From assembly GCF_003726095.1 (NCBI RefSeq), contig NZ_CP026031.1, positions 4,652,001 through 4,716,000 of the forward strand: a stretch of 64,000 bases of DNA, read 5' to 3'. The stretch's first letter is position 1; each line of letters starts with the position of its first letter. This document shows positions 1 through 64,000 of the stretch, one piece after another. The notes under the pieces are model-generated. The model was given only the letters and a program-made list of their open reading frames with translations. It did not search any database and had not been told where the DNA came from. The stretch comes from Niallia circulans. GTDB lineage: Bacteria; Bacillota; Bacilli; Bacillales; Cytobacillaceae. A program made the position numbers and the translations under genes.

Positions 1-245
1 TTTTCCTAAGTACAGGCATGCAAGAAGTGGTTGTCGAAATTCAAATAAGAACGATTGCGATGGACTTTTGGGCAAGCTTAGAACATAAAATTTATTATAA
101 ATTCGATAAAGATGTTCCTGCACATTTACTTAATGAATTAAAGGAAGCAGCAGATGCAGCTCATGAATTAGACGTAAAAATGAAGCGAATCAAAGATGGT
201 GTCGATATCGTTCATACAGTAGGGAAGAATCAGCTATTCATATAG
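1..245 (+). CDS. Small alarmone synthetase (RelA/SpoT domain), C-terminal part
   Basis: This is the C-terminal end of a ppGpp synthetase of the short RelP/RelQ (YwaC/YjbM) class, which makes (p)ppGpp from GTP or GDP plus ATP in the cytosol. The reading frame is open from base 3, so the ATG at 18 is internal and the gene starts outside the window. Visible are the conserved VEIQIRT segment followed by MDFWASLEHKIYYK, the hallmark of the synthetase fold, and the helical tail (LKEAADAAHELDVKM). There is no room for TGS or ACT domains, so it is not a long RSH protein. A terminator follows at once, so it is the last or only gene of its transcript. RelP versus RelQ cannot be decided from this fragment. 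Confidence 0.85.
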   Translation, partial: FLSTGMQEVVVEIQIRTIAMDFWASLEHKIYYKFDKDVPAHLLNELKEAADAAHELDVKMKRIKDGVDIVHTVGKNQLFI

Positions 246-253
246 TATGAAAA

Positions 254-284
254 GGAGCTTCGCAGGAAACGGAGCTTCTTTTTT
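254..284 (+). terminator. Rho-independent terminator after the alarmone synthetase
   Basis: The octamer GGAGCTTC occurs twice (254-261 and 271-278) and is self-complementary if two G-U pairs are allowed; the second copy runs into six T residues. Confidence 0.7.
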
Positions 285-460
285 GCGGAAAAAAAGAAAT
301 CCTCGGAATCCAGCATTTTTAACTTATGTTCAGCGAAAAATATAATCTCCCCCTAATGAATAAGGTTTCATATCTATTTTTTCGTAAATAATTTATAATA
401 AGAAGATATATTTTAAGGTTAGATGCTATTTGTCTGACTTTGATGAAAAAGGAGAACGAA

Positions 461-1618
461 ATGAAAGAACAGCTATTTTGGAGTACATTTAAACCGTTTA
501 TACAGGAAAATTGGGAAAAGGCACATTTTAAACAAGCAACTTCTATTCAAGAACAATCTATCCCACTAATATTAGAGGGAAAAGATGTAATTGCTGAATC
601 CCCAACTGGCACAGGAAAAACATTGGCATATCTATTACCAGTCTTAAATAACTTGGATACAGAATCGAAGAATATTCAGGCAATCTGTCTTGCTTCCTCT
701 CAAGAGCTGGTTATGCAAATTTTAGGAGAAGTTCAAAAATGGGGAGAGGGCAGCGGAGTTCGGGCGGCTTCTTTTATTGGAGGAGCAAATGTTAAAAGGC
801 AGTTAGAAAAACTGAAAAAGCATCCTCATCTTGTCATTTGTACACCTGGAAGAGCATTAGAATTGATTAAACAAAAAAAATTAAAAATGCATGCAGTAAA
901 AACAGTTATTTTAGATGAAGCAGATCAATTGTTAGTACCGGAGCATCTAGAATCTGTTCGCCAAATTATCAAAGCCACTTTAAAAGACAGACAAGTCGTT
1001 TTATTTTCTGCAACATTACCAAAGCAAACAGAAAATATTGCAGCTGAACTTGTCCAAGAGGCAGAAATTATTCGCATCAAAAAAGATAAGGTGATCGAAG
1101 CAGCTGAAGTAGAGCATATTTATTTCCAAGCGGAATATCGAGATAAAGTAAAGCTATTAGAACCGATCTCTCGTCTAAAGAATGCGAAGATTCTTGTGTT
1201 TGTAAAGGATATTGGAAATTTAAGTGTGATCCATGAAAAATTAGCATTTAAAAAAATTCAGACAAGTATTTTGCATTCTGATCTAAATAAAATGGAGCGT
1301 CAAAAGTCATTAAATGATTTTCGAGATGGAAAGAGAAACATGCTTCTAGCAACAGATGTAGCCGCAAGAGGGCTTGATATTCAAAATATTACACATGTTG
1401 TTCATTATGATTTAGCTACAGACCAGACCCAATATATCCATCGTTCTGGCAGGACGGGAAGATTTGGTGCAGCGGGAGTAGTTATTAGTTTAGTTACGGA
1501 ACGAGAAGAAAGAGAACTGAAACAAACAGCTAAGAAGCTAAATCTTCCGTTAACGAGAAAAAGCTTCTACCATGGAGAAGTGGTGGATTATAAAGTGAGA
1601 CAAAAAAATAATAAATAA
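461..1618 (+). CDS. cshC: DEAD-box ATP-dependent RNA helicase CshC (YfmL-like)
   Basis: ATP-dependent RNA helicase of the DEAD-box family, cytosolic, probably acting in RNA remodelling or ribosome assembly. Numbered from ATG 461: Walker A SPTGTGKT at about 47-54, DEAD at 152-155, SAT at 183-185, ATDVAARGLD near 297-306 and HRSGRTGR at 327-334, so both RecA lobes are complete. Length (385 aa) matches YfmL/CshC of B. subtilis, with which it shares long stretches such as IAESPTGTGKTLAY and SFIGGANVK; it lacks the long C-terminal RNA-binding tail of CshA or DbpA. The frame opens upstream at a TTG (440), but ATG 461 has AAGGAG about 7 bases in front and is the better start. Monocistronic, closed by a strong terminator. 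Confidence 0.93.
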   Translation: MKEQLFWSTFKPFIQENWEKAHFKQATSIQEQSIPLILEGKDVIAESPTGTGKTLAYLLPVLNNLDTESKNIQAICLASSQELVMQILGEVQKWGEGSGVRAASFIGGANVKRQLEKLKKHPHLVICTPGRALELIKQKKLKMHAVKTVILDEADQLLVPEHLESVRQIIKATLKDRQVVLFSATLPKQTENIAAELVQEAEIIRIKKDKVIEAAEVEHIYFQAEYRDKVKLLEPISRLKNAKILVFVKDIGNLSVIHEKLAFKKIQTSILHSDLNKMERQKSLNDFRDGKRNMLLATDVAARGLDIQNITHVVHYDLATDQTQYIHRSGRTGRFGAAGVVISLVTEREERELKQTAKKLNLPLTRKSFYHGEVVDYKVRQKNNK

Positions 1619-1625
1619 TCTTTTT

Positions 1626-1670
1626 AAAAGCTGGCATCAACCGTAGTAGTAGGTTGATGCCAGCTTTTTT
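1626..1670 (+). terminator. Strong terminator after cshC
   Basis: Perfect 16-17 bp stem (AAAAGCTGGCATCAACC with GGTTGATGCCAGCTTTT), 9-nt loop, T run. Confidence 0.95.
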
Positions 1671-1771
1671 AATTTGAATTAATATTCATAAATGAAAATA
1701 TAAGCATAAAAATGGAGAAATTTCACAAGATAATACCATAAATAAACAAAGCACCTAAAAGGAAGGGTTAA

Positions 1772-2011
1772 ATGGTAACTTTTGCTTATCTATTAATATT
1801 TACATCTATGGGCATTTTAACAGTTGGTCTAGATATTTTTGTGTTTCATGAGGGATTTATGAAATGTATAAAAAGAATATACGAAGCGGAAGTTGGTGCA
1901 GGAGCCATTACGATTGTATTTACTGCAATATTAGGCTTTGTCTGGTCAGTCGTAGTTGATATTCGATTATGGAAAAATAAAAAACAAAGCAAGCAGAAAA
2001 CCCAAGGATAA
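1772..2011 (+). CDS. Small two-helix membrane protein next to germinant receptor genes (D-type)
   Basis: A 79-aa protein with two predicted membrane segments (about residues 3-25 and 44-64) and a short basic tail (KNKKQSKQK). ATG 1772 has AAGGAAGGG upstream. It precedes the first gerB gene by about 100 bases and points the same way. Germinant receptor loci of Bacillus often carry a small two-helix D gene (GerKD type) that modulates receptor function; topology, size and position fit that class, but the family call rests on context, not on a recognised motif. It might alternatively be an unrelated small membrane protein transcribed with the operon. Confidence 0.65.
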   Translation: MVTFAYLLIFTSMGILTVGLDIFVFHEGFMKCIKRIYEAEVGAGAITIVFTAILGFVWSVVVDIRLWKNKKQSKQKTQG

Positions 2012-2116
2012 TCCTCTATTTAATACCAGTTGCATATAGTATATCAGGGTTGGAGGATAATATTAAAGCAAAAGATGAGGCGCTTGCGCTTTTCTAAAAG
2101 GAAGTGTGTTACAGCC

Positions 2117-3250
2117 ATGTTAAAAGAAAGCATTTCGTTAACTCAATTGGCGGCAGTTGTTTTTAATTTCCAAATTGGAAGTACGATTGTAATAGGTCTT
2201 GGATTAAAAGCAAAAGAGGATGCATGGATTGTACTTCTGATTGCTTTAGGATTAGGAATTATCATCTCCTTATTTTTTATCTATATGATTTCTTTAGCTC
2301 CAGAGAAAAACTTATTTGAGATGTTCGAATATTGCTTTAATCGGCCAATTGCAAAGGGGCTCAGTCTCGTTTATGCAGCTTATTTTTTTTATTATAGCTG
2401 TCGAATAATACGTGATTTTGGAGAGTTGATAGCAAGTACAGTGCTTCCCTTAACGCCAATTGAGATTTCCACCATTATGCTGGTGTTCGTAATGGGATAC
2501 ATATTGTATATGGGTGTGGAGGTTCTTGCGAGAACAGCAGAGATATTCACGCCTTATGCATTTATCTTTATCCTGCTTTTATTTATTTTCTTATATGCTG
2601 GTAAAAACCTTGATTTTTCAAATATAAAACCGGTATTAGCTGGCGGATTTAAGCCTTTATGGACTGCTGTGTTTCCCTATGAAATTGTACGACCGTATGG
2701 ACAATTACTCGTTTTAACTTTCATAATGAGCAATGTTTCAAATGCTAAGTACAGTAAAAAAATTATTATTTATAGTGTTTTGATTTCAAGTTTATTATTG
2801 TTAGTAACCTCCGTCATGATTATTTTGTCTTTAGGACACGAGCTTGGATTACGTTCCAATTTTCCCTTATTAAGCTCAGCTCGACTAGTTTCTATAGGGA
2901 ATTTTTTACAACGAATCGATGCTATTGTTGTTTTCTGTATGATGCTCGGAACACTTGTAAAAGGCTGTATTTATATATATGGCGGATTAAAAGCAATCGA
3001 GTACATTTTTGATCAATCATTTCGGTATTTTTCGATTCCGATGATCTGTATTGTAGGGGTATTTACCACATTAATTGCTCGAAATTATACCGATCATATG
3101 GAGGAGGGATTACAGTCTAATCCTTTTCTTTTACATATTCCTTTACAATTTGGCCTGCCGGCATTAATGGTATTTATCATGTTAATAAAACATTGGAATA
3201 AATTTAACTCCAAGAAAAACGTAAAAAGTAGAGGACAGAATGTGTTTTAG
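2117..3250 (+). CDS. Spore germination protein, GerB family (first of two tandem copies)
   Basis: B subunit of a germinant receptor, an integral inner-spore-membrane protein of the APC/amino-acid permease-like fold thought to contain the germinant binding site. About ten hydrophobic segments over 377 residues and the family pattern SLTQLAAVVFNFQIGSTIV, AYFFYYSCRIIRDFGELI and RTAEIFTPYAF are visible. The open frame reaches back to a TTG at 2030, but alignment with the next gene (LTEKLSLTQ versus LKESISLTQ) places the start at ATG 2117, preceded by AAGGAAG. It is clearly paralogous to the following gene along its whole length. Probably expressed in the forespore as part of an operon with the next genes. 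Confidence 0.9.
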   Translation: MLKESISLTQLAAVVFNFQIGSTIVIGLGLKAKEDAWIVLLIALGLGIIISLFFIYMISLAPEKNLFEMFEYCFNRPIAKGLSLVYAAYFFYYSCRIIRDFGELIASTVLPLTPIEISTIMLVFVMGYILYMGVEVLARTAEIFTPYAFIFILLLFIFLYAGKNLDFSNIKPVLAGGFKPLWTAVFPYEIVRPYGQLLVLTFIMSNVSNAKYSKKIIIYSVLISSLLLLVTSVMIILSLGHELGLRSNFPLLSSARLVSIGNFLQRIDAIVVFCMMLGTLVKGCIYIYGGLKAIEYIFDQSFRYFSIPMICIVGVFTTLIARNYTDHMEEGLQSNPFLLHIPLQFGLPALMVFIMLIKHWNKFNSKKNVKSRGQNVF

Positions 3251-3311
3251 GAAGTAGCGACGATCTAATTCTGATTACATTAAATTAAAACCGATAAGGT
3301 GCTGAGTGATT

Positions 3312-4430
3312 ATGTTGACAGAAAAACTATCTTTAACCCAAATATTTACGATGATTATAAATTTCCTTTTGGGAAGTTCTATCGTAATTGGTATAGGAAT
3401 TGATGCCAAAAGAGACGCATGGATAGTTGTTTTAATTGGTATGATTGTCGGCGTAATTATAATAAGTTTTTATCTTTATTTAATGTCATTGCTTCCTGGG
3501 AAAAACTTATATGAGATGATGGAATATTGCTTTTCTAGAAAAGTTGCTATCGTATTAGCTCTCGTATACTTAAGTTATTTCCTCTATGTGTCTGCAAGAG
3601 TAATTAGAGACTTTGGGGAACTAATCACATCTGCCATTCTGCCTGTGACACCTATCGAATTTACAATATTAGCGCTTATGTTAGTAATTGGCTATATCTT
3701 ATATTTAGGAATTGAAGTATTAGGAAGAACAGCTGAAATATTTAGTCCCTATATGTTTTTATTTATCATCCTGCTGTTTATCTTTTTATATGCTGGTGAA
3801 AAAATAAACCTTACTAATGTGCAGCCAGTTTTAAGTAATGGTATGAAGCCAATAATGAAAGCAGCTATTCCATCCATCGTTGCCTTCCCATATGGAGAGT
3901 TGATAGCATTTACGGTTATTTTCGCTCATATTGGAGATTTTAAAGCAACGAAGAAGGTAGCTTTAGTTAGTGTTGTTGTCGCAAGTATTATCTTACTATC
4001 ATCGGTTTTCATCATTATAGCCACACTAGGGGAAAATACAGCAGCGCGAGCCAATTTTCCATTATTGATAGCGGCAAGACTTGTCAGTATAGGAGAGTTT
4101 TTGGAAAGGATCGACGTGCTCGTAGTATTTATTATGATGTTAGGAATATTAATTAAAGGTTCTGTGTTTCTATATGGCGGCTTAAAAGGAATGGAGTATA
4201 TTTTTCGGATACCTTACCGATATTTTGCTATGCCAGTTGCCTGTATCACAACGATGTTTACCATCTTCATTTCTTCCGATTTTTCGGACCATATCGTGGA
4301 AGGATTAAATGTAGACTTATTTCTTATTCATGTTCCACTGGAATTTATGGTACCTATTTTGATTACATTTGTGTTGTTAATGAAAAAATGGAAAGAACAA
4401 AGGGATGAAAAAAGGGGGTTGAAAATATGA
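3312..4430 (+). CDS. Spore germination protein, GerB family (second copy)
   Basis: Second B subunit, 372 aa, about ten membrane segments, with the same landmarks as its neighbour (SARVIRDFGELITSAILPVTPIE, GRTAEIFSPYMF, FPLLIAARLVSIGEFLERIDVLVVF). A GTG at 3306 is an alternative start two codons upstream; the AAGGTG at 3296 fits either. Its stop overlaps the ATG of the GerA-type gene in an ATGA junction at 4427, so the two are translationally coupled. Tandem gerB genes suggest duplication followed by divergence in ligand specificity, with the two B subunits perhaps combining alternatively with the single A and C subunits. Confidence 0.92.
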   Translation: MLTEKLSLTQIFTMIINFLLGSSIVIGIGIDAKRDAWIVVLIGMIVGVIIISFYLYLMSLLPGKNLYEMMEYCFSRKVAIVLALVYLSYFLYVSARVIRDFGELITSAILPVTPIEFTILALMLVIGYILYLGIEVLGRTAEIFSPYMFLFIILLFIFLYAGEKINLTNVQPVLSNGMKPIMKAAIPSIVAFPYGELIAFTVIFAHIGDFKATKKVALVSVVVASIILLSSVFIIIATLGENTAARANFPLLIAARLVSIGEFLERIDVLVVFIMMLGILIKGSVFLYGGLKGMEYIFRIPYRYFAMPVACITTMFTIFISSDFSDHIVEGLNVDLFLIHVPLEFMVPILITFVLLMKKWKEQRDEKRGLKI

Positions 4431-6019
4431 ATTATTTTAAAAAACTGATGTCTATAAATAGCAAAAAAGAAATACCCTCTAAAGTCGTACCGACCGAAGC
4501 GAAAGAAATAGGGATTGATGAACTTACCTTTGAGGCATTGAGAGAGGTGATAAGTTTAACCTTTGGAAATACAGCTGATCTGCAGTCAGATGTGATTCGA
4601 GTTGGAAAAAGTGAAGGCTGTATTTATTATTTAGAAACAGTAGTTAATACAGAAATGTTAAAAGAGATGTTAGGAAATACGTTAGAGAATTCAGCCGATA
4701 AAGATATTGTTGTTGAAACTATTGAGGATCTACAGCGTTTAAGTAAAAAAAGTTTTGGTGTTTCTGGATATAAATTATTAAAAAAGGTTAATGAAATCGT
4801 TTCTTCTCTCTTGGAAGGACGTATCGTTATTGCTTTTAGAGGAGTCGGGCAGGCACTTAGTTTAAATTATTTAAATAGTGAAGGCAGATCAGTAGCCGAG
4901 CCTACTACACAGACAGTCGTACGGGGACCAAAGGATTCTTTTGTAGAAGATGCTTCCACAAATATCAATTTAATAAGAAAAAGAATAAGAAATCACCAAT
5001 TGCGTTTTGAAAAATTTATGATAGGAAACGAAACGCGTACGAATGTATACATGGGGTATATGTATTCGATTGCAAACGAAAAAATAGTAACAGAAGTAAG
5101 GAATCGATTAAATAAAATTGATATTTCAGCTGTATTTGAGTCAGCGAATGTTGAGGAATTAATTGTAGATAAAAGCTTGACTGTTTTTCCATTAGCGATG
5201 AATACAGAGCGTCCGGATGCAGTAGCTACCTATTTAATGGATGCAAAAATTGTCATCATCATTGATGGATCACCATTTGTATTAATTGTTCCAGCAGTAC
5301 TGACTGATTTTTTCACTTCTCCTGAAGATAACTATCAAAACTATTTTATGAGTAGTTTCGTACGTTTAATTCGCTATCTATCTTTTATGATTGGTTTAAT
5401 TATGCCTTCCGCATATGTAGGAGTTTTGACTTTTCACCCAGAGCTGCTGCCAACCACTTTATTACTGAGTGTTATTGCACAGCGGGAGGATGTACCTTTT
5501 CCAGCTGTAGTAGAAGTATTTATCATGGAAATTACCTTTGAAATTTTAAGGGAAGCAGGAGTAAGGATGCCCCGGGCCGTTGGTCAGACGGTTTCGATTG
5601 TAGGGGCTTTAGTAATTGGACAGGCAGCCGCTGAAGCAGGAATTATTTCCAATATTATGGTTATCATCGTGGCGATCACTGCGATTGCTAATTTCGTTTT
5701 TCCCAATTATAGCTTCGCGAACGCATCTAGACTTATTCGATTTGTTCTTATCATTGTTGCCTCTATTTTAGGGTTATATGGTGTTCTTTTAATACTTGTA
5801 TTTATGGTTGCACACTTAAGTTCTCTTCGTTCCTTTGGAGTTCCGTATTTAGCACCTGTTGCTCCATTTATTATTGAAGATCAAAAGGACGTATTTGTTC
5901 GTTTTCCGCTATGGTCCATTAATAAGCGTTCTTCCTATTTAAGTCCAAATGTAAAGAATAGGCAAAAGCCACAAGGGTCCCCATCTCCGCCTAAACCGGA
6001 AAGTGGGAAGGAAAAGTGA
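4427..6019 (+). CDS. Spore germination protein, GerA family (A subunit)
   Basis: A subunit of a germinant receptor, 530 aa. The N-terminal half (about 1-270) is hydrophilic and ends with the conserved LIRKRIRNHQL and VADL-type region; the second half carries about five membrane segments with the family hallmarks FVRLIRYLSFMIGLIMPSAYVGVLTFHPELLP and EAGVRMPRAVGQTVSIVGALVIGQAAAEAG type sequence. A-subunits form nutrient-gated channels in the inner spore membrane. AGGGGG precedes ATG 4427. The C-terminus is proline/serine rich (PQGSPSPPKPESGKEK), as usual. It overlaps the previous gene by 4 bases and the next by 4 bases, so the operon is tightly coupled. Confidence 0.95.
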   Translation: MNYFKKLMSINSKKEIPSKVVPTEAKEIGIDELTFEALREVISLTFGNTADLQSDVIRVGKSEGCIYYLETVVNTEMLKEMLGNTLENSADKDIVVETIEDLQRLSKKSFGVSGYKLLKKVNEIVSSLLEGRIVIAFRGVGQALSLNYLNSEGRSVAEPTTQTVVRGPKDSFVEDASTNINLIRKRIRNHQLRFEKFMIGNETRTNVYMGYMYSIANEKIVTEVRNRLNKIDISAVFESANVEELIVDKSLTVFPLAMNTERPDAVATYLMDAKIVIIIDGSPFVLIVPAVLTDFFTSPEDNYQNYFMSSFVRLIRYLSFMIGLIMPSAYVGVLTFHPELLPTTLLLSVIAQREDVPFPAVVEVFIMEITFEILREAGVRMPRAVGQTVSIVGALVIGQAAAEAGIISNIMVIIVAITAIANFVFPNYSFANASRLIRFVLIIVASILGLYGVLLILVFMVAHLSSLRSFGVPYLAPVAPFIIEDQKDVFVRFPLWSINKRSSYLSPNVKNRQKPQGSPSPPKPESGKEK

Positions 6020-7212
6020 AGAAAATTTGTGTCTTTCTATGTATACTAAACTGTTTGTTTCTATTAACTGGTTGTTGGGATCGAAAAGAATTATCAGAAA
6101 TTAAATTAGTATCAGGGATGGCCATTGATAAAGGCGAAAATGCAAAATATAAATTGACAGTAGAGGCATTGAATGCAGTAGAATTAAATACCCAAACGGC
6201 TGCCGGAAATGCGCCCACAATAGTAGAGGGCATTGAGGGAAATACTATTTCTGAAATTACGCATCACTTAAATGAGTACTATGCACAGTTTCTAGTTTTC
6301 TCTCATATGAAGATACTGGTAATCAGTGAGGAAATAGCTAGGTCGGGAATGCTTGATTTTATTGACTTTTTGGAAAGAAATAGGGAGATACGGGATGACT
6401 TTAAAATTATTATTGCAAAAGATGGAAAGGCAGAAGATATCTTAAAAGTAGTTGCCCATTATAGAAAGGCATCCTCCTTAAAGTTATCTCCACAATTGGA
6501 TCATTTATTAGAGGATTGGGGAGGAGACCCGGGAATGAGTATTATTGAGTTTATCTCCGAACTGAACCTAGAAGGAAAAGAACCAGTATTAGCAACTGTC
6601 CGTTTAAAAGGAGATGTAGAAAAAGGAAATAGTATGGAAAATATCATGAAGGTAACTCCGGATGCAATAATAGTCGTTGATTCTCTGGCGATATTTAAAA
6701 AGGGTAAATTGATCGATTTTCTGAGCATGGAAGATTCGAGAAATTATTTGTGGGTTCGGAATGAATTAAAAACTACTTCTTTTACCATTAAATGCAGACA
6801 GGGAGACTATAGTGCTATTCGTGTAACAGAATCGCAAACAGAAACAACTTCTAAATGGAAGAATAATAAGCCTGTAATTCATGTTGGGATAAAAGCGGAA
6901 GGATATCTTGAGGGTACGCAATGCTATAAAAGTGTGGATAAGCTGGGGACCATTGAAAAATATGAAAAACTAGTGAATAAAGCTTTATCCCAAGAAATAT
7001 CGAATACCATTTCACATGTTCAAAGCCAATACGAAACGGATATTTTCGGATTTGGAGAAGCAATGAGAAGGCAAGACTATGATTCATTTATGAAAATAAA
7101 AGACAAGTGGAATCAAGAATTTTCAAAAGCAGATATTAAAGTAGATGTAGATTTTGTTCTTAGAAGATCAGGAATTCGCTCCAAGAGCTTTTTGACAGGC
7201 ACAGAAAAATAA
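6016..7212 (+). CDS. Spore germination lipoprotein, GerC family
   Basis: C subunit of the germinant receptor, a lipoprotein anchored to the outer face of the inner spore membrane. GTG start at 6016 overlaps the gerA stop; GGAAGGA lies upstream. The signal peptide has a clear lipobox (LLTGC) with Cys20 followed by the WDRKEL motif typical of GerC proteins. Length 398 aa is normal. The C-terminal domain with the conserved W...F..ADIKVDVDFVLRRSGIRSK ending is present. It closes the operon and is followed by a terminator. Confidence 0.95.
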   Translation: MKKICVFLCILNCLFLLTGCWDRKELSEIKLVSGMAIDKGENAKYKLTVEALNAVELNTQTAAGNAPTIVEGIEGNTISEITHHLNEYYAQFLVFSHMKILVISEEIARSGMLDFIDFLERNREIRDDFKIIIAKDGKAEDILKVVAHYRKASSLKLSPQLDHLLEDWGGDPGMSIIEFISELNLEGKEPVLATVRLKGDVEKGNSMENIMKVTPDAIIVVDSLAIFKKGKLIDFLSMEDSRNYLWVRNELKTTSFTIKCRQGDYSAIRVTESQTETTSKWKNNKPVIHVGIKAEGYLEGTQCYKSVDKLGTIEKYEKLVNKALSQEISNTISHVQSQYETDIFGFGEAMRRQDYDSFMKIKDKWNQEFSKADIKVDVDFVLRRSGIRSKSFLTGTEK

Positions 7213-7224
7213 TTACTGTAGAAG

Positions 7225-7252
7225 AAAAACTGTTCCATTATGAACAGTTTTT
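7225..7252 (+). terminator. Terminator of the germination operon
   Basis: Stem AAAAACTGTTC/GAACAGTTTTT around a 6-nt loop with trailing T residues. Confidence 0.9.
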
Positions 7253-7376
7253 TCTTTGTTTTTTTAGGATTAGTATTCTCTAAGACTAAAGTTGTAGTGG
7301 AAAATCAAGCTAAGGCATGTTATGAAAAAAACTTGAAGGAGGTAACATAGTAGATAAGAAAGGAGCGAAAAGTAAA

Positions 7377-7724
7377 ATGAAAAAATTTGGTTTATTTCTT
7401 ATTGGGGCAGTTGCCTCTATCATCCTATTATCACAGATAGGTCCAATACTCGGTTTAGTTATTAGTGCAGCAATTCTTTATTTTGCCTTTAAGCAATACA
7501 CGAAAGCAACAAGCTCATCAGGTAAGCTGTGGTGGGGAATAGCCGGAGTGATTATGCTTATCATAACGGCTAGTAACCTGCCTGCTATCATCGGATTAGC
7601 AGCCGCATATGTATTGTATCTTGTTTACAAAAAGTGGAACAACAAGCAAAACATTATTACAAATAAAACAACGGATGACCCTTTTGTAAATTTTGAAAAA
7701 CAGTGGTCAGAATTAAATAAATAA
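7377..7724 (+). CDS. liaI: LiaI-like membrane protein of the lia operon
   Basis: A 115-aa protein with three short hydrophobic segments in the first 80 residues and a hydrophilic tail ending DPFVNFEKQWSELNK. In B. subtilis LiaI is a small membrane protein that anchors the PspA-type protein LiaH at the membrane under envelope stress; gene order (this gene, then liaH, liaF, liaS, liaR) and topology support the same role. ATG 7377 follows AAAGGAG with a spacing of 12. Only 12 bases separate it from liaH. The name is by position and topology; the sequence itself is weakly conserved in this family. Confidence 0.75.
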   Translation: MKKFGLFLIGAVASIILLSQIGPILGLVISAAILYFAFKQYTKATSSSGKLWWGIAGVIMLIITASNLPAIIGLAAAYVLYLVYKKWNNKQNIITNKTTDDPFVNFEKQWSELNK

Positions 7725-7736
7725 GGAGAGGTTAAC

Positions 7737-8387
7737 ATGACAAATCTATTAGAAAGAATAAAAAATACGGTAATGGCCGACATTAATCATTTATTAGATA
7801 AGAAGGAAGAAAAAAATCCAATCGCGCTTTTAAATCAATATGTAAGAGAATGTGAGAAAGAGACAGATAAAGTAAAAAAAATGGTCGAAAGACAATATAA
7901 ATTAAAAGAAGAATTCATGAAGGAATTACAACAGGCTGAACAAATGGCGGAGAAAAGACAAAGACAGGCTGAGGTGGCAAGCAAAGCAGGGGAAGAAGAA
8001 CTTTCTGCTTATGCTAAACAAGAGCAGACTCATTATGAAGAAAGAGTAGCACGCTTAACAGAGTCGTTAAAAAATACAGAGCAGCAATTGCATGAAATAG
8101 AAACGAAATATATGGACATGAAGCATAAATTGAAGGATATGAAAATACGCCAGATGGAGCTGATGGCAAAAGAAAATATAACCAAAGCCCATCATACAAT
8201 GAATAAAGTTTTAGAAGAAAAACAGGCGAATCCAACAAATCCAACGCGATTCAGTGAAATGGAACAATATATAGAAACGTTAGAAGAAAAAATAAATACA
8301 GAATACTATAAACAAACAATGGACGAAAAGTTAGCAGCATTAGAGAAAGATATGTTAAAAAAAGAAGATGACTCCATTTCCTTATAA
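7737..8387 (+). CDS. liaH: LiaH, PspA/IM30-family phage shock protein
   Basis: A 216-aa, almost wholly helical, charged protein with long coiled coils, typical of PspA/LiaH/Vipp1. The N-terminus MTNLLERIKNTVMADINHLLDKKEEKNPIALLNQYVRE matches the conserved opening of the family (amphipathic helix plus NP...LNQYIR motif). These proteins assemble into large oligomers or ESCRT-III-like rods that support damaged membranes. AGGAGAGG lies just ahead of ATG 7737. Second gene of the lia operon; in B. subtilis it is the most strongly induced target of LiaR after bacitracin, nisin or daptomycin. Confidence 0.9.
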   Translation: MTNLLERIKNTVMADINHLLDKKEEKNPIALLNQYVRECEKETDKVKKMVERQYKLKEEFMKELQQAEQMAEKRQRQAEVASKAGEEELSAYAKQEQTHYEERVARLTESLKNTEQQLHEIETKYMDMKHKLKDMKIRQMELMAKENITKAHHTMNKVLEEKQANPTNPTRFSEMEQYIETLEEKINTEYYKQTMDEKLAALEKDMLKKEDDSISL

Positions 8388-8405
8388 AAAAATGGTATCC
8401 TAAAA

Positions 8406-8440
8406 GAGGCTGGAGCATGTAAAGCCAGCCTTCTATTATT
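8406..8440 (+). terminator. Weak hairpin between liaH and liaF
   Basis: GGCTGG (8408-8413) can pair with CCAGCC (8425-8430), followed by an interrupted T-rich stretch. It may lower transcription into liaFSR relative to liaIH, as is known for this operon type, but the T run is poor. Confidence 0.45.
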
Positions 8441-8485
8441 TAAAGATATTCATCCAAATAAAATAAAGAAGGGAGAGAATAGCCA

Positions 8486-9220
8486 ATGTTTAAACAAATA
8501 AAAGATAACTATGCAAATTGGGTTTATATTGTTGGAGGTTTTTTGTTATTAGAAATCTTCGTCTTTAATCCCGGACTAATCTTTTCCCTTCTTGTTTCAA
8601 TTGGCATGATTTATATATCAAAGAAATCACGGAACGGCGGAGCTGGGAAGATTCTTTTTTGGATAGGGAGCCTGCTTTTAATCGTTAGTATATTAAATAT
8701 GGTTACAGTGAAAATTATCTTGTTTACACTCCTTGCTTATTACCTTTTTCAATTATTTCAAAAAAAGAATACCGAGGATATTATTAAACCAATCATAAGA
8801 GATAAGGAAACGGCCATACAGACAGAAGAAACTATAATAAAGAAAAAGCCCTTGTTTACGAATTCTCTCTTTAGCCGTAATATCACCCCAGATCATGTAT
8901 ATGAATGGGACGATATCAACATTCAGGGTGGCATAACGAATACTACTGTGGACCTTAGCTACACGGTGTTACCAGAGGGTGAAACAGTTATGATGATTCG
9001 AAATATTGTCGGAGATGTGAAGGTATATATCCCTTATGATATGGAAGTCAGTATCCACCATTCTAGTTTATTTGGTTCCTATCAAATATTTAGTGAAGCA
9101 GAAGAAAAGATTTGGAATCAAAATATAAGCATTCGGACAGCTGGATTTGATCAGGCTGAGACGAGAGTGAAAATCTTCACCTCATTAATTACAGGTAGCT
9201 TAGAGGTGAAAAGAATATGA
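8486..9220 (+). CDS. liaF: LiaF, inhibitor of the LiaRS two-component system
   Basis: A 244-aa membrane protein: four hydrophobic segments within residues 10-95, then a soluble C-terminal LiaF/VraT (cell wall-active antibiotics response) domain from about 125 to 244, containing LSYTVLPEGETVMMIRNIVGDVKVYIPYDMEV. LiaF keeps the kinase LiaS inactive in the absence of lipid-II or membrane stress. ATG 8486 follows GGGAGAGA. Its last four bases overlap liaS (ATGA), indicating translational coupling and a need for matched stoichiometry. Confidence 0.92.
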   Translation: MFKQIKDNYANWVYIVGGFLLLEIFVFNPGLIFSLLVSIGMIYISKKSRNGGAGKILFWIGSLLLIVSILNMVTVKIILFTLLAYYLFQLFQKKNTEDIIKPIIRDKETAIQTEETIIKKKPLFTNSLFSRNITPDHVYEWDDINIQGGITNTTVDLSYTVLPEGETVMMIRNIVGDVKVYIPYDMEVSIHHSSLFGSYQIFSEAEEKIWNQNISIRTAGFDQAETRVKIFTSLITGSLEVKRI

Positions 9221-10263
9221 GTATTATAACAAGACAAATTTTGTGGGGAGTAAGTGCATCCCTTCTTTTACTTGTATTTTTTTCTATAAGCTATCTAATC
9301 GTCTTTCCACCGTCAAACTGGAGTGCTTTGTGGGAAAAAGAAGTAATGGATGTTCCATTTATTTTATTTTTAATCAGTGTGGATATTACATTAGGTGTTT
9401 TAATTGGTTATTTATCAGGATTTTCTTGGAAAAAACAAATTCGTTCCATGGAAGAAACCTTACATACAATGGATAAAATGGAGTATTATCCAGTTCAGCC
9501 AATTGGTTCAACAGAGGAGCTCCAATCTTTAAGCTATAGAATCATTCAACTGCAGAATCAATTAGTGGAACAAACGAAGTTATCTCAGAAACTCGTAAAT
9601 GAGAAAGCGGAAGATCAAGAGGTGAAGGTTCAAACTGTCATTATTGCAGAGCGAAATCGTCTGGCCAGAGAATTGCACGATTCGGTTAGCCAGCAATTAT
9701 TTGCGGCATCGATGCTGTTATCAGCAATTAATGAAACAAGACCGAAAACGAATGATCATGAATCACGACAATTACAGTTAGTAGAGGAAACGATTCAACA
9801 GTCTCAATTAGAGATGAGAGCTTTATTACTTCATTTACGACCAATCGCTTTAAAAGGGAAAACGTTAAAAGCGGGAATTGTTGAATTATTACATGAACTT
9901 CAGCAAAAGGTATCTTTAGAAATAGAAATGAAACTAGAAGATATCGATTTGGATAAAGGAATTGAAGATCATCTTTTTCGAATTCTTCAAGAATCGGTAT
10001 CCAATACATTACGACATGCTAAAGCAAGTTCCCTAGAAGTACAGCTTATTCAAAGGGAGGCATTTGTTATATTGCGAATCATCGATGATGGTGTCGGCTT
10101 TAATGTGGATAAGAGAAAAGCAGGATCTTATGGACTTCAAAATATGCACGAAAGAGCAGCCGAAATTGGTGGAGTATTAAAATTGATAAGTTTGGAAAAT
10201 AAAGGAACAAGATTAGAAGTGAAAGTACCGATTTTGGGAAGAAAGGAGGATTTAAATGATTAG
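9217..10263 (+). CDS. liaS: LiaS sensor histidine kinase
   Basis: A 348-aa NarL-class sensor kinase. Two membrane segments (about 10-30 and 47-68) enclose a very short extracytoplasmic loop, the intramembrane-sensing architecture. A HAMP-like linker leads to HisKA_3 with [16 protein letters not shown] (phospho-acceptor His154), then an HATPase domain with the N box ([12 protein letters not shown]) and G boxes ([14 protein letters not shown]). It phosphorylates LiaR and is held off by LiaF. Overlaps liaF by 4 and liaR by 8 bases. Confidence 0.95.
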
Positions 10264-10888
10264 AGTATTGCTAGTGGATGATCATGAAATGGTGCGGATT
10301 GGAGTCTCTTCTTATTTATCTGCACAGACAGATATTGAAGTTGTTGCAGAGGCGGAAAATGGCAGTAAAGCTGTCGAGCTTGCTCTTCAATTAAAGCCAG
10401 ATGTGATTTTGATGGATTTAGTAATGGATGAAATGGATGGAATTGAGGCAACGAGGCAAATAATAGACGCTTGGCAGGATGCAAAGATTATTATTGTTAC
10501 CAGTTTTCTTGATGATGAAAAGGTATATCCTGCTTTGCAGGCGGGGGCTACAAGTTATATGCTTAAAACATCCAAGGCGAGTGAAATTGCAAGAGCTGTG
10601 CGCGAAACATATCAAGGACAAATTGTCCTTGAGCCTGAAGTTACCGATAAAATGATGACAAAAATGCGAGAAAAGAAATCTACACCTCTGCACGAAGAGC
10701 TAACTACCCGAGAAATGGAGATTCTCTTGTTAATGGCGGAAGGGAAGAGTAATCAGGAAATTGCTGACCAATTATTTATTGCTCTAAAAACGGTTAAAAC
10801 ACATGTAAGCAATATATTAAGTAAACTGCAAGTACAGGATCGCACGCAGGCTGTCATTTATGCTTTTAAACACTCGCTTGTAGAATAA
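10256..10888 (+). CDS. liaR: LiaR response regulator
   Basis: A 210-aa NarL/FixJ response regulator. The receiver domain has the acidic pair DD at 8-9, phospho-acceptor Asp54 in [12 protein letters not shown], the conserved T/S (VTS) and K (MLKTS). A LuxR-type HTH covers about 146-205 ([40 protein letters not shown]). AAAGGAGG precedes ATG 10256. Cognate regulator of LiaS; the presumed targets are this operon's own promoter and other envelope-stress genes. No clear terminator was found behind it. Confidence 0.95.
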
Positions 10889-10928
10889 ACAATTAATAAA
10901 AAATCCTTAAATGAAATGGAATAGGTCC

Positions 10929-10950
10929 CTTAATCAAACGTTTAATTAAG
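10929..10950. promoter_or_regulatory. 22-bp near-perfect palindrome upstream of the flippase gene
   Basis: Arms CTTAAT/ATTAAG surround the centre AAACGTTT; only one symmetric pair of positions breaks the symmetry. No T run follows, so an operator is more likely than a terminator. The binding protein is unknown. Confidence 0.4.
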
Positions 10951-11090
10951 ACATTTCTCTCTCTTCAATAAAGAAAAAGACAATCTAGGAAAATATTTTT
11001 TGAACTTGTCTCATATGATGTTAAAGAAGAGAAAATAAACACACATCTTTTACTTACATGCTTGTGGAAGATAGATTGAGGGAGAGATTC

Positions 11091-12416
11091 ATGAGTTCAT
11101 TTTATAAAGGGACCTTTTTATTAATTGTTACCGCGTTTTTTGGCGAATGTATTGAATTCATTATTAATATGGTAATGGCAAGGGAACTTGGAGAACATGG
11201 ACTAGGTTTATTTATGACCATATTACCTACTATCTTTCTTATTGTACTGCTTGCTACCTTTGAATTGCCAACATCCATTTCGAAATTTATTGCTGAAAAA
11301 GATTCCAAGTATCATTTATCGATGCTGCAGCAAGTATTAAAGTGGACCATTATTTTTACTATTTTTCTAACCACCATCGCATCTATCATCATACCTTTTA
11401 TCCCTATTTTTTATGATTATCATCCACTCTTGAAGTGGCTAGTTATTCTTCTATTGCCGATTATTTCCTTTACTTCTATTGCAAGAGGTTATTTTATGGG
11501 AAAACAGCAAATGGGGAAAATTGCAGCTTCTAATTTTTTGAAAAAAATTATTCAACTAGGTTTATTAGTCTTTTTGTTTCAATGGTTTTCCTTTGATTTA
11601 AATACTTCTGTATTGATTGCCTTTTTTACCATTGTAGGGAGTGATACAGTCGTATTATTATACTTATTGCATATGTTTTTTGTGCAATATCAACGAATTA
11701 AAAAAGGGAAAAATGAAAGCATGAATGGGAAAGTCATTTGGAAGGATTTATTATCTGTGTCTATTCCGACAACAGGTCTTCGAATATTTCATGCTTTAAC
11801 ACATGCCATTCAGCCTTTTCTTATAAAAGGAGCACTTGTTGCCTCAGGAATTACGGTAGCAAATGCGACAGAACAGTATGGAATGCTTGCAGGGATAGCG
11901 ATGACAATAGGTTTTTTTCCAGCTTTTATATCCCATAGTTTCATGACAATGCTTATACCAACTGTTTCAAAAGCATATGTACAAAAAGATTATGCAAAAC
12001 TACAAAGATTATTGCAGCAAGTGATGATCATAACAGCTATTTACGGAACCATATCTGTTGGGATTTTTTATTTTTACGCGGACACACTGACGATGACCTT
12101 TTTTCACTCTACTCAGGCAGCTATAATTGTGCAGCTTTTATGGCCCTATTTTTTACTTCATTACTTCACCATTCCCATGCAAGCATATTTAATTGGTTTG
12201 GGCTTGTTGAAAGATGCGGTTTTTCATAGTGTGTGGGCCACATCATTCTCCTATGCAGCGATTTATTATTTAGGATCTCTAAGCCAGCTTCAAATGAGCG
12301 GAATTGCAATTGGGATGAATTTAGGAGCAGTTATATTAGCTTCCATGCATTATTTAACAATATGCAAAAAAATTGGAGTTTCTATGTGGCTGACACCAGT
12401 GAATAAATTCCAATAA
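11091..12416 (+). CDS. SpoVB/YkvU-type polysaccharide flippase (MOP superfamily)
   Basis: A 441-aa integral membrane protein with about 12-14 hydrophobic segments, of the MOP/PST group to which SpoVB, YkvU and YtgP belong. Members flip lipid-linked sugars; SpoVB-like ones serve spore cortex or coat formation. The N-terminal FFGECIEFIINMVMARELGEHGLGLFMTILP motif and SIARGYFMGKQQM are typical. An in-frame ATG at 11058 has no ribosome site; ATG 11091 follows GAGGGAGAG and yields MSSFYKGT, the usual start for the family. Transcribed alone; the exact substrate is not predictable from the sequence. Confidence 0.85.
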   Translation: MSSFYKGTFLLIVTAFFGECIEFIINMVMARELGEHGLGLFMTILPTIFLIVLLATFELPTSISKFIAEKDSKYHLSMLQQVLKWTIIFTIFLTTIASIIIPFIPIFYDYHPLLKWLVILLLPIISFTSIARGYFMGKQQMGKIAASNFLKKIIQLGLLVFLFQWFSFDLNTSVLIAFFTIVGSDTVVLLYLLHMFFVQYQRIKKGKNESMNGKVIWKDLLSVSIPTTGLRIFHALTHAIQPFLIKGALVASGITVANATEQYGMLAGIAMTIGFFPAFISHSFMTMLIPTVSKAYVQKDYAKLQRLLQQVMIITAIYGTISVGIFYFYADTLTMTFFHSTQAAIIVQLLWPYFLLHYFTIPMQAYLIGLGLLKDAVFHSVWATSFSYAAIYYLGSLSQLQMSGIAIGMNLGAVILASMHYLTICKKIGVSMWLTPVNKFQ

Positions 12417-12503
12417 AAATTTTTAAAAAAGTGTAGGGATTCGCATAGGCGCAAGCGTTTATTAAGTAGAATCGTAAAACTGGGAAGGGGAAAAAGAAAG
12501 AAC

Positions 12504-13061
12504 ATGGAATCCCTAATAAATAAAACATATACTATGGGAAATCAAGAAGAATTATTTGAACAAGTCGTGAAGGAATACGGAAAATCAATTTATATCTATA
12601 TATTATCGCTTGTTAAGCATAAAGAACTAGCGGAAGATTTGTATCAGGAAGTATTAATTTCCGCGTATACCTCATTTGGCAGCTTTGAAGACCACCATAA
12701 AGTGAAAAGCTGGCTCTATAAAATTGCTCTAAATAAATGTAGAGACTACTGGAGAAAAGAGAAAACATCTAAGAAGTTTTGGGAAGAGTCTGTTTATACA
12801 TATGCGAGAGATACTTCTGTGGCTTTGGAACCTGAGGAAACATTAATGAGCAAATGTGAAAAAGAAGAGATGATTGATACATTAGAAGAACTACCAAATA
12901 TGTACAAAGAACCTTTACTGCTTTTTTATTACCACAATCAAACATTGGTAGAGATAAGCAACCATACAAAAACGCCGTTATCAACGGTCAAAACAAGAAT
13001 GAAACGGGCGAAGGATCAATTGAAGCCAAAAGTTATGAATAAAAAGATAGTTCATTTATGA
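12504..13061 (+). CDS. ECF-type RNA polymerase sigma factor (orphan)
   Basis: A 185-aa sigma-70 family protein with region 2 (LYQEVLISAYTSFGSFEDHHKVKSWLYKIALNKCRDYWRK) and region 4 (ELPNMYKEPLLLFYYHNQTLVEISNHTKTPLSTVKTRMKRAKDQL) and no regions 1 or 3, the layout of extracytoplasmic-function sigma factors such as SigX, SigM or SigV. Unlike most of these, no anti-sigma gene follows: the next gene is on the other strand and downstream is a hairpin. The AAGGGG at 12484 is rather far from ATG 12504; ATG 12534 is a possible later start. Which regulon it controls cannot be read here. Confidence 0.85.
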   Translation: MESLINKTYTMGNQEELFEQVVKEYGKSIYIYILSLVKHKELAEDLYQEVLISAYTSFGSFEDHHKVKSWLYKIALNKCRDYWRKEKTSKKFWEESVYTYARDTSVALEPEETLMSKCEKEEMIDTLEELPNMYKEPLLLFYYHNQTLVEISNHTKTPLSTVKTRMKRAKDQLKPKVMNKKIVHL

Positions 13062-13063
13062 GA

Positions 13064-13106
13064 GAAAACTTGAATCAGTCGATTCTCTCTACTGATTCAA
13101 GTTTTC
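13064..13106 (+). terminator. Hairpin after the sigma factor gene
   Basis: Perfect 16-bp stem GAAAACTTGAATCAGT/ACTGATTCAAGTTTTC with an 11-nt loop; the T run is short (GTTTTCCC). Confidence 0.75.
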
Positions 13107-13196
13107 CCATTCTGTACATAAATGTCTTTTAATTAATCATTACTAGATGAAAGGAATAGTCCGAGTAATGAACCTTTTCATTTAGTTGCATCGAAA

Positions 13197-13445
13197 CTAG
13201 TTACTATTTCTTTGTTTATTATAGTAATTTACGGAATACATAGCACCTTCATTTACCATATTGTTGTCACCGATATCATCTGGAGCGGGATTTCCTGCTT
13301 TAGAAAGTAAGTCCTCTTGTTGCGTAGAATTGAATTTGCTTTTAAAGCGATGAAACATGTCTTTTCCTTTTGATGTAAACAGGAAAAAACTTCCTAATCC
13401 AGCCCCGACAATTGCAAATGTACGCATTGAATTTTTTCCAAACAT
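13197..13445 (-). CDS. Small YtxH-like hypothetical protein, 82 aa
   Basis: Starts MFGKNSMRTFAIVGAGLGSFFLFTSKGK: a short glycine-rich hydrophobic N-terminal segment followed by a basic stretch (MFHRFKSKF) and a polar tail ending VNYYNKQRNSN. AGGAGGG lies 7 bases upstream of the ATG. A SigB-like promoter (GTTTGT-N13-GGGTAA) reads toward it. The single membrane helix and stress promoter recall small YtxH-type stress proteins, but the function is unknown. Confidence 0.75.
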   Translation of the reverse strand: MFGKNSMRTFAIVGAGLGSFFLFTSKGKDMFHRFKSKFNSTQQEDLLSKAGNPAPDDIGDNNMVNEGAMYSVNYYNKQRNSN

Positions 13446-13495
13446 GAGATAATCCCTCCTAATTTTATTCCTTCTCGTTCCATCCTATTGTTTAT

Positions 13496-13520
13496 TTACC
13501 CTATTATAAGTTTTACAAAC
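13496..13520 (-). promoter_or_regulatory. SigB-like promoter for the 82-aa gene
   Basis: On the minus strand GTTTGT (13515-13520), 13-bp spacer, GGGTAA (13496-13501); consensus for SigB is GTTTAA-N12-14-GGGWAW. Confidence 0.5.
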
Positions 13521-13534
13521 GTCATTCAGGGAAT
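13510..13534 (+). promoter_or_regulatory. SigB-like promoter for the corA-like gene
   Basis: GTTTTA (13510-13515), 13-bp spacer, GGGAAT (13529-13534). Its -35 overlaps the -35 of the divergent SigB-like promoter. Confidence 0.55.
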
Positions 13535-13566
13535 AATAATAGAAAAGCGTTTAAGGGGAGATTCAA

Positions 13567-14499
13567 GTGAAAAGATACCGTTTAGAGAACTGGGACTGGT
13601 TTCAGTTATTGAAAGAAGCGGATATACAGAAAGTTTCTTTTGAAAAGGGTCCATTAATAAACACATGGTTTCGCGATATAAAAGGGAATCGAAGTAACTA
13701 TCTTCATATTGATACATCAGAAGAAGATCAAGAAGTATTAAGTGGTTCGCTTATATACCATAGAGAAATAGATAAAAGAGAAGATTATGAAATTTTTCAT
13801 TTTTTCTTATCACGCGATACATTAATCACTTATGATTATAAGGATAATAGTTTACATATTGATGGAAACAATCTATTAAAAGAGATTAAGCATGCACAAA
13901 CACCGATTGAAGGATTTATGGTTATTCTAGGAAAAGTAATGACAGATATTTTGTATCATATAGACGCTTATGAACAACAGTTAGAACAATTGATTTGGGA
14001 TGTTAAACAAAGAAATAGTATAAAAACATTAGATAAAGTATATCAGTCTAGACATGAACTTCTTGTTTGGAAGAATGTCATGATTCCTTTTCTTGAAATC
14101 AGATACTCATTAGAGGAAGCTTTTGGCGAGGAAATCACAAAAGGAAAGGTATATGCTCGTGTTACTAAGAGAATCGAAAGAGGATTAATTTTGGTAGAAG
14201 AATATCAAAAAGAATTAAATAATCTCGTTGATTTTGAAGAAGTAGTATCCCAACATAGAGGAAACGAAATTATGAAAACACTGACGGTATTCACTACAAT
14301 ATGTACACCAATTATGGCTTGGGGAGCATTATGGGGAATGAACTTTGAAATTATGCCAGAACTAAAATGGAAATTCGGCTACGTTTTTTCTTTAGCAATA
14401 ATTATTGGCTCCACGGTTGTTGTATATTTCTATCTTAAATCACGAGGGTGGATGGGGGATTTGTTAAAAGCCCGGAAGAAAAATTCTTTTTTTCGATAA
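13567..14499 (+). CDS. CorA-family divalent cation transporter (YfjQ-like)
   Basis: A 310-aa magnesium/cobalt channel. The long N-terminal cytosolic domain is followed by a stalk helix and two C-terminal membrane segments; the signature GMN lies at 257-259 at the end of TM1 (WGALWGMNFEIMPE), and the loop contains acidic residues as usual. CorA works as a homopentamer in the cytoplasmic membrane. GTG start at 13567 has AGGGGAG upstream. It resembles YfjQ of B. subtilis. The SigB-like promoter ahead suggests stress induction. It is transcribed divergently from the 82-aa gene. Confidence 0.92.
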   Translation: MKRYRLENWDWFQLLKEADIQKVSFEKGPLINTWFRDIKGNRSNYLHIDTSEEDQEVLSGSLIYHREIDKREDYEIFHFFLSRDTLITYDYKDNSLHIDGNNLLKEIKHAQTPIEGFMVILGKVMTDILYHIDAYEQQLEQLIWDVKQRNSIKTLDKVYQSRHELLVWKNVMIPFLEIRYSLEEAFGEEITKGKVYARVTKRIERGLILVEEYQKELNNLVDFEEVVSQHRGNEIMKTLTVFTTICTPIMAWGALWGMNFEIMPELKWKFGYVFSLAIIIGSTVVVYFYLKSRGWMGDLLKARKKNSFFR

Positions 14500-14516
14500 C
14501 CTTAATCTAAGCAATA

Positions 14517-14547
14517 TTAGACTCTTCCTCCTAAATTAGCATATAAT
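14517..14547 (+). promoter_or_regulatory. Probable SigA promoter of ykhA
   Basis: TATAAT at 14542-14547 with TTAGAC 19 bp upstream. A start of transcription near 14554 would exclude the upstream ATG at 14551 as start codon. Confidence 0.45.
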
Positions 14548-14604
14548 AAGATGGTAGATATGTTAAACAAGAAGAAAACTCCCATGAATATGCAAGGAGG
14601 AGCT

Positions 14605-15108
14605 ATGGAAGAGTCAAAATTTTGTAGTGAGTCACTAGTGGTGAAAACAAGTATTGTTTTTCCAACAGATACTAATACTTATGGAACTTTATTTGGTGGC
14701 AAATTAATGGCCTATATTGATGATACAGCTGCTATCTCGGCGATGCGTCATGCAAGAAGAGGAATTGTTACTGCTTCGACTGATTCAGTCGATTTTTTGT
14801 ATCCAATTCATGAGGGAAATGCTGTATGTCTAGAAGCTTTTGTTACCTATACAGGAACTTCTTCCATGGAGGTATTTGTAAAAGTAACAGCAGAAGATCT
14901 AATTTCTGGAGAGCGCCATTTATGTGCACTTAGCTTTCTAACGATGGTTGCCATCGATGAAAATGGAAAACCGACAAAAGTTCCCAAAGTTATTCCACAA
15001 ACAGAAGAGGAAAAGAGCCTTTACGAATCAGCGAAGGAACGAGCGGAAGCACGAAAGAAACGGAAGAAAGAAACAGAAGAACTTGCAAAGAAGTATAGAA
15101 GTTATTGA
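14605..15108 (+). CDS. ykhA: Acyl-CoA thioesterase, hotdog fold (YkhA-like)
   Basis: A 167-aa cytosolic acyl-CoA hydrolase of the hotdog family. The motif TYGTLFGGKLMAYIDDTAAISAMRHARRG and TASTDSVDFLYPIHEGN are the active-site and CoA-binding signatures of the YciA/YkhA/BFIT group. The C-terminus is a long basic/acidic helix (about 125-167) seen in Bacillus homologues. The frame opens at ATG 14551, but ATG 14605 has a consensus AGGAGG 3-9 bases upstream and lies behind the likely transcription start. It may trim medium- or long-chain acyl-CoAs for membrane homeostasis. Confidence 0.9.
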   Translation: MEESKFCSESLVVKTSIVFPTDTNTYGTLFGGKLMAYIDDTAAISAMRHARRGIVTASTDSVDFLYPIHEGNAVCLEAFVTYTGTSSMEVFVKVTAEDLISGERHLCALSFLTMVAIDENGKPTKVPKVIPQTEEEKSLYESAKERAEARKKRKKETEELAKKYRSY

Positions 15109-15114
15109 TGATGT

Positions 15115-15142
15115 GCAAGGGAATGTGATGTCATTCTCTTGC
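15115..15142 (+). terminator. Weak hairpin after ykhA
   Basis: GCAAGGGAATG/CATTCTCTTGC with one mismatch; no real T run follows. Confidence 0.35.
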
Positions 15143-15393
15143 CTATCTAATAATAAATAAAATCATACTAAAGCTAGTAAGTTTGTCGAAAGAAAGTCTG
15201 GGAGAAAGAGAATATTTTCATTATTGATAAAAATCGATTTTTCATGTTGTCGAAATACCAAATTATTTTCCAGGAAATGATGGCATTCTCCAAAATATTG
15301 TCTAATAACACTGTCTGATTTTGCAGGTGGATAGCGTTTAATTTCGTTATCCATAATCATTCTATACTATGGGATAGGTGCAAGGAGGTAAAG

Positions 15394-15678
15394 GTGAAAA
15401 TATTTTCTCTTTCTTATTTTGTTGTTACAAGAAAGATTGACTTGAATATGGAAATAATCGAAGAAGAAAAAAGTCTTGATTTATGGAGTGATAGAGTTAC
15501 TAGCGCCGAGCAGACATTTCATTTACACACCATCCATGACATTTCCTTTAAGCCCTCGAGTAATCAATATAAAATGCTATATTTACATACAAATCGTGGA
15601 GTGCACTCTTTTGTAATAAAAGATAATCCAGAAGAAATGATTCGATTAATTAGAAGACAAATAGCGGATTATTTATAG
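15394..15678 (+). CDS. Hypothetical protein, 94 aa (PH-like small protein)
   Basis: Unrecognised protein with alternating beta-like segments (FSLSYFVVTRKIDLNMEI, FHLHTIHDISFK, MLYLHTNRGVHSFVIK) and a C-terminal helix (PEEMIRLIRRQIADYL). This pattern of strands ending in one helix resembles a PH/GRAM-like fold, as in several Bacillus small proteins, but that is only an impression. GTG 15394 follows a full AAGGAGG, so it is expressed. It ends in front of a bidirectional terminator and converges with yetJ. Confidence 0.75.
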   Translation: MKIFSLSYFVVTRKIDLNMEIIEEEKSLDLWSDRVTSAEQTFHLHTIHDISFKPSSNQYKMLYLHTNRGVHSFVIKDNPEEMIRLIRRQIADYL

Positions 15679-15688
15679 GCATACATAT

Positions 15689-15738
15689 AAAAAGGTTTGA
15701 GCAAGGAGGTTTTTGGCCTCTTTACTCAAACCTTTTTA
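15689..15738. terminator. Bidirectional terminator between the 94-aa gene and yetJ
   Basis: AAAAAGGTTTGAG/CTCAAACCTTTTT stem with T runs on both strands; it overlaps the yetJ stop codon. Confidence 0.9.
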
Positions 15739-16374
15739 ATCTCTTTCGGACAGAATTCCGAAAATACGTAAGATACTTATAAATAAATTTAGAAAATCGA
15801 GATATAAATTCAAGGCCATTAAAGGGACTTGATCTGCTGTTATACCATAATGTTTCATTCGATTAAAATCATACAACACATAGCCGCTAAATACTAGGAC
15901 ACCAATGAAGGAATACGCGAGCATGCCACCTGTTGCTAATGGCCAAAAGATATTGAAAATCCCGATAGCGATTAAAGCGATTAGGGAAGCGAGTAACATT
16001 CCTCTTAAGAAAGAGAAGTCACGCTTCGTTTTTGTTGCATATATAGCAACCCCAGCAAACACAATTGTCGTAGTACCCAAAGCATTAATGACAACATTTC
16101 CGCCAACTGTGGATACATAATAAGAGACGATTGGAAAAGTGGTAATCCCTGAAATAAACGTAAAGGTAAATAAGAAACCATAAGATAAAGATTTTCCTCT
16201 TCTTGCGAAAATAGCGATTAATAAAAGAACAACCTCTAAAATTGATAACGGTAAAAATAAATTGGCTGGGACGAAATTACCGATCATTGTTCCGATAAAT
16301 GCTATTCCTAGAGAAAGAGCAAAAGTTCTTAAAACAGAAGGCATATATTCATTACTTGGGTTATATGCATACAT
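15736..16374 (-). CDS. yetJ: Bax inhibitor-1 family membrane protein (YetJ-like)
   Basis: A 212-aa protein with seven membrane segments, of the TMBIM/BI-1 family; YetJ of B. subtilis is a pH-dependent calcium leak channel. The paired aspartates that form the pH sensor are present as Asp169 (VLYDFNRMKH) and Asp193 (LYLDFLNLF), and the C-terminus FGILSERD matches the family. AGGAGTG precedes the ATG. It lies 62 bases downstream of mscL on the same strand, so two membrane-permeability proteins may be co-transcribed. Confidence 0.9.
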   Translation of the reverse strand: MYAYNPSNEYMPSVLRTFALSLGIAFIGTMIGNFVPANLFLPLSILEVVLLLIAIFARRGKSLSYGFLFTFTFISGITTFPIVSYYVSTVGGNVVINALGTTTIVFAGVAIYATKTKRDFSFLRGMLLASLIALIAIGIFNIFWPLATGGMLAYSFIGVLVFSGYVLYDFNRMKHYGITADQVPLMALNLYLDFLNLFISILRIFGILSERD

Positions 16375-16436
16375 TTTTCTTCACTCCTGTACTGTGTTTA
16401 ATTTATATAGTAATACGAACAAGGCACAAAAAGGTT

Positions 16437-16823
16437 TCAATTTAAACCATCTTTATCGCGAATAACTTCTGTTTTTAGTAAATCACGGATTTCTTTTAAT
16501 AGCTCTTCTTTAGTATCAACAGTTACTGCTTCTTCTTGGACCTCTTCCTTTTTCTTAAAGCGATTTAAAAAACGAATTACTAAAAAGATAGAGAAAGAAA
16601 TAATGAAAAAGTCAACAATTCGTTGTATAAAGTTTCCGTAATTTATACTTGAATAAGACCATGTTGAGAAATCTACGCCGACAATAAAATGGGCGAACAG
16701 CGGCATGATCAAATCATCTACTAGTGAACTGACAATTTTGCTGAATGCCGTTCCAATAATTACCCCTACTGCTAAATCTATTACGTTTCCTTTTATTGCG
16801 AATGCTTTAAAGTCTTTCCACAT
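16437..16823 (-). CDS. mscL: Large-conductance mechanosensitive channel MscL
   Basis: A 128-aa pentameric channel that opens under hypo-osmotic shock. The N-terminus MWKDFKAFAIKGNVIDLAVGVIIGTAFSKIVSSLVDDLIMP is the diagnostic S1/TM1 sequence; TM2 (VDFFIISFSIFLVIRFLNRFKKK) and the charged C-terminal helix (LLKEIRDLLK) follow. Length is standard. TAGGAGGATC precedes the start. Confidence 0.97.
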   Translation of the reverse strand: MWKDFKAFAIKGNVIDLAVGVIIGTAFSKIVSSLVDDLIMPLFAHFIVGVDFSTWSYSSINYGNFIQRIVDFFIISFSIFLVIRFLNRFKKKEEVQEEAVTVDTKEELLKEIRDLLKTEVIRDKDGLN

Positions 16824-16970
16824 ATGATCCTCCTAATAATATATGTACATCTTATTTTGTTTTTTAAAATATTATTATTCTGACATGAAAATTTATTATT
16901 TTCAAGTCTATACAAGCATAATTTAATAAAAATAGAACATGGCAGAAATTGAATATGTCCTATGGAATAT

Positions 16971-17243
16971 TTAATAAATAACCTTAAAGCTCGAAAATAG
17001 TTCTTCTGGCTCACTTTCCTGTATTTCTATATGGTCCACTCTGGCAAAGCGATTACCCCTTTTTACTTTTTCCACAAAAGCTCGCAGTGTTTCAGAAGAA
17101 GCTACAGCCCTACATTCCACGGTTCCATCTGCTTTATTGCGAACCCAGCCGGTTATCTGATTTTCCATAGCAATCATTTGGACAAAGTATCGAAAACCTA
17201 CGCCCTGTACCCTTCCATTGATTATAAGATGTAGTTGTTTCAT
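16971..17243 (-). CDS. acyP: Acylphosphatase
   Basis: A 90-aa cytosolic enzyme hydrolysing carboxyl-phosphate bonds such as acetyl phosphate. The signature GRVQGVGFRYF carries catalytic Arg18, and the second catalytic residue is Asn36 in GWVRNKADGTVE. The alpha/beta sandwich pattern is complete through the C-terminus. AGGAGGG is 9 bases upstream of the ATG. B. subtilis YflL is the equivalent. Probably monocistronic. Confidence 0.95.
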   Translation of the reverse strand: MKQLHLIINGRVQGVGFRYFVQMIAMENQITGWVRNKADGTVECRAVASSETLRAFVEKVKRGNRFARVDHIEIQESEPEELFSSFKVIY

Positions 17244-17752
17244 TTTATCCCTCCTAATTTTAAGAATCTTTTATCTCCATTTTAACGGGCGGTGAAATCA
17301 ATAAGGAAAAAGGCATCCGAAAAGACTGAGTAAGGTGCTTAATATTAGCAAGAGTGAAGAAAAACCACGAGGATCGGAGTTTTCTCTATTTATATATATA
17401 GCTAGCTATATTAATCATCTCATATTTATTTATATTGACGCAAGTTAGGTCCTTGGATATGGGGAATGGGTGAGCGGTGGATAGTCCATATGTTGTGTGG
17501 TAAAGGTCTCGGAGAAGGGGGAAATAGGTGCTGGAAAAAGCTAGATTTGTAGATTGGAGAGCAATTTGGTACTATTAATAAGTATATATGAAGTTCAATA
17601 AAAAATTGGAATTATCTTTAGTGAGCTTTCAATAATAGAAATTATGGTAGTTATGCTTGATTTTAAACAACTAGAACGACAACTATCCATAAAGTGAAAC
17701 TCTAACTCCTTCTAAAGGAGTATAGATGTGTTTGGAAAATAGGAGAAAGATA
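17244..17752. other. Intergenic region without gene (509 bases)
   Basis: No convincing coding frame. It contains the 16-bp palindrome ATATAGCTAGCTATAT (17396-17411) within an AT run, and unstructured sequence leading to the promoter region of the next gene. The palindrome has no poly-T tail and is not a terminator. Confidence 0.6.
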
Positions 17753-18871
17753 ATGAAAAAAAATAAATATATCTGGCTAATAGTGGTCGGAGTCATTATA
17801 ATTGCAGGGATTTTAATCACTTCTATGGTAAATTCCTATCTAACAGAGAAACATAAAAATGAGCTGGATCAAAAACATATGGTGATTAAGAAAGATTTAC
17901 AATGGACGAAAGATAATGCTTATTTTGAAATAGATATAAACGTGAAAGAGAAAAAGTATGAATTATATATTATAGGAGAAGGGGAAAGGAAATATCAGCA
18001 AGTAGAAGATACGGATCTAGGGGAAAAAGACGATACGATTGTGACTGGAGACTTTGCCTTTTACTTATGGACGAAAGAATACGGAAAGAAAGCAGTAAAA
18101 CAAGATCTAGAATTACCCAATCCTATGACATTCAATTTATCGCAAAAAAATATAGGAACATTTCTTGTTAACCAGCAAAATATTGCGGCTGTTTACCAAG
18201 GGAAAGAAGCAAATGAGGTAATGGCCTATTTCTATACCATTCATGATGGGAAATTAGTTACCCTAACTGATTATGGAATGCGTATCTATAGTAAAAATAT
18301 CAAAAACATTCAACAAAATTATATACAAACCTTAAGGGAAAAAGATACCGACCAAATGGAATTTGATACGTGGATGCTTGAGCAGAAAAGCGGGAAATTA
18401 GTAAAAATAGATGGAACTTCTATTAAAAATAAGGAAATTATCAATAAATGGCTGGATGATACGGAATTTTACTATCCATATAAAAACTTATCTGTTACTT
18501 CTAGTTTAAAGAATTTAGCGGAACAAGGAATGTTGATAGGCGCCCAATATCCAATCGGAACAAATATAAAAGAGATAAAGAAAATTAATTCTAATTATAC
18601 AATCAAGGATTATAATCAGAAATATAGTCAATTGGATTTTCCTGAGATTACTTATTACTATGATAAGAAAACCGATCTTGTTACTTCTATTTCTATTCCA
18701 GGTATTCGTTTAAAAGAATCAGTACAATCGATTCAGGATACAATCGGGAAGCCAGATGATTTTGTTACGAAAGAGGCTGGGTCTATAGCTACGTATACAG
18801 CAGGAAACTATAAACTAATCATCCAATTGGACTTATCTCAACGAATTAAATCGATTAGCTTGGTAAAATAG
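17753..18871 (+). CDS. Membrane-anchored hypothetical protein, 372 aa
   Basis: One N-terminal membrane helix (about 5-27, after MKKNKYIW) and a large extracytoplasmic part; no lipobox, so an uncleaved anchor. The C-terminal quarter (YPIGTNIKEIKKIN..., KESVQSIQDTIGKPDDFV, YKLIIQLDLSQRIKSISL) resembles the YjgB/DUF4309 type of repeat module, where a GxPD turn precedes a beta hairpin; this is a weak match by eye. ATG 17753 follows AGGAG by 7 bases and is preferred to the upstream 17726. No functional partner adjacent: it converges with ampS. Confidence 0.75.
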   Translation: MKKNKYIWLIVVGVIIIAGILITSMVNSYLTEKHKNELDQKHMVIKKDLQWTKDNAYFEIDINVKEKKYELYIIGEGERKYQQVEDTDLGEKDDTIVTGDFAFYLWTKEYGKKAVKQDLELPNPMTFNLSQKNIGTFLVNQQNIAAVYQGKEANEVMAYFYTIHDGKLVTLTDYGMRIYSKNIKNIQQNYIQTLREKDTDQMEFDTWMLEQKSGKLVKIDGTSIKNKEIINKWLDDTEFYYPYKNLSVTSSLKNLAEQGMLIGAQYPIGTNIKEIKKINSNYTIKDYNQKYSQLDFPEITYYYDKKTDLVTSISIPGIRLKESVQSIQDTIGKPDDFVTKEAGSIATYTAGNYKLIIQLDLSQRIKSISLVK

Positions 18872-18897
18872 AAAGATTAAAAGAATAGTAAAAAATA

Positions 18898-18949
18898 AAG
18901 GATGTTCCGTGAAATGTTTCATAACATAAACATTCCATGGAACATCCTT
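18898..18949. terminator. Bidirectional terminator between the anchored protein and ampS
   Basis: AAGGATGTTCC/GGAACATCCTT outer stem, with a second inner pairing AATGTTT/AAACATT. Confidence 0.85.
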
Positions 18950-18970
18950 ATTGAACTTAGTTACTTAAAA

Positions 18971-20203
18971 TTAAAATGCCCAATCTCCATTTCTGAATAC
19001 TGCTTCTACTTTTCCGTCTACGGTAATACCGTCAATATTCATTTTGTCTGATCCTATCATAAAGTCGACATGTGTAATACTATCGTTTAAACCTTTTTCA
19101 GCTAGTTCTTCACTTGACATCTTTTTTCCACCTTCAATACAGAATGCATATGCACTTCCGATTGCTAAGTGATTTGAGGCATTTTCATCAAATAAAGTAT
19201 TGTAGTAAAGAATATTTGATTGTGAAATAGGTGAACGATGTGGTACTAAAGCTACTTCTCCAAGATAATGAGAACCTTCATCTGTTTCAACTAATTGACG
19301 AAGAATTTCTTCCCCTTCTTCTGCCTTTACATCGATAATTCGACCATCTTTAAAGGTTACGGAGAAATTATTAATAATGTTTCCGCCATAGCTTAACGGC
19401 TTTGTGCTTGATACAGTTCCATTTACTCCTTTTTTATGTGGAACAGTGAAGACTTCTTCAGTCGGCATATTTGCCATGAATTCAAAACCTTTTTCATTGA
19501 TAGATCCTGCTCCACACCATAGATGTCCTTCTGGAAGTTCAATCGTTAAATCTGTACCTGGAGCTGTATAATGAAGCTGTTTGTATGCTTTTTCATTTAA
19601 GTAATCCACTTTTGTATGAAGTGTTTTATCATGCTCTTTCCATGCTTGGATTGGATTTGCTTGATCTACTCGAATAGCCTTAAATATAGCATCCCATAGT
19701 AACTCCACTCTGCTGTTTTCAGGAGCGTCTGGGAAAACAAGATTTGCCCAAGCTTTGGATGGAACAGCAATTACGGTCCAGCTTACTTTATCAGACTGTA
19801 CATATTTTCGGAATTGGCTTAAAGCTGTTCCAGAAGCCTTTTGGAAGTTACTAATTCGTTCAGAATCAATCCCTTTTAAAAGGTCTGGACTAGAAGATAC
19901 TACAGACATGAAGGCTGCCCCTTCTTCTGCAAGTGAAATCGTCTCTTTTGCTCTAAATTCAGGATATTCTTTAAATGCTTCATCTGGTGCCAATTCGTAT
20001 TTTGTACGAGTAACGATATCATCACTCCAGTTGACTACAACATTACTTGCGCCAATTTGGTAAGCTTCTTTTACGACAAGACGAACAAACTCTGCAGATT
20101 CAATGGATGTATTAATAACAAGTGTTTGTCCTTTTTGGATATTTACACCGACTTTTACTGCGAGTTCAGCATATTTTTGTAAATTTTCTTGAAATGTACT
20201 CAT
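18971..20203 (-). CDS. ampS: M29-family metallo-aminopeptidase (AmpS/PepS)
   Basis: A 410-aa cytosolic aminopeptidase of the thermophilic aminopeptidase family M29, using two metal ions. Characteristic segments are LWCGAGSINEKGFEFMANMPTEEVFT, LGEVALVPHRSPISQSNILYYNTLFDENASNHLAIGSAYAF and THVDFMIGS, which carry the Glu, His, Tyr and Asp ligands known for the family. AAGGAG precedes the ATG. It is a single gene with its own terminator. Acts on N-terminal residues of peptides in protein turnover. Confidence 0.93.
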   Translation of the reverse strand: MSTFQENLQKYAELAVKVGVNIQKGQTLVINTSIESAEFVRLVVKEAYQIGASNVVVNWSDDIVTRTKYELAPDEAFKEYPEFRAKETISLAEEGAAFMSVVSSSPDLLKGIDSERISNFQKASGTALSQFRKYVQSDKVSWTVIAVPSKAWANLVFPDAPENSRVELLWDAIFKAIRVDQANPIQAWKEHDKTLHTKVDYLNEKAYKQLHYTAPGTDLTIELPEGHLWCGAGSINEKGFEFMANMPTEEVFTVPHKKGVNGTVSSTKPLSYGGNIINNFSVTFKDGRIIDVKAEEGEEILRQLVETDEGSHYLGEVALVPHRSPISQSNILYYNTLFDENASNHLAIGSAYAFCIEGGKKMSSEELAEKGLNDSITHVDFMIGSDKMNIDGITVDGKVEAVFRNGDWAF

Positions 20204-20417
20204 TTTTATTCTCCTTTTCTATAAGCGGTTAGCTCTATGTATAACATGAATCCCAATATGGAATGGATGCTGCTTCTATTGTAGCTTTTTTAGAAAGAGA
20301 AATAAACTGATTGATCGTAACATTAGGATAATAATTGATCTTATCGCAAGAGAAACAAATAATAAGCATTTTTGGTAAAATAGCTATAATGGATTTTTTT
20401 ATTTATGGGAGGTTTTT

Positions 20418-21083
20418 ATGGCTAATCGGTTACAAGCAGTTATCTTTGATTTTGATGGTGTTATAGCAGACACTGTTCCCTTATATTACAAAGCAACAAA
20501 AAAAATGGCGGTGGAGATTGGGGCATCCTTTACTAGAGAAGATAACTTAAGATATCAAGGTGTTCCGCGAAAGGTGCTAATTGACGACTTAGTTGCACAA
20601 ACAGATAAAGTATTTACAGATAGAGAAAAGGAAATGTTAGGAAATCGCAAGAGTGAATATTATAAAGCTTTAATTTCGGAATTCACAGTAGAAAATATGC
20701 TGCCAGGAATGTATGAATTTTTGAAAGATCTTAGGGAAATGGGTATTAAATTTGGGATTGCATCCTCTAGTTCCAATGCACCTTTTTTATTGGATCGCTT
20801 TGGAATAAGAGACTGGTTCGAATGCATAGTAGATCCACATTCCCTGAAAAAGGGAAAACCAGATCCGGAAATATTTTTAACAGCAGCAGATTGCTTAGGG
20901 GTCGATTATCATGAGTGTGCTGCGATAGAGGATGGACAAGCAGGCTTGAGTGGAATTCTGCAGACACCTATGTTTTCTGTCGGGATAGGACAAGGAGATG
21001 TTTTTGCAAAAGCGGATTGGCAAGTTGCCTCCACTAGAGAACTAAGTGCGAGTACTTTATTAGAAAAGTTTAATAATCGATGA
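20418..21083 (+). CDS. HAD-superfamily phosphatase/phosphomutase, beta-PGM-like
   Basis: A 221-aa HAD subclass I hydrolase. Motif I FDFDGVIADT has nucleophile Asp11 and general acid Asp13; motif II is IASSSS; motif III is KKGKPDPEIF; motif IV is AIEDGQAGLSG. A helical C1 cap sits between motifs I and II. The combination resembles beta-phosphoglucomutase and sugar-phosphate phosphatases. No maltose or trehalose phosphorylase gene is adjacent, so the substrate is open. GGGAGG lies 6 bases before ATG 20418. Confidence 0.85.
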   Translation: MANRLQAVIFDFDGVIADTVPLYYKATKKMAVEIGASFTREDNLRYQGVPRKVLIDDLVAQTDKVFTDREKEMLGNRKSEYYKALISEFTVENMLPGMYEFLKDLREMGIKFGIASSSSNAPFLLDRFGIRDWFECIVDPHSLKKGKPDPEIFLTAADCLGVDYHECAAIEDGQAGLSGILQTPMFSVGIGQGDVFAKADWQVASTRELSASTLLEKFNNR

Positions 21084-21153
21084 AGAAAATGAAGAATACT
21101 GATTCATGGAAGCAAAGAGTAGTGTGAACGGCTTGTAATAGTAGCAAAGTACA

Positions 21154-21197
21154 TAAAAAATATCATCCGAAATTATCCATAACTTTTCGGATGATAT
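21154..21197 (-). terminator. Terminator of topB
   Basis: Stem ATATCATCCGAAA/TTTCGGATGATAT; the T run lies on the minus strand (plus-strand AAAAAA before the hairpin), so it serves topB; it may also slow the converging HAD transcript. Confidence 0.85.
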
Positions 21198-21243
21198 TGG
21201 AGTAATTATTAGCTGGAATGCGAATATACCAGCCTTGTAGCTT

Positions 21244-23325
21244 TTAATCGTCTTTTTTCATCGCGGCTTTTAATAAATCACCTAGACTATTTCCAAAGCT
21301 TTCGTCTTTACTGTATTTCTGAACAAGTTTCCGTTCTTCTCTTTTGTTAATGGTCTTTTTACGGTCTGTAGCTTTTTCCACTACATTGCAGTTTCTGCAT
21401 TGGAAATAGGTACCGGCCACTCCATTATGGATTTCCATTTTCTTATGGCATTGTGGACAACGCTTGTTGGAAAGTTTAGGATCTTTTCTTTTACTAAAAG
21501 AACAATCCATACTGGAGCATACAAGAATTTTTCCGTTTTTTGTATTTTTTTCCTTTAGGAAAGACCCACATTCAGGACATTTGGAGCCAGTGAGATTTTG
21601 CATTTTATACGATTTCTCACTTTGTTTTATTTCCCGGACAAATCGTTTGGTCTGCTCTTTAATTTGTTCCATAAATTGATGAGGATTTGCTTTTCCTTTA
21701 GCGATATCCTCTAACTCTTGCTCCCATTTTGCCGTTAAATCGGGAGTAGTCAAATCATCATTAACGAGATTGAGAAGCTGTTTTCCTTTGGAGGTAGAAT
21801 GTAATTTCCCATTTTGTCTTTCTAATACCTCAGATGAAAGCAATCTTTCAATTATTTCAGCACGCGTAGCAGGAGTCCCCAGTCCGAATTTCTCCATTTT
21901 TCCTAGAATATCAGCTTCTGTAAAACGTGATGGAGCTTCCGTAAATTTTTGCTCCAAATTTACAGATTGGACTTTTAATTGTTGTCCCTTTTGAAGCTGT
22001 ATATTTTTTGAAGAATCTGTTTTGCGAGAGTCTAAAGCTTTAAAACCTAATTCTAATATATTTGTTTCTTGAGCGACAAAGGAAGCTCCATTAATGTTTA
22101 ATGTAGTAGAAATAATTTCATACTTATATTTTGGATAAAATAACGTCAAAAATCTTTTTACGATTAAGTCATAAATTTTTACTTCCTCATTATCTAACCG
22201 GTTTAAAAATACAGGCTGCTCGGTCGGGATAATGGCATGGTGGTCAGATACTTTATTGTTATTGAACACATTATTTGCTTCGACCTTCCCCTTGTTACGT
22301 AAGATAGGTTGAACTTCTTCTTTAAATGCGCCGGATATACTTTCAATGCGATCAATCATCGTATTCTTCATATCTGTCGTTAAGTATCGTGAATCCGTTC
22401 TCGGATAGGTGACAAGTTTATGTTGCTCATATAGCTTCTGCAGGACATTTAACGTTTTTTTGGCAGAAAAACCGAATCGGCGGTTTGCGTCTCGCTGGAG
22501 TTCTGTTAAATCATAAGGCAATGGCTGATGCTCTGTTTTTTCTTTTACGGTAAGCGTCTCAACCACTGCCTGCTTCCCTTTCGTATTAGCTACAATTTTT
22601 TCTGCTGTTTCTTTTGAAAAGATTCTTCTCTCTTGATTCTTTTCATATTTCGCTTGTAGAGAATCTATTTGTGCAGTGATGGTCCAATATTCTTTTGGAA
22701 CAAAGGATTGAATTTCTTTTTCTCTCTCTAGAACCATTGATAAAGTAGGGGTTTGAACACGCCCTGCTGACAATGGATCATTGAATTTCGTTGTTAAGGC
22801 TCTTGAAACATTTAAGCCGATTAGCCAATCTGCTTGTGCTCTACACACAGCGGATTGATATAAGCGATCGTAATCTTTTCCCGGCTTTAGTTGTTTAAAG
22901 CCATCCTTTATTGCTCGGTCCGTTTGTGAAGATATCCATAATCGTTTAGTTGGTTTGGTAAATCGGATTTTCTCTAATATCCAACGTGCGACTAATTCTC
23001 CTTCACGCCCTGCATCTGTGGCGATAATACAATCTTTAATATCTTTTCTTTTTGCCAGTTGTTCAATGGCTTTATATTGATGACTGGTTTGCTTCATCAC
23101 TTTTAATTCCATTTTCTGTGGAATAATTGGTAAATCATCTAAATTCCAATTTTTAAATTTGGGATCATAATGCTCGGGCATTTTTAATTCAATTAAATGG
23201 CCTAAAGCCCAAGTCACTATATATTTATCTGATTCCAAATAATTTTTAGTGGATTTATTGCAACCAAGCACTCTGGCTATTTCTCTCGCAACACTTGGCT
23301 TTTCACATAACACAAGAGATTTCAT
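21244..23325 (-). CDS. topB: DNA topoisomerase III
   Basis: A 693-aa type IA topoisomerase that cleaves one DNA strand through a 5'-phosphotyrosine and decatenates replication or recombination intermediates, usually with a RecQ helicase. The TOPRIM domain begins MKSLVLCEKPSVAREIA with the acidic pattern DAGREGELV at 104-112; the active tyrosine is Tyr307 in LVTYPRTDSRYL. The C-terminus has zinc-ribbon cysteines (CPECGSFL, CSSMDC, CPQCHKKM, CRNC) and a basic tail. Length fits Bacillus TopB. AAGGTG is upstream of the ATG. Not part of an obvious operon. Confidence 0.97.
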   Translation of the reverse strand: MKSLVLCEKPSVAREIARVLGCNKSTKNYLESDKYIVTWALGHLIELKMPEHYDPKFKNWNLDDLPIIPQKMELKVMKQTSHQYKAIEQLAKRKDIKDCIIATDAGREGELVARWILEKIRFTKPTKRLWISSQTDRAIKDGFKQLKPGKDYDRLYQSAVCRAQADWLIGLNVSRALTTKFNDPLSAGRVQTPTLSMVLEREKEIQSFVPKEYWTITAQIDSLQAKYEKNQERRIFSKETAEKIVANTKGKQAVVETLTVKEKTEHQPLPYDLTELQRDANRRFGFSAKKTLNVLQKLYEQHKLVTYPRTDSRYLTTDMKNTMIDRIESISGAFKEEVQPILRNKGKVEANNVFNNNKVSDHHAIIPTEQPVFLNRLDNEEVKIYDLIVKRFLTLFYPKYKYEIISTTLNINGASFVAQETNILELGFKALDSRKTDSSKNIQLQKGQQLKVQSVNLEQKFTEAPSRFTEADILGKMEKFGLGTPATRAEIIERLLSSEVLERQNGKLHSTSKGKQLLNLVNDDLTTPDLTAKWEQELEDIAKGKANPHQFMEQIKEQTKRFVREIKQSEKSYKMQNLTGSKCPECGSFLKEKNTKNGKILVCSSMDCSFSKRKDPKLSNKRCPQCHKKMEIHNGVAGTYFQCRNCNVVEKATDRKKTINKREERKLVQKYSKDESFGNSLGDLLKAAMKKDD

Positions 23326-23542
23326 CTAAACACCTTCCAATAGAATTTTTAGCTGTCTTGAATAATAGAAGCAGATTCTGTTATTCATTTTAAGTTATTT
23401 AATAATTATCGTTTTATTAGTCATACGATACCTTCTAGTATAACATGAGAGGAGAAGGGGAATGGGAAATAGTGAGCTTTTGCTGAATATTAATGCGGAG
23501 CATATAGAAGACCTATTTCGAACGTATAGGAAAATAAAGGGA

Positions 23543-23590
23543 GGGAAAAAGGAGGACGGCGCCCTTTTCCAATGGTCGCGAACGCCGTCT
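23543..23590 (-). terminator. Terminator after the 52-aa minus-strand gene
   Basis: GACGGCG (23555-23561) pairs with CGCCGTC (23583-23589); on the minus strand the right end runs into TTTTT. Confidence 0.75.
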
Positions 23591-23601
23591 ATTGCATGGA
23601 T

Positions 23602-23760
23602 TTACTCTTCTTCTTCGATTCGGTTTTTAAAAGCTTCCTGTGTTACGATAAATTCTTCATCGCCAGGAGCATCCTCTGTATGTGTATGTTTTCTTGTGTC
23701 CTTTGGAAGCGGACCTGGATGGTGTTTCTTCTTATGATTGAAATGTTCTCCACGTGCCAA
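23602..23760 (-). CDS. Small charged hypothetical protein, 52 aa
   Basis: Reading from TTG 23760 the product starts MARGEHFNHKKKHHPGPLPK and ends AFKNRIEEEE: a His/Lys-rich N-terminal half and an acidic C-terminal half, no membrane segment. AAAGGGGTG is 6 bases before the TTG and a good terminator follows, so the unit is complete with ribosome site, frame and terminator. It reads like small spore- or stress-associated proteins of Bacillus but I do not recognise the family. Plus-strand frames over the same bases look like shadows of it. Confidence 0.7.
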   Translation of the reverse strand: MARGEHFNHKKKHHPGPLPKDTRKHTHTEDAPGDEEFIVTQEAFKNRIEEEE

Positions 23761-23872
23761 TAATAACACCCCTTTCTTTTCTATTTTTTATAAAAATCGC
23801 TCATCCTATACCGACGAGAAGTGGAAATTGTATAATGGAAATAGGTTTATGAAAACAGGAGGGGATAGATGA

Positions 23873-24253
23873 ATGGATTTTTCGATTCTTGTTTCAGAAG
23901 ATAAAATAAAAAAAGCATATAAAGACGGGGAATTTAACCATCTTCCAGGGTTCGGAAAACCACTCCCAAAAGATAGTCTAGATTCTGTACCAAAAGAATT
24001 GCGAATGGCCTATCGTGTTCTCAAGAATGCTGGATATTCATTAGAAGAGGATAAGATTAGACAAGAATTATTGTCCATGGAAGATTTAATTCGTTCCTGT
24101 GAGACAGAAGGAGAAAAGGTAGTTTTACAAAGAAAATATAATGAAAAATTATTGCGATTTCGTAAAATGATGAAAGAACGTACAGGAGAAAGTCACTCTA
24201 ATCCTTTTTCTGGATATCAGAAAAAGGTAGAGAATAAATTCTTTCCGAAATAA
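23873..24253 (+). CDS. DUF1992 (DnaJ-homologue subfamily C28-like) protein
   Basis: A 126-aa protein carrying the DUF1992 motif KIKKAYKDGEFNHLPGFGKPLPKDSL near the N-terminus, followed by a helical part (MAYRVLKNAGY and LIRSCETEGEKVVLQRKYNEKLLRFRKMM). The domain is related to the C-terminal region of DNAJC28; it has no J domain and no known enzyme activity. GAGGGG lies just upstream; an ATG at 23869 is in another frame. A TATAAT at 23831 may be its -10 box. Confidence 0.82.
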   Translation: MDFSILVSEDKIKKAYKDGEFNHLPGFGKPLPKDSLDSVPKELRMAYRVLKNAGYSLEEDKIRQELLSMEDLIRSCETEGEKVVLQRKYNEKLLRFRKMMKERTGESHSNPFSGYQKKVENKFFPK

Positions 24254-24506
24254 TGATAGTAGGTACGGTTATGATTCAAATATAGGTTTCTTAACTTATA
24301 TTTCAAAAGAGTGGCTGGCAAAACAAATATATAATGGATAAAGACGAATATTCTCTAATTTGGTGGTGAAAACCAATTCGTTCTATTACACTACAGACAT
24401 ATAATACCCCGGGGAGCAACCTAAGCCTCCGCGGCTGCCCCATGGAAAGCGAAGTGTATTCAGGCTGCGGTAATCATCACAAACCCTCATTCTTAAATTT
24501 AATTAA

Positions 24507-24560
24507 CCCCCGAACAATTATACGACTATTTTTTAGTGTGTACGTATAATTGTTCGGGGG
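24507..24560. repeat. Perfect 18-bp inverted repeat
   Basis: CCCCCGAACAATTATACG (24507-24524) is exactly complementary to 24543-24560, with an 18-nt T-rich loop. No T tail follows on either side, so it is not a standard terminator. Confidence 0.8.
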
Positions 24561-24662
24561 TATATTTGATTGAAATTCTTATGACCCGTCCTCTTTTTCG
24601 ATTAAAAAAGCAGGACTATTGTCATGATTCATGAAGTTTCCGAAATTTACATGAAATAAAAC

Positions 24663-24689
24663 TAAAATTTTGAAGAGAAATGTCGAAAA
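24663..24689 (+). promoter_or_regulatory. SigD-like promoter of motAB
   Basis: TAAA (24663-24666), exactly 15 bases, then GTCGAAAA (24682-24689), compared with the SigD consensus TAAA-N15-GCCGATAT. Position and the flagellar stator genes downstream agree. Confidence 0.6.
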
Positions 24690-24738
24690 AAAAGGTAAGA
24701 CATAGAATCGAAATTTTGGAATAAGATAGGTGAAAATA

Positions 24739-25539
24739 ATGGATAAAACTTCCTTGATAGGAATTATACTTGCTATTATTGCTGTGGGAGTAGGAATGGT
24801 GTTTAAAGGTGTCAGTCCTGCGGTATTATTGAATCCAGCAGCTATTCTAATTATTTTAGTAGGTACAGTAGCAGCAGTAGTTATTGCCTTTCCTGCTTCA
24901 GAGATTAAACGAGTTCCAAAGTTATTCGGCATCTTGTTTAAGGAGCAGAAAGTGCAGGATACGAAAGAGTTAATTCGCTTGTTTTCAGAGTGGGCACAAT
25001 TAGCTAGAAAAGAGGGACTTCTTGCATTAGAAGCAAAAACAGATGAAATTGAAGATCCATTTTTGAGAAATGGCTTATCTTTGTCTGTGGATGGACAAAG
25101 TGCAGAGTATATTAGAGATGTATTAACAGAAGAAATTGAAGCAATGGAAGAGAGACATCGTACAGGAGCGCTTATTTTTACCCAAGCAGGTACCTACGCC
25201 CCTACATTGGGAGTACTTGGAGCAGTAATTGGGCTGATTGCAGCTTTAGGAAATATGTCTGATGCTGAAGCGCTTGGACATGCTATTAGTGCCGCGTTTG
25301 TTGCTACTTTAATGGGGATATTTACTGGATACGTTTTATGGCATCCATTTGCAAATAAACTGAAGAGAAAATCACACATGGAAGCAAGTCAAAAATATTT
25401 GATGATAGAAGGGGTTCTTTCTATTTTAGAAGGAGAAGCGCCTAGGGTAATTGAACAAAAGCTTGCATCGTATTTACCTGTTTCAGAAAGAAGACAATTT
25501 CTTGAAGAAAGCGAAAGTAGTGTGAATACGAATGAGTAA
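24739..25539 (+). CDS. motA: Flagellar stator protein MotA
   Basis: A 266-aa proton-channel subunit of the flagellar motor with four membrane segments (two near the N-terminus, two at about 145-205) and a large cytoplasmic loop with the charged residues that contact FliG (AQLARKEGLLALEAKTDEIEDPFLRNGLSL). TYAPTLGVLGAVIGLIAAL and GHAISAAFVATLMGIFTGYVLWHPFANKLKRKS are near-identical to B. subtilis MotA. The ATG at 24739 (MDKTSLIGI) follows TAGGTG; the frame also has a GTG nine bases upstream. Overlaps motB by 8 bases. Confidence 0.96.
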   Translation: MDKTSLIGIILAIIAVGVGMVFKGVSPAVLLNPAAILIILVGTVAAVVIAFPASEIKRVPKLFGILFKEQKVQDTKELIRLFSEWAQLARKEGLLALEAKTDEIEDPFLRNGLSLSVDGQSAEYIRDVLTEEIEAMEERHRTGALIFTQAGTYAPTLGVLGAVIGLIAALGNMSDAEALGHAISAAFVATLMGIFTGYVLWHPFANKLKRKSHMEASQKYLMIEGVLSILEGEAPRVIEQKLASYLPVSERRQFLEESESSVNTNE

Positions 25540-26338
25540 AAAGAAAAAAAAGAAAGTACATCATGAGGAGCATGTTGATGAATCTTGGCTTGTTCCTTAT
25601 GCGGATATCCTTACTTTATTGCTGGCTTTATTTATCGTTTTATATGGCATGAGTTCTGTTGACGCTAAAAAATTCTCTGAAATCGCAGAAGCTTTTAATA
25701 AAGAATTACAAGGAGGGACAGGTATATTTGAATACCCTAGTCCTGCACCGTCAATGAATAGTGAAACTACAGATGTTGATTTGGCTGATCAAGAGAAAAA
25801 GGAAGATAAAAAAGATAAAAAAAATCTTAGCGAAAAAGAACTAAAAGAATTACAAAAACAGAAAGATAAACAAGAATTATCAGAGATTCAACAAAAGGTA
25901 AATGCCTATATTGCTAAGAATAAATTAGGGAATAAGCTGGATACGGAACTGACGGATGAAGGTTTGCATGTTTCAATTAGAGATAATGTACTCTTTGCTT
26001 CTGGAAGTGCCGAAGTTCGCAATAAAGACAGAAAAGTTGTTTCCGAAATTGCTAATTTACTTGTCATGGATCCGCCGCGAAGCATTATTATAAGTGGACA
26101 TACAGACAATGTTCCCATCCGCAATTCACGATATGCGTCCAACTGGGAACTAAGTGTGACTAGAGCTTTAAATTTCATGAAATTACTTCTTGAAAACAAG
26201 AAACTAGATCCTAAATCATTTAGCGCCAAAGGTTACGGTGAGTTTCAGCCTATTGCTAGTAATGATAGTTCTGCTGGAAGAGCAAAAAATAGAAGAGTAG
26301 ATATTTTAATTGAACCAAGAGTAGCAAAAGAAGACTAA
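25532..26338 (+). CDS. motB: Flagellar stator protein MotB
   Basis: A 268-aa partner of MotA. One membrane helix at about 22-45 carries the proton-binding Asp25 (VPYADILTLLLALFIVLYGMSS), preceded by a basic N-terminus KKKKKK. A charged linker (KEDKKDKKNLSEKE) leads to the OmpA-like peptidoglycan-binding domain with SGHTDNVPIRNSRYASNWELSVTRA. Proton rather than sodium coupling is suggested by the close match to MotB rather than MotS. Overlaps motA and ends at a terminator. Confidence 0.96.
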   Translation: MSKKKKKKVHHEEHVDESWLVPYADILTLLLALFIVLYGMSSVDAKKFSEIAEAFNKELQGGTGIFEYPSPAPSMNSETTDVDLADQEKKEDKKDKKNLSEKELKELQKQKDKQELSEIQQKVNAYIAKNKLGNKLDTELTDEGLHVSIRDNVLFASGSAEVRNKDRKVVSEIANLLVMDPPRSIIISGHTDNVPIRNSRYASNWELSVTRALNFMKLLLENKKLDPKSFSAKGYGEFQPIASNDSSAGRAKNRRVDILIEPRVAKED

Positions 26339-26360
26339 CAATGGATAGTCTTCTTTTTTT
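26329..26360 (+). terminator. Terminator of motAB
   Basis: AGAAGACTA/TAGTCTTCT stem spanning the motB stop codon, then a run of T. Confidence 0.9.
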
Positions 26361-26435
26361 GATTGGAAAATCTTGATTAAAAAGAGATTCCTAAAAAAAC
26401 AAATAAATAAAGTTTTCATAAAAATGAATAAAGTC

Positions 26436-26464
26436 TTGTTGTTTGATAAACAAAAGTTTATAAT
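26436..26464 (+). promoter_or_regulatory. psuKG promoter with operator in the spacer
   Basis: TTGTTG (26436-26441), 17 bp, TATAAT (26459-26464). The spacer holds the palindrome TTGTTTGATAAACAA (26439-26453), well placed to block RNA polymerase when occupied. Confidence 0.65.
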
Positions 26465-26552
26465 GTAGACAAATGTTGTTTTTAGGGCTAGAGATGATTC
26501 TTCTCTACTTCTGACAATTGGCAGTTTCACTTTATTTGAGGGGGAGATGGAA

Positions 26553-27650
26553 GTGAATGATAAAGAGATTTTTATTCTTCAGCTGATTAAAGAAAATCCC
26601 TTTGTTACTCAAAATGAAATAGCTGAGAAAATGGGCTTATCCCGTTCTGCGGTAGCAGGTTATATTTCTTCTTTAACAAAAGAAGGAAAACTACTAGGTA
26701 GAGCCTATGTGTTACCAAAAAAGAAAGAAGTTATTTGTATTGGAGGAGCCAATGTAGATCGTAAAGTTCAAGCAGAGGAGACCATTCAATACGGTACCTC
26801 TAATCCAGCCTCTACAAGTCAGTCTCCTGGCGGGGTAGCAAGAAATATTGCAGAGAATTTAGGGAGATTGGGACTCGAAACTTCTTTATTTACTATTGTG
26901 GGAGATGACCATGAAGGGGAATGGCTACTAGAGAATACCAAAAGCTATGCAGATATCACTCCTTCTCTTTTGTCTAATCTATATCGAACGGGGACCTATA
27001 CAGCTTTATTGGAATCTGATGGTGAACTTGCTGTTGCTTTAGCGGATATGTCTATATATGACACCATTGATAAAGATATAATCGATAAAAAGTGGGGGTA
27101 TATTGCAACATCAGAATTAGTTATTCTTGACACTAATTTTTCAGCAGAAGTATTGGAGCATATTATCATCAGATGCAGGCAAGAACAAATGGCATTGTGT
27201 ATTACACCTGTATCGGCACCAAAAGTACGAAAACTGCCCGAAGATTTGCATGGAGTTACTTGGTTGATTGCAAACAGAGATGAGGCAGAGGCATTAGCGG
27301 AGATGAAAATAAAAGAAGAGGGAGACTTCTTTAAAGCAGCCGAAATCATTCTCGAAAAAGGTGTTGAAAAAGTAGTTATAACGAGGGGAGATAAAGGCCT
27401 TATCTATTTTACAAAGCTAGGGGAAGCTGGTGTTATCTTACCTCCAGAAGCAGAAGTAGTCGATGTAACAGGTGCTGGCGATTCCCTTGTTTCAGGTATA
27501 ATGTATTCTCATATTAAAGGCCTAAACACGGAAGACGCTTGTAAAATCGGCATTACTTGCTCGAACATAACCCTTCAATCGAATCAAACAGTAAATCCAC
27601 TATTAAATAATAAAAAGTTACAAGAACTATTTGGAAAATACTTTCGCTAA
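26553..27650 (+). CDS. psuK: Pseudouridine kinase, PfkB family with N-terminal HTH
   Basis: A 365-aa PfkB-type kinase that phosphorylates pseudouridine at the 5' position. Residues 1-55 form a winged HTH ([35 protein letters not shown]); the kinase domain starts at [13 protein letters not shown] and has the PfkB motifs [17 protein letters not shown] and, with catalytic Asp, [13 protein letters not shown]. The following psuG gene fixes the substrate. ATG 26547 sits directly on the GGGGGAG sequence; GTG 26553 gives proper spacing and is preferred. The HTH may let the kinase act on its own promoter. Confidence 0.9.
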
Positions 27651-27664
27651 AAGGAGCATATAAC

Positions 27665-28576
27665 ATGAAAACAGAATGGCTAGAATTCTCAAAAGAAGTA
27701 TTAGAAGCAAAGAAAAATAATCTACCGATTGTAGCATTAGAATCAACTATCATTTCCCATGGTATGCCTTATCCTCAAAACGTGGAAACCGCTAAAGAAG
27801 TAGAAGATATTATTCGCAAAAATGGCGCAGTTCCTGCAACTATTGCGATAATAGAAGGAAAAATAAAGATTGGTTTATCAGAAGATGAAATTGAATTTTT
27901 AGCTAAAAGCGATAATATTGAGAAAGCAAGCAGACGTGATTTACCATATTTAATTGCTGGTAAAAAAAATGGGGCAACCACTGTAGCAGCTACCATGATT
28001 TGCGCAGAGCTTGCAGGAATTAAAGTGTTTGTAACTGGTGGAATTGGCGGTGTTCATAGAGAAGCAGAGCATACAATGGATATTTCTGCAGATTTACAAG
28101 AATTAGCTAAAACAAGCGTAGCGGTTGTTTGCGCAGGGGCTAAATCTATATTAGATATTGGATTAACGTTAGAATATCTTGAAACATATGGCGTTCCAGT
28201 TGTAGGATATGGAACAAAGTCTCTTCCAGCCTTCTATACAAGAACTAGTCCATTTGAAGTGAATTTCTCAGTAGAAAATCCAAAAGAAGCAGCTGACATG
28301 ATCCAAACAAAATGGGCATTAGGATTAGATGGCGGGGTAGTGATCGCTAATCCAATTCCAGAAAATGATGCTCTCGATGAAAAATACATTACAGATATTA
28401 TTGAAAAGGCACTTCAAGAAGCGAAAGAAAACCATATTACAGGTAAAAAAGTAACTCCATTCTTATTAAGTCGCGTAAAAGAATTAACAGAAGGAACAAG
28501 CCTAGTTGCTAATATTGCATTAGTCAAAAACAATGCAGAAGTGGGCTCAAGAATAGCAGTAGAGTTAAATAAATAA
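27665..28576 (+). CDS. psuG: Pseudouridine-5'-phosphate glycosidase
   Basis: A 303-aa enzyme splitting the C-C glycosidic bond of pseudouridine 5'-phosphate into uracil and ribose 5-phosphate (reversible). Family signatures are [65 protein letters not shown] and [17 protein letters not shown] is 9 bases before the ATG, and only 14 bases separate it from psuK: a two-gene pathway for RNA-derived pseudouridine. No dedicated transporter is next to it. Confidence 0.96.
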
Positions 28577-28581
28577 GAAAT

Positions 28582-28648
28582 AAGACTATTCGAAGTAAGA
28601 ATGTCGCTTTCCAAATCGGTAGTGCCATTCTCTTTGAATAGTCTTTTT
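28582..28648 (+). terminator. Terminator of psuKG
   Basis: AAGACTATTCGAAG pairs with CTTTGAATAGTCTT across a 35-nt loop; TTTTT follows. Confidence 0.8.
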
Positions 28649-28751
28649 AATGAAAAAATTTTATTAAAAAAACGAAACAGGAAGAGTACAGATAAACTCC
28701 AATAGAGGAAGCCAAGGAGACTTTAGAGTTGTCCCATTGAGAAAAATGAAC

Positions 28752-28766
28752 TTATGATAATCATAA
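28752..28766. promoter_or_regulatory. 7-1-7 inverted repeat of Fur/PerR type
   Basis: TTATGAT-A-ATCATAA is a perfect 7-1-7 dyad, close to the PerR (TTATAAT) and Fur (TGATAAT) half-sites. A TATAAT lies at 28805-28810. No plus-strand gene starts here, so the target is unclear. Confidence 0.35.
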
Positions 28767-28831
28767 CTATTTTTTGCTTATGTCCTATGCTTATGCGCGA
28801 TTGCTATAATAGAGTTAGCTTTTCCTTATTT

Positions 28832-29161
28832 CTAGTTCTCTTGTCTTTTTTTAAATTTAACATATTCAAGAATGCCAGCAAAATCTTCTTTTGTGATTCC
28901 TTCTTCAATTGCCTCTTCTACCAAACTCATCCAGTCTTCATCAATGCCTTCTATCACTGTGTGATTATTGTCTAGTAGTTCCTCCACATTTGTCTCAAGA
29001 GAGTGGGCAAGTTTCGTTAATACTTGAAGAGAGGGATTTTTTTGAATTCCTCTTTCAATATAACTTAAATAAGATTTGGAAACACCAGATTTGTCGGAAA
29101 GTTCATTAATAGAAAAGCCTTTTTTTATTCTTAATGTCTTTATTTTTGCTCCAACCAGCAT
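28832..29161 (-). CDS. SinR-like transcriptional regulator (paralogue)
   Basis: A 109-aa protein with an HTH_3 (XRE) domain at about 5-62 (IKTLRIKKGFSINELSDKSGVSKSYLSYIERGIQKNPSLQVLTKLA) and a C-terminal SinI-type dimerisation segment (DEDWMSLVEEAIEEGITKEDFAGILEYVKFKK). This is the SinR/SlrR architecture. AAGGAG precedes the ATG. It differs from the second, more SinR-like gene 1.5 kb away, and could act as the SlrR counterpart forming heterodimers with SinR or SinI; that role is an inference. Likely regulates matrix or autolysin genes. Confidence 0.88.
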   Translation of the reverse strand: MLVGAKIKTLRIKKGFSINELSDKSGVSKSYLSYIERGIQKNPSLQVLTKLAHSLETNVEELLDNNHTVIEGIDEDWMSLVEEAIEEGITKEDFAGILEYVKFKKRQEN

Positions 29162-29494
29162 AACAATTTTCTCCTTATCACCTAAAGAAATATAATTTCA
29201 TTATAACGAACGATAAAATGAATAGAAAATATGAAAAAGCTAGATAATAGGAGTTATTCTGAGGAAAAGAATGATAGTTGTTCGTTAAAAAGAAAAAACG
29301 GTTGTTTTTGGAATTTTAAAAAATGATAGTTTTGCACTATACTTATGGGAAAGTTCTTTAATAAGAACATTATTGTGTTTTATAACATTATAATCCTAAT
29401 TAAAAAGATACTAGGATGGATTTTCTTACTAAATCGTAGCAATTATTTTTCAGCATACAAACCTAAAAGGAAAAGGCAAAGGAAGAGGTGAAAA
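29162..29494. promoter_or_regulatory. Regulatory region between the SinR-like gene and the 69-aa gene
   Basis: Holds opposed TAACGAAC (near 29202) and GTTCGTTA (near 29280) half-sites and the dyad GTTCTTTAATAAGAAC at 29353-29368, which consists of two SinR-type half-sites (consensus GTTCTYT) facing each other. A TATAAT near 29390 may be a -10 box for the plus-strand gene. Confidence 0.45.
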
Positions 29495-29704
29495 ATGTAT
29501 AGAAAAAACTGTGACATATGCAATAGACCATCGTACAGTAGTAGTGAACGAGGCAGGTGGATTTGTCCTATATGCCAAAATGACTTAACGGAATATCCTT
29601 TTTTTGATGCAATTACATTTGAACAAATTCATATTAATTATTCTTTTAAAAAAGTGCTAAAAAGCTATCAAACACAATATTATGATAGAAGACAAGATAA
29701 GTAG
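29495..29704 (+). CDS. Small zinc-ribbon-like hypothetical protein, 69 aa
   Basis: Starts MYRKNCDICNRPSYSSSERGRWICPICQNDL: two CxxC pairs 16 residues apart, a probable single zinc site. The rest (TEYPFFDAITFEQIHINYSFKKVLKSY) is unrecognised. GGAAGAGGTG precedes the ATG. It stands between the two Sin regulators and downstream of a SinR-like operator, so it may belong to the Sin regulon; its function is unknown. Confidence 0.7.
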   Translation: MYRKNCDICNRPSYSSSERGRWICPICQNDLTEYPFFDAITFEQIHINYSFKKVLKSYQTQYYDRRQDK

Positions 29705-29863
29705 TGCTGCTGGCATTAGAGAAATCTGTAAATAATGCATAAGTATGATTAATTCGATAAGATTCGCTGGAATCAACATATTTTGTAGAAACAACGAGAA
29801 ATATTTTAGTAATTTGTCCTAATTTTATGACAAATTACTGCATCATTTCATGAGGAAAAGCGA

Positions 29864-29869
29864 TATAAT
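29864..29869 (+). promoter_or_regulatory. -10 box of the riboswitch-sinI transcript
   Basis: TATAAT about 40 bases upstream of the aptamer; the -35 region is poor (TGCATC-like). Confidence 0.5.
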
Positions 29870-29904
29870 GGGAAAACAGTAAAGAATACGAGAAAAGGTA
29901 AATG

Positions 29905-30010
29905 TAAAAGGCAAACCAATACGAAAGTTTGGGACGCAAAGTCACGGATCTAATGTCTTAAAACAATGATGGCCGGACTGCCAAAATACAAATGTATTTT
30001 TGGGAGGGAA
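29905..30010 (+). ncRNA. Cyclic-di-GMP-I (GEMM-I) riboswitch upstream of sinI
   Basis: The aptamer runs from AGGCAAACC (29909) to GGACTGCC (29982). Diagnostic parts are GGCAAACC, a hairpin with GAAA tetraloop (CCAATAC-GAAA-GTTTGG), GGGACGCAAAG, then a second arm ending in GATGGCCGG, and P1 closed by GGCA with TGCC. Downstream, CCAAAATAC (29981-29989) can pair with GTATTTTTGG (29994-30003), which takes the first Gs of the GGGAGGG ribosome site. The two Cs used there also belong to P1, so ligand binding and the sequestering hairpin exclude each other. This predicts translation of sinI when c-di-GMP is bound; an ON switch is an inference. Confidence 0.88.
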
Positions 30011-30017
30011 GAATTAA

Positions 30018-30167
30018 GTGATTAATAGTCAACTTTTTACCGAGGAATTGGATTCAGAATGGATTCAATTAATTAATGAAGCCAAAAATATTGGAATGAA
30101 TTTGCAAGAAGTAAGAGAATTTTTGCGAAGTGAGAAGGATTACTTAATTCAAGAAAATCCGAAATAA
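30018..30167 (+). CDS. sinI: SinI, antagonist of SinR
   Basis: A 49-aa protein that fits the SinI anti-repressor: the core reads ELDSEWIQLINEAKNIGMNLQEVREFL, the hydrophobic helix-turn-helix hook by which SinI displaces the SinR dimer; it is clearly related to the C-terminal segment of the adjacent sinR (LDSEWLKIVKEAMDSGVSKKEFREFL). GTG 30018 follows GGGAGGG by 8 bases. It is expressed behind a c-di-GMP riboswitch and converges on sinR, whereas in B. subtilis sinI lies directly upstream of sinR in one operon. Confidence 0.9.
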   Translation: MINSQLFTEELDSEWIQLINEAKNIGMNLQEVREFLRSEKDYLIQENPK

Positions 30168-30208
30168 ACATTTGTATATAGAAAATGATTGTCCAAAAAT
30201 GGACAAAA

Positions 30209-30285
30209 AAGGTATCTCTACATTGAATTTTTTCACAATAATGGAATTATATTGTGAGGCATTCAATGTAGATAACTCTTTTGTA
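30209..30285. terminator. Bidirectional hairpin between sinI and sinR
   Basis: Outer stem CTACATTGAA/TTCAATGTAG encloses an inner stem TCACAATA/TATTGTGA. It lies between the convergent stops; T-rich flanks are present but imperfect. Confidence 0.65.
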
Positions 30286-30332
30286 ATGGAAAAATTTAAT
30301 AACCTATTTTAGCCATATAAGTGGAAAACGTA

Positions 30333-30656
30333 TTATTTTTTTTGTTCCAGTCTCCATCTGTTAAATTCCAAAAATTCACGAAATTCTTTTTTGGATACTC
30401 CAGAATCCATTGCCTCTTTTACAATTTTTAACCATTCAGAATCTAACTCATCCTTATTCTGTTGATCATTGATTAAATGATCGACTGGTATATTGAAAAC
30501 AGCTGCTATTTTTTCTAAAAACTGAATCGATGGATTGGATTGTAAATTTCTTTCCAAGGAACTTAAATAAGATTTTGCAACTCCGGCTTGTTCAGCTAAT
30601 TCTGACAAGGACATTCTCTTCTCTAAACGTAGCTGTTTTACACGATCCCCAATCAT
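30333..30656 (-). CDS. sinR: SinR, master regulator of biofilm formation
   Basis: A 107-aa repressor with an N-terminal HTH_3 domain (MIGDRVKQLRLEKRMSLSELAEQAGVAKSYLSSLERNLQSNPSIQFLEKIAAV) and a C-terminal dimer domain (DSEWLKIVKEAMDSGVSKKEFREFLEFNRWR) that closely match B. subtilis SinR. The frame opens at GTG 30674, but the ATG at 30656 gives the standard MIG N-terminus. SinR represses matrix operons and is inhibited by SinI. A dyad AAAGAAC-GAATT-GTTCTAT in the upstream region suggests autoregulation. Confidence 0.93.
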   Translation of the reverse strand: MIGDRVKQLRLEKRMSLSELAEQAGVAKSYLSSLERNLQSNPSIQFLEKIAAVFNIPVDHLINDQQNKDELDSEWLKIVKEAMDSGVSKKEFREFLEFNRWRLEQKK

Positions 30657-30726
30657 ACGCTCACTCACTTTCACTCTTTACGGTATGTATATTTATGATA
30701 GCATTTATAGATAAAAAGTTCCATAT

Positions 30727-30745
30727 AAAGAACGAATTGTTCTAT
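30727..30745 (-). promoter_or_regulatory. Candidate SinR operator upstream of sinR
   Basis: Two facing half-sites, AAAGAAC (30727-30733) and GTTCTAT (30739-30745), match GTTCTYT well, separated by 5 bases. Confidence 0.45.
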
Positions 30746-30877
30746 CCATTATGCTTATAAACCATTGATGTAAAAGACTATTTTAAAAGTATGTTCACAA
30801 TATTGAAATATATCTTATAGTGTTTACCCTTTTCTACATACACTGAAACATTTTTTTATTTATTTTTCAATCCTTTT

Positions 30878-30906
30878 TAGACAATTTGTCTGAAAAAGAG
30901 TAGAAT
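30878..30906 (+). promoter_or_regulatory. treR promoter with overlapping operator
   Basis: TAGACA (30878-30883), 17 bp, TAGAAT (30901-30906). The dyad AGACAA-T-TTGTCT at 30879-30891 overlaps the -35 and could be the site of autoregulation by TreR. Confidence 0.55.
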
Positions 30907-30940
30907 GGTAACGAATAATTTGAAAATGTTGGTGAATTTC

Positions 30941-31657
30941 ATGTTGAATAAATATTATATGATATTCGAGGAACTTGAGGCTGCGATCAGAAATGGAAAG
31001 TATCCACCTGATACTATTTTGCCATCTGAAAATGAATTAGCTGAGCAGTATAACACATCTAGAGAAACGATCCGTAAGGCTTTAAATATTTTATCGCAAA
31101 AAGGATATATTCAAAAGCTCAGAGGAAAAGGCTCCTTAGTACTTGATTTAGAAAAACTTCAATTTCCGATTTCTGGGCTAGTTAGCTTTAAGGAATTGGC
31201 GGATAAAATGGGACATTCCTCTGTAACAATTATTGAGAGCTTTACGAATAAACAACCATCTTCTCTTTTGCAAAAGGAAATGCAGTTAAACAAGGACGAT
31301 TCTATCTGGGAAGTGTTTCGTGTAAGAGAAATTAATCAAGAACGGATCATTTTAGATAAGGATTATATTGTCGAAAAATATGTTCCGGGATTAACAGAGG
31401 AAATATGTAAAAACTCTATTTTTGACTATATTGAGAAAGAGTTAAATTTAAAAATTAGCTTTGCGAAAAAAGAATTTACGGTAGAAGAGCCTACAGAAGA
31501 AGACTATAATCTATTAGATTTAGAAGGATTTCATTCGATCGTAGTAGTGAAAAACTACATTTATTTTGAAAATGCTACTTTATTTCAATTTACTGAGTCG
31601 CGACATCGACCAGATAAATTTCGATTTGTTGATTTTGCAAGAAGAAACGAAGCGTGA
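30941..31657 (+). CDS. treR: Trehalose operon repressor TreR (GntR/HutC family)
   Basis: A 238-aa regulator with N-terminal GntR winged helix (PPDTILPSENELAEQYNTSRETIRKALNILSQKGYIQKLRGKGS) and a C-terminal UTRA effector domain. The stretches FPISGLVSFKELADKMG, ILDKDYIVEKYVPGLTEEICKNSIFDYIEKEL and FQFTESRHRPDKFRFVDFARR are near-identical to B. subtilis TreR, which binds trehalose 6-phosphate. The frame extends to ATG 30905, but that ATG overlaps the -10 box; ATG 30941 is preferred. The trehalose PTS and hydrolase genes are not adjacent on either side, unlike B. subtilis treP-treA-treR. Confidence 0.92.
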   Translation: MLNKYYMIFEELEAAIRNGKYPPDTILPSENELAEQYNTSRETIRKALNILSQKGYIQKLRGKGSLVLDLEKLQFPISGLVSFKELADKMGHSSVTIIESFTNKQPSSLLQKEMQLNKDDSIWEVFRVREINQERIILDKDYIVEKYVPGLTEEICKNSIFDYIEKELNLKISFAKKEFTVEEPTEEDYNLLDLEGFHSIVVVKNYIYFENATLFQFTESRHRPDKFRFVDFARRNEA

Positions 31658-31674
31658 AAAAATGGTCCTAGCAT

Positions 31675-31699
31675 GTTTTATTTTCATTCTATGGGGAAC
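31675..31699 (+). promoter_or_regulatory. SigB-like promoter of yfkM
   Basis: GTTTTA (31675-31680), 13 bp, GGGAAC (31694-31699). YfkM of B. subtilis is a known general stress protein. Confidence 0.55.
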
Positions 31700-31735
31700 G
31701 TTACTTATAGAAAATAGGAAAAGGAGATGCTATAT

Positions 31736-32254
31736 ATGAGTAAAAGAATTGCTACTTTAATTACTGATATGTTTGAGGACTCTGAGTACACAGAACCAGC
31801 TAAGGCTTATAAAGAAGCTGGGCACGAAGTTGTAACAATTGAACTAGAAGCTGGTAAAACGGTGGAAGGAAAACAAAAAGAAGCCTCAGTGACAATTGAT
31901 AAAGGAATAGATGAAGTTTCCCCTGATGAATTTGATGCCTTATTCATACCAGGAGGATTTTCTCCTGACCAGCTTCGTGTCGATGATCGAGTTGTGGCTT
32001 TTACAAAAGCGTTTATGGATGAAAAAAAACCTGTTTTTGCAATCTGTCATGGACCGCAGCTCCTCATTACTGCTAAAGCGCTAGAAGGTAGAAATGCTAC
32101 TGGCTACAAATCAATCAAAGTGGACATGGAATACGCAGGTGTTACTTTTAAGGATGAAGAGGTAGTCGTATGTGGGGACCAATTAGTAACAAGCAGAACG
32201 CCAAAAGATATCCCTGCCTTTAATCGTGAATCGTTAAAGCTTTTAAATAAATAA
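31736..32254 (+). CDS. yfkM: DJ-1/PfpI family general stress protein (YfkM-like)
   Basis: A 172-aa class I glutamine amidotransferase-like protein of the DJ-1/PfpI superfamily. The nucleophile elbow is FAICHGPQLL with Cys and His, and the glycine-rich FIPGGFSPDQLR and EDSEYTEPAKAYKEAGHEV segments match the YraA/YfkM subgroup, implicated in repair or degradation of carbonyl-damaged molecules. The start is ATG 31736, 9 bases from AAGGAG; ATG 31727 touches that site. Its position after treR follows B. subtilis. Confidence 0.9.
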   Translation: MSKRIATLITDMFEDSEYTEPAKAYKEAGHEVVTIELEAGKTVEGKQKEASVTIDKGIDEVSPDEFDALFIPGGFSPDQLRVDDRVVAFTKAFMDEKKPVFAICHGPQLLITAKALEGRNATGYKSIKVDMEYAGVTFKDEEVVVCGDQLVTSRTPKDIPAFNRESLKLLNK

Positions 32255-32271
32255 AGAAATATAAATAATGG

Positions 32272-32356
32272 AAAGAGTCTGTACCTACACAGATTTATGG
32301 TAAGGGGAATATAATCTTTTTATCATGAGTTGCAGTAGGTATAGGCTCTTTTTTTG
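32272..32356 (+). terminator. Terminator of yfkM
   Basis: AAAGAGTCTGTACCTAC pairs (with G-U) with GTAGGTATAGGCTCTTT, then a T run; the loop is about 45 nt long. Confidence 0.8.
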
Positions 32357-32515
32357 TGTTAATCTTAAGAAGAGAATAGTTGTTTTTTTTGCTGCAATCA
32401 ACTCATAATGTTAAGATAGCATACTTAATGAACCGCTAATATAAAAAGAGGAATAGACAAAATTCTATTTGTGTTCATTCTTAGCGGTAACTTTAGATAG
32501 GAAGAAGGCTTGGAC

Positions 32516-33268
32516 ATGATTGTATTAAAATCAAAACGAGAAATTGAACAAATGAAGAAGGCTGGTGAGATTCTAGTTGGTTGTCATAAAATGATTGCCA
32601 AGATGATTAAACCAGGTATTACTACTTTGGAAATTGATCAAAAGGTGGAAGCTTATTTAGCAGAAATGGGAGCGACTCCCGAACAAAAAGGATACCGAGA
32701 TTATCCATATGCAACTTGTGCTAGTATAAATGATGAAATTTGTCACGGTTTCCCAAGAAATGAGCCTCTAAAAAAGGGAGATATCGTAACCATTGACATG
32801 GTTGTTAATTATAATGGAGCATTGGCTGATTCTGCATGGACATATGCAGTTGGAGAAGTATCAGCTGAATTGCAAAAACTGATGGATGTTACAAAAAAAG
32901 CCCTCTATATAGGTATTGAACAGGCGAAGGTTGGCAATCGCATCGGGGATATTGGATTCGCTATTCAACAATATGTGGAAGAACACGGTTTTTCTGTTGT
33001 GAGAGATTTTATCGGACATGGCATTGGAAAAGTAATACATGAAAAACCAGAAGTACCTCATTTTGGTTTAGCTGGTAAAGGGCCACGTATCAAAGAAGGA
33101 ATGGTATTTACAATTGAGCCAATGGTCAATATGGGTGATTATAAAATGAAAATGGATAATAATGGATGGACAGCGAGAACGATAGATGGGAAGCACTCAG
33201 CACAATATGAGCATACCATTGCCATCACAAAAGAAGGTCCTGTTATTCTTACAGATCAAGATGCTTAA
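32516..33268 (+). CDS. map: Methionine aminopeptidase, type I (YflG/MapB-like)
   Basis: A 250-aa metalloprotease that removes the initiator methionine. The five metal ligands of the pita-bread fold are visible: Asp in VTIDMVVNYNG, Asp in ALADSAWTY, His in DFIGHGIGKVIHE, Glu in FTIEPMVNMG and Glu in AQYEHTIAI. The substrate pocket has the CHGFP motif. ATG 32516 (MIVLKSKREIEQM) is preferred to the TTG at 32510. It is a second MetAP in addition to the one normally beside secY, similar to B. subtilis YflG. Confidence 0.93.
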   Translation: MIVLKSKREIEQMKKAGEILVGCHKMIAKMIKPGITTLEIDQKVEAYLAEMGATPEQKGYRDYPYATCASINDEICHGFPRNEPLKKGDIVTIDMVVNYNGALADSAWTYAVGEVSAELQKLMDVTKKALYIGIEQAKVGNRIGDIGFAIQQYVEEHGFSVVRDFIGHGIGKVIHEKPEVPHFGLAGKGPRIKEGMVFTIEPMVNMGDYKMKMDNNGWTARTIDGKHSAQYEHTIAITKEGPVILTDQDA

Positions 33269-33297
33269 GGGGATATTTTGTCGATCTTATGGCATTT

Positions 33298-33333
33298 AAA
33301 AAAATCAGTGGGCATCCACCCACTGATTTTTTT
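33298..33333. terminator. Bidirectional terminator between map and yfkK
   Basis: AAAAAAATCAGTGG/CCACTGATTTTTTT with tracts on both strands. Confidence 0.95.
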
Positions 33334-33341
33334 AAATCAAG

Positions 33342-33566
33342 TTATTGTTTTCGCAAGTTTCCAAGCTCTTCAGCGAGTGCCTGCATTTCATTTGGACTAA
33401 AGGAGTCTCGTTTCATCACATGATCATAAATTTCTTTAATGTCATCATATAGATCTTCATCAAAATGGGTGGATTTAATGGCACCTATGTTTAATACTTT
33501 TAATTTTTCTTTTATCTTTTCAATCATGAAATTCACATTTTCTGTTGTTTTATTATCTAAATTCAT
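33342..33566 (-). CDS. yfkK: DUF1128/UPF0435 protein YfkK
   Basis: A 74-aa mostly helical protein with the conserved TENVNFMIEKIKEKLKVLNIGAIKSTHF and KRDSFSPNEMQALAEELGNLRK, which define UPF0435 (YfkK). GGGGAAAGG lies 5 bases ahead of the ATG. Function unknown. It is divergent from yfkJ, exactly as in B. subtilis. Confidence 0.9.
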   Translation of the reverse strand: MNLDNKTTENVNFMIEKIKEKLKVLNIGAIKSTHFDEDLYDDIKEIYDHVMKRDSFSPNEMQALAEELGNLRKQ

Positions 33567-33719
33567 ACCTTTCCCCTTTCTTGGACAATAAAGTTGTTCT
33601 ATTCATCTTTTCATGCAAACATAGAAATGTCAATATAGAGGTATATGATTAAATAAAGTGCTTTTTGCGAACTGGTAAGTAAAAAAAGTATGTAAATAGA
33701 AAAATGGAGGAAAATAAAA

Positions 33720-34193
33720 ATGAAAATACGTGTTTTATTTATTTGCTTAGGAAATATTTGTCGTTCGCCTATGGCGGAGGCGGTATTCCGTGACCTAGTC
33801 GAAAAGGAAGGATTGCAGAAGACTATTATTTGTGATTCTGCCGGAACTGGCGGATGGCATACTGGAAATCCGCCTCACCAGGGAACAAGAGATATTCTTA
33901 AAGTAAATAAAATCAAGGATGCAGGTATTTTTGCCCGTCAATTGGCGGATAAGGATTTAGAAGAATTTGATTATCTAATTGCAATGGATAACAGTAATAT
34001 AGCGAATATCAAAAAGCTTAATGAAATGTTAGTCGGCACAAAAGTCCGTTTATTAATGGATTATACAGACCATGCTGCGGGAAAGGAAGTACCAGACCCA
34101 TATTATACCGGCAATTTTGAAGAGGTGTTTGCCTTAGTGAAGGATGGCTGTGAAGGTCTGTTACGAGAGATTAAACAAAAATATTCCTTATAG
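33720..34193 (+). CDS. yfkJ: Low-molecular-weight protein tyrosine phosphatase YfkJ
   Basis: A 157-aa phosphatase. The P-loop is CLGNICRS (Cys9 nucleophile, Arg15), and the general-acid Asp lies in VPDPYYTGNFEEVF. YfkJ of B. subtilis dephosphorylates phosphotyrosine and phosphoarginine substrates and contributes to ethanol or stress resistance. AATGGAGG is 7 bases before the ATG. First gene of the yfkJ-yfkI-yfkH group. Confidence 0.95.
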   Translation: MKIRVLFICLGNICRSPMAEAVFRDLVEKEGLQKTIICDSAGTGGWHTGNPPHQGTRDILKVNKIKDAGIFARQLADKDLEEFDYLIAMDNSNIANIKKLNEMLVGTKVRLLMDYTDHAAGKEVPDPYYTGNFEEVFALVKDGCEGLLREIKQKYSL

Positions 34194-34273
34194 GCAATAA
34201 GAGCCATCCTTCAAGCCTGTTTTAGAAATGGTGCTGTAATAGCCAAAATAACTAATTTGGAGAGGTGGCAGGG

Positions 34274-34639
34274 ATGATGAAAATGAGTATAACAAAAGGT
34301 CTTTTTATCGGCAGTCTTATTGGAACAGCAATCAGCTTATTTGATAGACATACAAGACAACATGCAGTAACAACTTTACAGCATGCGAAAGATACTGTAA
34401 CAGATTTAGATCAAATGACATCTAGTTTGAATCTGACTTCCGAAAAAATAAAGAATTCAGCCCTGAAAATTTCGGACGATGCTGCATTTGTTAAAAAACA
34501 GTTAGAAGAACTAAAAGGAATAACACCAGTCGTAGCAGGTATTATCCGAGATACAAAGGAAGCTTTCACAAGTGGAAAAATGAGAAATCAGGAAAGAACG
34601 CTTGTTTCCAGCATACAATATTTACCTAAGCCAGAATAG
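34274..34639 (+). CDS. yfkI: YtxH-like protein (YfkI position)
   Basis: A 121-aa protein with a short hydrophobic N-terminus GLFIGSLIGTAISLFDRHTRQ of the YtxH type and a long helical amphipathic rest with heptads (LDQMTSSLNLTSEKIKNSALKISDDAAFVKKQLEEL). GGAGAGG precedes ATG 34274; GTG 34265 is an in-frame alternative. It occupies the position of yfkI between yfkJ and yfkH; the name is by position. Probably a membrane-associated stress protein. Its N-terminus resembles the 162-aa YtxH protein at 45431. Confidence 0.7.
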   Translation: MMKMSITKGLFIGSLIGTAISLFDRHTRQHAVTTLQHAKDTVTDLDQMTSSLNLTSEKIKNSALKISDDAAFVKKQLEELKGITPVVAGIIRDTKEAFTSGKMRNQERTLVSSIQYLPKPE

Positions 34640-34665
34640 CCTGTAAGAATGCTTTAACAGGGATA

Positions 34666-34718
34666 GCAGCCTATGTCCCCCTCTCTTTATTTGAAAAGAG
34701 GGATGCATTTAGGCTGCC
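34666..34718 (+). terminator. Hairpin between yfkI and yfkH
   Basis: GCAGCCTA/TAGGCTGC outer stem and CCCTCTC/GAGAGGG-like inner pairing. The T run is weak, so it may attenuate rather than end the yfkJ-I transcript. Confidence 0.5.
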
Positions 34719-34840
34719 TTCCATTACATACCATGAGTACAGAAAGGGCTAATGTCTTTTCTATTTAATGGACAGGTTTTTATTTACACAATAAAGGGCA
34801 ATAGACATACATAAAAGAACTGTTAGGACGGTGATTTTGT

Positions 34841-35662
34841 ATGGGAGACGTAATTCCATTTATAAAGGTTCTTATCAAGAAAATTCAACAAGATAATGTA
34901 TTTGATCTGGCAGCCCAATTATCCTATTATTTCCTTTTGTCAATTTTCCCATTACTTATTTTTGTGATGACACTTCTTCCGTATCTTCCTATTACGAAGG
35001 AAGACTTATTAGGATTAGTGGAGGGTTTTGCTCCAGGAGATATTATGAATACGATTGAATCCAATATTGATCAGGTGCTAAGCAGAAATGTTAGTTTATT
35101 ATCCTTTGGTATCATTGCGACAATATGGTCTGCTTCAAACGGATTAAATGCTATCGTAAAGGCATTAAATAAAGCGTATGATGTGGAAGAAACAAGATCT
35201 TTTATAGTTGCAAGAGGAATGTCTATTTTACTGACACTTGGAATGATTGCTGTAGTAGTAGTTGCTTTGCTATTGCCAGTATTTGGAGAACAAATCGGGA
35301 TGTTTTTATTTTCCCAATTTAACTTAACGGATGAATTTTTATCTTTGTGGAATACTTTAAGGTTTCTTGCATCCCCAATCATTTTATTTATTGTGTTTCT
35401 TGCTCTTTATTGGATTGCACCGAATAAAAAACTAAAATGTATTTCCGCTATTCCAGGAGCCATTTTCGCTGCAATTGGCTGGGTAGTCGCTTCTTTAGCC
35501 TTCTCTTATTATGTAGGGAACTTTAGTAATTATTCGGCAACATATGGAAGTATTGGAACAATTATTGTTCTAATGATTTGGTTCTATATAACAGGCATTA
35601 TTATTATTATTGGTGGCGAGATTAATGCTTATTTCACGGAAAGAAAGAAAGAACCTTGTTAA
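34841..35662 (+). CDS. yfkH: YihY/BrkB family membrane protein YfkH
   Basis: A 273-aa inner-membrane protein with about six membrane segments. The family signatures AAQLSYYFLLSIFPLLIFVMTLLPYLP, IWSASNGLNAIVKALNKAYDVEETRS and GGEINAYFTERKKEP are all present. It is a member of the YihY (formerly wrongly RNase BN) group; a transport role is presumed but not shown. It is downstream of yfkJ and yfkI, matching B. subtilis. Confidence 0.9.
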   Translation: MGDVIPFIKVLIKKIQQDNVFDLAAQLSYYFLLSIFPLLIFVMTLLPYLPITKEDLLGLVEGFAPGDIMNTIESNIDQVLSRNVSLLSFGIIATIWSASNGLNAIVKALNKAYDVEETRSFIVARGMSILLTLGMIAVVVVALLLPVFGEQIGMFLFSQFNLTDEFLSLWNTLRFLASPIILFIVFLALYWIAPNKKLKCISAIPGAIFAAIGWVVASLAFSYYVGNFSNYSATYGSIGTIIVLMIWFYITGIIIIIGGEINAYFTERKKEPC

Positions 35663-35746
35663 GTGTATCCGTTATTTACCTCTATAAAAAAAATGCAAAA
35701 GAACAAACTATTAGAGGGGAAACATTTAATAAAGGGGGAATTTAAA

Positions 35747-35851
35747 ATGACAAAACATACAAAAAAAGATGGCGGAACAAAACAAAAAGGGAAAAGTAAG
35801 CCAAAGCATAAAACATCTGGTTCTGCCAACGGATCAAACGGCTACCATTAA
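35747..35851 (+). CDS. Small basic peptide, 34 aa (SASP-like)
   Basis: Starts MTKHTKKDGGTKQKGKS, almost entirely Lys, Thr, Gly, Ser and Asn, with no hydrophobic core; AAGGGGG lies 8 bases before ATG 35747 and a strong terminator follows directly. The open frame begins at 35663 but the region before 35747 has no ribosome site. The composition resembles minor small acid-soluble spore proteins (SspN/SspP kind), but no family can be named. Confidence 0.65.
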   Translation: MTKHTKKDGGTKQKGKSKPKHKTSGSANGSNGYH

Positions 35852-35853
35852 CC

Positions 35854-35889
35854 AAAAGGCCTTCAAAGATACACTTTGGAGGCCTTTTT
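35854..35889 (+). terminator. Terminator of the 34-aa gene
   Basis: AAAAGGCCTTCAAAG/CTTTGGAGGCCTTTT with a short loop. Confidence 0.92.
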
Positions 35890-36134
35890 GCTTGGCGTAA
35901 TAAAGGATAGCAATATAAATTGGGAAAATTAGCTAGTTTGTGTTTGGTCCATTAATTCCTTTTGGTAACAATGTTAGCAGTGACGAAAACAGTGTGGGGG
36001 AATTAATGATGACTCATATACAGCTTAGCCAATTAAATGGTTCTCTTATAAAAAAATCACTAATTGGGCTGGGGAATAGTGGATAATTGAATATATCTGG
36101 CCAATCGAGCAAGAGAATTAGCTGAAAAGTAAAA

Positions 36135-36474
36135 ATATCAGCCAACCGGAAGGAGGAATCAGCCAAAACTAGAAAATATCAGCCAACCGGAAGGAGGAAT
36201 CAGCCAAAACTAGAAAATATCAGCCAACCGGAAGGAGGAATCAGCCAAAAGCAAAAAATATCAGCCAACCGGAAGGAGAAATCAGCCAAAACCAAAAAAT
36301 ATCAGCCAACCGGAAAGAGAAATCAGCCAAAACCAGAAAGTATCAGCCAACCGGAAGGAGAAATCAGCCAAAACCAGAAAATATCAGCCAACCGGAAGGA
36401 GAAATCAGCCAAAATCAAAAAATATCAGCCAACCGGAGGGAGGAATCAGCCAAAAGCAAAAAATATCAGCCAAA
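36135..36474. repeat. Tandem array of 41-bp repeats (eight units plus a partial one)
   Basis: Units start at 36135, 36176, 36217, 36258, 36299, 36340, 36381, 36422 and a partial one at 36463, all exactly 41 bp apart. Each holds TATCAGCCAACCGGAAGGAG followed by ATCAGCCAAAA, so the core ATCAGCCAA occurs twice per unit. The unit length is not a multiple of three; no frame is open across it. The spacers are not unique, so it is not a CRISPR array. It fills the space between the 34-aa gene and zosA; the 220 bases before it (35890-36134) hold no gene. Confidence 0.97.
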
Positions 36475-36503
36475 CATGTATCCCATTCCTCCCGCCGAGT
36501 TGC

Positions 36504-38435
36504 TTATCCTTTTAATAACCGCAAGCTATTTAAAATAACCAAGATGGTACTGCCCTCATGTCCAATAACGCCAAATGGAAGGGCAACGATTTGTAAGAAG
36601 TTGGAAATAATTAATAGCATAATGACCGAAATAGAAAAGATAATATTTTGTTTAATAATTCGATTCATCCGTTTAGATAGTTGAATAGCATCAGCAATTT
36701 TAGGTAAATCATTTTTCATTAAGACGACATCTGCCGTTTCTAAAGCAACATCTGTACCTTCCCCCATGGCAATGCCGACATTTGCTGTGGCGAGAGCTGG
36801 TGCATCATTAATTCCATCCCCTACCATTGCCACGATTTCATATCGCTCTTTTAACTCTTTAATAGAGGTTACTTTCTTTTCTGGTAAGCATTCCGCAATA
36901 TAGTCCTCTACATAGCTTTCTTGGGCAATGGCTTTTGCTGTTTTTTCATTATCTCCTGTCACCATAACCGTATAAATACCATTTTCTTTTAAGCGGTTAA
37001 TAGCTTCTTTTGATTCTTCTCTTACAATATCCTTTAATGCGATTAACGCAATCACATCTGCATCTTTTTTAATAAATACAGTGGTTTTTCCTTCTTCTGA
37101 TAACTGATCATATTTTCCTTCTTGGAAAGCCTTTGCTTCCTTTTCTCCTACAAAAGCAGCTTTTCCGATCCGCCATTCGCTGTTATTCAAAAGGGCGGTC
37201 ACACCCCAGCCTGAATTATCTTGAATGCTCTCTGGCTGGGGGAATGTCTCTTGATACTTATGCTTAGCGTATTGGACAATTGCTTTTGCAAGTGGATGAT
37301 TTGAATGGCTTTCAATGCTAGCTGTTATTTGAATGATTTCTTTCTTTGAAAAATGACGATCAACCAGGACATCAGTTACAACCGGTTTTCCTTTTGTTAA
37401 TGTTCCTGTTTTGTCAAAGGCAATTGCTCTTATATGGGCAAGGTTTTCTAGGTGAACGCCACCTTTAAAAAGAATACCAGCTCTTGCTCCATTCGAAATC
37501 GCTGATAAGGTGGCTGGCATAATGCTTGCAACTAAGGCACAAGGAGAGGCCACGACTAAAAAAATCATTGCTCGATAAAAAGTTTCATTCCAAGACCACC
37601 CTAATAGGAAATGGGGAAGGAACATTAATAGGACAACAACAGTTAACACAATTTTGACATACGCACCTTCGAACTTTTCGATAAAGGCTTGCGAAGGGGA
37701 TTTCTCACTTTGTGCTGATTGAATCAATGTAATAATTTTTTGGAAAAGAGTTTCATCTGCATGTTTTGTCAGGGTGACGGTAATGGAGCCACTTATATTT
37801 ACGGTTCCGGCAAAAACTTCATCATTGATCCCCTTAGATAATGGGATAGATTCGCCTGTGATAGCTGCTTCATCAATTGCTGTAGTTCCTTTTATAATCT
37901 TTCCATCCACAGGTACTCTTTCACCTGGTTTAATTAAAATGATATCGGAGATAGAAAGAGATGATACTGGAACCAATTGCTCTTGGCCATCAGGCAGGAT
38001 TCGCACCGCTTCTTCTGGCTGTAATTTCATCAGGGCAGATATTTCTTTGTTGCTCTTATTCATTGTATAAGTCTCTAATGCTCCGCTTACAGCAAAGATA
38101 AATATTAATATCGCTCCTTCTGCCCAATATCCTATAATAGCAGAACCAACTGCAGCAAAAATCATGAGCATTTCGACATTTAATTCTTTATTTTCAATAG
38201 TTTCGCTGATTCCCTCTTTCGCTTTTGCATACCCTCCAATCACAAAAGCAAGTAAGTAGGCAAGAATAGACATAGAAGAATAATGAAAATGATGTAAAAT
38301 CCAGCCGCCAACAATGAATACTCCGCTTATCCCGGCAGCAATAAGTTCGAGATGAGGAGATAGTTTGGCAAATAGAGTTGGCTTTGCTTCTACCTTTGTT
38401 TCGATATAGGTTTTTAATTCTGTTTCTGTAGACAT
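36504..38435 (-). CDS. zosA: Zinc-transporting P-type ATPase ZosA
   Basis: A 643-aa P1B-type ATPase. No N-terminal heavy-metal-associated domain is present. It has the phosphorylation motif FDKTGTLTKG, TGESIP (actuator), the transmembrane metal motif ASPCALVASIMPA (SPC instead of CPC), SNHPLAKAI (HP motif), and hinge GDGINDAPAL. It is very similar to B. subtilis ZosA (YkvW), reported as a PerR-linked zinc uptake ATPase. AAAGGAGG is 9 bases from the ATG. Transcribed alone; the promoter is described separately. Confidence 0.93.
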   Translation of the reverse strand: MSTETELKTYIETKVEAKPTLFAKLSPHLELIAAGISGVFIVGGWILHHFHYSSMSILAYLLAFVIGGYAKAKEGISETIENKELNVEMLMIFAAVGSAIIGYWAEGAILIFIFAVSGALETYTMNKSNKEISALMKLQPEEAVRILPDGQEQLVPVSSLSISDIILIKPGERVPVDGKIIKGTTAIDEAAITGESIPLSKGINDEVFAGTVNISGSITVTLTKHADETLFQKIITLIQSAQSEKSPSQAFIEKFEGAYVKIVLTVVVLLMFLPHFLLGWSWNETFYRAMIFLVVASPCALVASIMPATLSAISNGARAGILFKGGVHLENLAHIRAIAFDKTGTLTKGKPVVTDVLVDRHFSKKEIIQITASIESHSNHPLAKAIVQYAKHKYQETFPQPESIQDNSGWGVTALLNNSEWRIGKAAFVGEKEAKAFQEGKYDQLSEEGKTTVFIKKDADVIALIALKDIVREESKEAINRLKENGIYTVMVTGDNEKTAKAIAQESYVEDYIAECLPEKKVTSIKELKERYEIVAMVGDGINDAPALATANVGIAMGEGTDVALETADVVLMKNDLPKIADAIQLSKRMNRIIKQNIIFSISVIMLLIISNFLQIVALPFGVIGHEGSTILVILNSLRLLKG

Positions 38436-38459
38436 CGTTTTTTCCTCCTTTGTTAATCA

Positions 38460-38488
38460 TTCTTATTGAGAGCGAGAATCAAGTTCAA
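38460..38488 (-). promoter_or_regulatory. zosA promoter with dyad in the spacer
   Basis: On the minus strand TTGAAC, 17 bp, TAAGAA. An inverted pair GATTCT...AGAAT spans spacer and -10. A Fur/PerR/Zur-type metalloregulator is plausible but no clean 7-1-7 site is seen. Confidence 0.45.
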
Positions 38489-38493
38489 CACCC

Positions 38494-38531
38494 TTAAAAA
38501 ACACGAAAGCTGCCACCTAGTAGGTGACAGC
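38494..38531 (-). terminator. Terminator of the MFS transporter gene
   Basis: GCTGCCACCTA/TAGGTGACAGC with one mismatch; the T run is on the minus strand. Confidence 0.85.
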
Positions 38532-38608
38532 ATAAATACCGAATTAAAATAATTTTTTTATATTTAGTTGTATAAGCTGATTTTACCACATATTGTATGC
38601 GCAAGGTA

Positions 38609-39784
38609 TTATTTTGCTTCTGCTAAATATTGATTTTTCACTTCTTTTTTCCCGAAAAGGAAAATAATCAAACCAACAATAAATAAGATAGCAGCAATCA
38701 CTACAAAATAGCTTATATGCTGGAAATACTGAATAAACACCCCGCCCAAATATGGACCAATGAGACTCCCAACACTAAAGGCCATTCCACAAAGAAGATT
38801 TCCAGTCGGTAGAAGATTAGTTGGAACTAAATCGGTCATATAGCTAATACCTAGTGAGAAGGTAGAGCCAACTGCCATTCCGGCAAGGAAGAGACAGATG
38901 ATCAGGCCAATTAAATAAGCTTCTAATAGGCTTGCGAAAGAAAAGCAGGCAGTACCAATAATTAAAATCGTTATAAGTGTCTGTCTTCTGCCAAATTTAT
39001 CACTAATCATTCCTAAAGGAAGCTGAAAGACAATAGCTCCTATCGAAAAGGCGGTAAGCAAGAGAGAAATCTGGACGACACTTAATTCAATTCTTAATCC
39101 ATACACAGGAAAACTAGAGTTTAAGCTTGATTCTAAGAATCCATAGGCAAGCGGTGGAAGAAAAGCAATCCATGCATACTTCATGGCACTAGAAAAGCGT
39201 TTCATTGTATCGAGAAATGAATTGGTTTCAACTGTTTGTTCTGGAAAATCATTTTTAATCCAGAGAATAAAGATCCATGCGATAAAGCACATAATAGATG
39301 AAAGAATAAATGGCAGCGACTCATTTATTTTTACTAATGGTGTTAACAATGGTCCCACTGCAAATCCAATCCCAAAGAATACACCGTATAGTGAAATATT
39401 GCGTCCGCGTTTCTCCTTTGGTGAAGCGGTAGTAATCCATGTTTGGGTTGCAAAATGGAGAGAATGATCTCCAATTCCAATAAATAAACGGAGAAGGAAC
39501 CAGAACCAAAAGGATTTCCACACTGGAAAAAGTGCTAGTGCGACAATAACAACCAACCCGCCAAAAATGATAACGGGTTTATACCCATATTTACGCAAGG
39601 GATGTTCCATAAAAGGAGAGATTAGCAGAATCCCTATATAGAGTCCGACTGCATTTAAGCCATTTAAACTGGAAGAAAGACCATCATTTTCAAAAATAAC
39701 AGCTATTAATGGAAGCAGCATTCCTTGACTAAATCCAGAAATACTGACAATGCTAATTAGTACGGCAAATTTTTTACTGTTCAT
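38609..39784 (-). CDS. yfkF: Major facilitator superfamily transporter (YfkF-like)
   Basis: A 391-aa, 12-helix MFS protein with the drug-efflux-like signature GIGDHSLHFATQTWITTASPKEKRGRNISLYG in the first half and GMISDKFGRR between TM8 and TM9-type helices. Size and place, divergent from chaA (yfkE), match yfkF of B. subtilis. Substrate unknown. The upstream region (39785-40022) is shared with chaA. Confidence 0.85.
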   Translation of the reverse strand: MNSKKFAVLISIVSISGFSQGMLLPLIAVIFENDGLSSSLNGLNAVGLYIGILLISPFMEHPLRKYGYKPVIIFGGLVVIVALALFPVWKSFWFWFLLRLFIGIGDHSLHFATQTWITTASPKEKRGRNISLYGVFFGIGFAVGPLLTPLVKINESLPFILSSIMCFIAWIFILWIKNDFPEQTVETNSFLDTMKRFSSAMKYAWIAFLPPLAYGFLESSLNSSFPVYGLRIELSVVQISLLLTAFSIGAIVFQLPLGMISDKFGRRQTLITILIIGTACFSFASLLEAYLIGLIICLFLAGMAVGSTFSLGISYMTDLVPTNLLPTGNLLCGMAFSVGSLIGPYLGGVFIQYFQHISYFVVIAAILFIVGLIIFLFGKKEVKNQYLAEAK

Positions 39785-40022
39785 AATATACTCCCTTATT
39801 TCTTACATTGTGTCTATATTTAGTCTCCCTAAATGATGTTAAAGGGGATTGAACAGTATTGCAATAGATTTTTTAGAGAAATAAGAATATTATTTTTCTT
39901 ATGATAAAACAGTAACATTTCTTAAAAACTGGTTATATTTAGGGAAAGTAGCTGTATAATAAGTTTAGCCTCCAGTTGGATGGGAAAATATATGAAGATG
40001 ATAGGAGAAAGGAAGCGAAAAA

Positions 40023-41087
40023 ATGGTTAATAAAATATTTATGATAGCAGCATTTATTGGAGTTCCATTATCGATAATAGGTTCCTTGTTACATTGGTCA
40101 AGCATTCTTATGTTTGTTATTTACTGTCTTACCATCATCGCGTTATCAAGTTTTATGGGAAGAGCAACAGAAAGCTTAGCAATTGTCGCTGGCCCTCGAA
40201 TTGGTGGATTGCTAAACGCTACTTTTGGTAATGCCGTAGAATTAATAATTGCTATATTTGCTTTACGTGAGGGATTAACAGAAGTAGTGTTAGCATCCTT
40301 AACTGGATCTGTGTTAGGGAATCTATTGCTGGTAGCAGGATTGTCCTTTTTTATCGGCGGGCTAAAGTATAAGAGACAGCAATTTAATGTTTTTGATGCT
40401 CGTCATAATTCAGGACTGCTGATTTTCGCAGTTATTGTTGCATTTGTAATTCCAGAAGTTTTTACGATGAATATGGGTGAAGGAAAAACACTTTCCTTAA
40501 GCATTGGGATCGCTATTATATTGATTGTATTGTATTTAGCAGCACTTTTATTCAAATTAGTAACTCATCGCGGAGTTTATCAAGTGGAAAAGAGTGGAGA
40601 CCACAGTCATGCTCATGAGGAAATTCCAGAATGGTCTGTGAAAAAAAGTATTGCTATTTTGGCGATTGCAACACTAGCAGTTGCTTATGTATCAGAAAAC
40701 CTAGTACATACTTTCGAGGTAGTTGCAGAATCATTTGGCTGGTCTGAGTTATTTATCGGGATCATTATTGTGGCGATTGTAGGAAATGCGGCCGAACATG
40801 CTTCTGCTGTCGTAATGGCATACAAGAACAAGATGGACATAGCGGTTGAAATTGCGATTGGTTCAACGTTGCAAATTGCGATGTTTGTGGCACCGTTATT
40901 AGTATTAATTTCCTTGTTTTTCCCGAGTGGAATGTCATTAGTCTTTACGTTGCCAGAACTTATTAGTATGGTAACAGCTGTATTGCTAATGGTAAGTATT
41001 TCAAATGATGGAGAGACAAACTGGTTTGAGGGAGCTACCTTACTGGCAGCTTATGCGATTATGGGAATTGGGTTTTATTTGCTTTAA
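40023..41087 (+). CDS. chaA: Calcium/proton antiporter ChaA (YfkE)
   Basis: A 354-aa CAX-family exchanger with 11 membrane segments and the two alpha-repeat motifs GNAVELIIAIFALREG (about residues 68-83) and GNAAEHASAVVMAYKNKM (about 256-273), which carry the ion-binding Glu residues. A histidine-rich loop (GDHSHAHEE) sits in the middle, as in related proteins. AGGAGAAAGG precedes the ATG. YfkE of B. subtilis is a structurally known Ca2+/H+ antiporter. Confidence 0.95.
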   Translation: MVNKIFMIAAFIGVPLSIIGSLLHWSSILMFVIYCLTIIALSSFMGRATESLAIVAGPRIGGLLNATFGNAVELIIAIFALREGLTEVVLASLTGSVLGNLLLVAGLSFFIGGLKYKRQQFNVFDARHNSGLLIFAVIVAFVIPEVFTMNMGEGKTLSLSIGIAIILIVLYLAALLFKLVTHRGVYQVEKSGDHSHAHEEIPEWSVKKSIAILAIATLAVAYVSENLVHTFEVVAESFGWSELFIGIIIVAIVGNAAEHASAVVMAYKNKMDIAVEIAIGSTLQIAMFVAPLLVLISLFFPSGMSLVFTLPELISMVTAVLLMVSISNDGETNWFEGATLLAAYAIMGIGFYLL

Positions 41088-41111
41088 GAAACATAATTTA
41101 GAAATAACAAG

Positions 41112-41150
41112 GCCTAGCCGTTTTCTTTACAACGGCTAGGCTTCTTTTTC
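41112..41150 (+). terminator. Terminator of chaA
   Basis: GCCTAGCCGTT/AACGGCTAGGC followed by TTCTTTTTC. Confidence 0.93.
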
Positions 41151-41501
41151 TTTATTCACCTCTTTATTTTTCGATAATAAATTTTAAGTATTCGTTGATT
41201 TAAATATGTTGTTTAGGGATTCTATCATGTCGCTTCCATCGGATCACCAACCTCTTTTCCTTTTGTAATATGGATTACATTCTGATTGATGAATATTCAA
41301 AGGTTTATATTGTCCTCCTTTACTAAAATACAAGCGATCTAAATAGCTGCCCTCCTTTTATTTGATGATCTTATTATACAATAATATTTAATAAATGTAA
41401 ATATTCTGATTATTTATTTTTAAGAATAACGGACAAGTTTTAAGTTAGGTAAGCATATGAATGAAAGAAAGAGGATGGTTGGAGAAAGGGGATATACAGG
41501 T
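41151..41501. other. Intergenic region, 350 bases, with a doubtful minus-strand mini-frame
   Basis: Largely AT-rich. On the minus strand two AAAGGAGG sequences occur, and a frame from TTG 41333 to 41244 would give 29 residues ending YYKRKRGW. Neither ribosome site is at a proper distance, so I do not call a gene. The right end carries the promoter of the next gene. Confidence 0.5.
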
Positions 41502-42116
41502 ATGTCGTCATTTTTTTATCGATGCCTTTTGTATGTAGTCGGGCTTTTTATATTAGCGTTTGGGGCAACGTTGACTATTAAGGCAAATTTAGGAGCTGGT
41601 CCTTGGGATGCTCTTAATGTAGGTTTGTCTCATTTGGTTGGATTAACAATAGGAAGCTGGATTGTTATTATAGGTATCATCCTTATATTTGTTAACGCTT
41701 TACTTTTACGCAATAAACCAAATTTATTATCTCTAGCAACCGTGTTTATTCTTGGTTTTTTTGTTGACTTTTGGATGGCACATCTTGTTAATCGTCTTCA
41801 TTATTTTATGTTTATGAGTCAATTACTTTTACTTATTGCCGGATTAATTATTGTGGGTCTCGGGATTGCTCTCTACTTACAGTCTGAATTTCCTTTAAAT
41901 CCCATTGATGATTTTATGGTTACCATTCAGGAGAGATATGGAGTCAATCTTATGGTGGCTAAGCTAATTGGAGAAATACTTGCTTTATTGTTCGCTTTTT
42001 TAGTAAAAGGACCTATTGGGCTTGGTACCTTAATCATTGCTTTTGGACTTGGTCCAGCTATTCAATTTTTCCATCCATACTGTTCTAAGCTGACGGGGAA
42101 ATTTGTAATAAAATAG
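41502..42116 (+). CDS. YczE/YyaS/YitT family membrane protein
   Basis: A 204-aa protein with five to six membrane segments; the conserved opening is LFILAFGATLTIKANLGAGPWDALNVGLSHLVGLTIGSW and a central LNPIDDFMVTIQERYGVN. This is the YczE family, uncharacterised apart from a link of YczE to lipopeptide production in B. subtilis. ATG 41502 follows AAGGGG; the longer frame from ATG 41457 adds 15 polar residues and has a weak ribosome site, so the start is uncertain. Confidence 0.82.
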   Translation: MSSFFYRCLLYVVGLFILAFGATLTIKANLGAGPWDALNVGLSHLVGLTIGSWIVIIGIILIFVNALLLRNKPNLLSLATVFILGFFVDFWMAHLVNRLHYFMFMSQLLLLIAGLIIVGLGIALYLQSEFPLNPIDDFMVTIQERYGVNLMVAKLIGEILALLFAFLVKGPIGLGTLIIAFGLGPAIQFFHPYCSKLTGKFVIK

Positions 42117-42215
42117 AAGGAAAGAAAAAAATTATTTTTAAATGGATAATCTCGATAAACTCCGAAAAAAATAATCATAGTGATGGATGATTATTTGAAG
42201 GGAGTTCAACTTGCT

Positions 42216-43040
42216 ATGTACAAGAAAATAATGATTGTGCTTATATCTTTTTTCTTAATGCTGCCAATGTTCACGTATGCGGAAAAAGCAAAAGAAAAAG
42301 AAAAAGAAGAAAATCCACGGAAATCCAAAATTATTACCATACCTAATGCAGTTATGAATATAACGAAGGAAAATACGTATCCAAACCCAACACAGGATGT
42401 ACCTAAGCTACAACCTAGTGAGTTAACACAGCAGCTTATTAATTCTTCTAAAGTGAAAATCGATAATCCAGACTTGATTCGTATGCTGAATGAATCCACG
42501 GTTAATAGTACGCCATTTGCTCTTGGCTATAAAGCCATTGTGTATTTAGGCCAATGGCCGCTTAACTATGAATCAACAGAAACAGCGCCAAATTGGGAGT
42601 ATCAGAAAATAAACACCAATTTCTATGATAATCGTGGTGGAAAATCATCCTATCAGATCCATTATGTGCAAGAATCACAGAAAAAAGTAAGAGGCGGCTT
42701 AACTGCAAAAATTCCCAATGCAGAACAAGTAAAGAAAATGATGCTTGTAAAAGCAGCTCAAAATTCAGGGTTATCTCTCGCATTTGAAACAGTGGTTGGA
42801 ACAGGAACGAAAAAGGATCAAGTATACAATATCCCAGCTAAAAGACTAGGGTATTTATATGGCTATGCACCTGCAGTTAATGAAAAAGGAAAAGTGACAT
42901 ATGGTGAAGTATACATGATGCTTAAAGGAAGCAAAAAATCCATTATAGTCAAAAATGTAACTTCTCAAGGAATTGGTGCATGGATTCCTGTCCAAGATCA
43001 TGTTTCCTTTGAATTCAGCGCAAGCGAAAAACCGAAATAA
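42216..43040 (+). CDS. yfkD: Secreted protein YfkD
   Basis: A 274-aa exported protein. The Sec signal peptide (MYKKIMIVLISFFLMLPMFTYA) is followed by a Lys/Glu-rich linker and a conserved domain (SVINSTPFALGYKAIVYLGQWPL type and GGLTAKIPNAEQVKKMMLVKAAQ). ATG 42216 is preferred over the upstream frame start (42180) because it gives a typical signal peptide and has AAGGGAG upstream. YfkD is a conserved, SigG-linked Bacillus protein without known function. Position between chaA and yfkAB matches B. subtilis. Confidence 0.87.
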   Translation: MYKKIMIVLISFFLMLPMFTYAEKAKEKEKEENPRKSKIITIPNAVMNITKENTYPNPTQDVPKLQPSELTQQLINSSKVKIDNPDLIRMLNESTVNSTPFALGYKAIVYLGQWPLNYESTETAPNWEYQKINTNFYDNRGGKSSYQIHYVQESQKKVRGGLTAKIPNAEQVKKMMLVKAAQNSGLSLAFETVVGTGTKKDQVYNIPAKRLGYLYGYAPAVNEKGKVTYGEVYMMLKGSKKSIIVKNVTSQGIGAWIPVQDHVSFEFSASEKPK

Positions 43041-43050
43041 ATAAATGGTG

Positions 43051-43081
43051 AAAAGACTGACTATGGATGTCAGTCTTTTTT
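43051..43081 (+). terminator. Terminator of yfkD
   Basis: AAAAGACTGAC/GTCAGTCTTTT plus T run. Confidence 0.93.
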
Positions 43082-43138
43082 GTTAGAGAAGGTGTTGTGG
43101 GAAACAGAAATAACAGAAGTGAATCGGAGAAAGTGGCT

Positions 43139-43998
43139 TTTTTATGGAGGATGAAAGCTAAACGAGGAGGGGATAATTGGAAAAAATGGTGTTCATAAGA
43201 GAAATGAAAACCAAAAGAAGGTAAGCTAAGCGGAAAAGTGGTGTTCATAGGAAGGATGAAAGCAAGAAAAGCGGAGAGGAAAGAGAAAAATGGTGTTCAT
43301 AAGAGAAATGAAAACCAAAAGAAGGTAAGCTAAGCGGAAAAATGGTGTTCATAGGAAGGATGAAAGCCAGAAAAGCGGAGAGGAAAGAGAAAAGTGGTGT
43401 TCATAAGAGAAATGAAAACCAAAAGAAGGTAAGCTAAGCGGAAAAGAGGTGTTCATAAGAAGGATGAAAGCAAGAAAAGCGGAGAGGAAAGAGAAAAATG
43501 GTGTTCATAAGAGAAATGAAAACCAAAAGAAGGTAAGCTAAGCGGAAAAATGGTGTTCATAGGAAGGATGAAAGCCAGAAAAGCGGAGAGGAAAGAGAAA
43601 AGTGGTGTTCATAAGAGAAATGAAAACCAAAAGAAGGTAAGCTAAGCGGAAAAGAGGTGTTCATAGGAAGGATGAAAGCAAGAAAAGCGGAGAGGAAAGA
43701 GAAAAATGGTGTTCATAAGAGAAATGAAAACCAAAAGAAGGTAAGCTAAGCGGAAAAATGGTGTTCATAAGAAGGATGAAAGCCAGAAAAGCGGAGAGGA
43801 AAGAGAAAAATGGTGTTCATAAGAGAAATGAAAACCAAAAGGAGGTAAGCTAAGCGGAAAAGTGGTGTTCATAGGAAGGATGAAAGCAAGAAAAGCGGAG
43901 AGGAAAGAGAAAAATGGTGTTCATAAGAGAAATGAAAACCAAAAGAAGGTAAGCTAAGCGGAAAAGAGGTGTTCATAAGGGAGATGAAAGCCAAAAAG
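43139..43998. repeat. Array of alternating 52-bp repeat units (104-bp period)
   Basis: GTTCATA occurs at 43191 and then every 52 bp through 43971 (16 occurrences). Units alternate between type A (GTTCATAAGAGAAATGAAAA...GCTAAGCGGAAAA) and type B (GTTCATAGGAAGGATGAAAG...GCGGAGAGGAAAGAG), giving a 104-bp higher-order period. The last unit is partial, and 43139-43190 is a decayed B unit. Within each type copies differ at only a few positions. Strongly purine-rich on the plus strand; 52 and 104 are not multiples of three, so it is non-coding. Confidence 0.97.
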
Positions 43999-44077
43999 AA
44001 AAACAGCATTTCTCCTTACCGCAAACTTATACCAATAGTACAAAATCATCATGCAAAAAACTCCCACAACGCACAAT

Positions 44078-44115
44078 AAAAAGTGTCCATCAACTATCAA
44101 TGGACACTACTTTTT
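44078..44115. terminator. Terminator of yfkAB, bidirectional
   Basis: AAAAAGTGTCCAT/ATGGACACTACTTTTT; T runs on both strands. Confidence 0.92.
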
Positions 44116-44116
44116 A

Positions 44117-45241
44117 TTATCGACTAATTACTGCATTTCTTTTTGTAAAATCTACATCTTGATAGTAACTGTTTTTTACAAGGACATTTGGTCCAAGGCA
44201 TTTAACAGCAGGACAATGACAGTTTAGTGAACGAGCTAAATCAGTGGAAAGCCATTTTTGGAAGATATCCTCTAAATTATCTGTTTGAATATTACCAAGA
44301 GCTGGAGTGTCACCGAAATCAGTAACGATTACATCGCCAGTAAAAATATTTACGTTTAAACGAGAACGACCATCTGGATCATTTCGAACTGTTACGTTTT
44401 TGCTAGAATAAAGGCGGTTTAATAACTGTAGGTCTTCTTCTTTCGTATTACATGGATAAAACGGAAGGGTACCGAATAGCATCCACACATTTTCATCGCG
44501 AATATCAAGAAGGTGATTGATGCTGTCACGAATTTCGTCTAGTGATAATGTTTCTAAAGCAGAAGCAAAATCTGATGGGTACATAGGGTGAATTTCGTGT
44601 CTTTGACATTTCATCTCTTCAACAATTTGCCGGTGGATATGCTCTAAATATGGGAGTGTACGCTTATTTAGCATGGTTTCGGCAGAGACAACCACCCCAG
44701 CTTCTACTAAAGCTCTACTATTTGTAATAATGTTGTTAAATAGCTTCCCTCTTTGTTCATAAGTTGGTTTTCTAGCCATCATCGCAAAACCTCGTTCTGC
44801 AAATTCCTCTTCTGTTCCCCAGTTATGAGAAATATGCAGTACATCTAAATACGGAATTACGGGTTCATAACGATCCAGACCTAGTGTTAAATTTGAATTT
44901 AACTGTGTTTTTACTCCGCGACTATGTGCATATTTAAAAAGAGGGACAACATAGTTTTCTACAGATTTTCGGCTCATCATTGGCTCTCCGCCAGTAATAC
45001 TTAGTGAGCGTAAATGCGGAATATCATCCAGTTTTTTTAGTAATAAATCAATCGGTAAAGCATTCGGGTCTTTTGGTTGAAGAGTATAACCAACAGCACA
45101 ATGCTCGCAGCGCATATTACATAAGGTTGTTGTAGTAAATTCAATGTTAGATAAGGTTAATTTTCCATGCTGCTCCATATCCATATAAGCTTCCCAAGGA
45201 TCAATGCTTGGAGAAATTATGTTTTTTTCAGTAATCATCAT
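44117..45241 (-). CDS. yfkAB: Radical SAM protein YfkAB
   Basis: A 374-aa radical SAM enzyme. The [4Fe-4S] cluster motif CNMRCEHC has Cys41, Cys45 and Cys48; the SAM-binding GGEPM lies near 80-84. The C-terminal half has extra cysteines (NCHCPAVKCLGP) that could hold an auxiliary cluster. B. subtilis YfkAB has the same size and belongs to the same conserved block; the reaction is unknown. AAGGAG lies 3 bases before ATG. Confidence 0.92.
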   Translation of the reverse strand: MMITEKNIISPSIDPWEAYMDMEQHGKLTLSNIEFTTTTLCNMRCEHCAVGYTLQPKDPNALPIDLLLKKLDDIPHLRSLSITGGEPMMSRKSVENYVVPLFKYAHSRGVKTQLNSNLTLGLDRYEPVIPYLDVLHISHNWGTEEEFAERGFAMMARKPTYEQRGKLFNNIITNSRALVEAGVVVSAETMLNKRTLPYLEHIHRQIVEEMKCQRHEIHPMYPSDFASALETLSLDEIRDSINHLLDIRDENVWMLFGTLPFYPCNTKEEDLQLLNRLYSSKNVTVRNDPDGRSRLNVNIFTGDVIVTDFGDTPALGNIQTDNLEDIFQKWLSTDLARSLNCHCPAVKCLGPNVLVKNSYYQDVDFTKRNAVISR

Positions 45242-45371
45242 AAGCTCCTTTATAAAATAAATAGTTAACTATATCTATGTGTAAAAAAGGTATAGAATGC
45301 TTTTTTCATTGTTAGGGATATAAGGCCCCTTGTCATTATTAAAGGAAAAATCCTATCTGTCAAACGTTTTT

Positions 45372-45396
45372 GTTTAAATATTGCGTAGGCGGGAAA
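45372..45396 (+). promoter_or_regulatory. SigB promoter of the ytxH-like gene
   Basis: GTTTAA (45372-45377), 13 bp, GGGAAA (45391-45396): consensus match in both boxes. Confidence 0.75.
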
Positions 45397-45430
45397 AGAA
45401 TCTTTAACGAGAAGAAGGGAGATGAATGAT

Positions 45431-45919
45431 ATGTCTAATGCAGCAAATCAAGGAAATAAAATTGTAACAGGCTTAGTAATTGGAAGTGTCATTGGTGTCA
45501 CAGTTTCTCTAATTGATCCAGCTACAAGGAAAAGAACGATGCAGAAATTCGAGAATATAAAAGATGGAAGCACTCGTATTGTTCAGAGTTATAAAGATAA
45601 CCCAGATGAATTTAAAAAGGATTGGAAGGAAAGATTCCATCGTTCCTCTGATGCCATGAAAGCTATTACGAATGATACCCAGAGATTGTACAAGCAGATT
45701 CAATCCACTGTGCGTGAGCGTTCCAAGGACTTAAAAGAAATTACAGAGGATTTCAAACAACTCTACTTTCAAACAAAGAGACAATATAATCAAATTACGA
45801 ACAGGATAGCTACAACGAAAGATCAAATAATTGAATCATCAGAAATGAAAGAAGGAACCCAGCTTCCTGCTGTTAGAGAAGATATGGAGGTAAAGGAAAA
45901 GGGGACAGTCCTACAATAA
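45431..45919 (+). CDS. YtxH-domain general stress protein
   Basis: A 162-aa protein: the YtxH-type N-terminal helix (GLVIGSVIGVTVSLIDPATRKR) and a long coiled-coil-rich helical region (LYKQIQSTVRERSKDLKEITEDFKQLYFQTKRQYNQI) with an acidic tail. ATG 45431 is 9 bases from GAAGGGAG and is preferred to ATG 45422. The good SigB promoter points to the general stress regulon, in line with other YtxH proteins. Function otherwise unknown; the N-terminus matches the yfkI-position gene. Confidence 0.85.
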   Translation: MSNAANQGNKIVTGLVIGSVIGVTVSLIDPATRKRTMQKFENIKDGSTRIVQSYKDNPDEFKKDWKERFHRSSDAMKAITNDTQRLYKQIQSTVRERSKDLKEITEDFKQLYFQTKRQYNQITNRIATTKDQIIESSEMKEGTQLPAVREDMEVKEKGTVLQ

Positions 45920-45926
45920 TGTAGAG

Positions 45927-45965
45927 AAAAAGAGCATCTTAAGTCTTAGAAGATGCTCTTTTTAT
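45927..45965 (+). terminator. Terminator of the ytxH-like gene
   Basis: AAAAAGAGCATCTT/AAGATGCTCTTTTT. Confidence 0.95.
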
Positions 45966-46083
45966 GTAGCGTTGTCTTCTTTTTAATAAACTTGCTGGGT
46001 AGAAAGTTAAGCCAAATCACCAATTAAATTATCTCTAAACCCATCTTCACATGTAATGCCCCTATATTAAAGATCATAACTTT

Positions 46084-46869
46084 CTATTCAATTAATAATT
46101 GTTTGAGCTTGTCTAAATTGCTTTGAGGAATATTACAAGCCACCAGAAGATATGTTTCTATGTTTCCGTACTCCTCGATGATTTTACTATATACGTCTTC
46201 TAAGTAATCACGTTGAACCTCTAGCATGGGCTTTAATCGTTCTGGTGATACTTGAAACAAACTCATCCATCTAATAAAGTTTTCGACTTTCTTCATACGA
46301 GCAGCTATTAACTGATTTGATACTAGATACTCGTTTATAACCGCCTCATATGGGACACCCACAAGTAATTGAATAATTGCTGATATAAAGCCAGTTCGGT
46401 CTTTTCCTCCTGTGCAATGAATCAGGGCAGGAATATTTTGCTGGTTTGAAAGAAAGATAAGAATTTCGCGAATTTCCTTATGACAGCCAAAGGCCATATG
46501 TTCATACATTTCTTTCATGATCTTTTCAAAATCAATGGTATTTGACTTGCTAACTAGAAATTTAAAGAATTCAAGACGGGTAAATTCTCGGCTTTTATCA
46601 TGGATGGATACATTTAATAATTGAATTCTTTTTCCGGTCGGGATACGACTTACCTTTGATTTTTGTTCATTAGGTGTTCTTAAATCACAAATGGCTTTTA
46701 TATTCAATTTATCGAAGGTTTCCAAATCTTTGTTGGATAACTTAGATAACTCTTCTGAACGAAATAAAACACCAGCTTTCATTTTGCGCCCGTCACTGGT
46801 TGTCATACCGCCAATATCACGAAAATTATATAATTTTTCAAATTCAAATGCTTTTTCTAAGGTCTTCAT
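46084..46869 (-). CDS. Tyrosine-protein phosphatase (DSP/Y_phosphatase3 family)
   Basis: A 261-aa protein of the bacterial dual-specificity-like phosphatase group (LipA / IphP type). The N-terminal NFRDIGGMTTSDGRKMKAGVLFRSEELSKL and the P-loop HCTGGKDRTGF (Cys nucleophile, Arg) are typical, and a second conserved VNEYLVSNQLI follows. Substrates could be phosphotyrosine proteins or phosphoinositide-like compounds. The start at 46869 is 6 bases from GGAGAG; ATG 46875 abuts it. It is divergent from a TetR regulator, 230 bases away, which might control it. Confidence 0.88.
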   Translation of the reverse strand: MKTLEKAFEFEKLYNFRDIGGMTTSDGRKMKAGVLFRSEELSKLSNKDLETFDKLNIKAICDLRTPNEQKSKVSRIPTGKRIQLLNVSIHDKSREFTRLEFFKFLVSKSNTIDFEKIMKEMYEHMAFGCHKEIREILIFLSNQQNIPALIHCTGGKDRTGFISAIIQLLVGVPYEAVINEYLVSNQLIAARMKKVENFIRWMSLFQVSPERLKPMLEVQRDYLEDVYSKIIEEYGNIETYLLVACNIPQSNLDKLKQLLIE

Positions 46870-47100
46870 TATCATCTCTCCATCTTTATATTCAATATTG
46901 AAAGAGGGGGAATGGATCTAACAATGAATTTCCCCTCCATTGCCATCTCTTTATATGAACAAAAAAGGTCTTATAGTCATATAGATTTAAAAATATGCTA
47001 TTACTTATTTACTTTTATTTACAAAGAGATTAAGATAAGTATAAACATTATGTGACTAAATGTCTATAAAAAGTCATAAAATATTAAAAGGAGATTTGTC

Positions 47101-47706
47101 ATGCCTAAATTTACAAAACAAGAAAAAGAGCATATTCATCGTTCCCTTATGGAAAAAGGAAGAGAAATTTTTATACAGTATGGACTGGCAAAAACAACTA
47201 TTGATGATATTGTGCAGGCATGTGGGATTGCTAAGGGCTCTTTCTATAAGTTCTTTCAATCTAAAGAGGAGCTTTATTTTGAAATTCTAAAAAATGAAGA
47301 AGAAGTACGTGAGACAGTTCTTGCTGAATTATTTCGTGAAGATCTCTCTTCAAAAGAATTGCTTACTTCATTTTTTCATACATCTTTTACATTTGTTGAG
47401 GAAAATCCTTTTCTTCAGCGCGTTTTTCAGAGTGATGAACATGAAAGACTTACAAGAAAACTTCCGGAACAGATGGAAGAGTTCTCGCGGATACATACTC
47501 AAAGAGGAATCAACGCTATTAAAACTCTCATGGACCGTGGAGTCTTACCTAAAGAGAATCCCGAATTAACGGTAGGAGTTATCCAAGCGATTATGATGAT
47601 AAGATTGCATAAAGATGAAATAGGAACAGAGCTTTTTCCTAAAGTGATGGATAGAATTATCGATTATATAGCAACAGGGTTAGGGAAGGAAAGTTTCAAT
47701 AAATAA
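47101..47706 (+). CDS. TetR/AcrR family transcriptional regulator
   Basis: A 201-aa regulator. The N-terminal HTH is IDDIVQACGIAKGSFYKFFQSKEELYFEIL preceded by GREIFIQYGLAKTT. The C-terminal ligand domain is divergent (FFHTSFTFVEENPFLQRVFQSDEHERLTRKL). AAAAGGAG lies 8 bases before the ATG. No efflux gene follows it, so the target may be itself and the divergent phosphatase gene. It ends with its own terminator. Confidence 0.9.
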   Translation: MPKFTKQEKEHIHRSLMEKGREIFIQYGLAKTTIDDIVQACGIAKGSFYKFFQSKEELYFEILKNEEEVRETVLAELFREDLSSKELLTSFFHTSFTFVEENPFLQRVFQSDEHERLTRKLPEQMEEFSRIHTQRGINAIKTLMDRGVLPKENPELTVGVIQAIMMIRLHKDEIGTELFPKVMDRIIDYIATGLGKESFNK

Positions 47707-47708
47707 AC

Positions 47709-47746
47709 AGAAAGGAGCATCTTTGACTGGATGTTTCTTTCTTTTT
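47709..47746 (+). terminator. Terminator of the tetR-like gene
   Basis: AGAAAGGAGCATC pairs (two G-U) with GATGTTTCTTTCT, then TTTTT. Confidence 0.8.
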
Positions 47747-47858
47747 CCGCTATGAATGTGTAAAAAAATAATACCTGTGCAAAGCTAAAAAGACGAAGGT
47801 TGCCGAAAGAAGAAAAATTCGTTACGATTAAGAAGTAGTTTTGAAAGGAGAGAATACA

Positions 47859-48044
47859 TTGGGTAGTTCAATTACAGATAAAAATGAGCAAGTTACTTTT
47901 CTAAAAACAAGATTAAATATGTTTATGGATGTGCTAGATGCAATTGATCCAGAAGAAGCTGAACTAGAGGATATTGATCGCTTAATTGAAATGATAGATG
48001 AAATAGAATCGAAATGTAATGAGTTTAAACATAGAGATTTATAG
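47859..48044 (+). CDS. SE1561-family small protein, 61 aa
   Basis: A small helical acidic protein; the core EQVTFLKTRLNMFMDVLDAIDPEEAELEDIDRLIEMIDEIESKCNEF is the pattern of the SE1561 family, conserved in Bacillaceae and Staphylococcus, of unknown function. The start is TTG 47859, 8 bases from AAAGGAG; the frame's first TTG at 47841 lies in front of that site. Terminator follows. Confidence 0.82.
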   Translation: MGSSITDKNEQVTFLKTRLNMFMDVLDAIDPEEAELEDIDRLIEMIDEIESKCNEFKHRDL

Positions 48045-48053
48045 GATTATACT

Positions 48054-48090
48054 GCTTGGATGGAGAAAATCATCCAGGCTTTTTTTGTTT
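48054..48090 (+). terminator. Terminator of the SE1561-family gene
   Basis: GCTTGGATG/CATCCAGGC (one G-U) then seven T. Confidence 0.9.
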
Positions 48091-48232
48091 TTTTGGGGGA
48101 ATATTTCTGTAAACGATTGCAAATCACTTCTCTATCGCCGAAGAGAAGAGTATAATTTTTTATAGGGAGTATTTGTATGTAACAAAAAATGTGCAAGGTA
48201 TGCCTTGCGCTTTTCAAATGAGGGGGAGAAGC

Positions 48233-49771
48233 ATGTATTTTGAAAATCTGAAGAAGAGTATTTACGATTTAATTGTAGAAACATCGACCAATCTTCCAAA
48301 AGATGTGCGCCGTGCAATTGCGAAAGCTACTGCATCAGAAAATGCTGGGACTCGTTCGGCGATGAGTTTAGCGACCATTACGCAAAATATTGGGATGGCG
48401 GATAAGGAAGTCTCGCCTATTTGCCAAGATACAGGGCTGCCAACATTTAAAATAAAAACACCTATTGCTGTCAATCAGCTGGATATAAAAGCAGCTATTT
48501 ATGAAGCAATGGAGCTTGCAACGAAAAATGGGAAGCTCAGACCAAACTCCGTTGATTCACTTACAGGCGAAAATAGCGGGAATAATTTAGGGGCAGGGAC
48601 ACCTGTCATAAAGTTTGAACAGTGGGAAAAGGATTATATCGATATTCGTTTAATTTTAAAAGGCGGAGGCTGTGAAAATAAAAATATTCAATACAGTCTT
48701 CCATGTGAATTAGAAGGGCTTGGCCGTGCTGGGCGTGATTTAGACGGAATTCGCAAATGTATTCTTCATTCTGTATATCAAGCACAAGGGCAAGGCTGTA
48801 GTGCAGGTTTCATTGGAGTCGGTATCGGTGGAGACCGTTCTGCAGGATATGATTTAGCGAAAGAGCAGCTATTCCGCTCTGTCGACGATACAAATGATAT
48901 TCCAGAATTAGCGGCGCTAGAAGCGTATATCATGGAGAATGCGAATAAACTAGGAATTGGTACAATGGGATTTGGCGGGGAAACAACGCTGTTAGGCTGT
49001 AAAATTGGCGTGATGAACCGTATTCCGGCTAGCTTCTTTGTATCTGTTGCTTACAATTGTTGGGCATTCCGTCGTTTGGCTATCTCCGTAAACCCTGATA
49101 CAGGGGAAATTAAGGAATGGCAATATCAAGAAGGAGATAAAATTGATTTCAAAGCAGAAACGGAAGACAATGAAGTAGCGGCAGCAGAGGAAGTTATTAC
49201 TCTTCAAGCACCAATTAGTGAAGAGGAAATCCGCCAATTAAAAGTCGGAGATGTTGTCCAAATTAATGGAATGATGTATACAGGGCGAGATGCGATCCAT
49301 AAATATTTAAGTACAAATGAGGCTCCAATTGATTTAAATGGACAAATTATTTATCATTGTGGGCCAGTTATGCTCAAAGATGAAGATGGAAATTGGCATG
49401 TGAAGGCTGCTGGACCGACAACAAGTATTCGGGAAGAGCCTTACCAAGGGGATATCATGAAAAAATTTGGCATTCGCGCAGTGATTGGAAAAGGCGGTAT
49501 GGGTGCTAAAACATTAAAGGCATTGGAAGAGCATGGCGGTGTGTACTTAAATGCCATTGGCGGAGCGGCCCAATATTACGCAGATTGCATTAAATCGGTA
49601 GAAGGTGTAGACCTAATGCAGTTTGGAATTCCTGAAGCGATGTGGCATTTAAAAGTAGAGGGATTTAAAGCCGTGGTGACAATGGATGCACATGGTAATT
49701 CTCTTCATCAAGATATTGAAATGTCCTCTTTAGAAAAATTAGCGCAATTTAAAGATCGTGTATACAAATAA
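48233..49771 (+). CDS. fumA: Fumarate hydratase, class I (oxygen-sensitive, [4Fe-4S])
   Basis: A 512-aa class I fumarase with the alpha domain (about 1-290) and beta domain (about 330-512) fused. Cluster cysteines are in SPICQDTGLP, GGGCENKN and QGQGCSAGFIGVGIGGDRSAGY; the beta part has GPTTSIREEPYQGDI and IGKGGMGAKTLKAL. It converts fumarate and malate in the citric acid cycle. ATG 48233 follows GAGGGGGAG, so the longer frame from 48173 is not used. B. subtilis 168 has only class II CitG; the class I enzyme is found in other Bacillaceae. A related tartrate/mesaconate hydratase role cannot be excluded. Confidence 0.92.
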   Translation: MYFENLKKSIYDLIVETSTNLPKDVRRAIAKATASENAGTRSAMSLATITQNIGMADKEVSPICQDTGLPTFKIKTPIAVNQLDIKAAIYEAMELATKNGKLRPNSVDSLTGENSGNNLGAGTPVIKFEQWEKDYIDIRLILKGGGCENKNIQYSLPCELEGLGRAGRDLDGIRKCILHSVYQAQGQGCSAGFIGVGIGGDRSAGYDLAKEQLFRSVDDTNDIPELAALEAYIMENANKLGIGTMGFGGETTLLGCKIGVMNRIPASFFVSVAYNCWAFRRLAISVNPDTGEIKEWQYQEGDKIDFKAETEDNEVAAAEEVITLQAPISEEEIRQLKVGDVVQINGMMYTGRDAIHKYLSTNEAPIDLNGQIIYHCGPVMLKDEDGNWHVKAAGPTTSIREEPYQGDIMKKFGIRAVIGKGGMGAKTLKALEEHGGVYLNAIGGAAQYYADCIKSVEGVDLMQFGIPEAMWHLKVEGFKAVVTMDAHGNSLHQDIEMSSLEKLAQFKDRVYK

Positions 49772-49781
49772 ATTTGGTGAG

Positions 49782-49808
49782 AACGGCTAAAAGATTAGCC
49801 GTTTTTTT
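49782..49808 (+). terminator. Terminator of fumA
   Basis: AACGGCTAA/TTAGCCGTT with a 4-nt loop and T run. Confidence 0.95.
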
Positions 49809-49889
49809 CTTTGCTTGTTATTACCAAGAATGAATTCCTCCAGTGTACAGAAAATAACAAAAGGAATGAACGGTAAAGGAGGAATTACA

Positions 49890-50687
49890 TTGAAATTAGC
49901 AATCAAAGCGTTTATTTGTTTTTCTGCTTTTTGTTTATTTGCCCTTCCTGCTGTAGCGAGTGTATCCAATAAACCACAAAGCTGGGGATTCAAAAAGGCA
50001 GCAAATGAACAACCAGCAGAAGCAGGACCAGAGTTAGATGCTTTACTAGAAAAGTATGGTGCTTATTATAAAGATACAAGTGAAGATAAGGTGCTTTATC
50101 TAACCTTTGATAATGGCTATGAAAATGGGTATACAGGGAAAATTCTTGATGTTCTAAAAAAAGAAAAGGTACCTGCAACGTTTTTCATTACTGGTCATTA
50201 TTTAAAAAGTGCTCCAGATCTTGTTAAAAGAATGGCTGCGGAAGGCCATATTATTGGAAACCATTCCTACCATCATCCAGATTTTACCCAAGTTAGTGAT
50301 GAAAAGTTAAAGCAGGAGCTTGATTCCGTTGTGAAAGAAACGGAAGTACTAACAGGGAAAAAGGGAATGACTTATTTACGTCCCCCGCGTGGTGTTTTTA
50401 GTGAGAGAACATTAAAGCTTGCTCAAGAGTTAGGATATACACAAGTGTTCTGGTCATTAGCCTTTGTAGATTGGAAGACCGATCAGCAAAAGGGCTGGAA
50501 GTATAGCTATGATAATATAATGAAACAAGTTCATCCTGGCTGTATTTTATTACTTCATACTGTTTCAAAAGATAACGCAGAAGCGCTGGAACAAGCAATT
50601 AAAGATTTGAAAAAAAGAGGCTATACTTTTAAAAGCTTAGACGATTTAACACTGAAGAAAGAAATGGATGAAGGGATCATGCATTAA
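49890..50687 (+). CDS. pdaA: Peptidoglycan-N-acetylmuramic acid deacetylase PdaA
   Basis: A 265-aa exported polysaccharide deacetylase (NodB fold) that removes the acetyl group of MurNAc so that muramic delta-lactam forms in the spore cortex. A Sec signal peptide (MKLAIKAFICFSAFCLFALPAVA) is followed by the motifs LTFDNGYENGYT, GNHSYHHPDF (metal His), LRPPRGVFSE and LLLHTVSKDNAEAL. TTG 49890 is 7 bases from AAAGGAGG; longer starts give a non-signal N-terminus. B. subtilis calls it yfjS/pdaA. It has its own terminator. Confidence 0.94.
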   Translation: MKLAIKAFICFSAFCLFALPAVASVSNKPQSWGFKKAANEQPAEAGPELDALLEKYGAYYKDTSEDKVLYLTFDNGYENGYTGKILDVLKKEKVPATFFITGHYLKSAPDLVKRMAAEGHIIGNHSYHHPDFTQVSDEKLKQELDSVVKETEVLTGKKGMTYLRPPRGVFSERTLKLAQELGYTQVFWSLAFVDWKTDQQKGWKYSYDNIMKQVHPGCILLLHTVSKDNAEALEQAIKDLKKRGYTFKSLDDLTLKKEMDEGIMH

Positions 50688-50700
50688 GAATGGTAAGCAT

Positions 50701-50738
50701 GCCCAATTAGAGATTTTCTTCTCTTGATTGGGCTTTTT
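50701..50738 (+). terminator. Terminator of pdaA
   Basis: GCCCAAT/ATTGGGC with an inner AGAGA/TCTCT stem and a T run. Confidence 0.9.
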
Positions 50739-50773
50739 CATGCTATAATACAAGAAAAAAACAGGTGATCACC

Positions 50774-51640
50774 TTGCATACCATTAAAATTGAAGGACCT
50801 TATAATTTTGATCTCGTATTGAGCAGATTAGCCTTAGATCCACTACATGTACTGGATAAAGAAGCAAGATGGGTCAAAGTACCACTTCGTATCGATAACA
50901 AACCAATCGTGGTGAAGATACAAGCAACTGGAATAACGGAAAAACCAACATTTCGCTTAGAATGGGAGGAAATAGATTCCTCTTTGCATGACCTCATTTA
51001 TAAAGAAATCCGCAGAATTTTCCGGTGGGATGAATCCTTGCTCGCCATTCATGAACATTTTCAAGCAACCAAATTAAAGCCGCTCTTTGAGGAGCATTAT
51101 GGAACACCGATTGTATTAGATTTTCATCCTTACAACAGTTTAGTAAAGTGTATAATCCATCAGCAGCTAAACCTAAAGTTTGCCTTCACCTTAACCCAGC
51201 GTTTTGTGACTACATATGGTTTTCAAAAAGATGGTGTCTGGTTTTACCCAGCACCAGAAACAGTAGCAAAGCTTACCGTCCAAGAATTGCGTGAGCTGCA
51301 ATTTAGTACAAGAAAAGCAGAGTATATTATCGATCTTTCCAATGAAATAATAAAAGGTAATTTAGATCTCGCTAGTTTAGAAAAAAAGTCTGATGACGAA
51401 ATTATGAAAGAATTAATCCGCTATCGAGGAATCGGGCAATGGACGATTCAGAATCTATTGTTATTTGGATTAGGAAGGAATAATCTTTTTCCCATTGCGG
51501 ATATAGGGATTCAAAATGCGTTGAAAAAGCTTTTACAATTGGATAAGAAGCCGACAAAAGAAGAAATGGAGGCGTTGCTCCCGGAATGGCATCCATATTT
51601 AAGCTATGCATCCCTTTACCTATGGAGAAGCATTGAGTAG
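50774..51640 (+). CDS. yfjP: DNA-3-methyladenine glycosylase, HhH-GPD family (YfjP-like)
   Basis: A 288-aa base-excision repair glycosylase of the AlkA type, removing alkylated purines. N-terminal beta domain (KIEGPYNFDLVLSRLALDPLHV), then the HhH-GPD fold with LVKCIIHQQLNLKFAFTLTQRFV, the hairpin ELIRYRGIGQWTIQNLLLFGLG and the catalytic Asp in FPIADIGIQNAL. TTG 50774 has AGGTGAT 5 bases upstream; the GTG at 50765 is inside that site. Its neighbour pdaA is also its neighbour in B. subtilis. Confidence 0.9.
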   Translation: MHTIKIEGPYNFDLVLSRLALDPLHVLDKEARWVKVPLRIDNKPIVVKIQATGITEKPTFRLEWEEIDSSLHDLIYKEIRRIFRWDESLLAIHEHFQATKLKPLFEEHYGTPIVLDFHPYNSLVKCIIHQQLNLKFAFTLTQRFVTTYGFQKDGVWFYPAPETVAKLTVQELRELQFSTRKAEYIIDLSNEIIKGNLDLASLEKKSDDEIMKELIRYRGIGQWTIQNLLLFGLGRNNLFPIADIGIQNALKKLLQLDKKPTKEEMEALLPEWHPYLSYASLYLWRSIE

Positions 51641-51730
51641 CTCTTTAGCCTTATCTTTAGTTGTTAACAATTAACTATGGTAAAATATAAATAAGTTGAT
51701 TATTTAAATAGTTTGAAACGAGGAAAGTAA

Positions 51731-52603
51731 ATGGAGAAAAAGACACAGAAAAAACAAAAGAAGCTTCTTAAGGCTTCAAGAGCATTATTAGTTATTATTG
51801 GAGGAATTATCACGGGATATGGACTGGAAGCAGTGCTTATTCCCAATGCAGTCTCCGATGGAGGGGTTACTGGTTTAAGTATCGTTGGTTCTCAGTTAAT
51901 GGGATTTCCCCTTGGAATTTTGATTGGGATATTAAATATTCCCTTTATATTTTTAGGATATAAACAGATAGGAAAAAGTTTTGCTATATATTCGGTTATC
52001 GGTATACTCTCCTTAGCAATTAGTACAAGCTTAATGCACCATGTCCCGACCATCATTGAAGGAGATACACTTCTAATAACGGTTGTTGGTGGGATTATCA
52101 TTGGTTTTGGAATGGGTTTAGCCTTGCGTAATGGTGGAGCATTAGATGGAATCGATATGTTAGCTGTATTACTTTCAAGAAAGTTACCATTCGGAACAAG
52201 TGACTTAATCTTATTTTTAAACTTGTTTGTATTTATTTTCGTATCTACCGTATTTGGTCTCCAAGGAGCTATTTTATCCGCGATTGCATACTTCATTGCC
52301 TCTAAAGTAATCCACATTGTAGAAGAAGGGTTAAGTGGATCCAAAACGTTTAAAATTATTACAGATGAGCCGGAAATAATGGTTGAAACCATTCGTGACC
52401 GCCTAGGTCGTAGTGCCACTTATACACTTGCAGAAGGTGGATACTCGAATGAACCATTTAAAGAAATTACATGTGTAGTCAGTCGCATGGAAGAAAGAAA
52501 AATGAAAGAAATTATTCATGAATTAGATCCGACAGCATTTGTCGCTATTTATGATGTATCAGAAGTAAAAGGCGGTAACTTTAAGAAACGGGATATCCAT
52601 TAA
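51731..52603 (+). CDS. YitT family membrane protein (DUF161/DUF2179)
   Basis: A 290-aa protein with five to six membrane segments (residues about 18-200) and a cytosolic C-terminal DUF2179 domain (KTFKIITDEPEIMVETIRDRLGRSATYTLAEGGYSNEPFKEITCVVSRMEERKMKEIIHELDP type). The motif IPNAVSDGGVTGLSIV and LRNGGALDGIDMLAVLLSRK are family hallmarks. Relatives in B. subtilis are YpjC, YqfU and YitT; function unknown. GAGGAAAG precedes the ATG. Confidence 0.92.
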   Translation: MEKKTQKKQKKLLKASRALLVIIGGIITGYGLEAVLIPNAVSDGGVTGLSIVGSQLMGFPLGILIGILNIPFIFLGYKQIGKSFAIYSVIGILSLAISTSLMHHVPTIIEGDTLLITVVGGIIIGFGMGLALRNGGALDGIDMLAVLLSRKLPFGTSDLILFLNLFVFIFVSTVFGLQGAILSAIAYFIASKVIHIVEEGLSGSKTFKIITDEPEIMVETIRDRLGRSATYTLAEGGYSNEPFKEITCVVSRMEERKMKEIIHELDPTAFVAIYDVSEVKGGNFKKRDIH

Positions 52604-52606
52604 TAG

Positions 52607-52645
52607 AAAAAAAGCCAGTTGTCAGCGGACAAATGGCTTTTTTCT
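52607..52645. terminator. Bidirectional terminator between the yitT-like gene and hmp
   Basis: AAAAAAAGCCAGTTGTC/GACAAATGGCTTTTTTC with one mismatch. Confidence 0.92.
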
Positions 52646-52648
52646 TTC

Positions 52649-53857
52649 TTATAACTTCATAGAAGGACCAAAGAATTCATAATGAATCTGACTATCATCA
52701 ACCCCATTTGCTTTTAACCCTGTTATCACTGCTTGTAAAAATGGAACTGGGCCGCAGACATAGTAATGTCCATCTGCTGTGATGGCATTCTCTTTTAGCC
52801 AGTCAGCATCAATATAGCCAGCTTTTTGGAAGAAAGGATTTAGCTTATCTTCTTCAGAAGGATTTTCGTATATATAGGAAAGGTTGAAATTCGCAATTTT
52901 TTCTTTCAGTTGGATTAATTCCTCTTTGAATGCTTGAACGGAACCACTTCTTGCAGAATGAATAAATTGTACCTCGCGATCTGGCTGCTCTTTTGCAATA
53001 GTTCCTACCATGCTCATAAATGGGGTGATACCAACACCACCACTAATAAAAACAATCGGGCTTTCTTCTTTTAAAAGGGTGAAGTCACCAGCTGGAACGG
53101 TAACTTCTATTAGATCATCAACATCAATATCGCTATGAAGATAATTAGAAACTTTGCCGTCCGGATTTTCTACTGACGCTTCCTTTTTAACGGAAATACG
53201 GAAATATTCTTTATTGCTGGCACATGATAGGCTGTACTGACGGTTAAATAAGAATTTTTCCCCGGGAATGGATAAGCGGATGGTAATGTATTGACCAGCT
53301 TCATAGGCTGGCAATGAACTGCCGTCAGCTGGAGCTAAATAAAAGGACGTAATAACATCACTTTCTTTTATCTTCTTCATCACTTTAAATTCTTTATAAT
53401 CAGCCCAGCCGCCATTTTTAGAAGCACTTTCTTCATACATTTCTTTTTCAATATCAATAAATACTTGGGCAATGACACCATAAGCATCAGCCCATGCTTG
53501 GATAATTTCATCAGTAGCAGCATCTCCAAGAACTTCTTTAATCGCTTTTAAAAGAAATTCCCCGACGATTGGATAGTGCTCGGCTTTCACCATTAAACTG
53601 CGGTGTTTGTGGGCGATTTGCTTTACAACTGGTATAATAGTCTCAAGCTGATCAATATTTTGTGCTGCTGCTAATACGGTATTAGCAAGAGCGGTTTGCT
53701 GGCGTCCTCGTGCTTGATTAGCATGATTAAAAATATTCAGCAGTTCAGGGTGTGCAGCAAACATATTTTTGTAGAAAACAGTAGTTATTTGTGTACCATG
53801 TACTTGTAATACTGGTACAGTAGATTTAATAATGTCAATTGTTTTTTGTGATAGCAT
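52649..53857 (-). CDS. hmp: Flavohemoglobin Hmp (nitric oxide dioxygenase)
   Basis: A 402-aa cytosolic enzyme converting NO and O2 to nitrate with NAD(P)H. The globin domain (1-140) has Tyr29, Phe43 and proximal His85 (KHRSLMVKAEHYP), then an FAD-binding barrel (about 150-260, NRQYSLSC and GKVSNYLH) and an NAD domain (ISGGVGITPFMSMV, YVCGPVPFLQAV, HYEFFGP). The upstream region carries two NsrR-type operators and the nsrR gene is divergent, so NO induces it. Confidence 0.97.
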   Translation of the reverse strand: MLSQKTIDIIKSTVPVLQVHGTQITTVFYKNMFAAHPELLNIFNHANQARGRQQTALANTVLAAAQNIDQLETIIPVVKQIAHKHRSLMVKAEHYPIVGEFLLKAIKEVLGDAATDEIIQAWADAYGVIAQVFIDIEKEMYEESASKNGGWADYKEFKVMKKIKESDVITSFYLAPADGSSLPAYEAGQYITIRLSIPGEKFLFNRQYSLSCASNKEYFRISVKKEASVENPDGKVSNYLHSDIDVDDLIEVTVPAGDFTLLKEESPIVFISGGVGITPFMSMVGTIAKEQPDREVQFIHSARSGSVQAFKEELIQLKEKIANFNLSYIYENPSEEDKLNPFFQKAGYIDADWLKENAITADGHYYVCGPVPFLQAVITGLKANGVDDSQIHYEFFGPSMKL

Positions 53858-53875
53858 TTTTATAACCTTCTTTTA

Positions 53876-53898
53876 AAGTAATATTTTAAATACATCTT
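53876..53898 (-). promoter_or_regulatory. NsrR operator 1 in the hmp promoter
   Basis: AATATTTTAAATACATCTT (within 53876-53898), close to the Gram-positive NsrR site of dyad form AAGATGTATTTnAAATATn. Confidence 0.75.
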
Positions 53899-53923
53899 TA
53901 ATGATAAAAGTCTGTCTGGATAA

Positions 53924-53946
53924 AAGCAATATTTCAAATACATCTT
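53924..53946 (-). promoter_or_regulatory. NsrR operator 2 in the hmp/nsrR intergenic region
   Basis: AATATTTCAAATACATCTT, nearly identical to operator 1 and 48 bp from it (centre to centre), between hmp and nsrR. Confidence 0.7.
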
Positions 53947-54027
53947 TTTCACTGTTTTTAACATGTTTAACAAAATGTTCACATTTTCACTATTAGAACC
54001 GTAAAAATAGCAAAAGGAGATAGGGTT

Positions 54028-54486
54028 ATGCGGTTAACTAACTATTCTGACTACTCTCTAAGAGTATTAATCTACTTGGCAACAAAAGAAACACCAAAAC
54101 TGACAAATATCAAAGAAATATCCGAAGTTTATAATATATCGAAAAATCACTTGATGAAGATTATTTTCAATCTCGGAAAATTAGGCTATATAGAAACAAT
54201 CAGAGGGAGAAGCGGTGGTTTTCGTTTAGCGATGGATCCAGCAGAAATCAATATTGGCGCACTTATCCGCCAAACAGAGGAAAACTTCTATTTGGTAGAA
54301 TGTTTTGAGGATAAAAATGCCTGTGTCATTACGCCGGTATGTTCATTAAAGCATGTTCTAAATAATGCATTGGAACAGTTTTTTAAAGTATTGGACCAGT
54401 ATACACTAGCAGATATAGCAGAAAATCAGGTGATGTTAAAAGATTATTTTGCTCTGAAAAATAAAGCAAGTTCAGAAGAAGAATAA
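54028..54486 (+). CDS. nsrR: NO-sensing repressor NsrR (Rrf2 family)
   Basis: A 152-aa iron-sulfur regulator. The HTH lies at about 5-65 (LTNYSDYSLRVLIYLATKETPKLTNIKEISEVYNISKNHLMKII). The cluster cysteines are Cys92, Cys99 and Cys105 (ECFEDKNACVITPVCS), the NsrR arrangement. The nitrosylated cluster releases DNA. AAAAGGAG precedes the ATG. Divergent to hmp with two operators between. Confidence 0.95.
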   Translation: MRLTNYSDYSLRVLIYLATKETPKLTNIKEISEVYNISKNHLMKIIFNLGKLGYIETIRGRSGGFRLAMDPAEINIGALIRQTEENFYLVECFEDKNACVITPVCSLKHVLNNALEQFFKVLDQYTLADIAENQVMLKDYFALKNKASSEEE

Positions 54487-54514
54487 TCTGCTTTTTTTGA
54501 AAATGCATATAAGA

Positions 54515-54550
54515 AAAAAGGCTGAACATCGGGATCAGCCTCTTTCTTAT
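54515..54550. terminator. Bidirectional terminator after nsrR and the small lipoprotein gene
   Basis: AAAGGCTGA/TCAGCCTCTTT; good T run on the minus strand (CCTTTTTTC) and a fair one on the plus strand. Confidence 0.85.
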
Positions 54551-54566
54551 TTCTATATTCATGTTC

Positions 54567-54707
54567 TTATTCTTTTGTTTCGTTCTCTGCTGGTGTTTCT
54601 GTTTTGGTATCTTCCTTTTGGTCATCTTTTTGGTCAGAGCAGCCAACTAACATTCCTGTAAAAAGTAAAGCAGTCATCATTCCCAATGTTAACTTCTTGA
54701 AATTCAA
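54567..54707 (-). CDS. Small lipoprotein, 46 aa
   Basis: From TTG 54707: MNFKKLTLGMMTALLFTGMLVGC, a full lipoprotein signal with lipobox LVGC (Cys23), then a charged tail SDQKDDQKEDTKTETP rich in Lys, Glu, Thr. GAGGTGAT is a few bases before the start, and the terminator behind it has its T run on this strand. Mature part is only about 24 residues. No family recognised; it could be a spacer-like lipopeptide in the envelope. Confidence 0.78.
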   Translation of the reverse strand: MNFKKLTLGMMTALLFTGMLVGCSDQKDDQKEDTKTETPAENETKE

Positions 54708-54815
54708 AAGAATCACCTCAACAAAGTAATTTTTCGTACTACCTTAGTATAGAAAAGGATTATTAATCTACTATTAAGCCAATGCTAAATCATGTAATGA
54801 ATTTCAGTTCCATAT

Positions 54816-54847
54816 ACCTAAGGAATGTAGTTTTTATTAGCTGGAAA
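54816..54847. repeat. Direct repeat, left copy, flanking the permease/TetR cassette
   Basis: ACCTAAGGAATGTAGTTTTT followed by ATTAGCTGGAAA; the right copy is at 56935-56967. Confidence 0.8.
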
Positions 54848-54913
54848 GGGGGATATTTTAGGAAGCTTTTTCAGTGCTAATGCTGTTTTGAATACCTAGT
54901 TTGTAAAACAGTC

Positions 54914-56101
54914 TTATTGACTCACGACACTATTTGTAGAAACGCTTTTTTTTAGTAAAGCAATTCTAAACAATGCTACAAAAAGGGTTACAGCTGATAC
55001 GATTAGCAGAGCCATCATCTCAGTTGTTAAACTCTTTCCTCCAAAAATCAATGAATAATAGCCATTTGAGGCATATGTTGCCGGTAAATAGGAACCAATC
55101 GTCTGATAGAAGCTGGATAACATCGCTTTTGGAATAATTACTCCTGAAGTAACAAGCTGCAATGAAAGGGCAAGGATGTTAAATAACATGCCACCTGGTC
55201 CAAATAAAATAACAAACATCTGTGTCAAGCTTAAGAAAGAAAAATAGACAAAAATTTGAAATATTCCTGACTCCATTATAGATATGTGTAATTCAATATT
55301 AAATATAGCAAACAATAATAATGTGATGCCAGATAAAAGAATGGATGCACCTATATTAATGATTTGTCTTACTAAGAATATCGACCATTTATTATAATTG
55401 CTTTTTATTTTTGATGAAACAATATTCATATTAAGGCTCATAATCATAGAGCCTACATATGAAGCAAGTACCATCATCATCGGCACCATAGTAGGAGCAA
55501 ATCCATCAACATTATTCGTCTTTTCTACAGTTGTTTGGACAGATTGGATGTTTAAAGATTCCAAAGCTTGAGAAATTCCCTTTGAAAATTCTTGTGCGAG
55601 CTCATTTGATGGTATGTTTTTTCCTAATTGTTCCTGTAAGTTTGACAGAATAAGTTGTTGTTTATAATTATAAACATTTTCATTAATGGATTGAGTAATA
55701 TTCTTTGCTGCTCCATCCATTATTTGTTTTGCCAAAGTAGCGTTTGCTTGGTTAATGAAATAGTTAATTTCCGGTTTCCCATTTTCTTGTAGTCGACTAG
55801 AGAAGATTGCAGGGATATGCATTACCATATCTAGTTTTGATTGATTCATATCTTTTTTTGCAGAATCAATCGATTGGTACATTTTCACTTCAAATGGTAC
55901 ATTTTTCACTACTTTTTTTTCAATCATGGAACCTATTTGTTGGTCTTCATTAACTAAGCCAATTTTCAGTTTGTCGATCCGATTATTAACGCCATCATAT
56001 GCTGTCATCCATACACAGAAGAAAATTAATAGGAATGCAACCGCAGTGGAAATACCAATAATAGTTTCAGGATGTTTAAAAAATTGTTTTAATGTTTTCA
56101 T
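54914..56101 (-). CDS. ABC-2/YhgE-type membrane permease
   Basis: A 395-aa protein of the ABC-2 permease / YhgE-Pip group: one N-terminal membrane helix (about 15-35), a large outside loop (about 40-205) with KIGLVNEDQQIGSMIEKKVVKN and MNQSKLDMVMHIPAIFSSRLQENGKPEINYFINQANATLAKQIM, then five membrane helices. No ATPase gene is adjacent. It may export a lipid or drug, or need an ATPase from elsewhere. AAGGGG precedes the ATG; it lies 55 bases behind the TetR gene, which likely controls it. Confidence 0.82.
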   Translation of the reverse strand: MKTLKQFFKHPETIIGISTAVAFLLIFFCVWMTAYDGVNNRIDKLKIGLVNEDQQIGSMIEKKVVKNVPFEVKMYQSIDSAKKDMNQSKLDMVMHIPAIFSSRLQENGKPEINYFINQANATLAKQIMDGAAKNITQSINENVYNYKQQLILSNLQEQLGKNIPSNELAQEFSKGISQALESLNIQSVQTTVEKTNNVDGFAPTMVPMMMVLASYVGSMIMSLNMNIVSSKIKSNYNKWSIFLVRQIINIGASILLSGITLLLFAIFNIELHISIMESGIFQIFVYFSFLSLTQMFVILFGPGGMLFNILALSLQLVTSGVIIPKAMLSSFYQTIGSYLPATYASNGYYSLIFGGKSLTTEMMALLIVSAVTLFVALFRIALLKKSVSTNSVVSQ

Positions 56102-56116
56102 TTAAATTCCCCTTTT

Positions 56117-56136
56117 TAAAGCAAGTACATGCTTGC
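56117..56136 (-). promoter_or_regulatory. Dyad between tetR and the permease gene
   Basis: GCAAG-TACATG-CTTGC; together with the palindrome upstream of tetR it may be a second regulator site (shared TACTTGC/GCAAGTA words). Confidence 0.4.
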
Positions 56137-56156
56137 ATTTGTAGTAAAAAAAATTA

Positions 56157-56741
56157 CTAGGGTGTTAATCCCCTAGCAAAAAGATAAACACTGTGTTTTA
56201 TAAAATCCTTTTTTGAACTTGAAATGACACTGTCACCAAAGCGAGATTTTGAAAGAAAGTAGCCGAAATTCAGCCAGATAAAATTCATCGCTTGAAAATC
56301 AATATCTGTATCCACTATCTTGCCTCTTCTATTCATCTCATTAAAGTATAATACCATCATTTCTTTTAATTGCTTTGGAATGTTAACAATCGTTTCATTA
56401 AGTTCGGGAAACATTTGCGCTTCTCTCATACCAATCATAATTAAATCTTTAACTTTTTCCATATACGTAAGGTAGCCCTCTGCGATTACCCACAAATCTT
56501 GTTCAAGATCCCAAACCATTTGTTCATTAATAACTTTTTCTAACATAGGGTGATAGGATACTGATTGAATAGCTGCTTCCATAATCCCCTTTTTATTTCC
56601 AAAATGGCGGAAAATTGTTACTTCATTTACTCCTGCTTTTTCGGCAATGGCGCGGGTCGTTGTTCCTTTATATCCATAATCACGAAATAGCTCAATAAAC
56701 GCTTGAATGATTCGATCTGATGTACTATTTATTTTTTCCAT
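56157..56741 (-). CDS. TetR family regulator of the permease cassette
   Basis: A 194-aa TetR-type repressor. HTH: SDRIIQAFIELFRDYGYKGTTTRAIAEKAGVNEVTIFRHFGNKKGIMEAAI. The C-terminal domain is diverse and ends HSVYLFARGLTP. Start at ATG 56741; the frame also opens at TTG 56759 without spacing for a ribosome site. It forms a cassette with the permease (same strand), bounded by direct repeats; it probably represses both genes and responds to a toxic amphiphile. Confidence 0.88.
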   Translation of the reverse strand: MEKINSTSDRIIQAFIELFRDYGYKGTTTRAIAEKAGVNEVTIFRHFGNKKGIMEAAIQSVSYHPMLEKVINEQMVWDLEQDLWVIAEGYLTYMEKVKDLIMIGMREAQMFPELNETIVNIPKQLKEMMVLYFNEMNRRGKIVDTDIDFQAMNFIWLNFGYFLSKSRFGDSVISSSKKDFIKHSVYLFARGLTP

Positions 56742-56767
56742 ATCCCATCCAACTTCCAAAAATGAAT

Positions 56768-56783
56768 GTAAGTAATTACTTGC
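56768..56783 (-). promoter_or_regulatory. Probable TetR operator
   Basis: GTAAGTAATTACTTGC, with a perfect inner AAGTAATTACTT, 27 bases upstream of the tetR start. Confidence 0.6.
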
Positions 56784-56873
56784 GTTATTTAGAATAGCTT
56801 AGAATTATCTACATGTCAATACCTTAAGGGATGGTTGACAGTAATTATTTTATAGCTGCCTCAGGAGTTTTCG

Positions 56874-56914
56874 TTAAAAAAGCAACTATTACAATATTTT
56901 TGCAATAGTTGCTT
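56874..56914 (-). terminator. Orphan terminator on the minus strand
   Basis: AAGCAACTATT/AATAGTTGCTT; the T run is on the minus strand (CTTTTTTAACG). No minus-strand gene lies to its right, so it has no obvious client. Confidence 0.7.
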
Positions 56915-56934
56915 CACTTGTCATTAAGCTATTT

Positions 56935-56967
56935 ACCTGAGGAATTATAGTTTTTATTAGCTGGAAA
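56935..56967. repeat. Direct repeat, right copy
   Basis: ACCTGAGGAATTATAGTTTTT-ATTAGCTGGAAA type sequence, matching 54816-54847 apart from a few changes; both copies are followed by CTTTTTCAG. Confidence 0.8.
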
Positions 56968-57093
56968 TCTTTTTCAGCTTCTGGGAATAAGAGAAACTGG
57001 ATATTTCCCCAAAGAAGCTTTAGTATAGGAAGAAGACATAATGAGGAAAGCTAGTAGTACCCTTTTAATAGAAGATAATAGGAGTAATTATAG

Positions 57094-58488
57094 ATGAAAG
57101 ATAAACAACAAAATACGATGGCGAAGCTGAAAGTAGGACAAACCTTCCCATTGACAATAAAACGTTTAGGGATCAACGGAGAAGGAGTCGGCTATTTTAA
57201 AAGGCAGGTTGTATTTGTGCCAGGTGCTCTTCCCGGAGAAGAAGTGGTAGTAGAAGCAACAAAGGTTCAGCCCAAGTTTTCAGAAGGAAAGGTAAAGAAG
57301 ATAAGAAAGGCCTCGCCTTTTCGCGTACAAGCACCATGTCCTTTTTATGAACAATGTGGAGGATGTCAGCTTCAGCATTTAGCCTATGATCAGCAATTGC
57401 AGGAAAAAAGAGATATTGTCATTCAATCATTAGAAAGACATACAAAGCTAAAAATCGATAAATTGGATATTCGCCCAACAATCGGCATGGAAGATCCATG
57501 GAATTATCGTAATAAAAGTCAATTCCAAGTGGGACAGCAAAAAAATGGTGCTGTGATTGCAGGGCTATATGGACTAGATTCCCATCGCTTAATCCCCATT
57601 CAGAATTGTATGGTACAGCATCCGTTAACGAATAAAGTATCAGAAGAAGTCCGCAAAATCTTAGAAGAATTCCAAGTGCCAATCTATGATGAACGGAAAC
57701 AAAAAGGGATCGTCCGCACGATTGTAACACGCGCTGGCTTTGAATCTGGAGAAGTACAAGTGGTATTGATCACAACACAAAAAGAAATGCCAAGAAAAAA
57801 ATTAGTAATGGCTGAAATTCAAAAAAGATTACCAGAAGTAAAATCTTTAGTGCAAAACATCAACGGCAACAAAACGTCTCTTATTTTTGGCGAAAAAACC
57901 ATCCATTTAAGTGGGGAAGAAGTCATTCAAGAAACACTAGGTGATTTAAACTTCGAATTGTCAGCCCGTGCCTTTTTCCAATTGAACCCTGTTCAAACAG
58001 TAAAGCTGTACGATGAAGTAAAAAAAGCAGCAGCGTTAACAGGAAAAGAAAAAATAGCGGATGCTTATTGTGGGGTCGGAACTATTGGCTTATGGCTAGC
58101 AGACGGCGCAAGTGAAGTCCGCGGCATGGATACAATCGAAGCTGCGATTACAGATGCACAAAAAAACGCAGATAGACACGGTATCGAAAACGCAACCTAT
58201 GTAACAGGCACAGCAGAACACTGGCTGCCGAAATGGGTAGAAGAAGGCTGGCGCCCAGATGTGGTTGTCGTTGACCCGCCGAGAACTGGCTGTGATCGAA
58301 AATTATTAGACGCGATTAAAAAGGTTAAACCGAAGAAATTTGTGTATGTCTCATGTAATCCATCTACCTTAGCAAAGGATATTGATTATTTGTCTAAAGA
58401 TTATAAGGTGGAGTATTTGCAGCCGGTTGATATGTTTCCGCATACTGCGCATGTTGAGAGCGTATTATTGATGACATTAAAAAAATAA
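57094..58488 (+). CDS. rlmD: 23S rRNA (uracil-C5)-methyltransferase RlmD/RlmCD family
   Basis: A 464-aa SAM-dependent RNA methyltransferase. An N-terminal TRAM domain (about 10-70, [32 protein letters not shown]) is followed by an iron-sulfur cluster motif ([14 protein letters not shown] plus Cys at QNCMVQH), then the Rossmann methyltransferase domain with [24 protein letters not shown], the catalytic Cys in [12 protein letters not shown] and Glu in [13 protein letters not shown] lies 11 bases before ATG. B. subtilis equivalents are YefA (RlmCD) and YfjO. A serine-recombinase element begins directly after it. Confidence 0.93.
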
Positions 58489-58520
58489 TATAAGGGAGGC
58501 TTCTAAGCCTTCCTTATATT
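58487..58520. terminator. Terminator between rlmD and the recombinase gene
   Basis: A 16-bp stem AATATAAGGGAGGCTT/AAGCCTTCCTTATATT overlapping the recombinase stop codon; this is also the boundary of the mobile element on the left. Confidence 0.8.
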
Positions 58521-60064
58521 GGGTTCTTAAATCTATAGTGAATACTAATTGTACCATCAGCAAAAATCTCAATTCTCTTTATTAAATTGTGCAACATTTG
58601 TCGAAGAACTTCTTCGTCAGAGATTTGTAATTCAACAAATTTTTTTAACTGTTTTTGGAAGGTGCTCAAATGATGTACACTGTCTTCTTCTGAAGAAAGT
58701 AATCTAACTAACTCACTTGCCCTACTTTCCAAAATTTTTTTCTCTTTCATAATATCTTCATTAGCCAATTGAAATAAGTCATTTGGAATAAGACCTTTTG
58801 CCAATTTTCGAGTGAGCTGAGTCAGTTCACTTTGGATATTAGTTAGTTCACGGTTAACTTGACTAAGTTCCTCTTTAAATGAACTAGCCTGTTTATTAAA
58901 CCTGCTTAATGCTATTTCAAGTAAAGGTTGCATATCAATTGTCGGACTTGCCAATTCATGGACGTCTGTTAAGACTGCCTCTTTAAGTGATTCGTGCTGA
59001 ATCTTATGTGAACCACATTTCTTACTACCATTTTTTTGATAAGTACCACAAACATAACTCTTTCTGTCCTTTTTATAAATCATACCAGCACCACAATCGG
59101 CACAGAACGCTAATCTAGCGAATATAGACTTATTTCCTCTACCGCGGAAAATTCTTTCTGCCCTCATAGTTAATTTGGATTGAACTTCTTCAAATTCACT
59201 GTGACTTATTAAAGCGCTATGGGTATTTTTTACGACTATGTGATTCTCTTTACTATGTCGAATTCGGCTTTTATAACCCCGTTTTTGAAGAAAAACTTTA
59301 TCATTAGAAGTAGTTTCCCGTCCTTGGACTAAATCACCGACATAATGAGGATTAGTCAGTATTATACGAACAGCAGAGTCGTGCCATTTATCCCCAGCAT
59401 TCTTTGCATTCAATACTCTACGGGGAGTAGGAACATTATTCGACGTCAAATAATTAGCAATCTTTTGGACCCCCCAACCTTCATACAGGTAAAGCTTAAA
59501 TATCTCTTGTACAGTTATTGAGTGTAAAGGACTAGGTACCAGTCTTCCATTAACCTTGTTATAACCATATGGTGGAGTACCATGATGTTTTCCTTTTCTA
59601 GCAGTTTCTGCGGTGCTGAACTTTATTCTTGCAGATGTAAGTTCGCTTTCTTGCTGAGCAACAGCAGAATGTATTGTCAAGAAAAATTCATTCTGGTCAG
59701 TGAACGAATCATAATTTTCTGTAATTGACCTTAACCTAATATTAAGACTTCTTAGTTTTCTGATAAGGTTTAAGGAATCAACTGTATCCCGTGCCCATCG
59801 TGATATTGATTTTACATAAACAACATCGAACATCTGTTTCTCTGCATCTTTCATCAGTCTTCTTAGTTCAGTTCTTTTTTTTAAACTTGTACCAGAGATA
59901 CCGTTATCTACATAAACTTCTACTAACTGTCCTCCTAAATTATCAACATAGTTTTTAAAGTAAGAGATTTGGTTATCAACACTTTCTCCTTGGGCAAAAT
60001 GCTTGGTACTTACTCTTACATAAATCGCAATTCTTTTATTATTATTTCCTACTACTAAACTCAT
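58514..60064 (-). CDS. Large serine recombinase (integrase)
   Basis: A 516-aa site-specific recombinase. The N-terminal resolvase domain has IAIYVRVSTK (nucleophile Ser), DNGISGTSLKKRTELRRLM and VVYVKSISRWARDTVDSLNLI; then the recombinase domain (YEGWGVQKIANYLTSNNVPTPR), zinc ribbon (CADCGAGMIYKKDRKSYVCGTYQKNGSKKCGSHKI) and a coiled-coil C-terminus. Large serine integrases of this kind insert phages and integrative elements. The start is ATG 60064, 8 bases from GGAAGGAAA. It converges with the chromosomal rlmD, so the element's left end lies close by. Confidence 0.93.
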   Translation of the reverse strand: MSLVVGNNNKRIAIYVRVSTKHFAQGESVDNQISYFKNYVDNLGGQLVEVYVDNGISGTSLKKRTELRRLMKDAEKQMFDVVYVKSISRWARDTVDSLNLIRKLRSLNIRLRSITENYDSFTDQNEFFLTIHSAVAQQESELTSARIKFSTAETARKGKHHGTPPYGYNKVNGRLVPSPLHSITVQEIFKLYLYEGWGVQKIANYLTSNNVPTPRRVLNAKNAGDKWHDSAVRIILTNPHYVGDLVQGRETTSNDKVFLQKRGYKSRIRHSKENHIVVKNTHSALISHSEFEEVQSKLTMRAERIFRGRGNKSIFARLAFCADCGAGMIYKKDRKSYVCGTYQKNGSKKCGSHKIQHESLKEAVLTDVHELASPTIDMQPLLEIALSRFNKQASSFKEELSQVNRELTNIQSELTQLTRKLAKGLIPNDLFQLANEDIMKEKKILESRASELVRLLSSEEDSVHHLSTFQKQLKKFVELQISDEEVLRQMLHNLIKRIEIFADGTISIHYRFKNPI

Positions 60065-60065
60065 G

Positions 60066-60224
60066 TCAGATTTCCTTCCTTTCATAAGCAGTAGTAGCAA
60101 TGTTTACCTTATCTGAATCGTAAGTATTCTTAATGATAATGTCAATATTGCATTTTAATAAGTCATTGAATAACTCATCTAGACTTTTTGAATCGTCTGC
60201 TTCAAAGAACCGCTTTATAACCAT
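60066..60224 (-). CDS. Small protein upstream of the recombinase, 52 aa
   Basis: From ATG 60224: MVIKRFFEADDSKSLDELF, then a segment CNIDIIIKNTYDSDKVNIA. CAGGAGTG is 6 bases before the ATG. Its stop (60066) is one base from the recombinase ATG (60064), so the two are translationally coupled. Small proteins in this position are common beside large serine recombinases; a directionality or accessory factor role is possible but unproved. Confidence 0.78.
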   Translation of the reverse strand: MVIKRFFEADDSKSLDELFNDLLKCNIDIIIKNTYDSDKVNIATTAYERKEI

Positions 60225-60254
60225 TTAGACACTCCTGTTGCTTGTTATAGTGTG

Positions 60255-60273
60255 TTACATGTGCACAATGTAA
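60255..60273. promoter_or_regulatory. 19-bp palindrome upstream of the recombinase operon
   Basis: TTACAT-GTGCACA-ATGTAA inside a 50-bp region whose ends CTTGT (60241) and ACAAG (60286) are also inverted. Operator or part of an attachment site. Confidence 0.45.
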
Positions 60274-60498
60274 TGGATATTGTCGACAAGCATAGAGTAC
60301 ATTTTTTAAAAACATTTTTGGTCGAAAATCGTTTTTTTTTTTTTAAAATACAAAAAAATTTTAAAGAACAAAAAAATATCAATAAAACTCAGATTTTTTA
60401 AAATGAATTTGTTACTATAAAATGTTCTGAATTTATTTGACAAAGAAAAAAAATAGCTTATAATCTATAAAATTTCTTTTTCTATAGGAGGGGATTTG

Positions 60499-60771
60499 AT
60501 GAAATTTTCAATTCAACAGAGATATATACTTGCTAGGATAGAAGAGAAAGGAAAGGTGAATCTATACACTCTTTTAGATAGTAAACGATATGAAAAAATG
60601 GTATTAATCGGAAATAAAGTAGACGGTGTTAAAACATGGGATTTAGTTGATGCAGAGATTGACTTGACTTTAAAAGTAGAAAGAATAGAAACTCTTGAAG
60701 GGAAAACAATTTTTGTTAATATAGCTAACTCATTTTTAAGAAATCTACAAAAGGTCGGAGAGCAAAAATGA
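60499..60771 (+). CDS. Hypothetical protein of the mobile element, 90 aa
   Basis: Unrecognised, soluble, basic protein (MKFSIQQRYILARIEEKGK...VDGVKTWDLVDAEIDLTLKVERIETLEGKTIFVNIANSFLRNL). ATG 60499 follows AGGAGGGG by 5 bases; a TTG just before is part of the frame. Its end overlaps the start of the next gene by 4 bases (ATGA), so they form a unit. The region is clearly more AT-rich than the chromosome to the left. Confidence 0.75.
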   Translation: MKFSIQQRYILARIEEKGKVNLYTLLDSKRYEKMVLIGNKVDGVKTWDLVDAEIDLTLKVERIETLEGKTIFVNIANSFLRNLQKVGEQK

Positions 60772-61055
60772 TTCTAATGGAAAATGGACTTTTTGATATT
60801 AGGAAAGTAAAAGAGAGTAAATTACCAGTTTTTGATTTTACAGAAAATGAAAATACTGGAATACCAATTACCTTCTGGACATTCACAGATTTAAAAAGAA
60901 TTGGATGGAAGTTAAACGATGAGCAACGTATGAACATGATAGTAGGTTTTGTAAAGACAAGTAAACGTATGAGGGGATATTCTGGTTTATATGATTTTTG
61001 TAAAGTCATGGAATTATTTTGTGGTTATACGGGAGAATATAAAGCAAGTACATAA
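60768..61055 (+). CDS. Hypothetical protein of the mobile element, 95 aa
   Basis: Soluble protein without known motifs (contains GIPITFWTFTDLKRIGWKLNDEQRMNMIVGFVKTSKRMRGYSGLYDFCKVMELF). Starts in the stop of the preceding gene; no separate ribosome site is needed. Translational coupling and shared composition suggest a joint, element-specific function such as regulation or replication control. Confidence 0.75.
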   Translation: MILMENGLFDIRKVKESKLPVFDFTENENTGIPITFWTFTDLKRIGWKLNDEQRMNMIVGFVKTSKRMRGYSGLYDFCKVMELFCGYTGEYKAST

Positions 61056-61099
61056 ATTAACTATAAGTTGGTTTTTACTATACTATATTATTCTAATGG

Positions 61100-61206
61100 A
61101 TGAGAGTTAGTTTGTAGATGTTCTTGTAGGTTTGCGGATAGGCTTTGCCTAAGAATCCGCAGTAGCCTGCAAAGGAACATCTTTTTTCTACTAACTCTCA
61201 TTTTTT
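61100..61206 (+). ncRNA. Long multi-stem hairpin (structured RNA or origin element)
   Basis: A 102-nt stretch folds into one extended stem: ATGAGAGTTAGT/ACTAACTCTCAT (12 bp), AGATGTTC/GAACATCT (8 bp), TGTAGG/CCTGCA (one G-U), TGCGGAT/ATCCGCA (7 bp) and an apical AGGC-TTT-GCCT, with small internal loops between. It is followed by six T residues, so a transcript from upstream would end here. The complexity exceeds a plain terminator. It lies between the small genes and the primase gene. Confidence 0.7.
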
Positions 61207-61312
61207 ATGCAAATTTTTATTTCATTCTAGAGTTGAAGGTAGAAGGGTTCTTAATTTTTCCTAACAAACAAAAATCGGTAAGTTTTCAGTTTTTTTAGGA
61301 GGAATAACAACT

Positions 61313-62749
61313 ATGAGAAAATTACATCAACATGATATAGGAACTATTATAGAAAAAATGAATGAAATTTTAATTCGAACCAGAGAACCATTTATTGAAC
61401 AATATCAAACGAAGGACGGTTTTGTTGGTTGGGTGCAGAAAAAACATAAAATAACAGATAATATTATTCGGTCACATATAACTGGGAAGAGAACAATAGG
61501 AATATACTACGCAGGAAACTCAACAATATTTTTAGTCTTTGACATTGATGTAGAAGGAGATGCACAAGGACAGAAATATCGAGTCTTAGCAATTGTTTCA
61601 GAGTTGGAAAAGGCAGGATTAAATCGGCGGGATATACATATTATGTTTAGTGGTAGTAAAGGGTACCATGTTCAGATATTTTTTGATAAGCCACTACCAA
61701 TAAAGAGAGTTGCATTTTTTGGAAGAATAATATTAGGTAATTTAGGTGAATTAGGAAATGGAATAGAATTGCGACCAGAAAATATAAATGGAAGAGCAGT
61801 AAAGCTACCCTTGGCATTTCACAAAAAGACAAAACAATTTTCTTATTATATGAAACAAGATAAGTTTGAGCCAGTGGTAGATAGTTTTAATTACTTTAAA
61901 CAAATAGTTCCTACCAATTATAAAATTATTGAAAAGGCAATTGATATTGTTTTTGATAATAATCGGCAGGGGAAAAATGATAGTAGACATACTGAAAAGG
62001 TAATTTTACAGAAAGAGAATGATAATAAAGTGAAAAAGAGTTTTATAGAAATGAAACTATACTTTGATGATTCTCAAGGCCTTAAGAAGATTTCTGAACA
62101 GTATTTAACAGAAGGATTAAGGAAAAAAGGGGAGCGGCATAAAGCACAGTTTCTTCTAGCTCTTTATTTTAAGGAACAATCTGTCTCTCGTGAAGAGGCG
62201 ATTCAGCATATTTGTTCTTGGGTTAAAAGACAAAAGGAGAATAAGAAAACTAATGAAATAAGTCTTGAGTTCTTAAGGAAAGAAGTAGAACGGCATGTGA
62301 ATTATGTTTATGCAAAAGGGAAATATCAAGGCTTATATACTAGGAGAGGAAGACAATTAGTAATTAGTATGAGAGATATTAATTTCATAGCAAAACAAGA
62401 AAGGAAAACTACCAGAAAGGTCATGCTAGCCATAATTCTCATAGGAAAGATATACCATGATGAGGGAGTATTCTCTGCAGGCATGAATTCTATTGGGGAA
62501 CTTGCAGGAGTTTCTCGTCAAACAGTAAGCAATGTCATAAAAGAGCTTATATCTCAAGGGGTTATACTGCCAGTTTCAGAATATAAATATACTGAGCGAT
62601 TAGCAAGGACATATTATATGTTATATCTGAAGAAAACAGTGAAAAATGAGAGGGGAATTATTTCTTTAAAAGGATTAACTCTTTCTAGTGCTTATAAAGA
62701 ATTGTTCAAAATAGTAGAGAAAAATATTAATGGTAATATAACACCATAA
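61313..62749 (+). CDS. Primase-like (AEP) replication protein with C-terminal HTH
   Basis: A 478-aa protein. Residues about 50-190 show an archaeo-eukaryotic primase-like core: FDIDVEGDAQG (metal-binding DxD), FSGSKGYHVQIFFDKPLP and IELRPENINGRAVKLPLAFHKKT, as in the TOTE/AEP primases. The C-terminal part has an HTH at about 397-430 (SIGELAGVSRQTVSNVIKELISQGVILP). AGGAGG is 10 bases before the ATG. AEP-HTH proteins often act as replication initiators or primases of plasmids and integrative elements; the iterons after the gene support that role. Family assignment is by motif reading. Confidence 0.75.
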   Translation: MRKLHQHDIGTIIEKMNEILIRTREPFIEQYQTKDGFVGWVQKKHKITDNIIRSHITGKRTIGIYYAGNSTIFLVFDIDVEGDAQGQKYRVLAIVSELEKAGLNRRDIHIMFSGSKGYHVQIFFDKPLPIKRVAFFGRIILGNLGELGNGIELRPENINGRAVKLPLAFHKKTKQFSYYMKQDKFEPVVDSFNYFKQIVPTNYKIIEKAIDIVFDNNRQGKNDSRHTEKVILQKENDNKVKKSFIEMKLYFDDSQGLKKISEQYLTEGLRKKGERHKAQFLLALYFKEQSVSREEAIQHICSWVKRQKENKKTNEISLEFLRKEVERHVNYVYAKGKYQGLYTRRGRQLVISMRDINFIAKQERKTTRKVMLAIILIGKIYHDEGVFSAGMNSIGELAGVSRQTVSNVIKELISQGVILPVSEYKYTERLARTYYMLYLKKTVKNERGIISLKGLTLSSAYKELFKIVEKNINGNITP

Positions 62750-62785
62750 TACTTCTCTTCTCTCCCCAGTGCCCCACTGTAAGGT

Positions 62786-62824
62786 TTATCCATTATCTAT
62801 TATCTATTATCTATTATCTATTAG
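62786..62824 (+). repeat. Heptamer tandem repeats (iteron-like)
   Basis: TTATCCA, then four TTATCTA units in tandem (62793-62820), then TTAG; an AT-rich stretch follows. Position after the primase gene suggests a replication origin. A 5-bp hairpin CAGTG-CCC-CACTG lies at 62767-62779 just before. Confidence 0.75.
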
Positions 62825-62990
62825 AATCTTATTTATGCATAATTATATAATCCTAAGATAATTTTGATATATTTTTGAATAAAATTAGTCTTATCTATGC
62901 TATTTATCTTGCATACAATGCTTTTGCAAGTGTATATTTGTATAAAGGGTAATTGTAATAAATTACATTTATTTTGTTGAGGGTGGATTA

Positions 62991-63524
62991 ATGAGGGAGT
63001 TTATTGGATATCATTGTAATGAAGCACAGGTTATTGAAGCAACCATTGAAAATGGTGTTTATCATATAAGTGAGGGACATTCTCATTGGTTAGGTAATGG
63101 TACATATTTTTTTGACGAGTCAATGGATGGTTTGGAACATGCTCAAGTTTGGGGCAGGAGAATGAAGCAACACCCTCGAATAATAAAGAATACAATCAGA
63201 GTAAATCCTCAAACATTATTGGATTTAACTGATGCACCAACAGTAGCTACCACGAATAAGTTAAAGAATAGAGCAATTAAGGGTATGTTAAAAATGGCAG
63301 GGTACACACCTAAAGATGGATTTGTTGATGGAGTTTTCTTTAATATGTGGAATAAGTTTTTTTCAAATAGACCAATACATGTCATCAGAAAATCAGAGTT
63401 TTATCAAACTGACATTGATGTTGAATTAAAAATAAGGTCTAGAATAGACAATGCGATAGTATTATGTGTTAGAAATCAAAATTGTATTGTAGAACCATGT
63501 GAAGAAATTGCTACTGTATCCTGA
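62991..63524 (+). CDS. Putative ADP-ribosyltransferase-like protein, 177 aa
   Basis: Opens MREFIGYHCNEAQVIEATIENG and contains GHSHWLGNGTYFFDESMDGLEHAQVW, a pattern (GYH, WLGxGxYFF, then an A..W helix) shared by bacterial ART-like toxin and DUF3990-like families, where the YH and the WLG.G.YF strand form the NAD pocket. ATG 62991 is preceded by GAGGGTGG at a fair distance. The gene lies in the mobile element with two small genes downstream. A toxin or defence role is an inference; the C-terminal half is not conserved enough for me to name it. Confidence 0.55.
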   Translation: MREFIGYHCNEAQVIEATIENGVYHISEGHSHWLGNGTYFFDESMDGLEHAQVWGRRMKQHPRIIKNTIRVNPQTLLDLTDAPTVATTNKLKNRAIKGMLKMAGYTPKDGFVDGVFFNMWNKFFSNRPIHVIRKSEFYQTDIDVELKIRSRIDNAIVLCVRNQNCIVEPCEEIATVS

Positions 63525-63553
63525 TTATTAACTATCATAGAGGTGATAAAATA

Positions 63554-63898
63554 ATGTGGAACGAAGAAGAATTGATGAATCAGTTGGATGCTTACTTTAG
63601 CAATACAACCGAGGAGCAACTTTTAAGGGATTTAGAAGAAACAGGTAGTTTAGAGTTTATGGAGAAGGTAGACAATGAATTTAAGTTACCTGACAATGAA
63701 TTTAGTTATGAATTTGAAGGAACAGCTGTAGCTCATAGTGCTTATATTAGAAGTGAGTTTGATAATATTAGTAAGGGGTTTTCTTTAGGTACAGTATCGT
63801 ATCAACAAGGGAATAGTAAAAACTACAGTTCCTTCTTTACTATTGTAAATAGAGAAATAAATGATGAAGATACTACTAAACTACCTATTGGAGCTTAA
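63554..63898 (+). CDS. Hypothetical small protein in the cargo operon, 114 aa
   Basis: Acidic N-terminal helical part MWNEEELMNQLDAYFSNTTEEQLLRDLEETGSLEFM, a pattern seen in small regulator or immunity-like proteins of phages and plasmids, followed by a beta-rich polar part. ATG 63554 follows AGAGGTG. It is 29 bases after the ART-like gene and 3 bases before the next start, so an operon of three genes is likely. Could be the partner of the upstream gene; not recognised. Confidence 0.65.
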   Translation: MWNEEELMNQLDAYFSNTTEEQLLRDLEETGSLEFMEKVDNEFKLPDNEFSYEFEGTAVAHSAYIRSEFDNISKGFSLGTVSYQQGNSKNYSSFFTIVNREINDEDTTKLPIGA

Positions 63899-63901
63899 TT
63901 T

Positions 63902-64000
63902 ATGACTAAAGAAATTGTACCTAGTAGTTTTACTTTTAATAATTATGTTATTAATAAATCAATCTTTGAAGTTAATCAAAGTTTTGAACCTACAGATAAT
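63902..64000 (+). CDS. Start of a protein of unknown function (SecB-like?), truncated by window edge
   Basis: ATG 63902 with GGAG 8 bases upstream begins a frame that is open to the window end (33 residues: MTKEIVPSSFTFNNYVINKS...). The pattern F-x-F-x-x-Y-x-I-x-K-S-x-F is weakly like the opening strand of SecB-like chaperones, which accompany some toxin-antitoxin pairs. Too little is visible to decide. Confidence 0.4.
   Translation, partial: MTKEIVPSSFTFNNYVINKSIFEVNQSFEPTDN

Follow-up and report, generated by a model that had tools for sequence, protein, structure and literature searches.

A c-di-GMP-I riboswitch aptamer on sinI in Niallia circulans and many Bacillus relatives: a probable translational ON switch acting through SinI and SinR

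The DNA studied here comes from the single-contig genome (5.18 Mb) of Niallia circulans, GCF_003726095.1. The window is the whole stretch that was analysed, 64 kb from position 4,652,001 to 4,716,000 of NZ_CP026031.1. It contains a c-di-GMP-I aptamer, a SinI-domain ORF on the same strand and a SinR orthologue on the opposite strand, in this order, so that sinI and sinR are convergent. The main features are as follows.

29900..29985, + strand: c-di-GMP-I (GEMM-I) riboswitch aptamer (RF01051 by cmscan, 76.6 bits, full length)
30018..30167, + strand: sinI, 49 aa, GTG start (PF08671, 46.5 bits, cut-off 31.4)
30333..30674, − strand: sinR, convergent with sinI (Pfam: HTH_3 56.7 bits, SinI domain 52.5 bits)
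28832..29161, − strand: second SinR-like gene, nearest the SlrR model (NF046032 85.6 bits, under the cut-off of 250; HTH_3 57.5 bits)

The first-pass annotation, made from the sequence alone, had placed a GEMM-I aptamer directly on sinI, and cmscan bears this out. The match covers positions 1–87 of the 87 of RF01051 (gathering score 35, E 2.8e-13), which was the sole Rfam family above threshold in the window. The P2 stem of the aptamer is GAAA-capped. In the passages of PMC4744006 and PMC11218506 used here, G20, A47 and C92 of Vc2 are named as ligand-contact residues, and the latter source gives G11, A38 and C81 of Bc1 as their equivalents. Based on our mapping via the Bc1 numbering, the corresponding residues of the window aptamer are present as G29910, A29938 and C29981.

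SinR is a biofilm repressor, which the small protein SinI inactivates. The product of the window sinI carries the SinI domain with no HTH_3 alongside it (Pfam) and aligns with the SinI chain 1b0n_B of the SinR–SinI complex (E 0.0011). Its score against the NCBIfam SinI equivalog NF046031 was 34.3 bits, below the cut-off of 80, and by this model it is therefore a SinI-domain protein but no SinI equivalog; with this qualification, the 49-residue SinI read earlier from the ORF list was found correct, as was the convergent sinR. The sinR product matches the B. subtilis SinR chain 1b0n_A along its length (136 bits) and combines a Cro-type HTH with a SinI-type dimerisation domain, as expected for a SinR orthologue. 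Near these genes, an ORF of 69 residues (29495–29704, + strand) shows a CxxC...CxxC pattern and had no match in Pfam or NCBIfam; in two congeners it is retained, with the slrR-like gene and also a SinR box as neighbours. A phage relationship was also considered, and no match was found.

The genome contains seven c-di-GMP-I aptamers in total, 11 GGDEF matches and two SinI-only genes above the cut-off, both of which carry an aptamer. The second aptamer–sinI pair (contig positions 2928910–2929136) has no sinR nearby, and its neighbours encode a glycosyltransferase of the WecG/TagA type and a protein with a wall-anchor motif. Another aptamer (4799856–4799941) lies just 5′ of a PAS-GGDEF gene, so this probable diguanylate cyclase may receive feedback from its own product.

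To look for a GEMM-I aptamer followed by a SinI ORF in other genomes had been an early suggestion, and the pair was found in the genus, in the family and in a wider scan. In 13 Niallia genomes, 118 aptamers and 70 SinI-domain matches (E up to 0.001) were detected. A same-strand aptamer lay upstream of 30 of the 43 SinI-only matches versus none of the 27 SinR matches, and in these 30 pairs the SinI domain starts 43–79 nt past the aptamer. The family sample comprised 100 sinR loci, one per genome, from 21 genera among the rows listed for 193 genomes, and it favours high-scoring SinR; aptamers were called with a model (R1) built from 16 genus aptamers. An aptamer was present at 86 of the 100 loci and a SinI ORF came next in all 86, of which 83 were convergent with sinR and three had no sinR within the limits set. 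Among the 14 loci without an aptamer, eight had a SinI-like ORF and six did not (three of the six at contig ends). A recheck with Rfam agreed with R1 in 20 of 20 loci, 13 being assigned to RF01051 and seven to RF03167 (GGC), a family of its clan.

GTDB contigs were also scanned with a pattern, which returned at least 120 stretches, and in 100 of the 120 listed a SinI ORF was found downstream. Among the genera represented are Neobacillus, Cytobacillus, Mesobacillus, Jeotgalibacillus, Rossellomorea, Metabacillus, Sutcliffiella, Thalassobacillus and Heyndrickxia. These 100 stretches divide into 52 convergent with sinR, 20 with a tandem aptamer–sinI–sinR order and 28 with no sinR within 900 nt. 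The remaining 20, among them records of Vibrio, Planctomycetaceae and Nitrospirales and a few of Bacillaceae (such as Virgibacillus and Oceanobacillus), had no SinI ORF by profile. In Paenibacillaceae, the family of Gorillibacterium, 44 of the 79 genomes drawn had a SinI-domain match; an aptamer was found at three of the 30 SinR loci searched (1.5 kb on either side), and a SinI ORF follows in all three. The B. subtilis control genome gave no RF01051 match. Because the aptamer–sinI wiring recurs in many Bacillus relatives, the classic biofilm switch of these bacteria probably receives c-di-GMP, a signal of general lifestyle, as a direct input.

The convergent layout, common as it is in the family, could also be read in another way, namely that the riboswitch controls sinR through an antisense transcript and sinI is incidental. 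Such a reading has a precedent in PMC9943018 (2023), which, in the part cited here, ranks c-di-GMP riboswitches first among antisense-acting candidates and proposes antisense action of a c-di-GMP-I riboswitch on a SinR homologue in Paenibacillus. That case resembles ours in that a c-di-GMP-I riboswitch faces a SinR-like gene, but there it is taken as antisense to the repressor, whereas here a sense riboswitch stands on an intervening sinI. An antisense riboswitch should have no sense gene directly downstream, and in the window the same-strand sinI begins 32 nt after the aptamer. Every aptamer-bearing locus of the family and of Paenibacillaceae has a SinI ORF directly after the aptamer, and the expression platform is laid out around the ribosome site of sinI. 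Furthermore, in the 20 tandem stretches antisense action on sinR is impossible, and 19 of the 30 genus pairs have no SinR match within 3 kb. We therefore regard antisense control of sinR as very improbable, and the intervening sinI may give a simpler explanation of the SinR-linked case described in PMC9943018.

For a sense riboswitch on sinI, the reading we prefer, the following elements of the expression platform were found.

29981..29982, + strand: last two aptamer Cs (C29981 is likely the C92 equivalent in our mapping)
29981..30003, + strand: expression-platform hairpin, in which the first ribosome-site Gs are paired (shared by 122 of 132 distinct leaders)
30002..30008, + strand: GGGAGGG, Shine-Dalgarno of sinI, read from the sequence

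The hairpin is formed by the arms CCAAAATAC (29981–29989) and GTATTTTTGG (29994–30003), and the first two Gs of GGGAGGG are engaged in it. In the modelled free RNA, the pairs C29981–G30003 and C29982–G30002 have a probability of 0.89–0.90. The earlier claim that the aptamer Cs compete for the ribosome site thus stands for the CC–GG pairs, but only the first Gs of the site are strongly paired: G30002–G30003 are paired at 0.99 and A30005–G30006 partly (0.79 and 0.68), and G30004, G30007 and G30008 are mostly unpaired, so the OFF state in the window may be leaky. Keeping the two Cs unpaired in the model costs 4.3 kcal/mol and lowers the pairing of the ribosome site to 0.18–0.26, values that describe secondary structure alone and ignore ligand, magnesium and tertiary contacts.

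These elements are widely conserved. The leader rows number 179 (30 from the genus, 86 from the family and 63 named, the last two samples sharing genomes). In 164 of them the CC at the aptamer end is present; the other 15 have no CC at the expected position, some of them because the aptamer match was misplaced by a long P3 loop. For the platform test, in which the named loci were the 62 with SinI out of the first 80, the 40 further stretches being left aside, 163 rows were reduced to 132 distinct platforms. The hairpin was found in 122 of them (median 10 pairs). Of the ten misses, three do fold it, the ribosome site having been scored at a second G run, and seven do not. At the helix positions beyond the CC, many pair types occur among the folded leaders. 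Compared with shuffles, the platforms fold with a median z of −2.8, and 77% of them lie below −1.5. For 48 distinct arms, the duplex energy was −10.5 kcal/mol with their own partners and −9.2 kcal/mol with swapped ones (z −6). A cruder comparison of cis and trans arms, with the first GG as anchor, was nearly flat (6.14 versus 5.84 pairs of 9), and on 50 representatives it gave 5.66 versus 5.36. It should be noted that CC-to-G pairing by itself is present in 57% of shuffles, so the argument depends on the full helix. A terminator platform was also considered and rejected, since none of the 132 platforms has a run of six Ts; runs of five occur in ten, within a hairpin arm where inspected.

Based on the conserved hairpin between the CC and the ribosome site, a translational ON switch is predicted. 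The opposite sign, with c-di-GMP lowering SinI so that SinR stays active, deserves attention, since both signs occur among c-di-GMP-I riboswitches and PMC7793685 tables 'off' as well as 'on' examples in the part cited here. Nevertheless, the ribosome site is covered by Cs of the aptamer itself and should therefore become accessible in the bound state, as the low pairing of the site in the model with the Cs held also suggests, and the platforms contain no terminator-like element. An OFF switch thus appears improbable. In B. thuringiensis, sinI up-regulation upon overexpression of a c-di-GMP-making enzyme is cited in the same part of PMC7793685.

Upstream of the aptamer, three elements of a putative promoter region were recognised.

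29864..29869, + strand: TATAAT, probable −10 element for sinI transcription (identical in all 11 aligned sinR-linked genus leaders)
29784..29790, + strand: TGTAGAA, putative Spo0A box near-match (conserved in the 11 aligned genus leaders)
29828..29834, + strand: TGACAAA, putative Spo0A box near-match (in nine of the 11 genus leaders by eye)

A consensus scan at 29864..29869 gave no full sigma-70-type site. The 0A box consensus is TGTCGAA according to the part of PMC10134886 used here. Of 162 distinct regions, 58 (36%) contain this heptamer in the 200 nt before the aptamer, versus 1.4% in shuffles and one of 166 control stretches taken 500–700 nt upstream, a contrast that is not to be read as a probability because the upstream regions of the set are related. 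The two near-match heptamers are also frequent in the 162 regions, TGTAGAA in 28% and TGACAAA in 48%, versus 5% in shuffles for each. The window leader itself has near-matches only, within a block conserved in the 11 genus leaders, and the second GEMM–sinI copy of the genome has a perfect 0A box at −74. The first-pass annotation had set the riboswitch against B. subtilis, where sinI was said to be controlled by Spo0A instead; the word "instead" was too strong in view of the perfect boxes among the relatives. The enrichment of 0A boxes upstream of the aptamers suggests that c-di-GMP probably adds to Spo0A control and does not replace it.

Candidate targets of SinR were sought by its operator. 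SinR binds best to an inverted repeat of GTTCTYT, as stated in the part of PMC3163267 consulted for the motif. The SinR-box palindrome, GTTCTYTNNARAGAAC, has one perfect site in the genome, about 55 nt 5′ of an exopolysaccharide operon encoding Wzz, a tyrosine kinase, a sugar transferase and a glycosyltransferase, and a one-mismatch box lies within the same operon. Over the 13 Niallia genomes, 25 perfect boxes were found versus one for the reversed pattern. Only perfect sites are enriched: one-mismatch boxes in the genome numbered 15 versus 11 for the reversed pattern, and in the window 14 boxes with up to three mismatches were found versus 17.6 expected. One degenerate site in the window is nevertheless worth listing.

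29353..29368, no strand assigned: SinR-box-like palindrome with one mismatch, upstream of the slrR-like gene (perfect site at the same gene in two congeners)

As a single one-mismatch site is not above chance, this site gains weight only from the perfect boxes of the two congeners.

It is conceivable that SinI and SinR are wired to c-di-GMP in this species and that SinR acts on targets other than matrix genes, for example a peptide cluster or the SinR paralogue. TasA was sought as a target, and no match to PF12389, the TasA family, was found in this genome. In congeners, perfect boxes occur near the gene of a lasso-peptide B2 protein, at the slrR-like gene and at genes of no clear role. On the other hand, the sole perfect box of this genome precedes the exopolysaccharide operon, and perfect boxes stand at the same operon in two congeners, which makes three Niallia genomes with this one. 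In eight congeners, a box lies 5′ of a gene, recognised by the similarity of its first residues, whose copy at one locus (L335) encodes a family 2 glycosyltransferase. Based on these sites, we consider a SinR regulon confined to non-matrix genes unlikely. The earlier expectation that biofilm follows from sinI translation was itself a deduction; the lack of a PF12389 match weakens it and the box 5′ of the exopolysaccharide operon speaks for it.

Some details of the perfect boxes in the genus may be added. The boxes at the lasso-peptide gene were seen in three Niallia genomes (L330, L336 and L349), 5′ of the gene that in L330 encodes the B2 protein. At three other Niallia loci (L340, L350 and L338) a perfect box lies 39 nt 5′ of a conserved ORF of 60 residues.

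Returning to control through SinI and matrix genes, we suggest the following scheme, which is probable on sequence and modelling grounds. The 5′ leader of sinI would act as a translational ON riboswitch for c-di-GMP, working through SinI and SinR, with a probable additional input from Spo0A. In the absence of the ligand, the last two aptamer Cs would be paired to the leading Gs of the sinI Shine-Dalgarno as part of a longer hairpin, of about 10 bp, and ribosomes would load less easily. Upon c-di-GMP binding, the C92-equivalent C would contact the ligand and the ribosome site would be freed. SinI would then be made and bind SinR, and the SinR targets would be derepressed; the exopolysaccharide operon is the best candidate among them in this genome. 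In many relatives sinI transcription is probably Spo0A-dependent as well, so that the locus may work as a two-input gate.

The arrangement is already in print. Table 4 of PMC4342826 (2015) contains the entry "(c-di-GMP)-sinI" for Bacillus methanolicus MGA3, that is, the same riboswitch class on sinI, in a 5′ UTR derived from RNA-seq data; as a table entry, it gives no mechanism, distribution or layout in the part of the paper cited here. The genome that we take to be that of MGA3 has the aptamer, a SinI ORF and a convergent sinR (locus L230). In our searches of the open literature on sinI/SinR and c-di-GMP riboswitches, nothing was found on mechanism or distribution, nor on the breadth, the conserved platform or the two-input logic described above.

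In its full length, its capped P2 and its contact residues the window aptamer is like other RF01051 riboswitches. It differs in that an antirepressor gene is controlled and the platform sets the last Cs of the aptamer against the ribosome site; we know of few c-di-GMP-I riboswitches on antirepressor genes. With the sinIR system of B. subtilis the locus shares a SinI-domain antirepressor, a SinR orthologue and SinR boxes at exopolysaccharide genes, and many aptamer-bearing relatives share 0A boxes upstream of sinI. In B. subtilis, however, sinI precedes sinR in tandem, and the control genome has no match to the aptamer model, so this species cannot show a riboswitch–sinI route.

To our knowledge, the route from c-di-GMP to the biofilm programme in Bacillus-like bacteria is not well known. 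A riboswitch on the antirepressor would offer a short path from the second messenger to SinR. Our confidence falls a little short of even in a broader picture, in which, across Bacillaceae-like genera, Spo0A would set the transcription of sinI and c-di-GMP its translation, SinR would target exopolysaccharide genes, B. subtilis would be the exception without a riboswitch, and some reported antisense cases at SinR homologues would be, more simply, sense riboswitches on an overlooked sinI. The sites at which the scheme can be tested are C29981–C29982 against G30002–G30003, the sinI start codon and the box of the exopolysaccharide operon.

Within the one genus Niallia there are intact, altered and decayed aptamer–sinI copies for comparison. 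In the genome of N. circulans NBRC 13626, the CC at the end of the aptamer has one base changed. In two congeners (L083 and L082), the sinR-linked sinI keeps only remnants of the 3′ half of the aptamer, as judged by eye, and in L083 sinI has an internal stop; both carry other GEMM–sinI copies. Outside the genus, a contig of Alicyclobacillus acidiphilus (L133) contains two c-di-GMP-I aptamers within 8 kb, each followed by a SinI-domain ORF.
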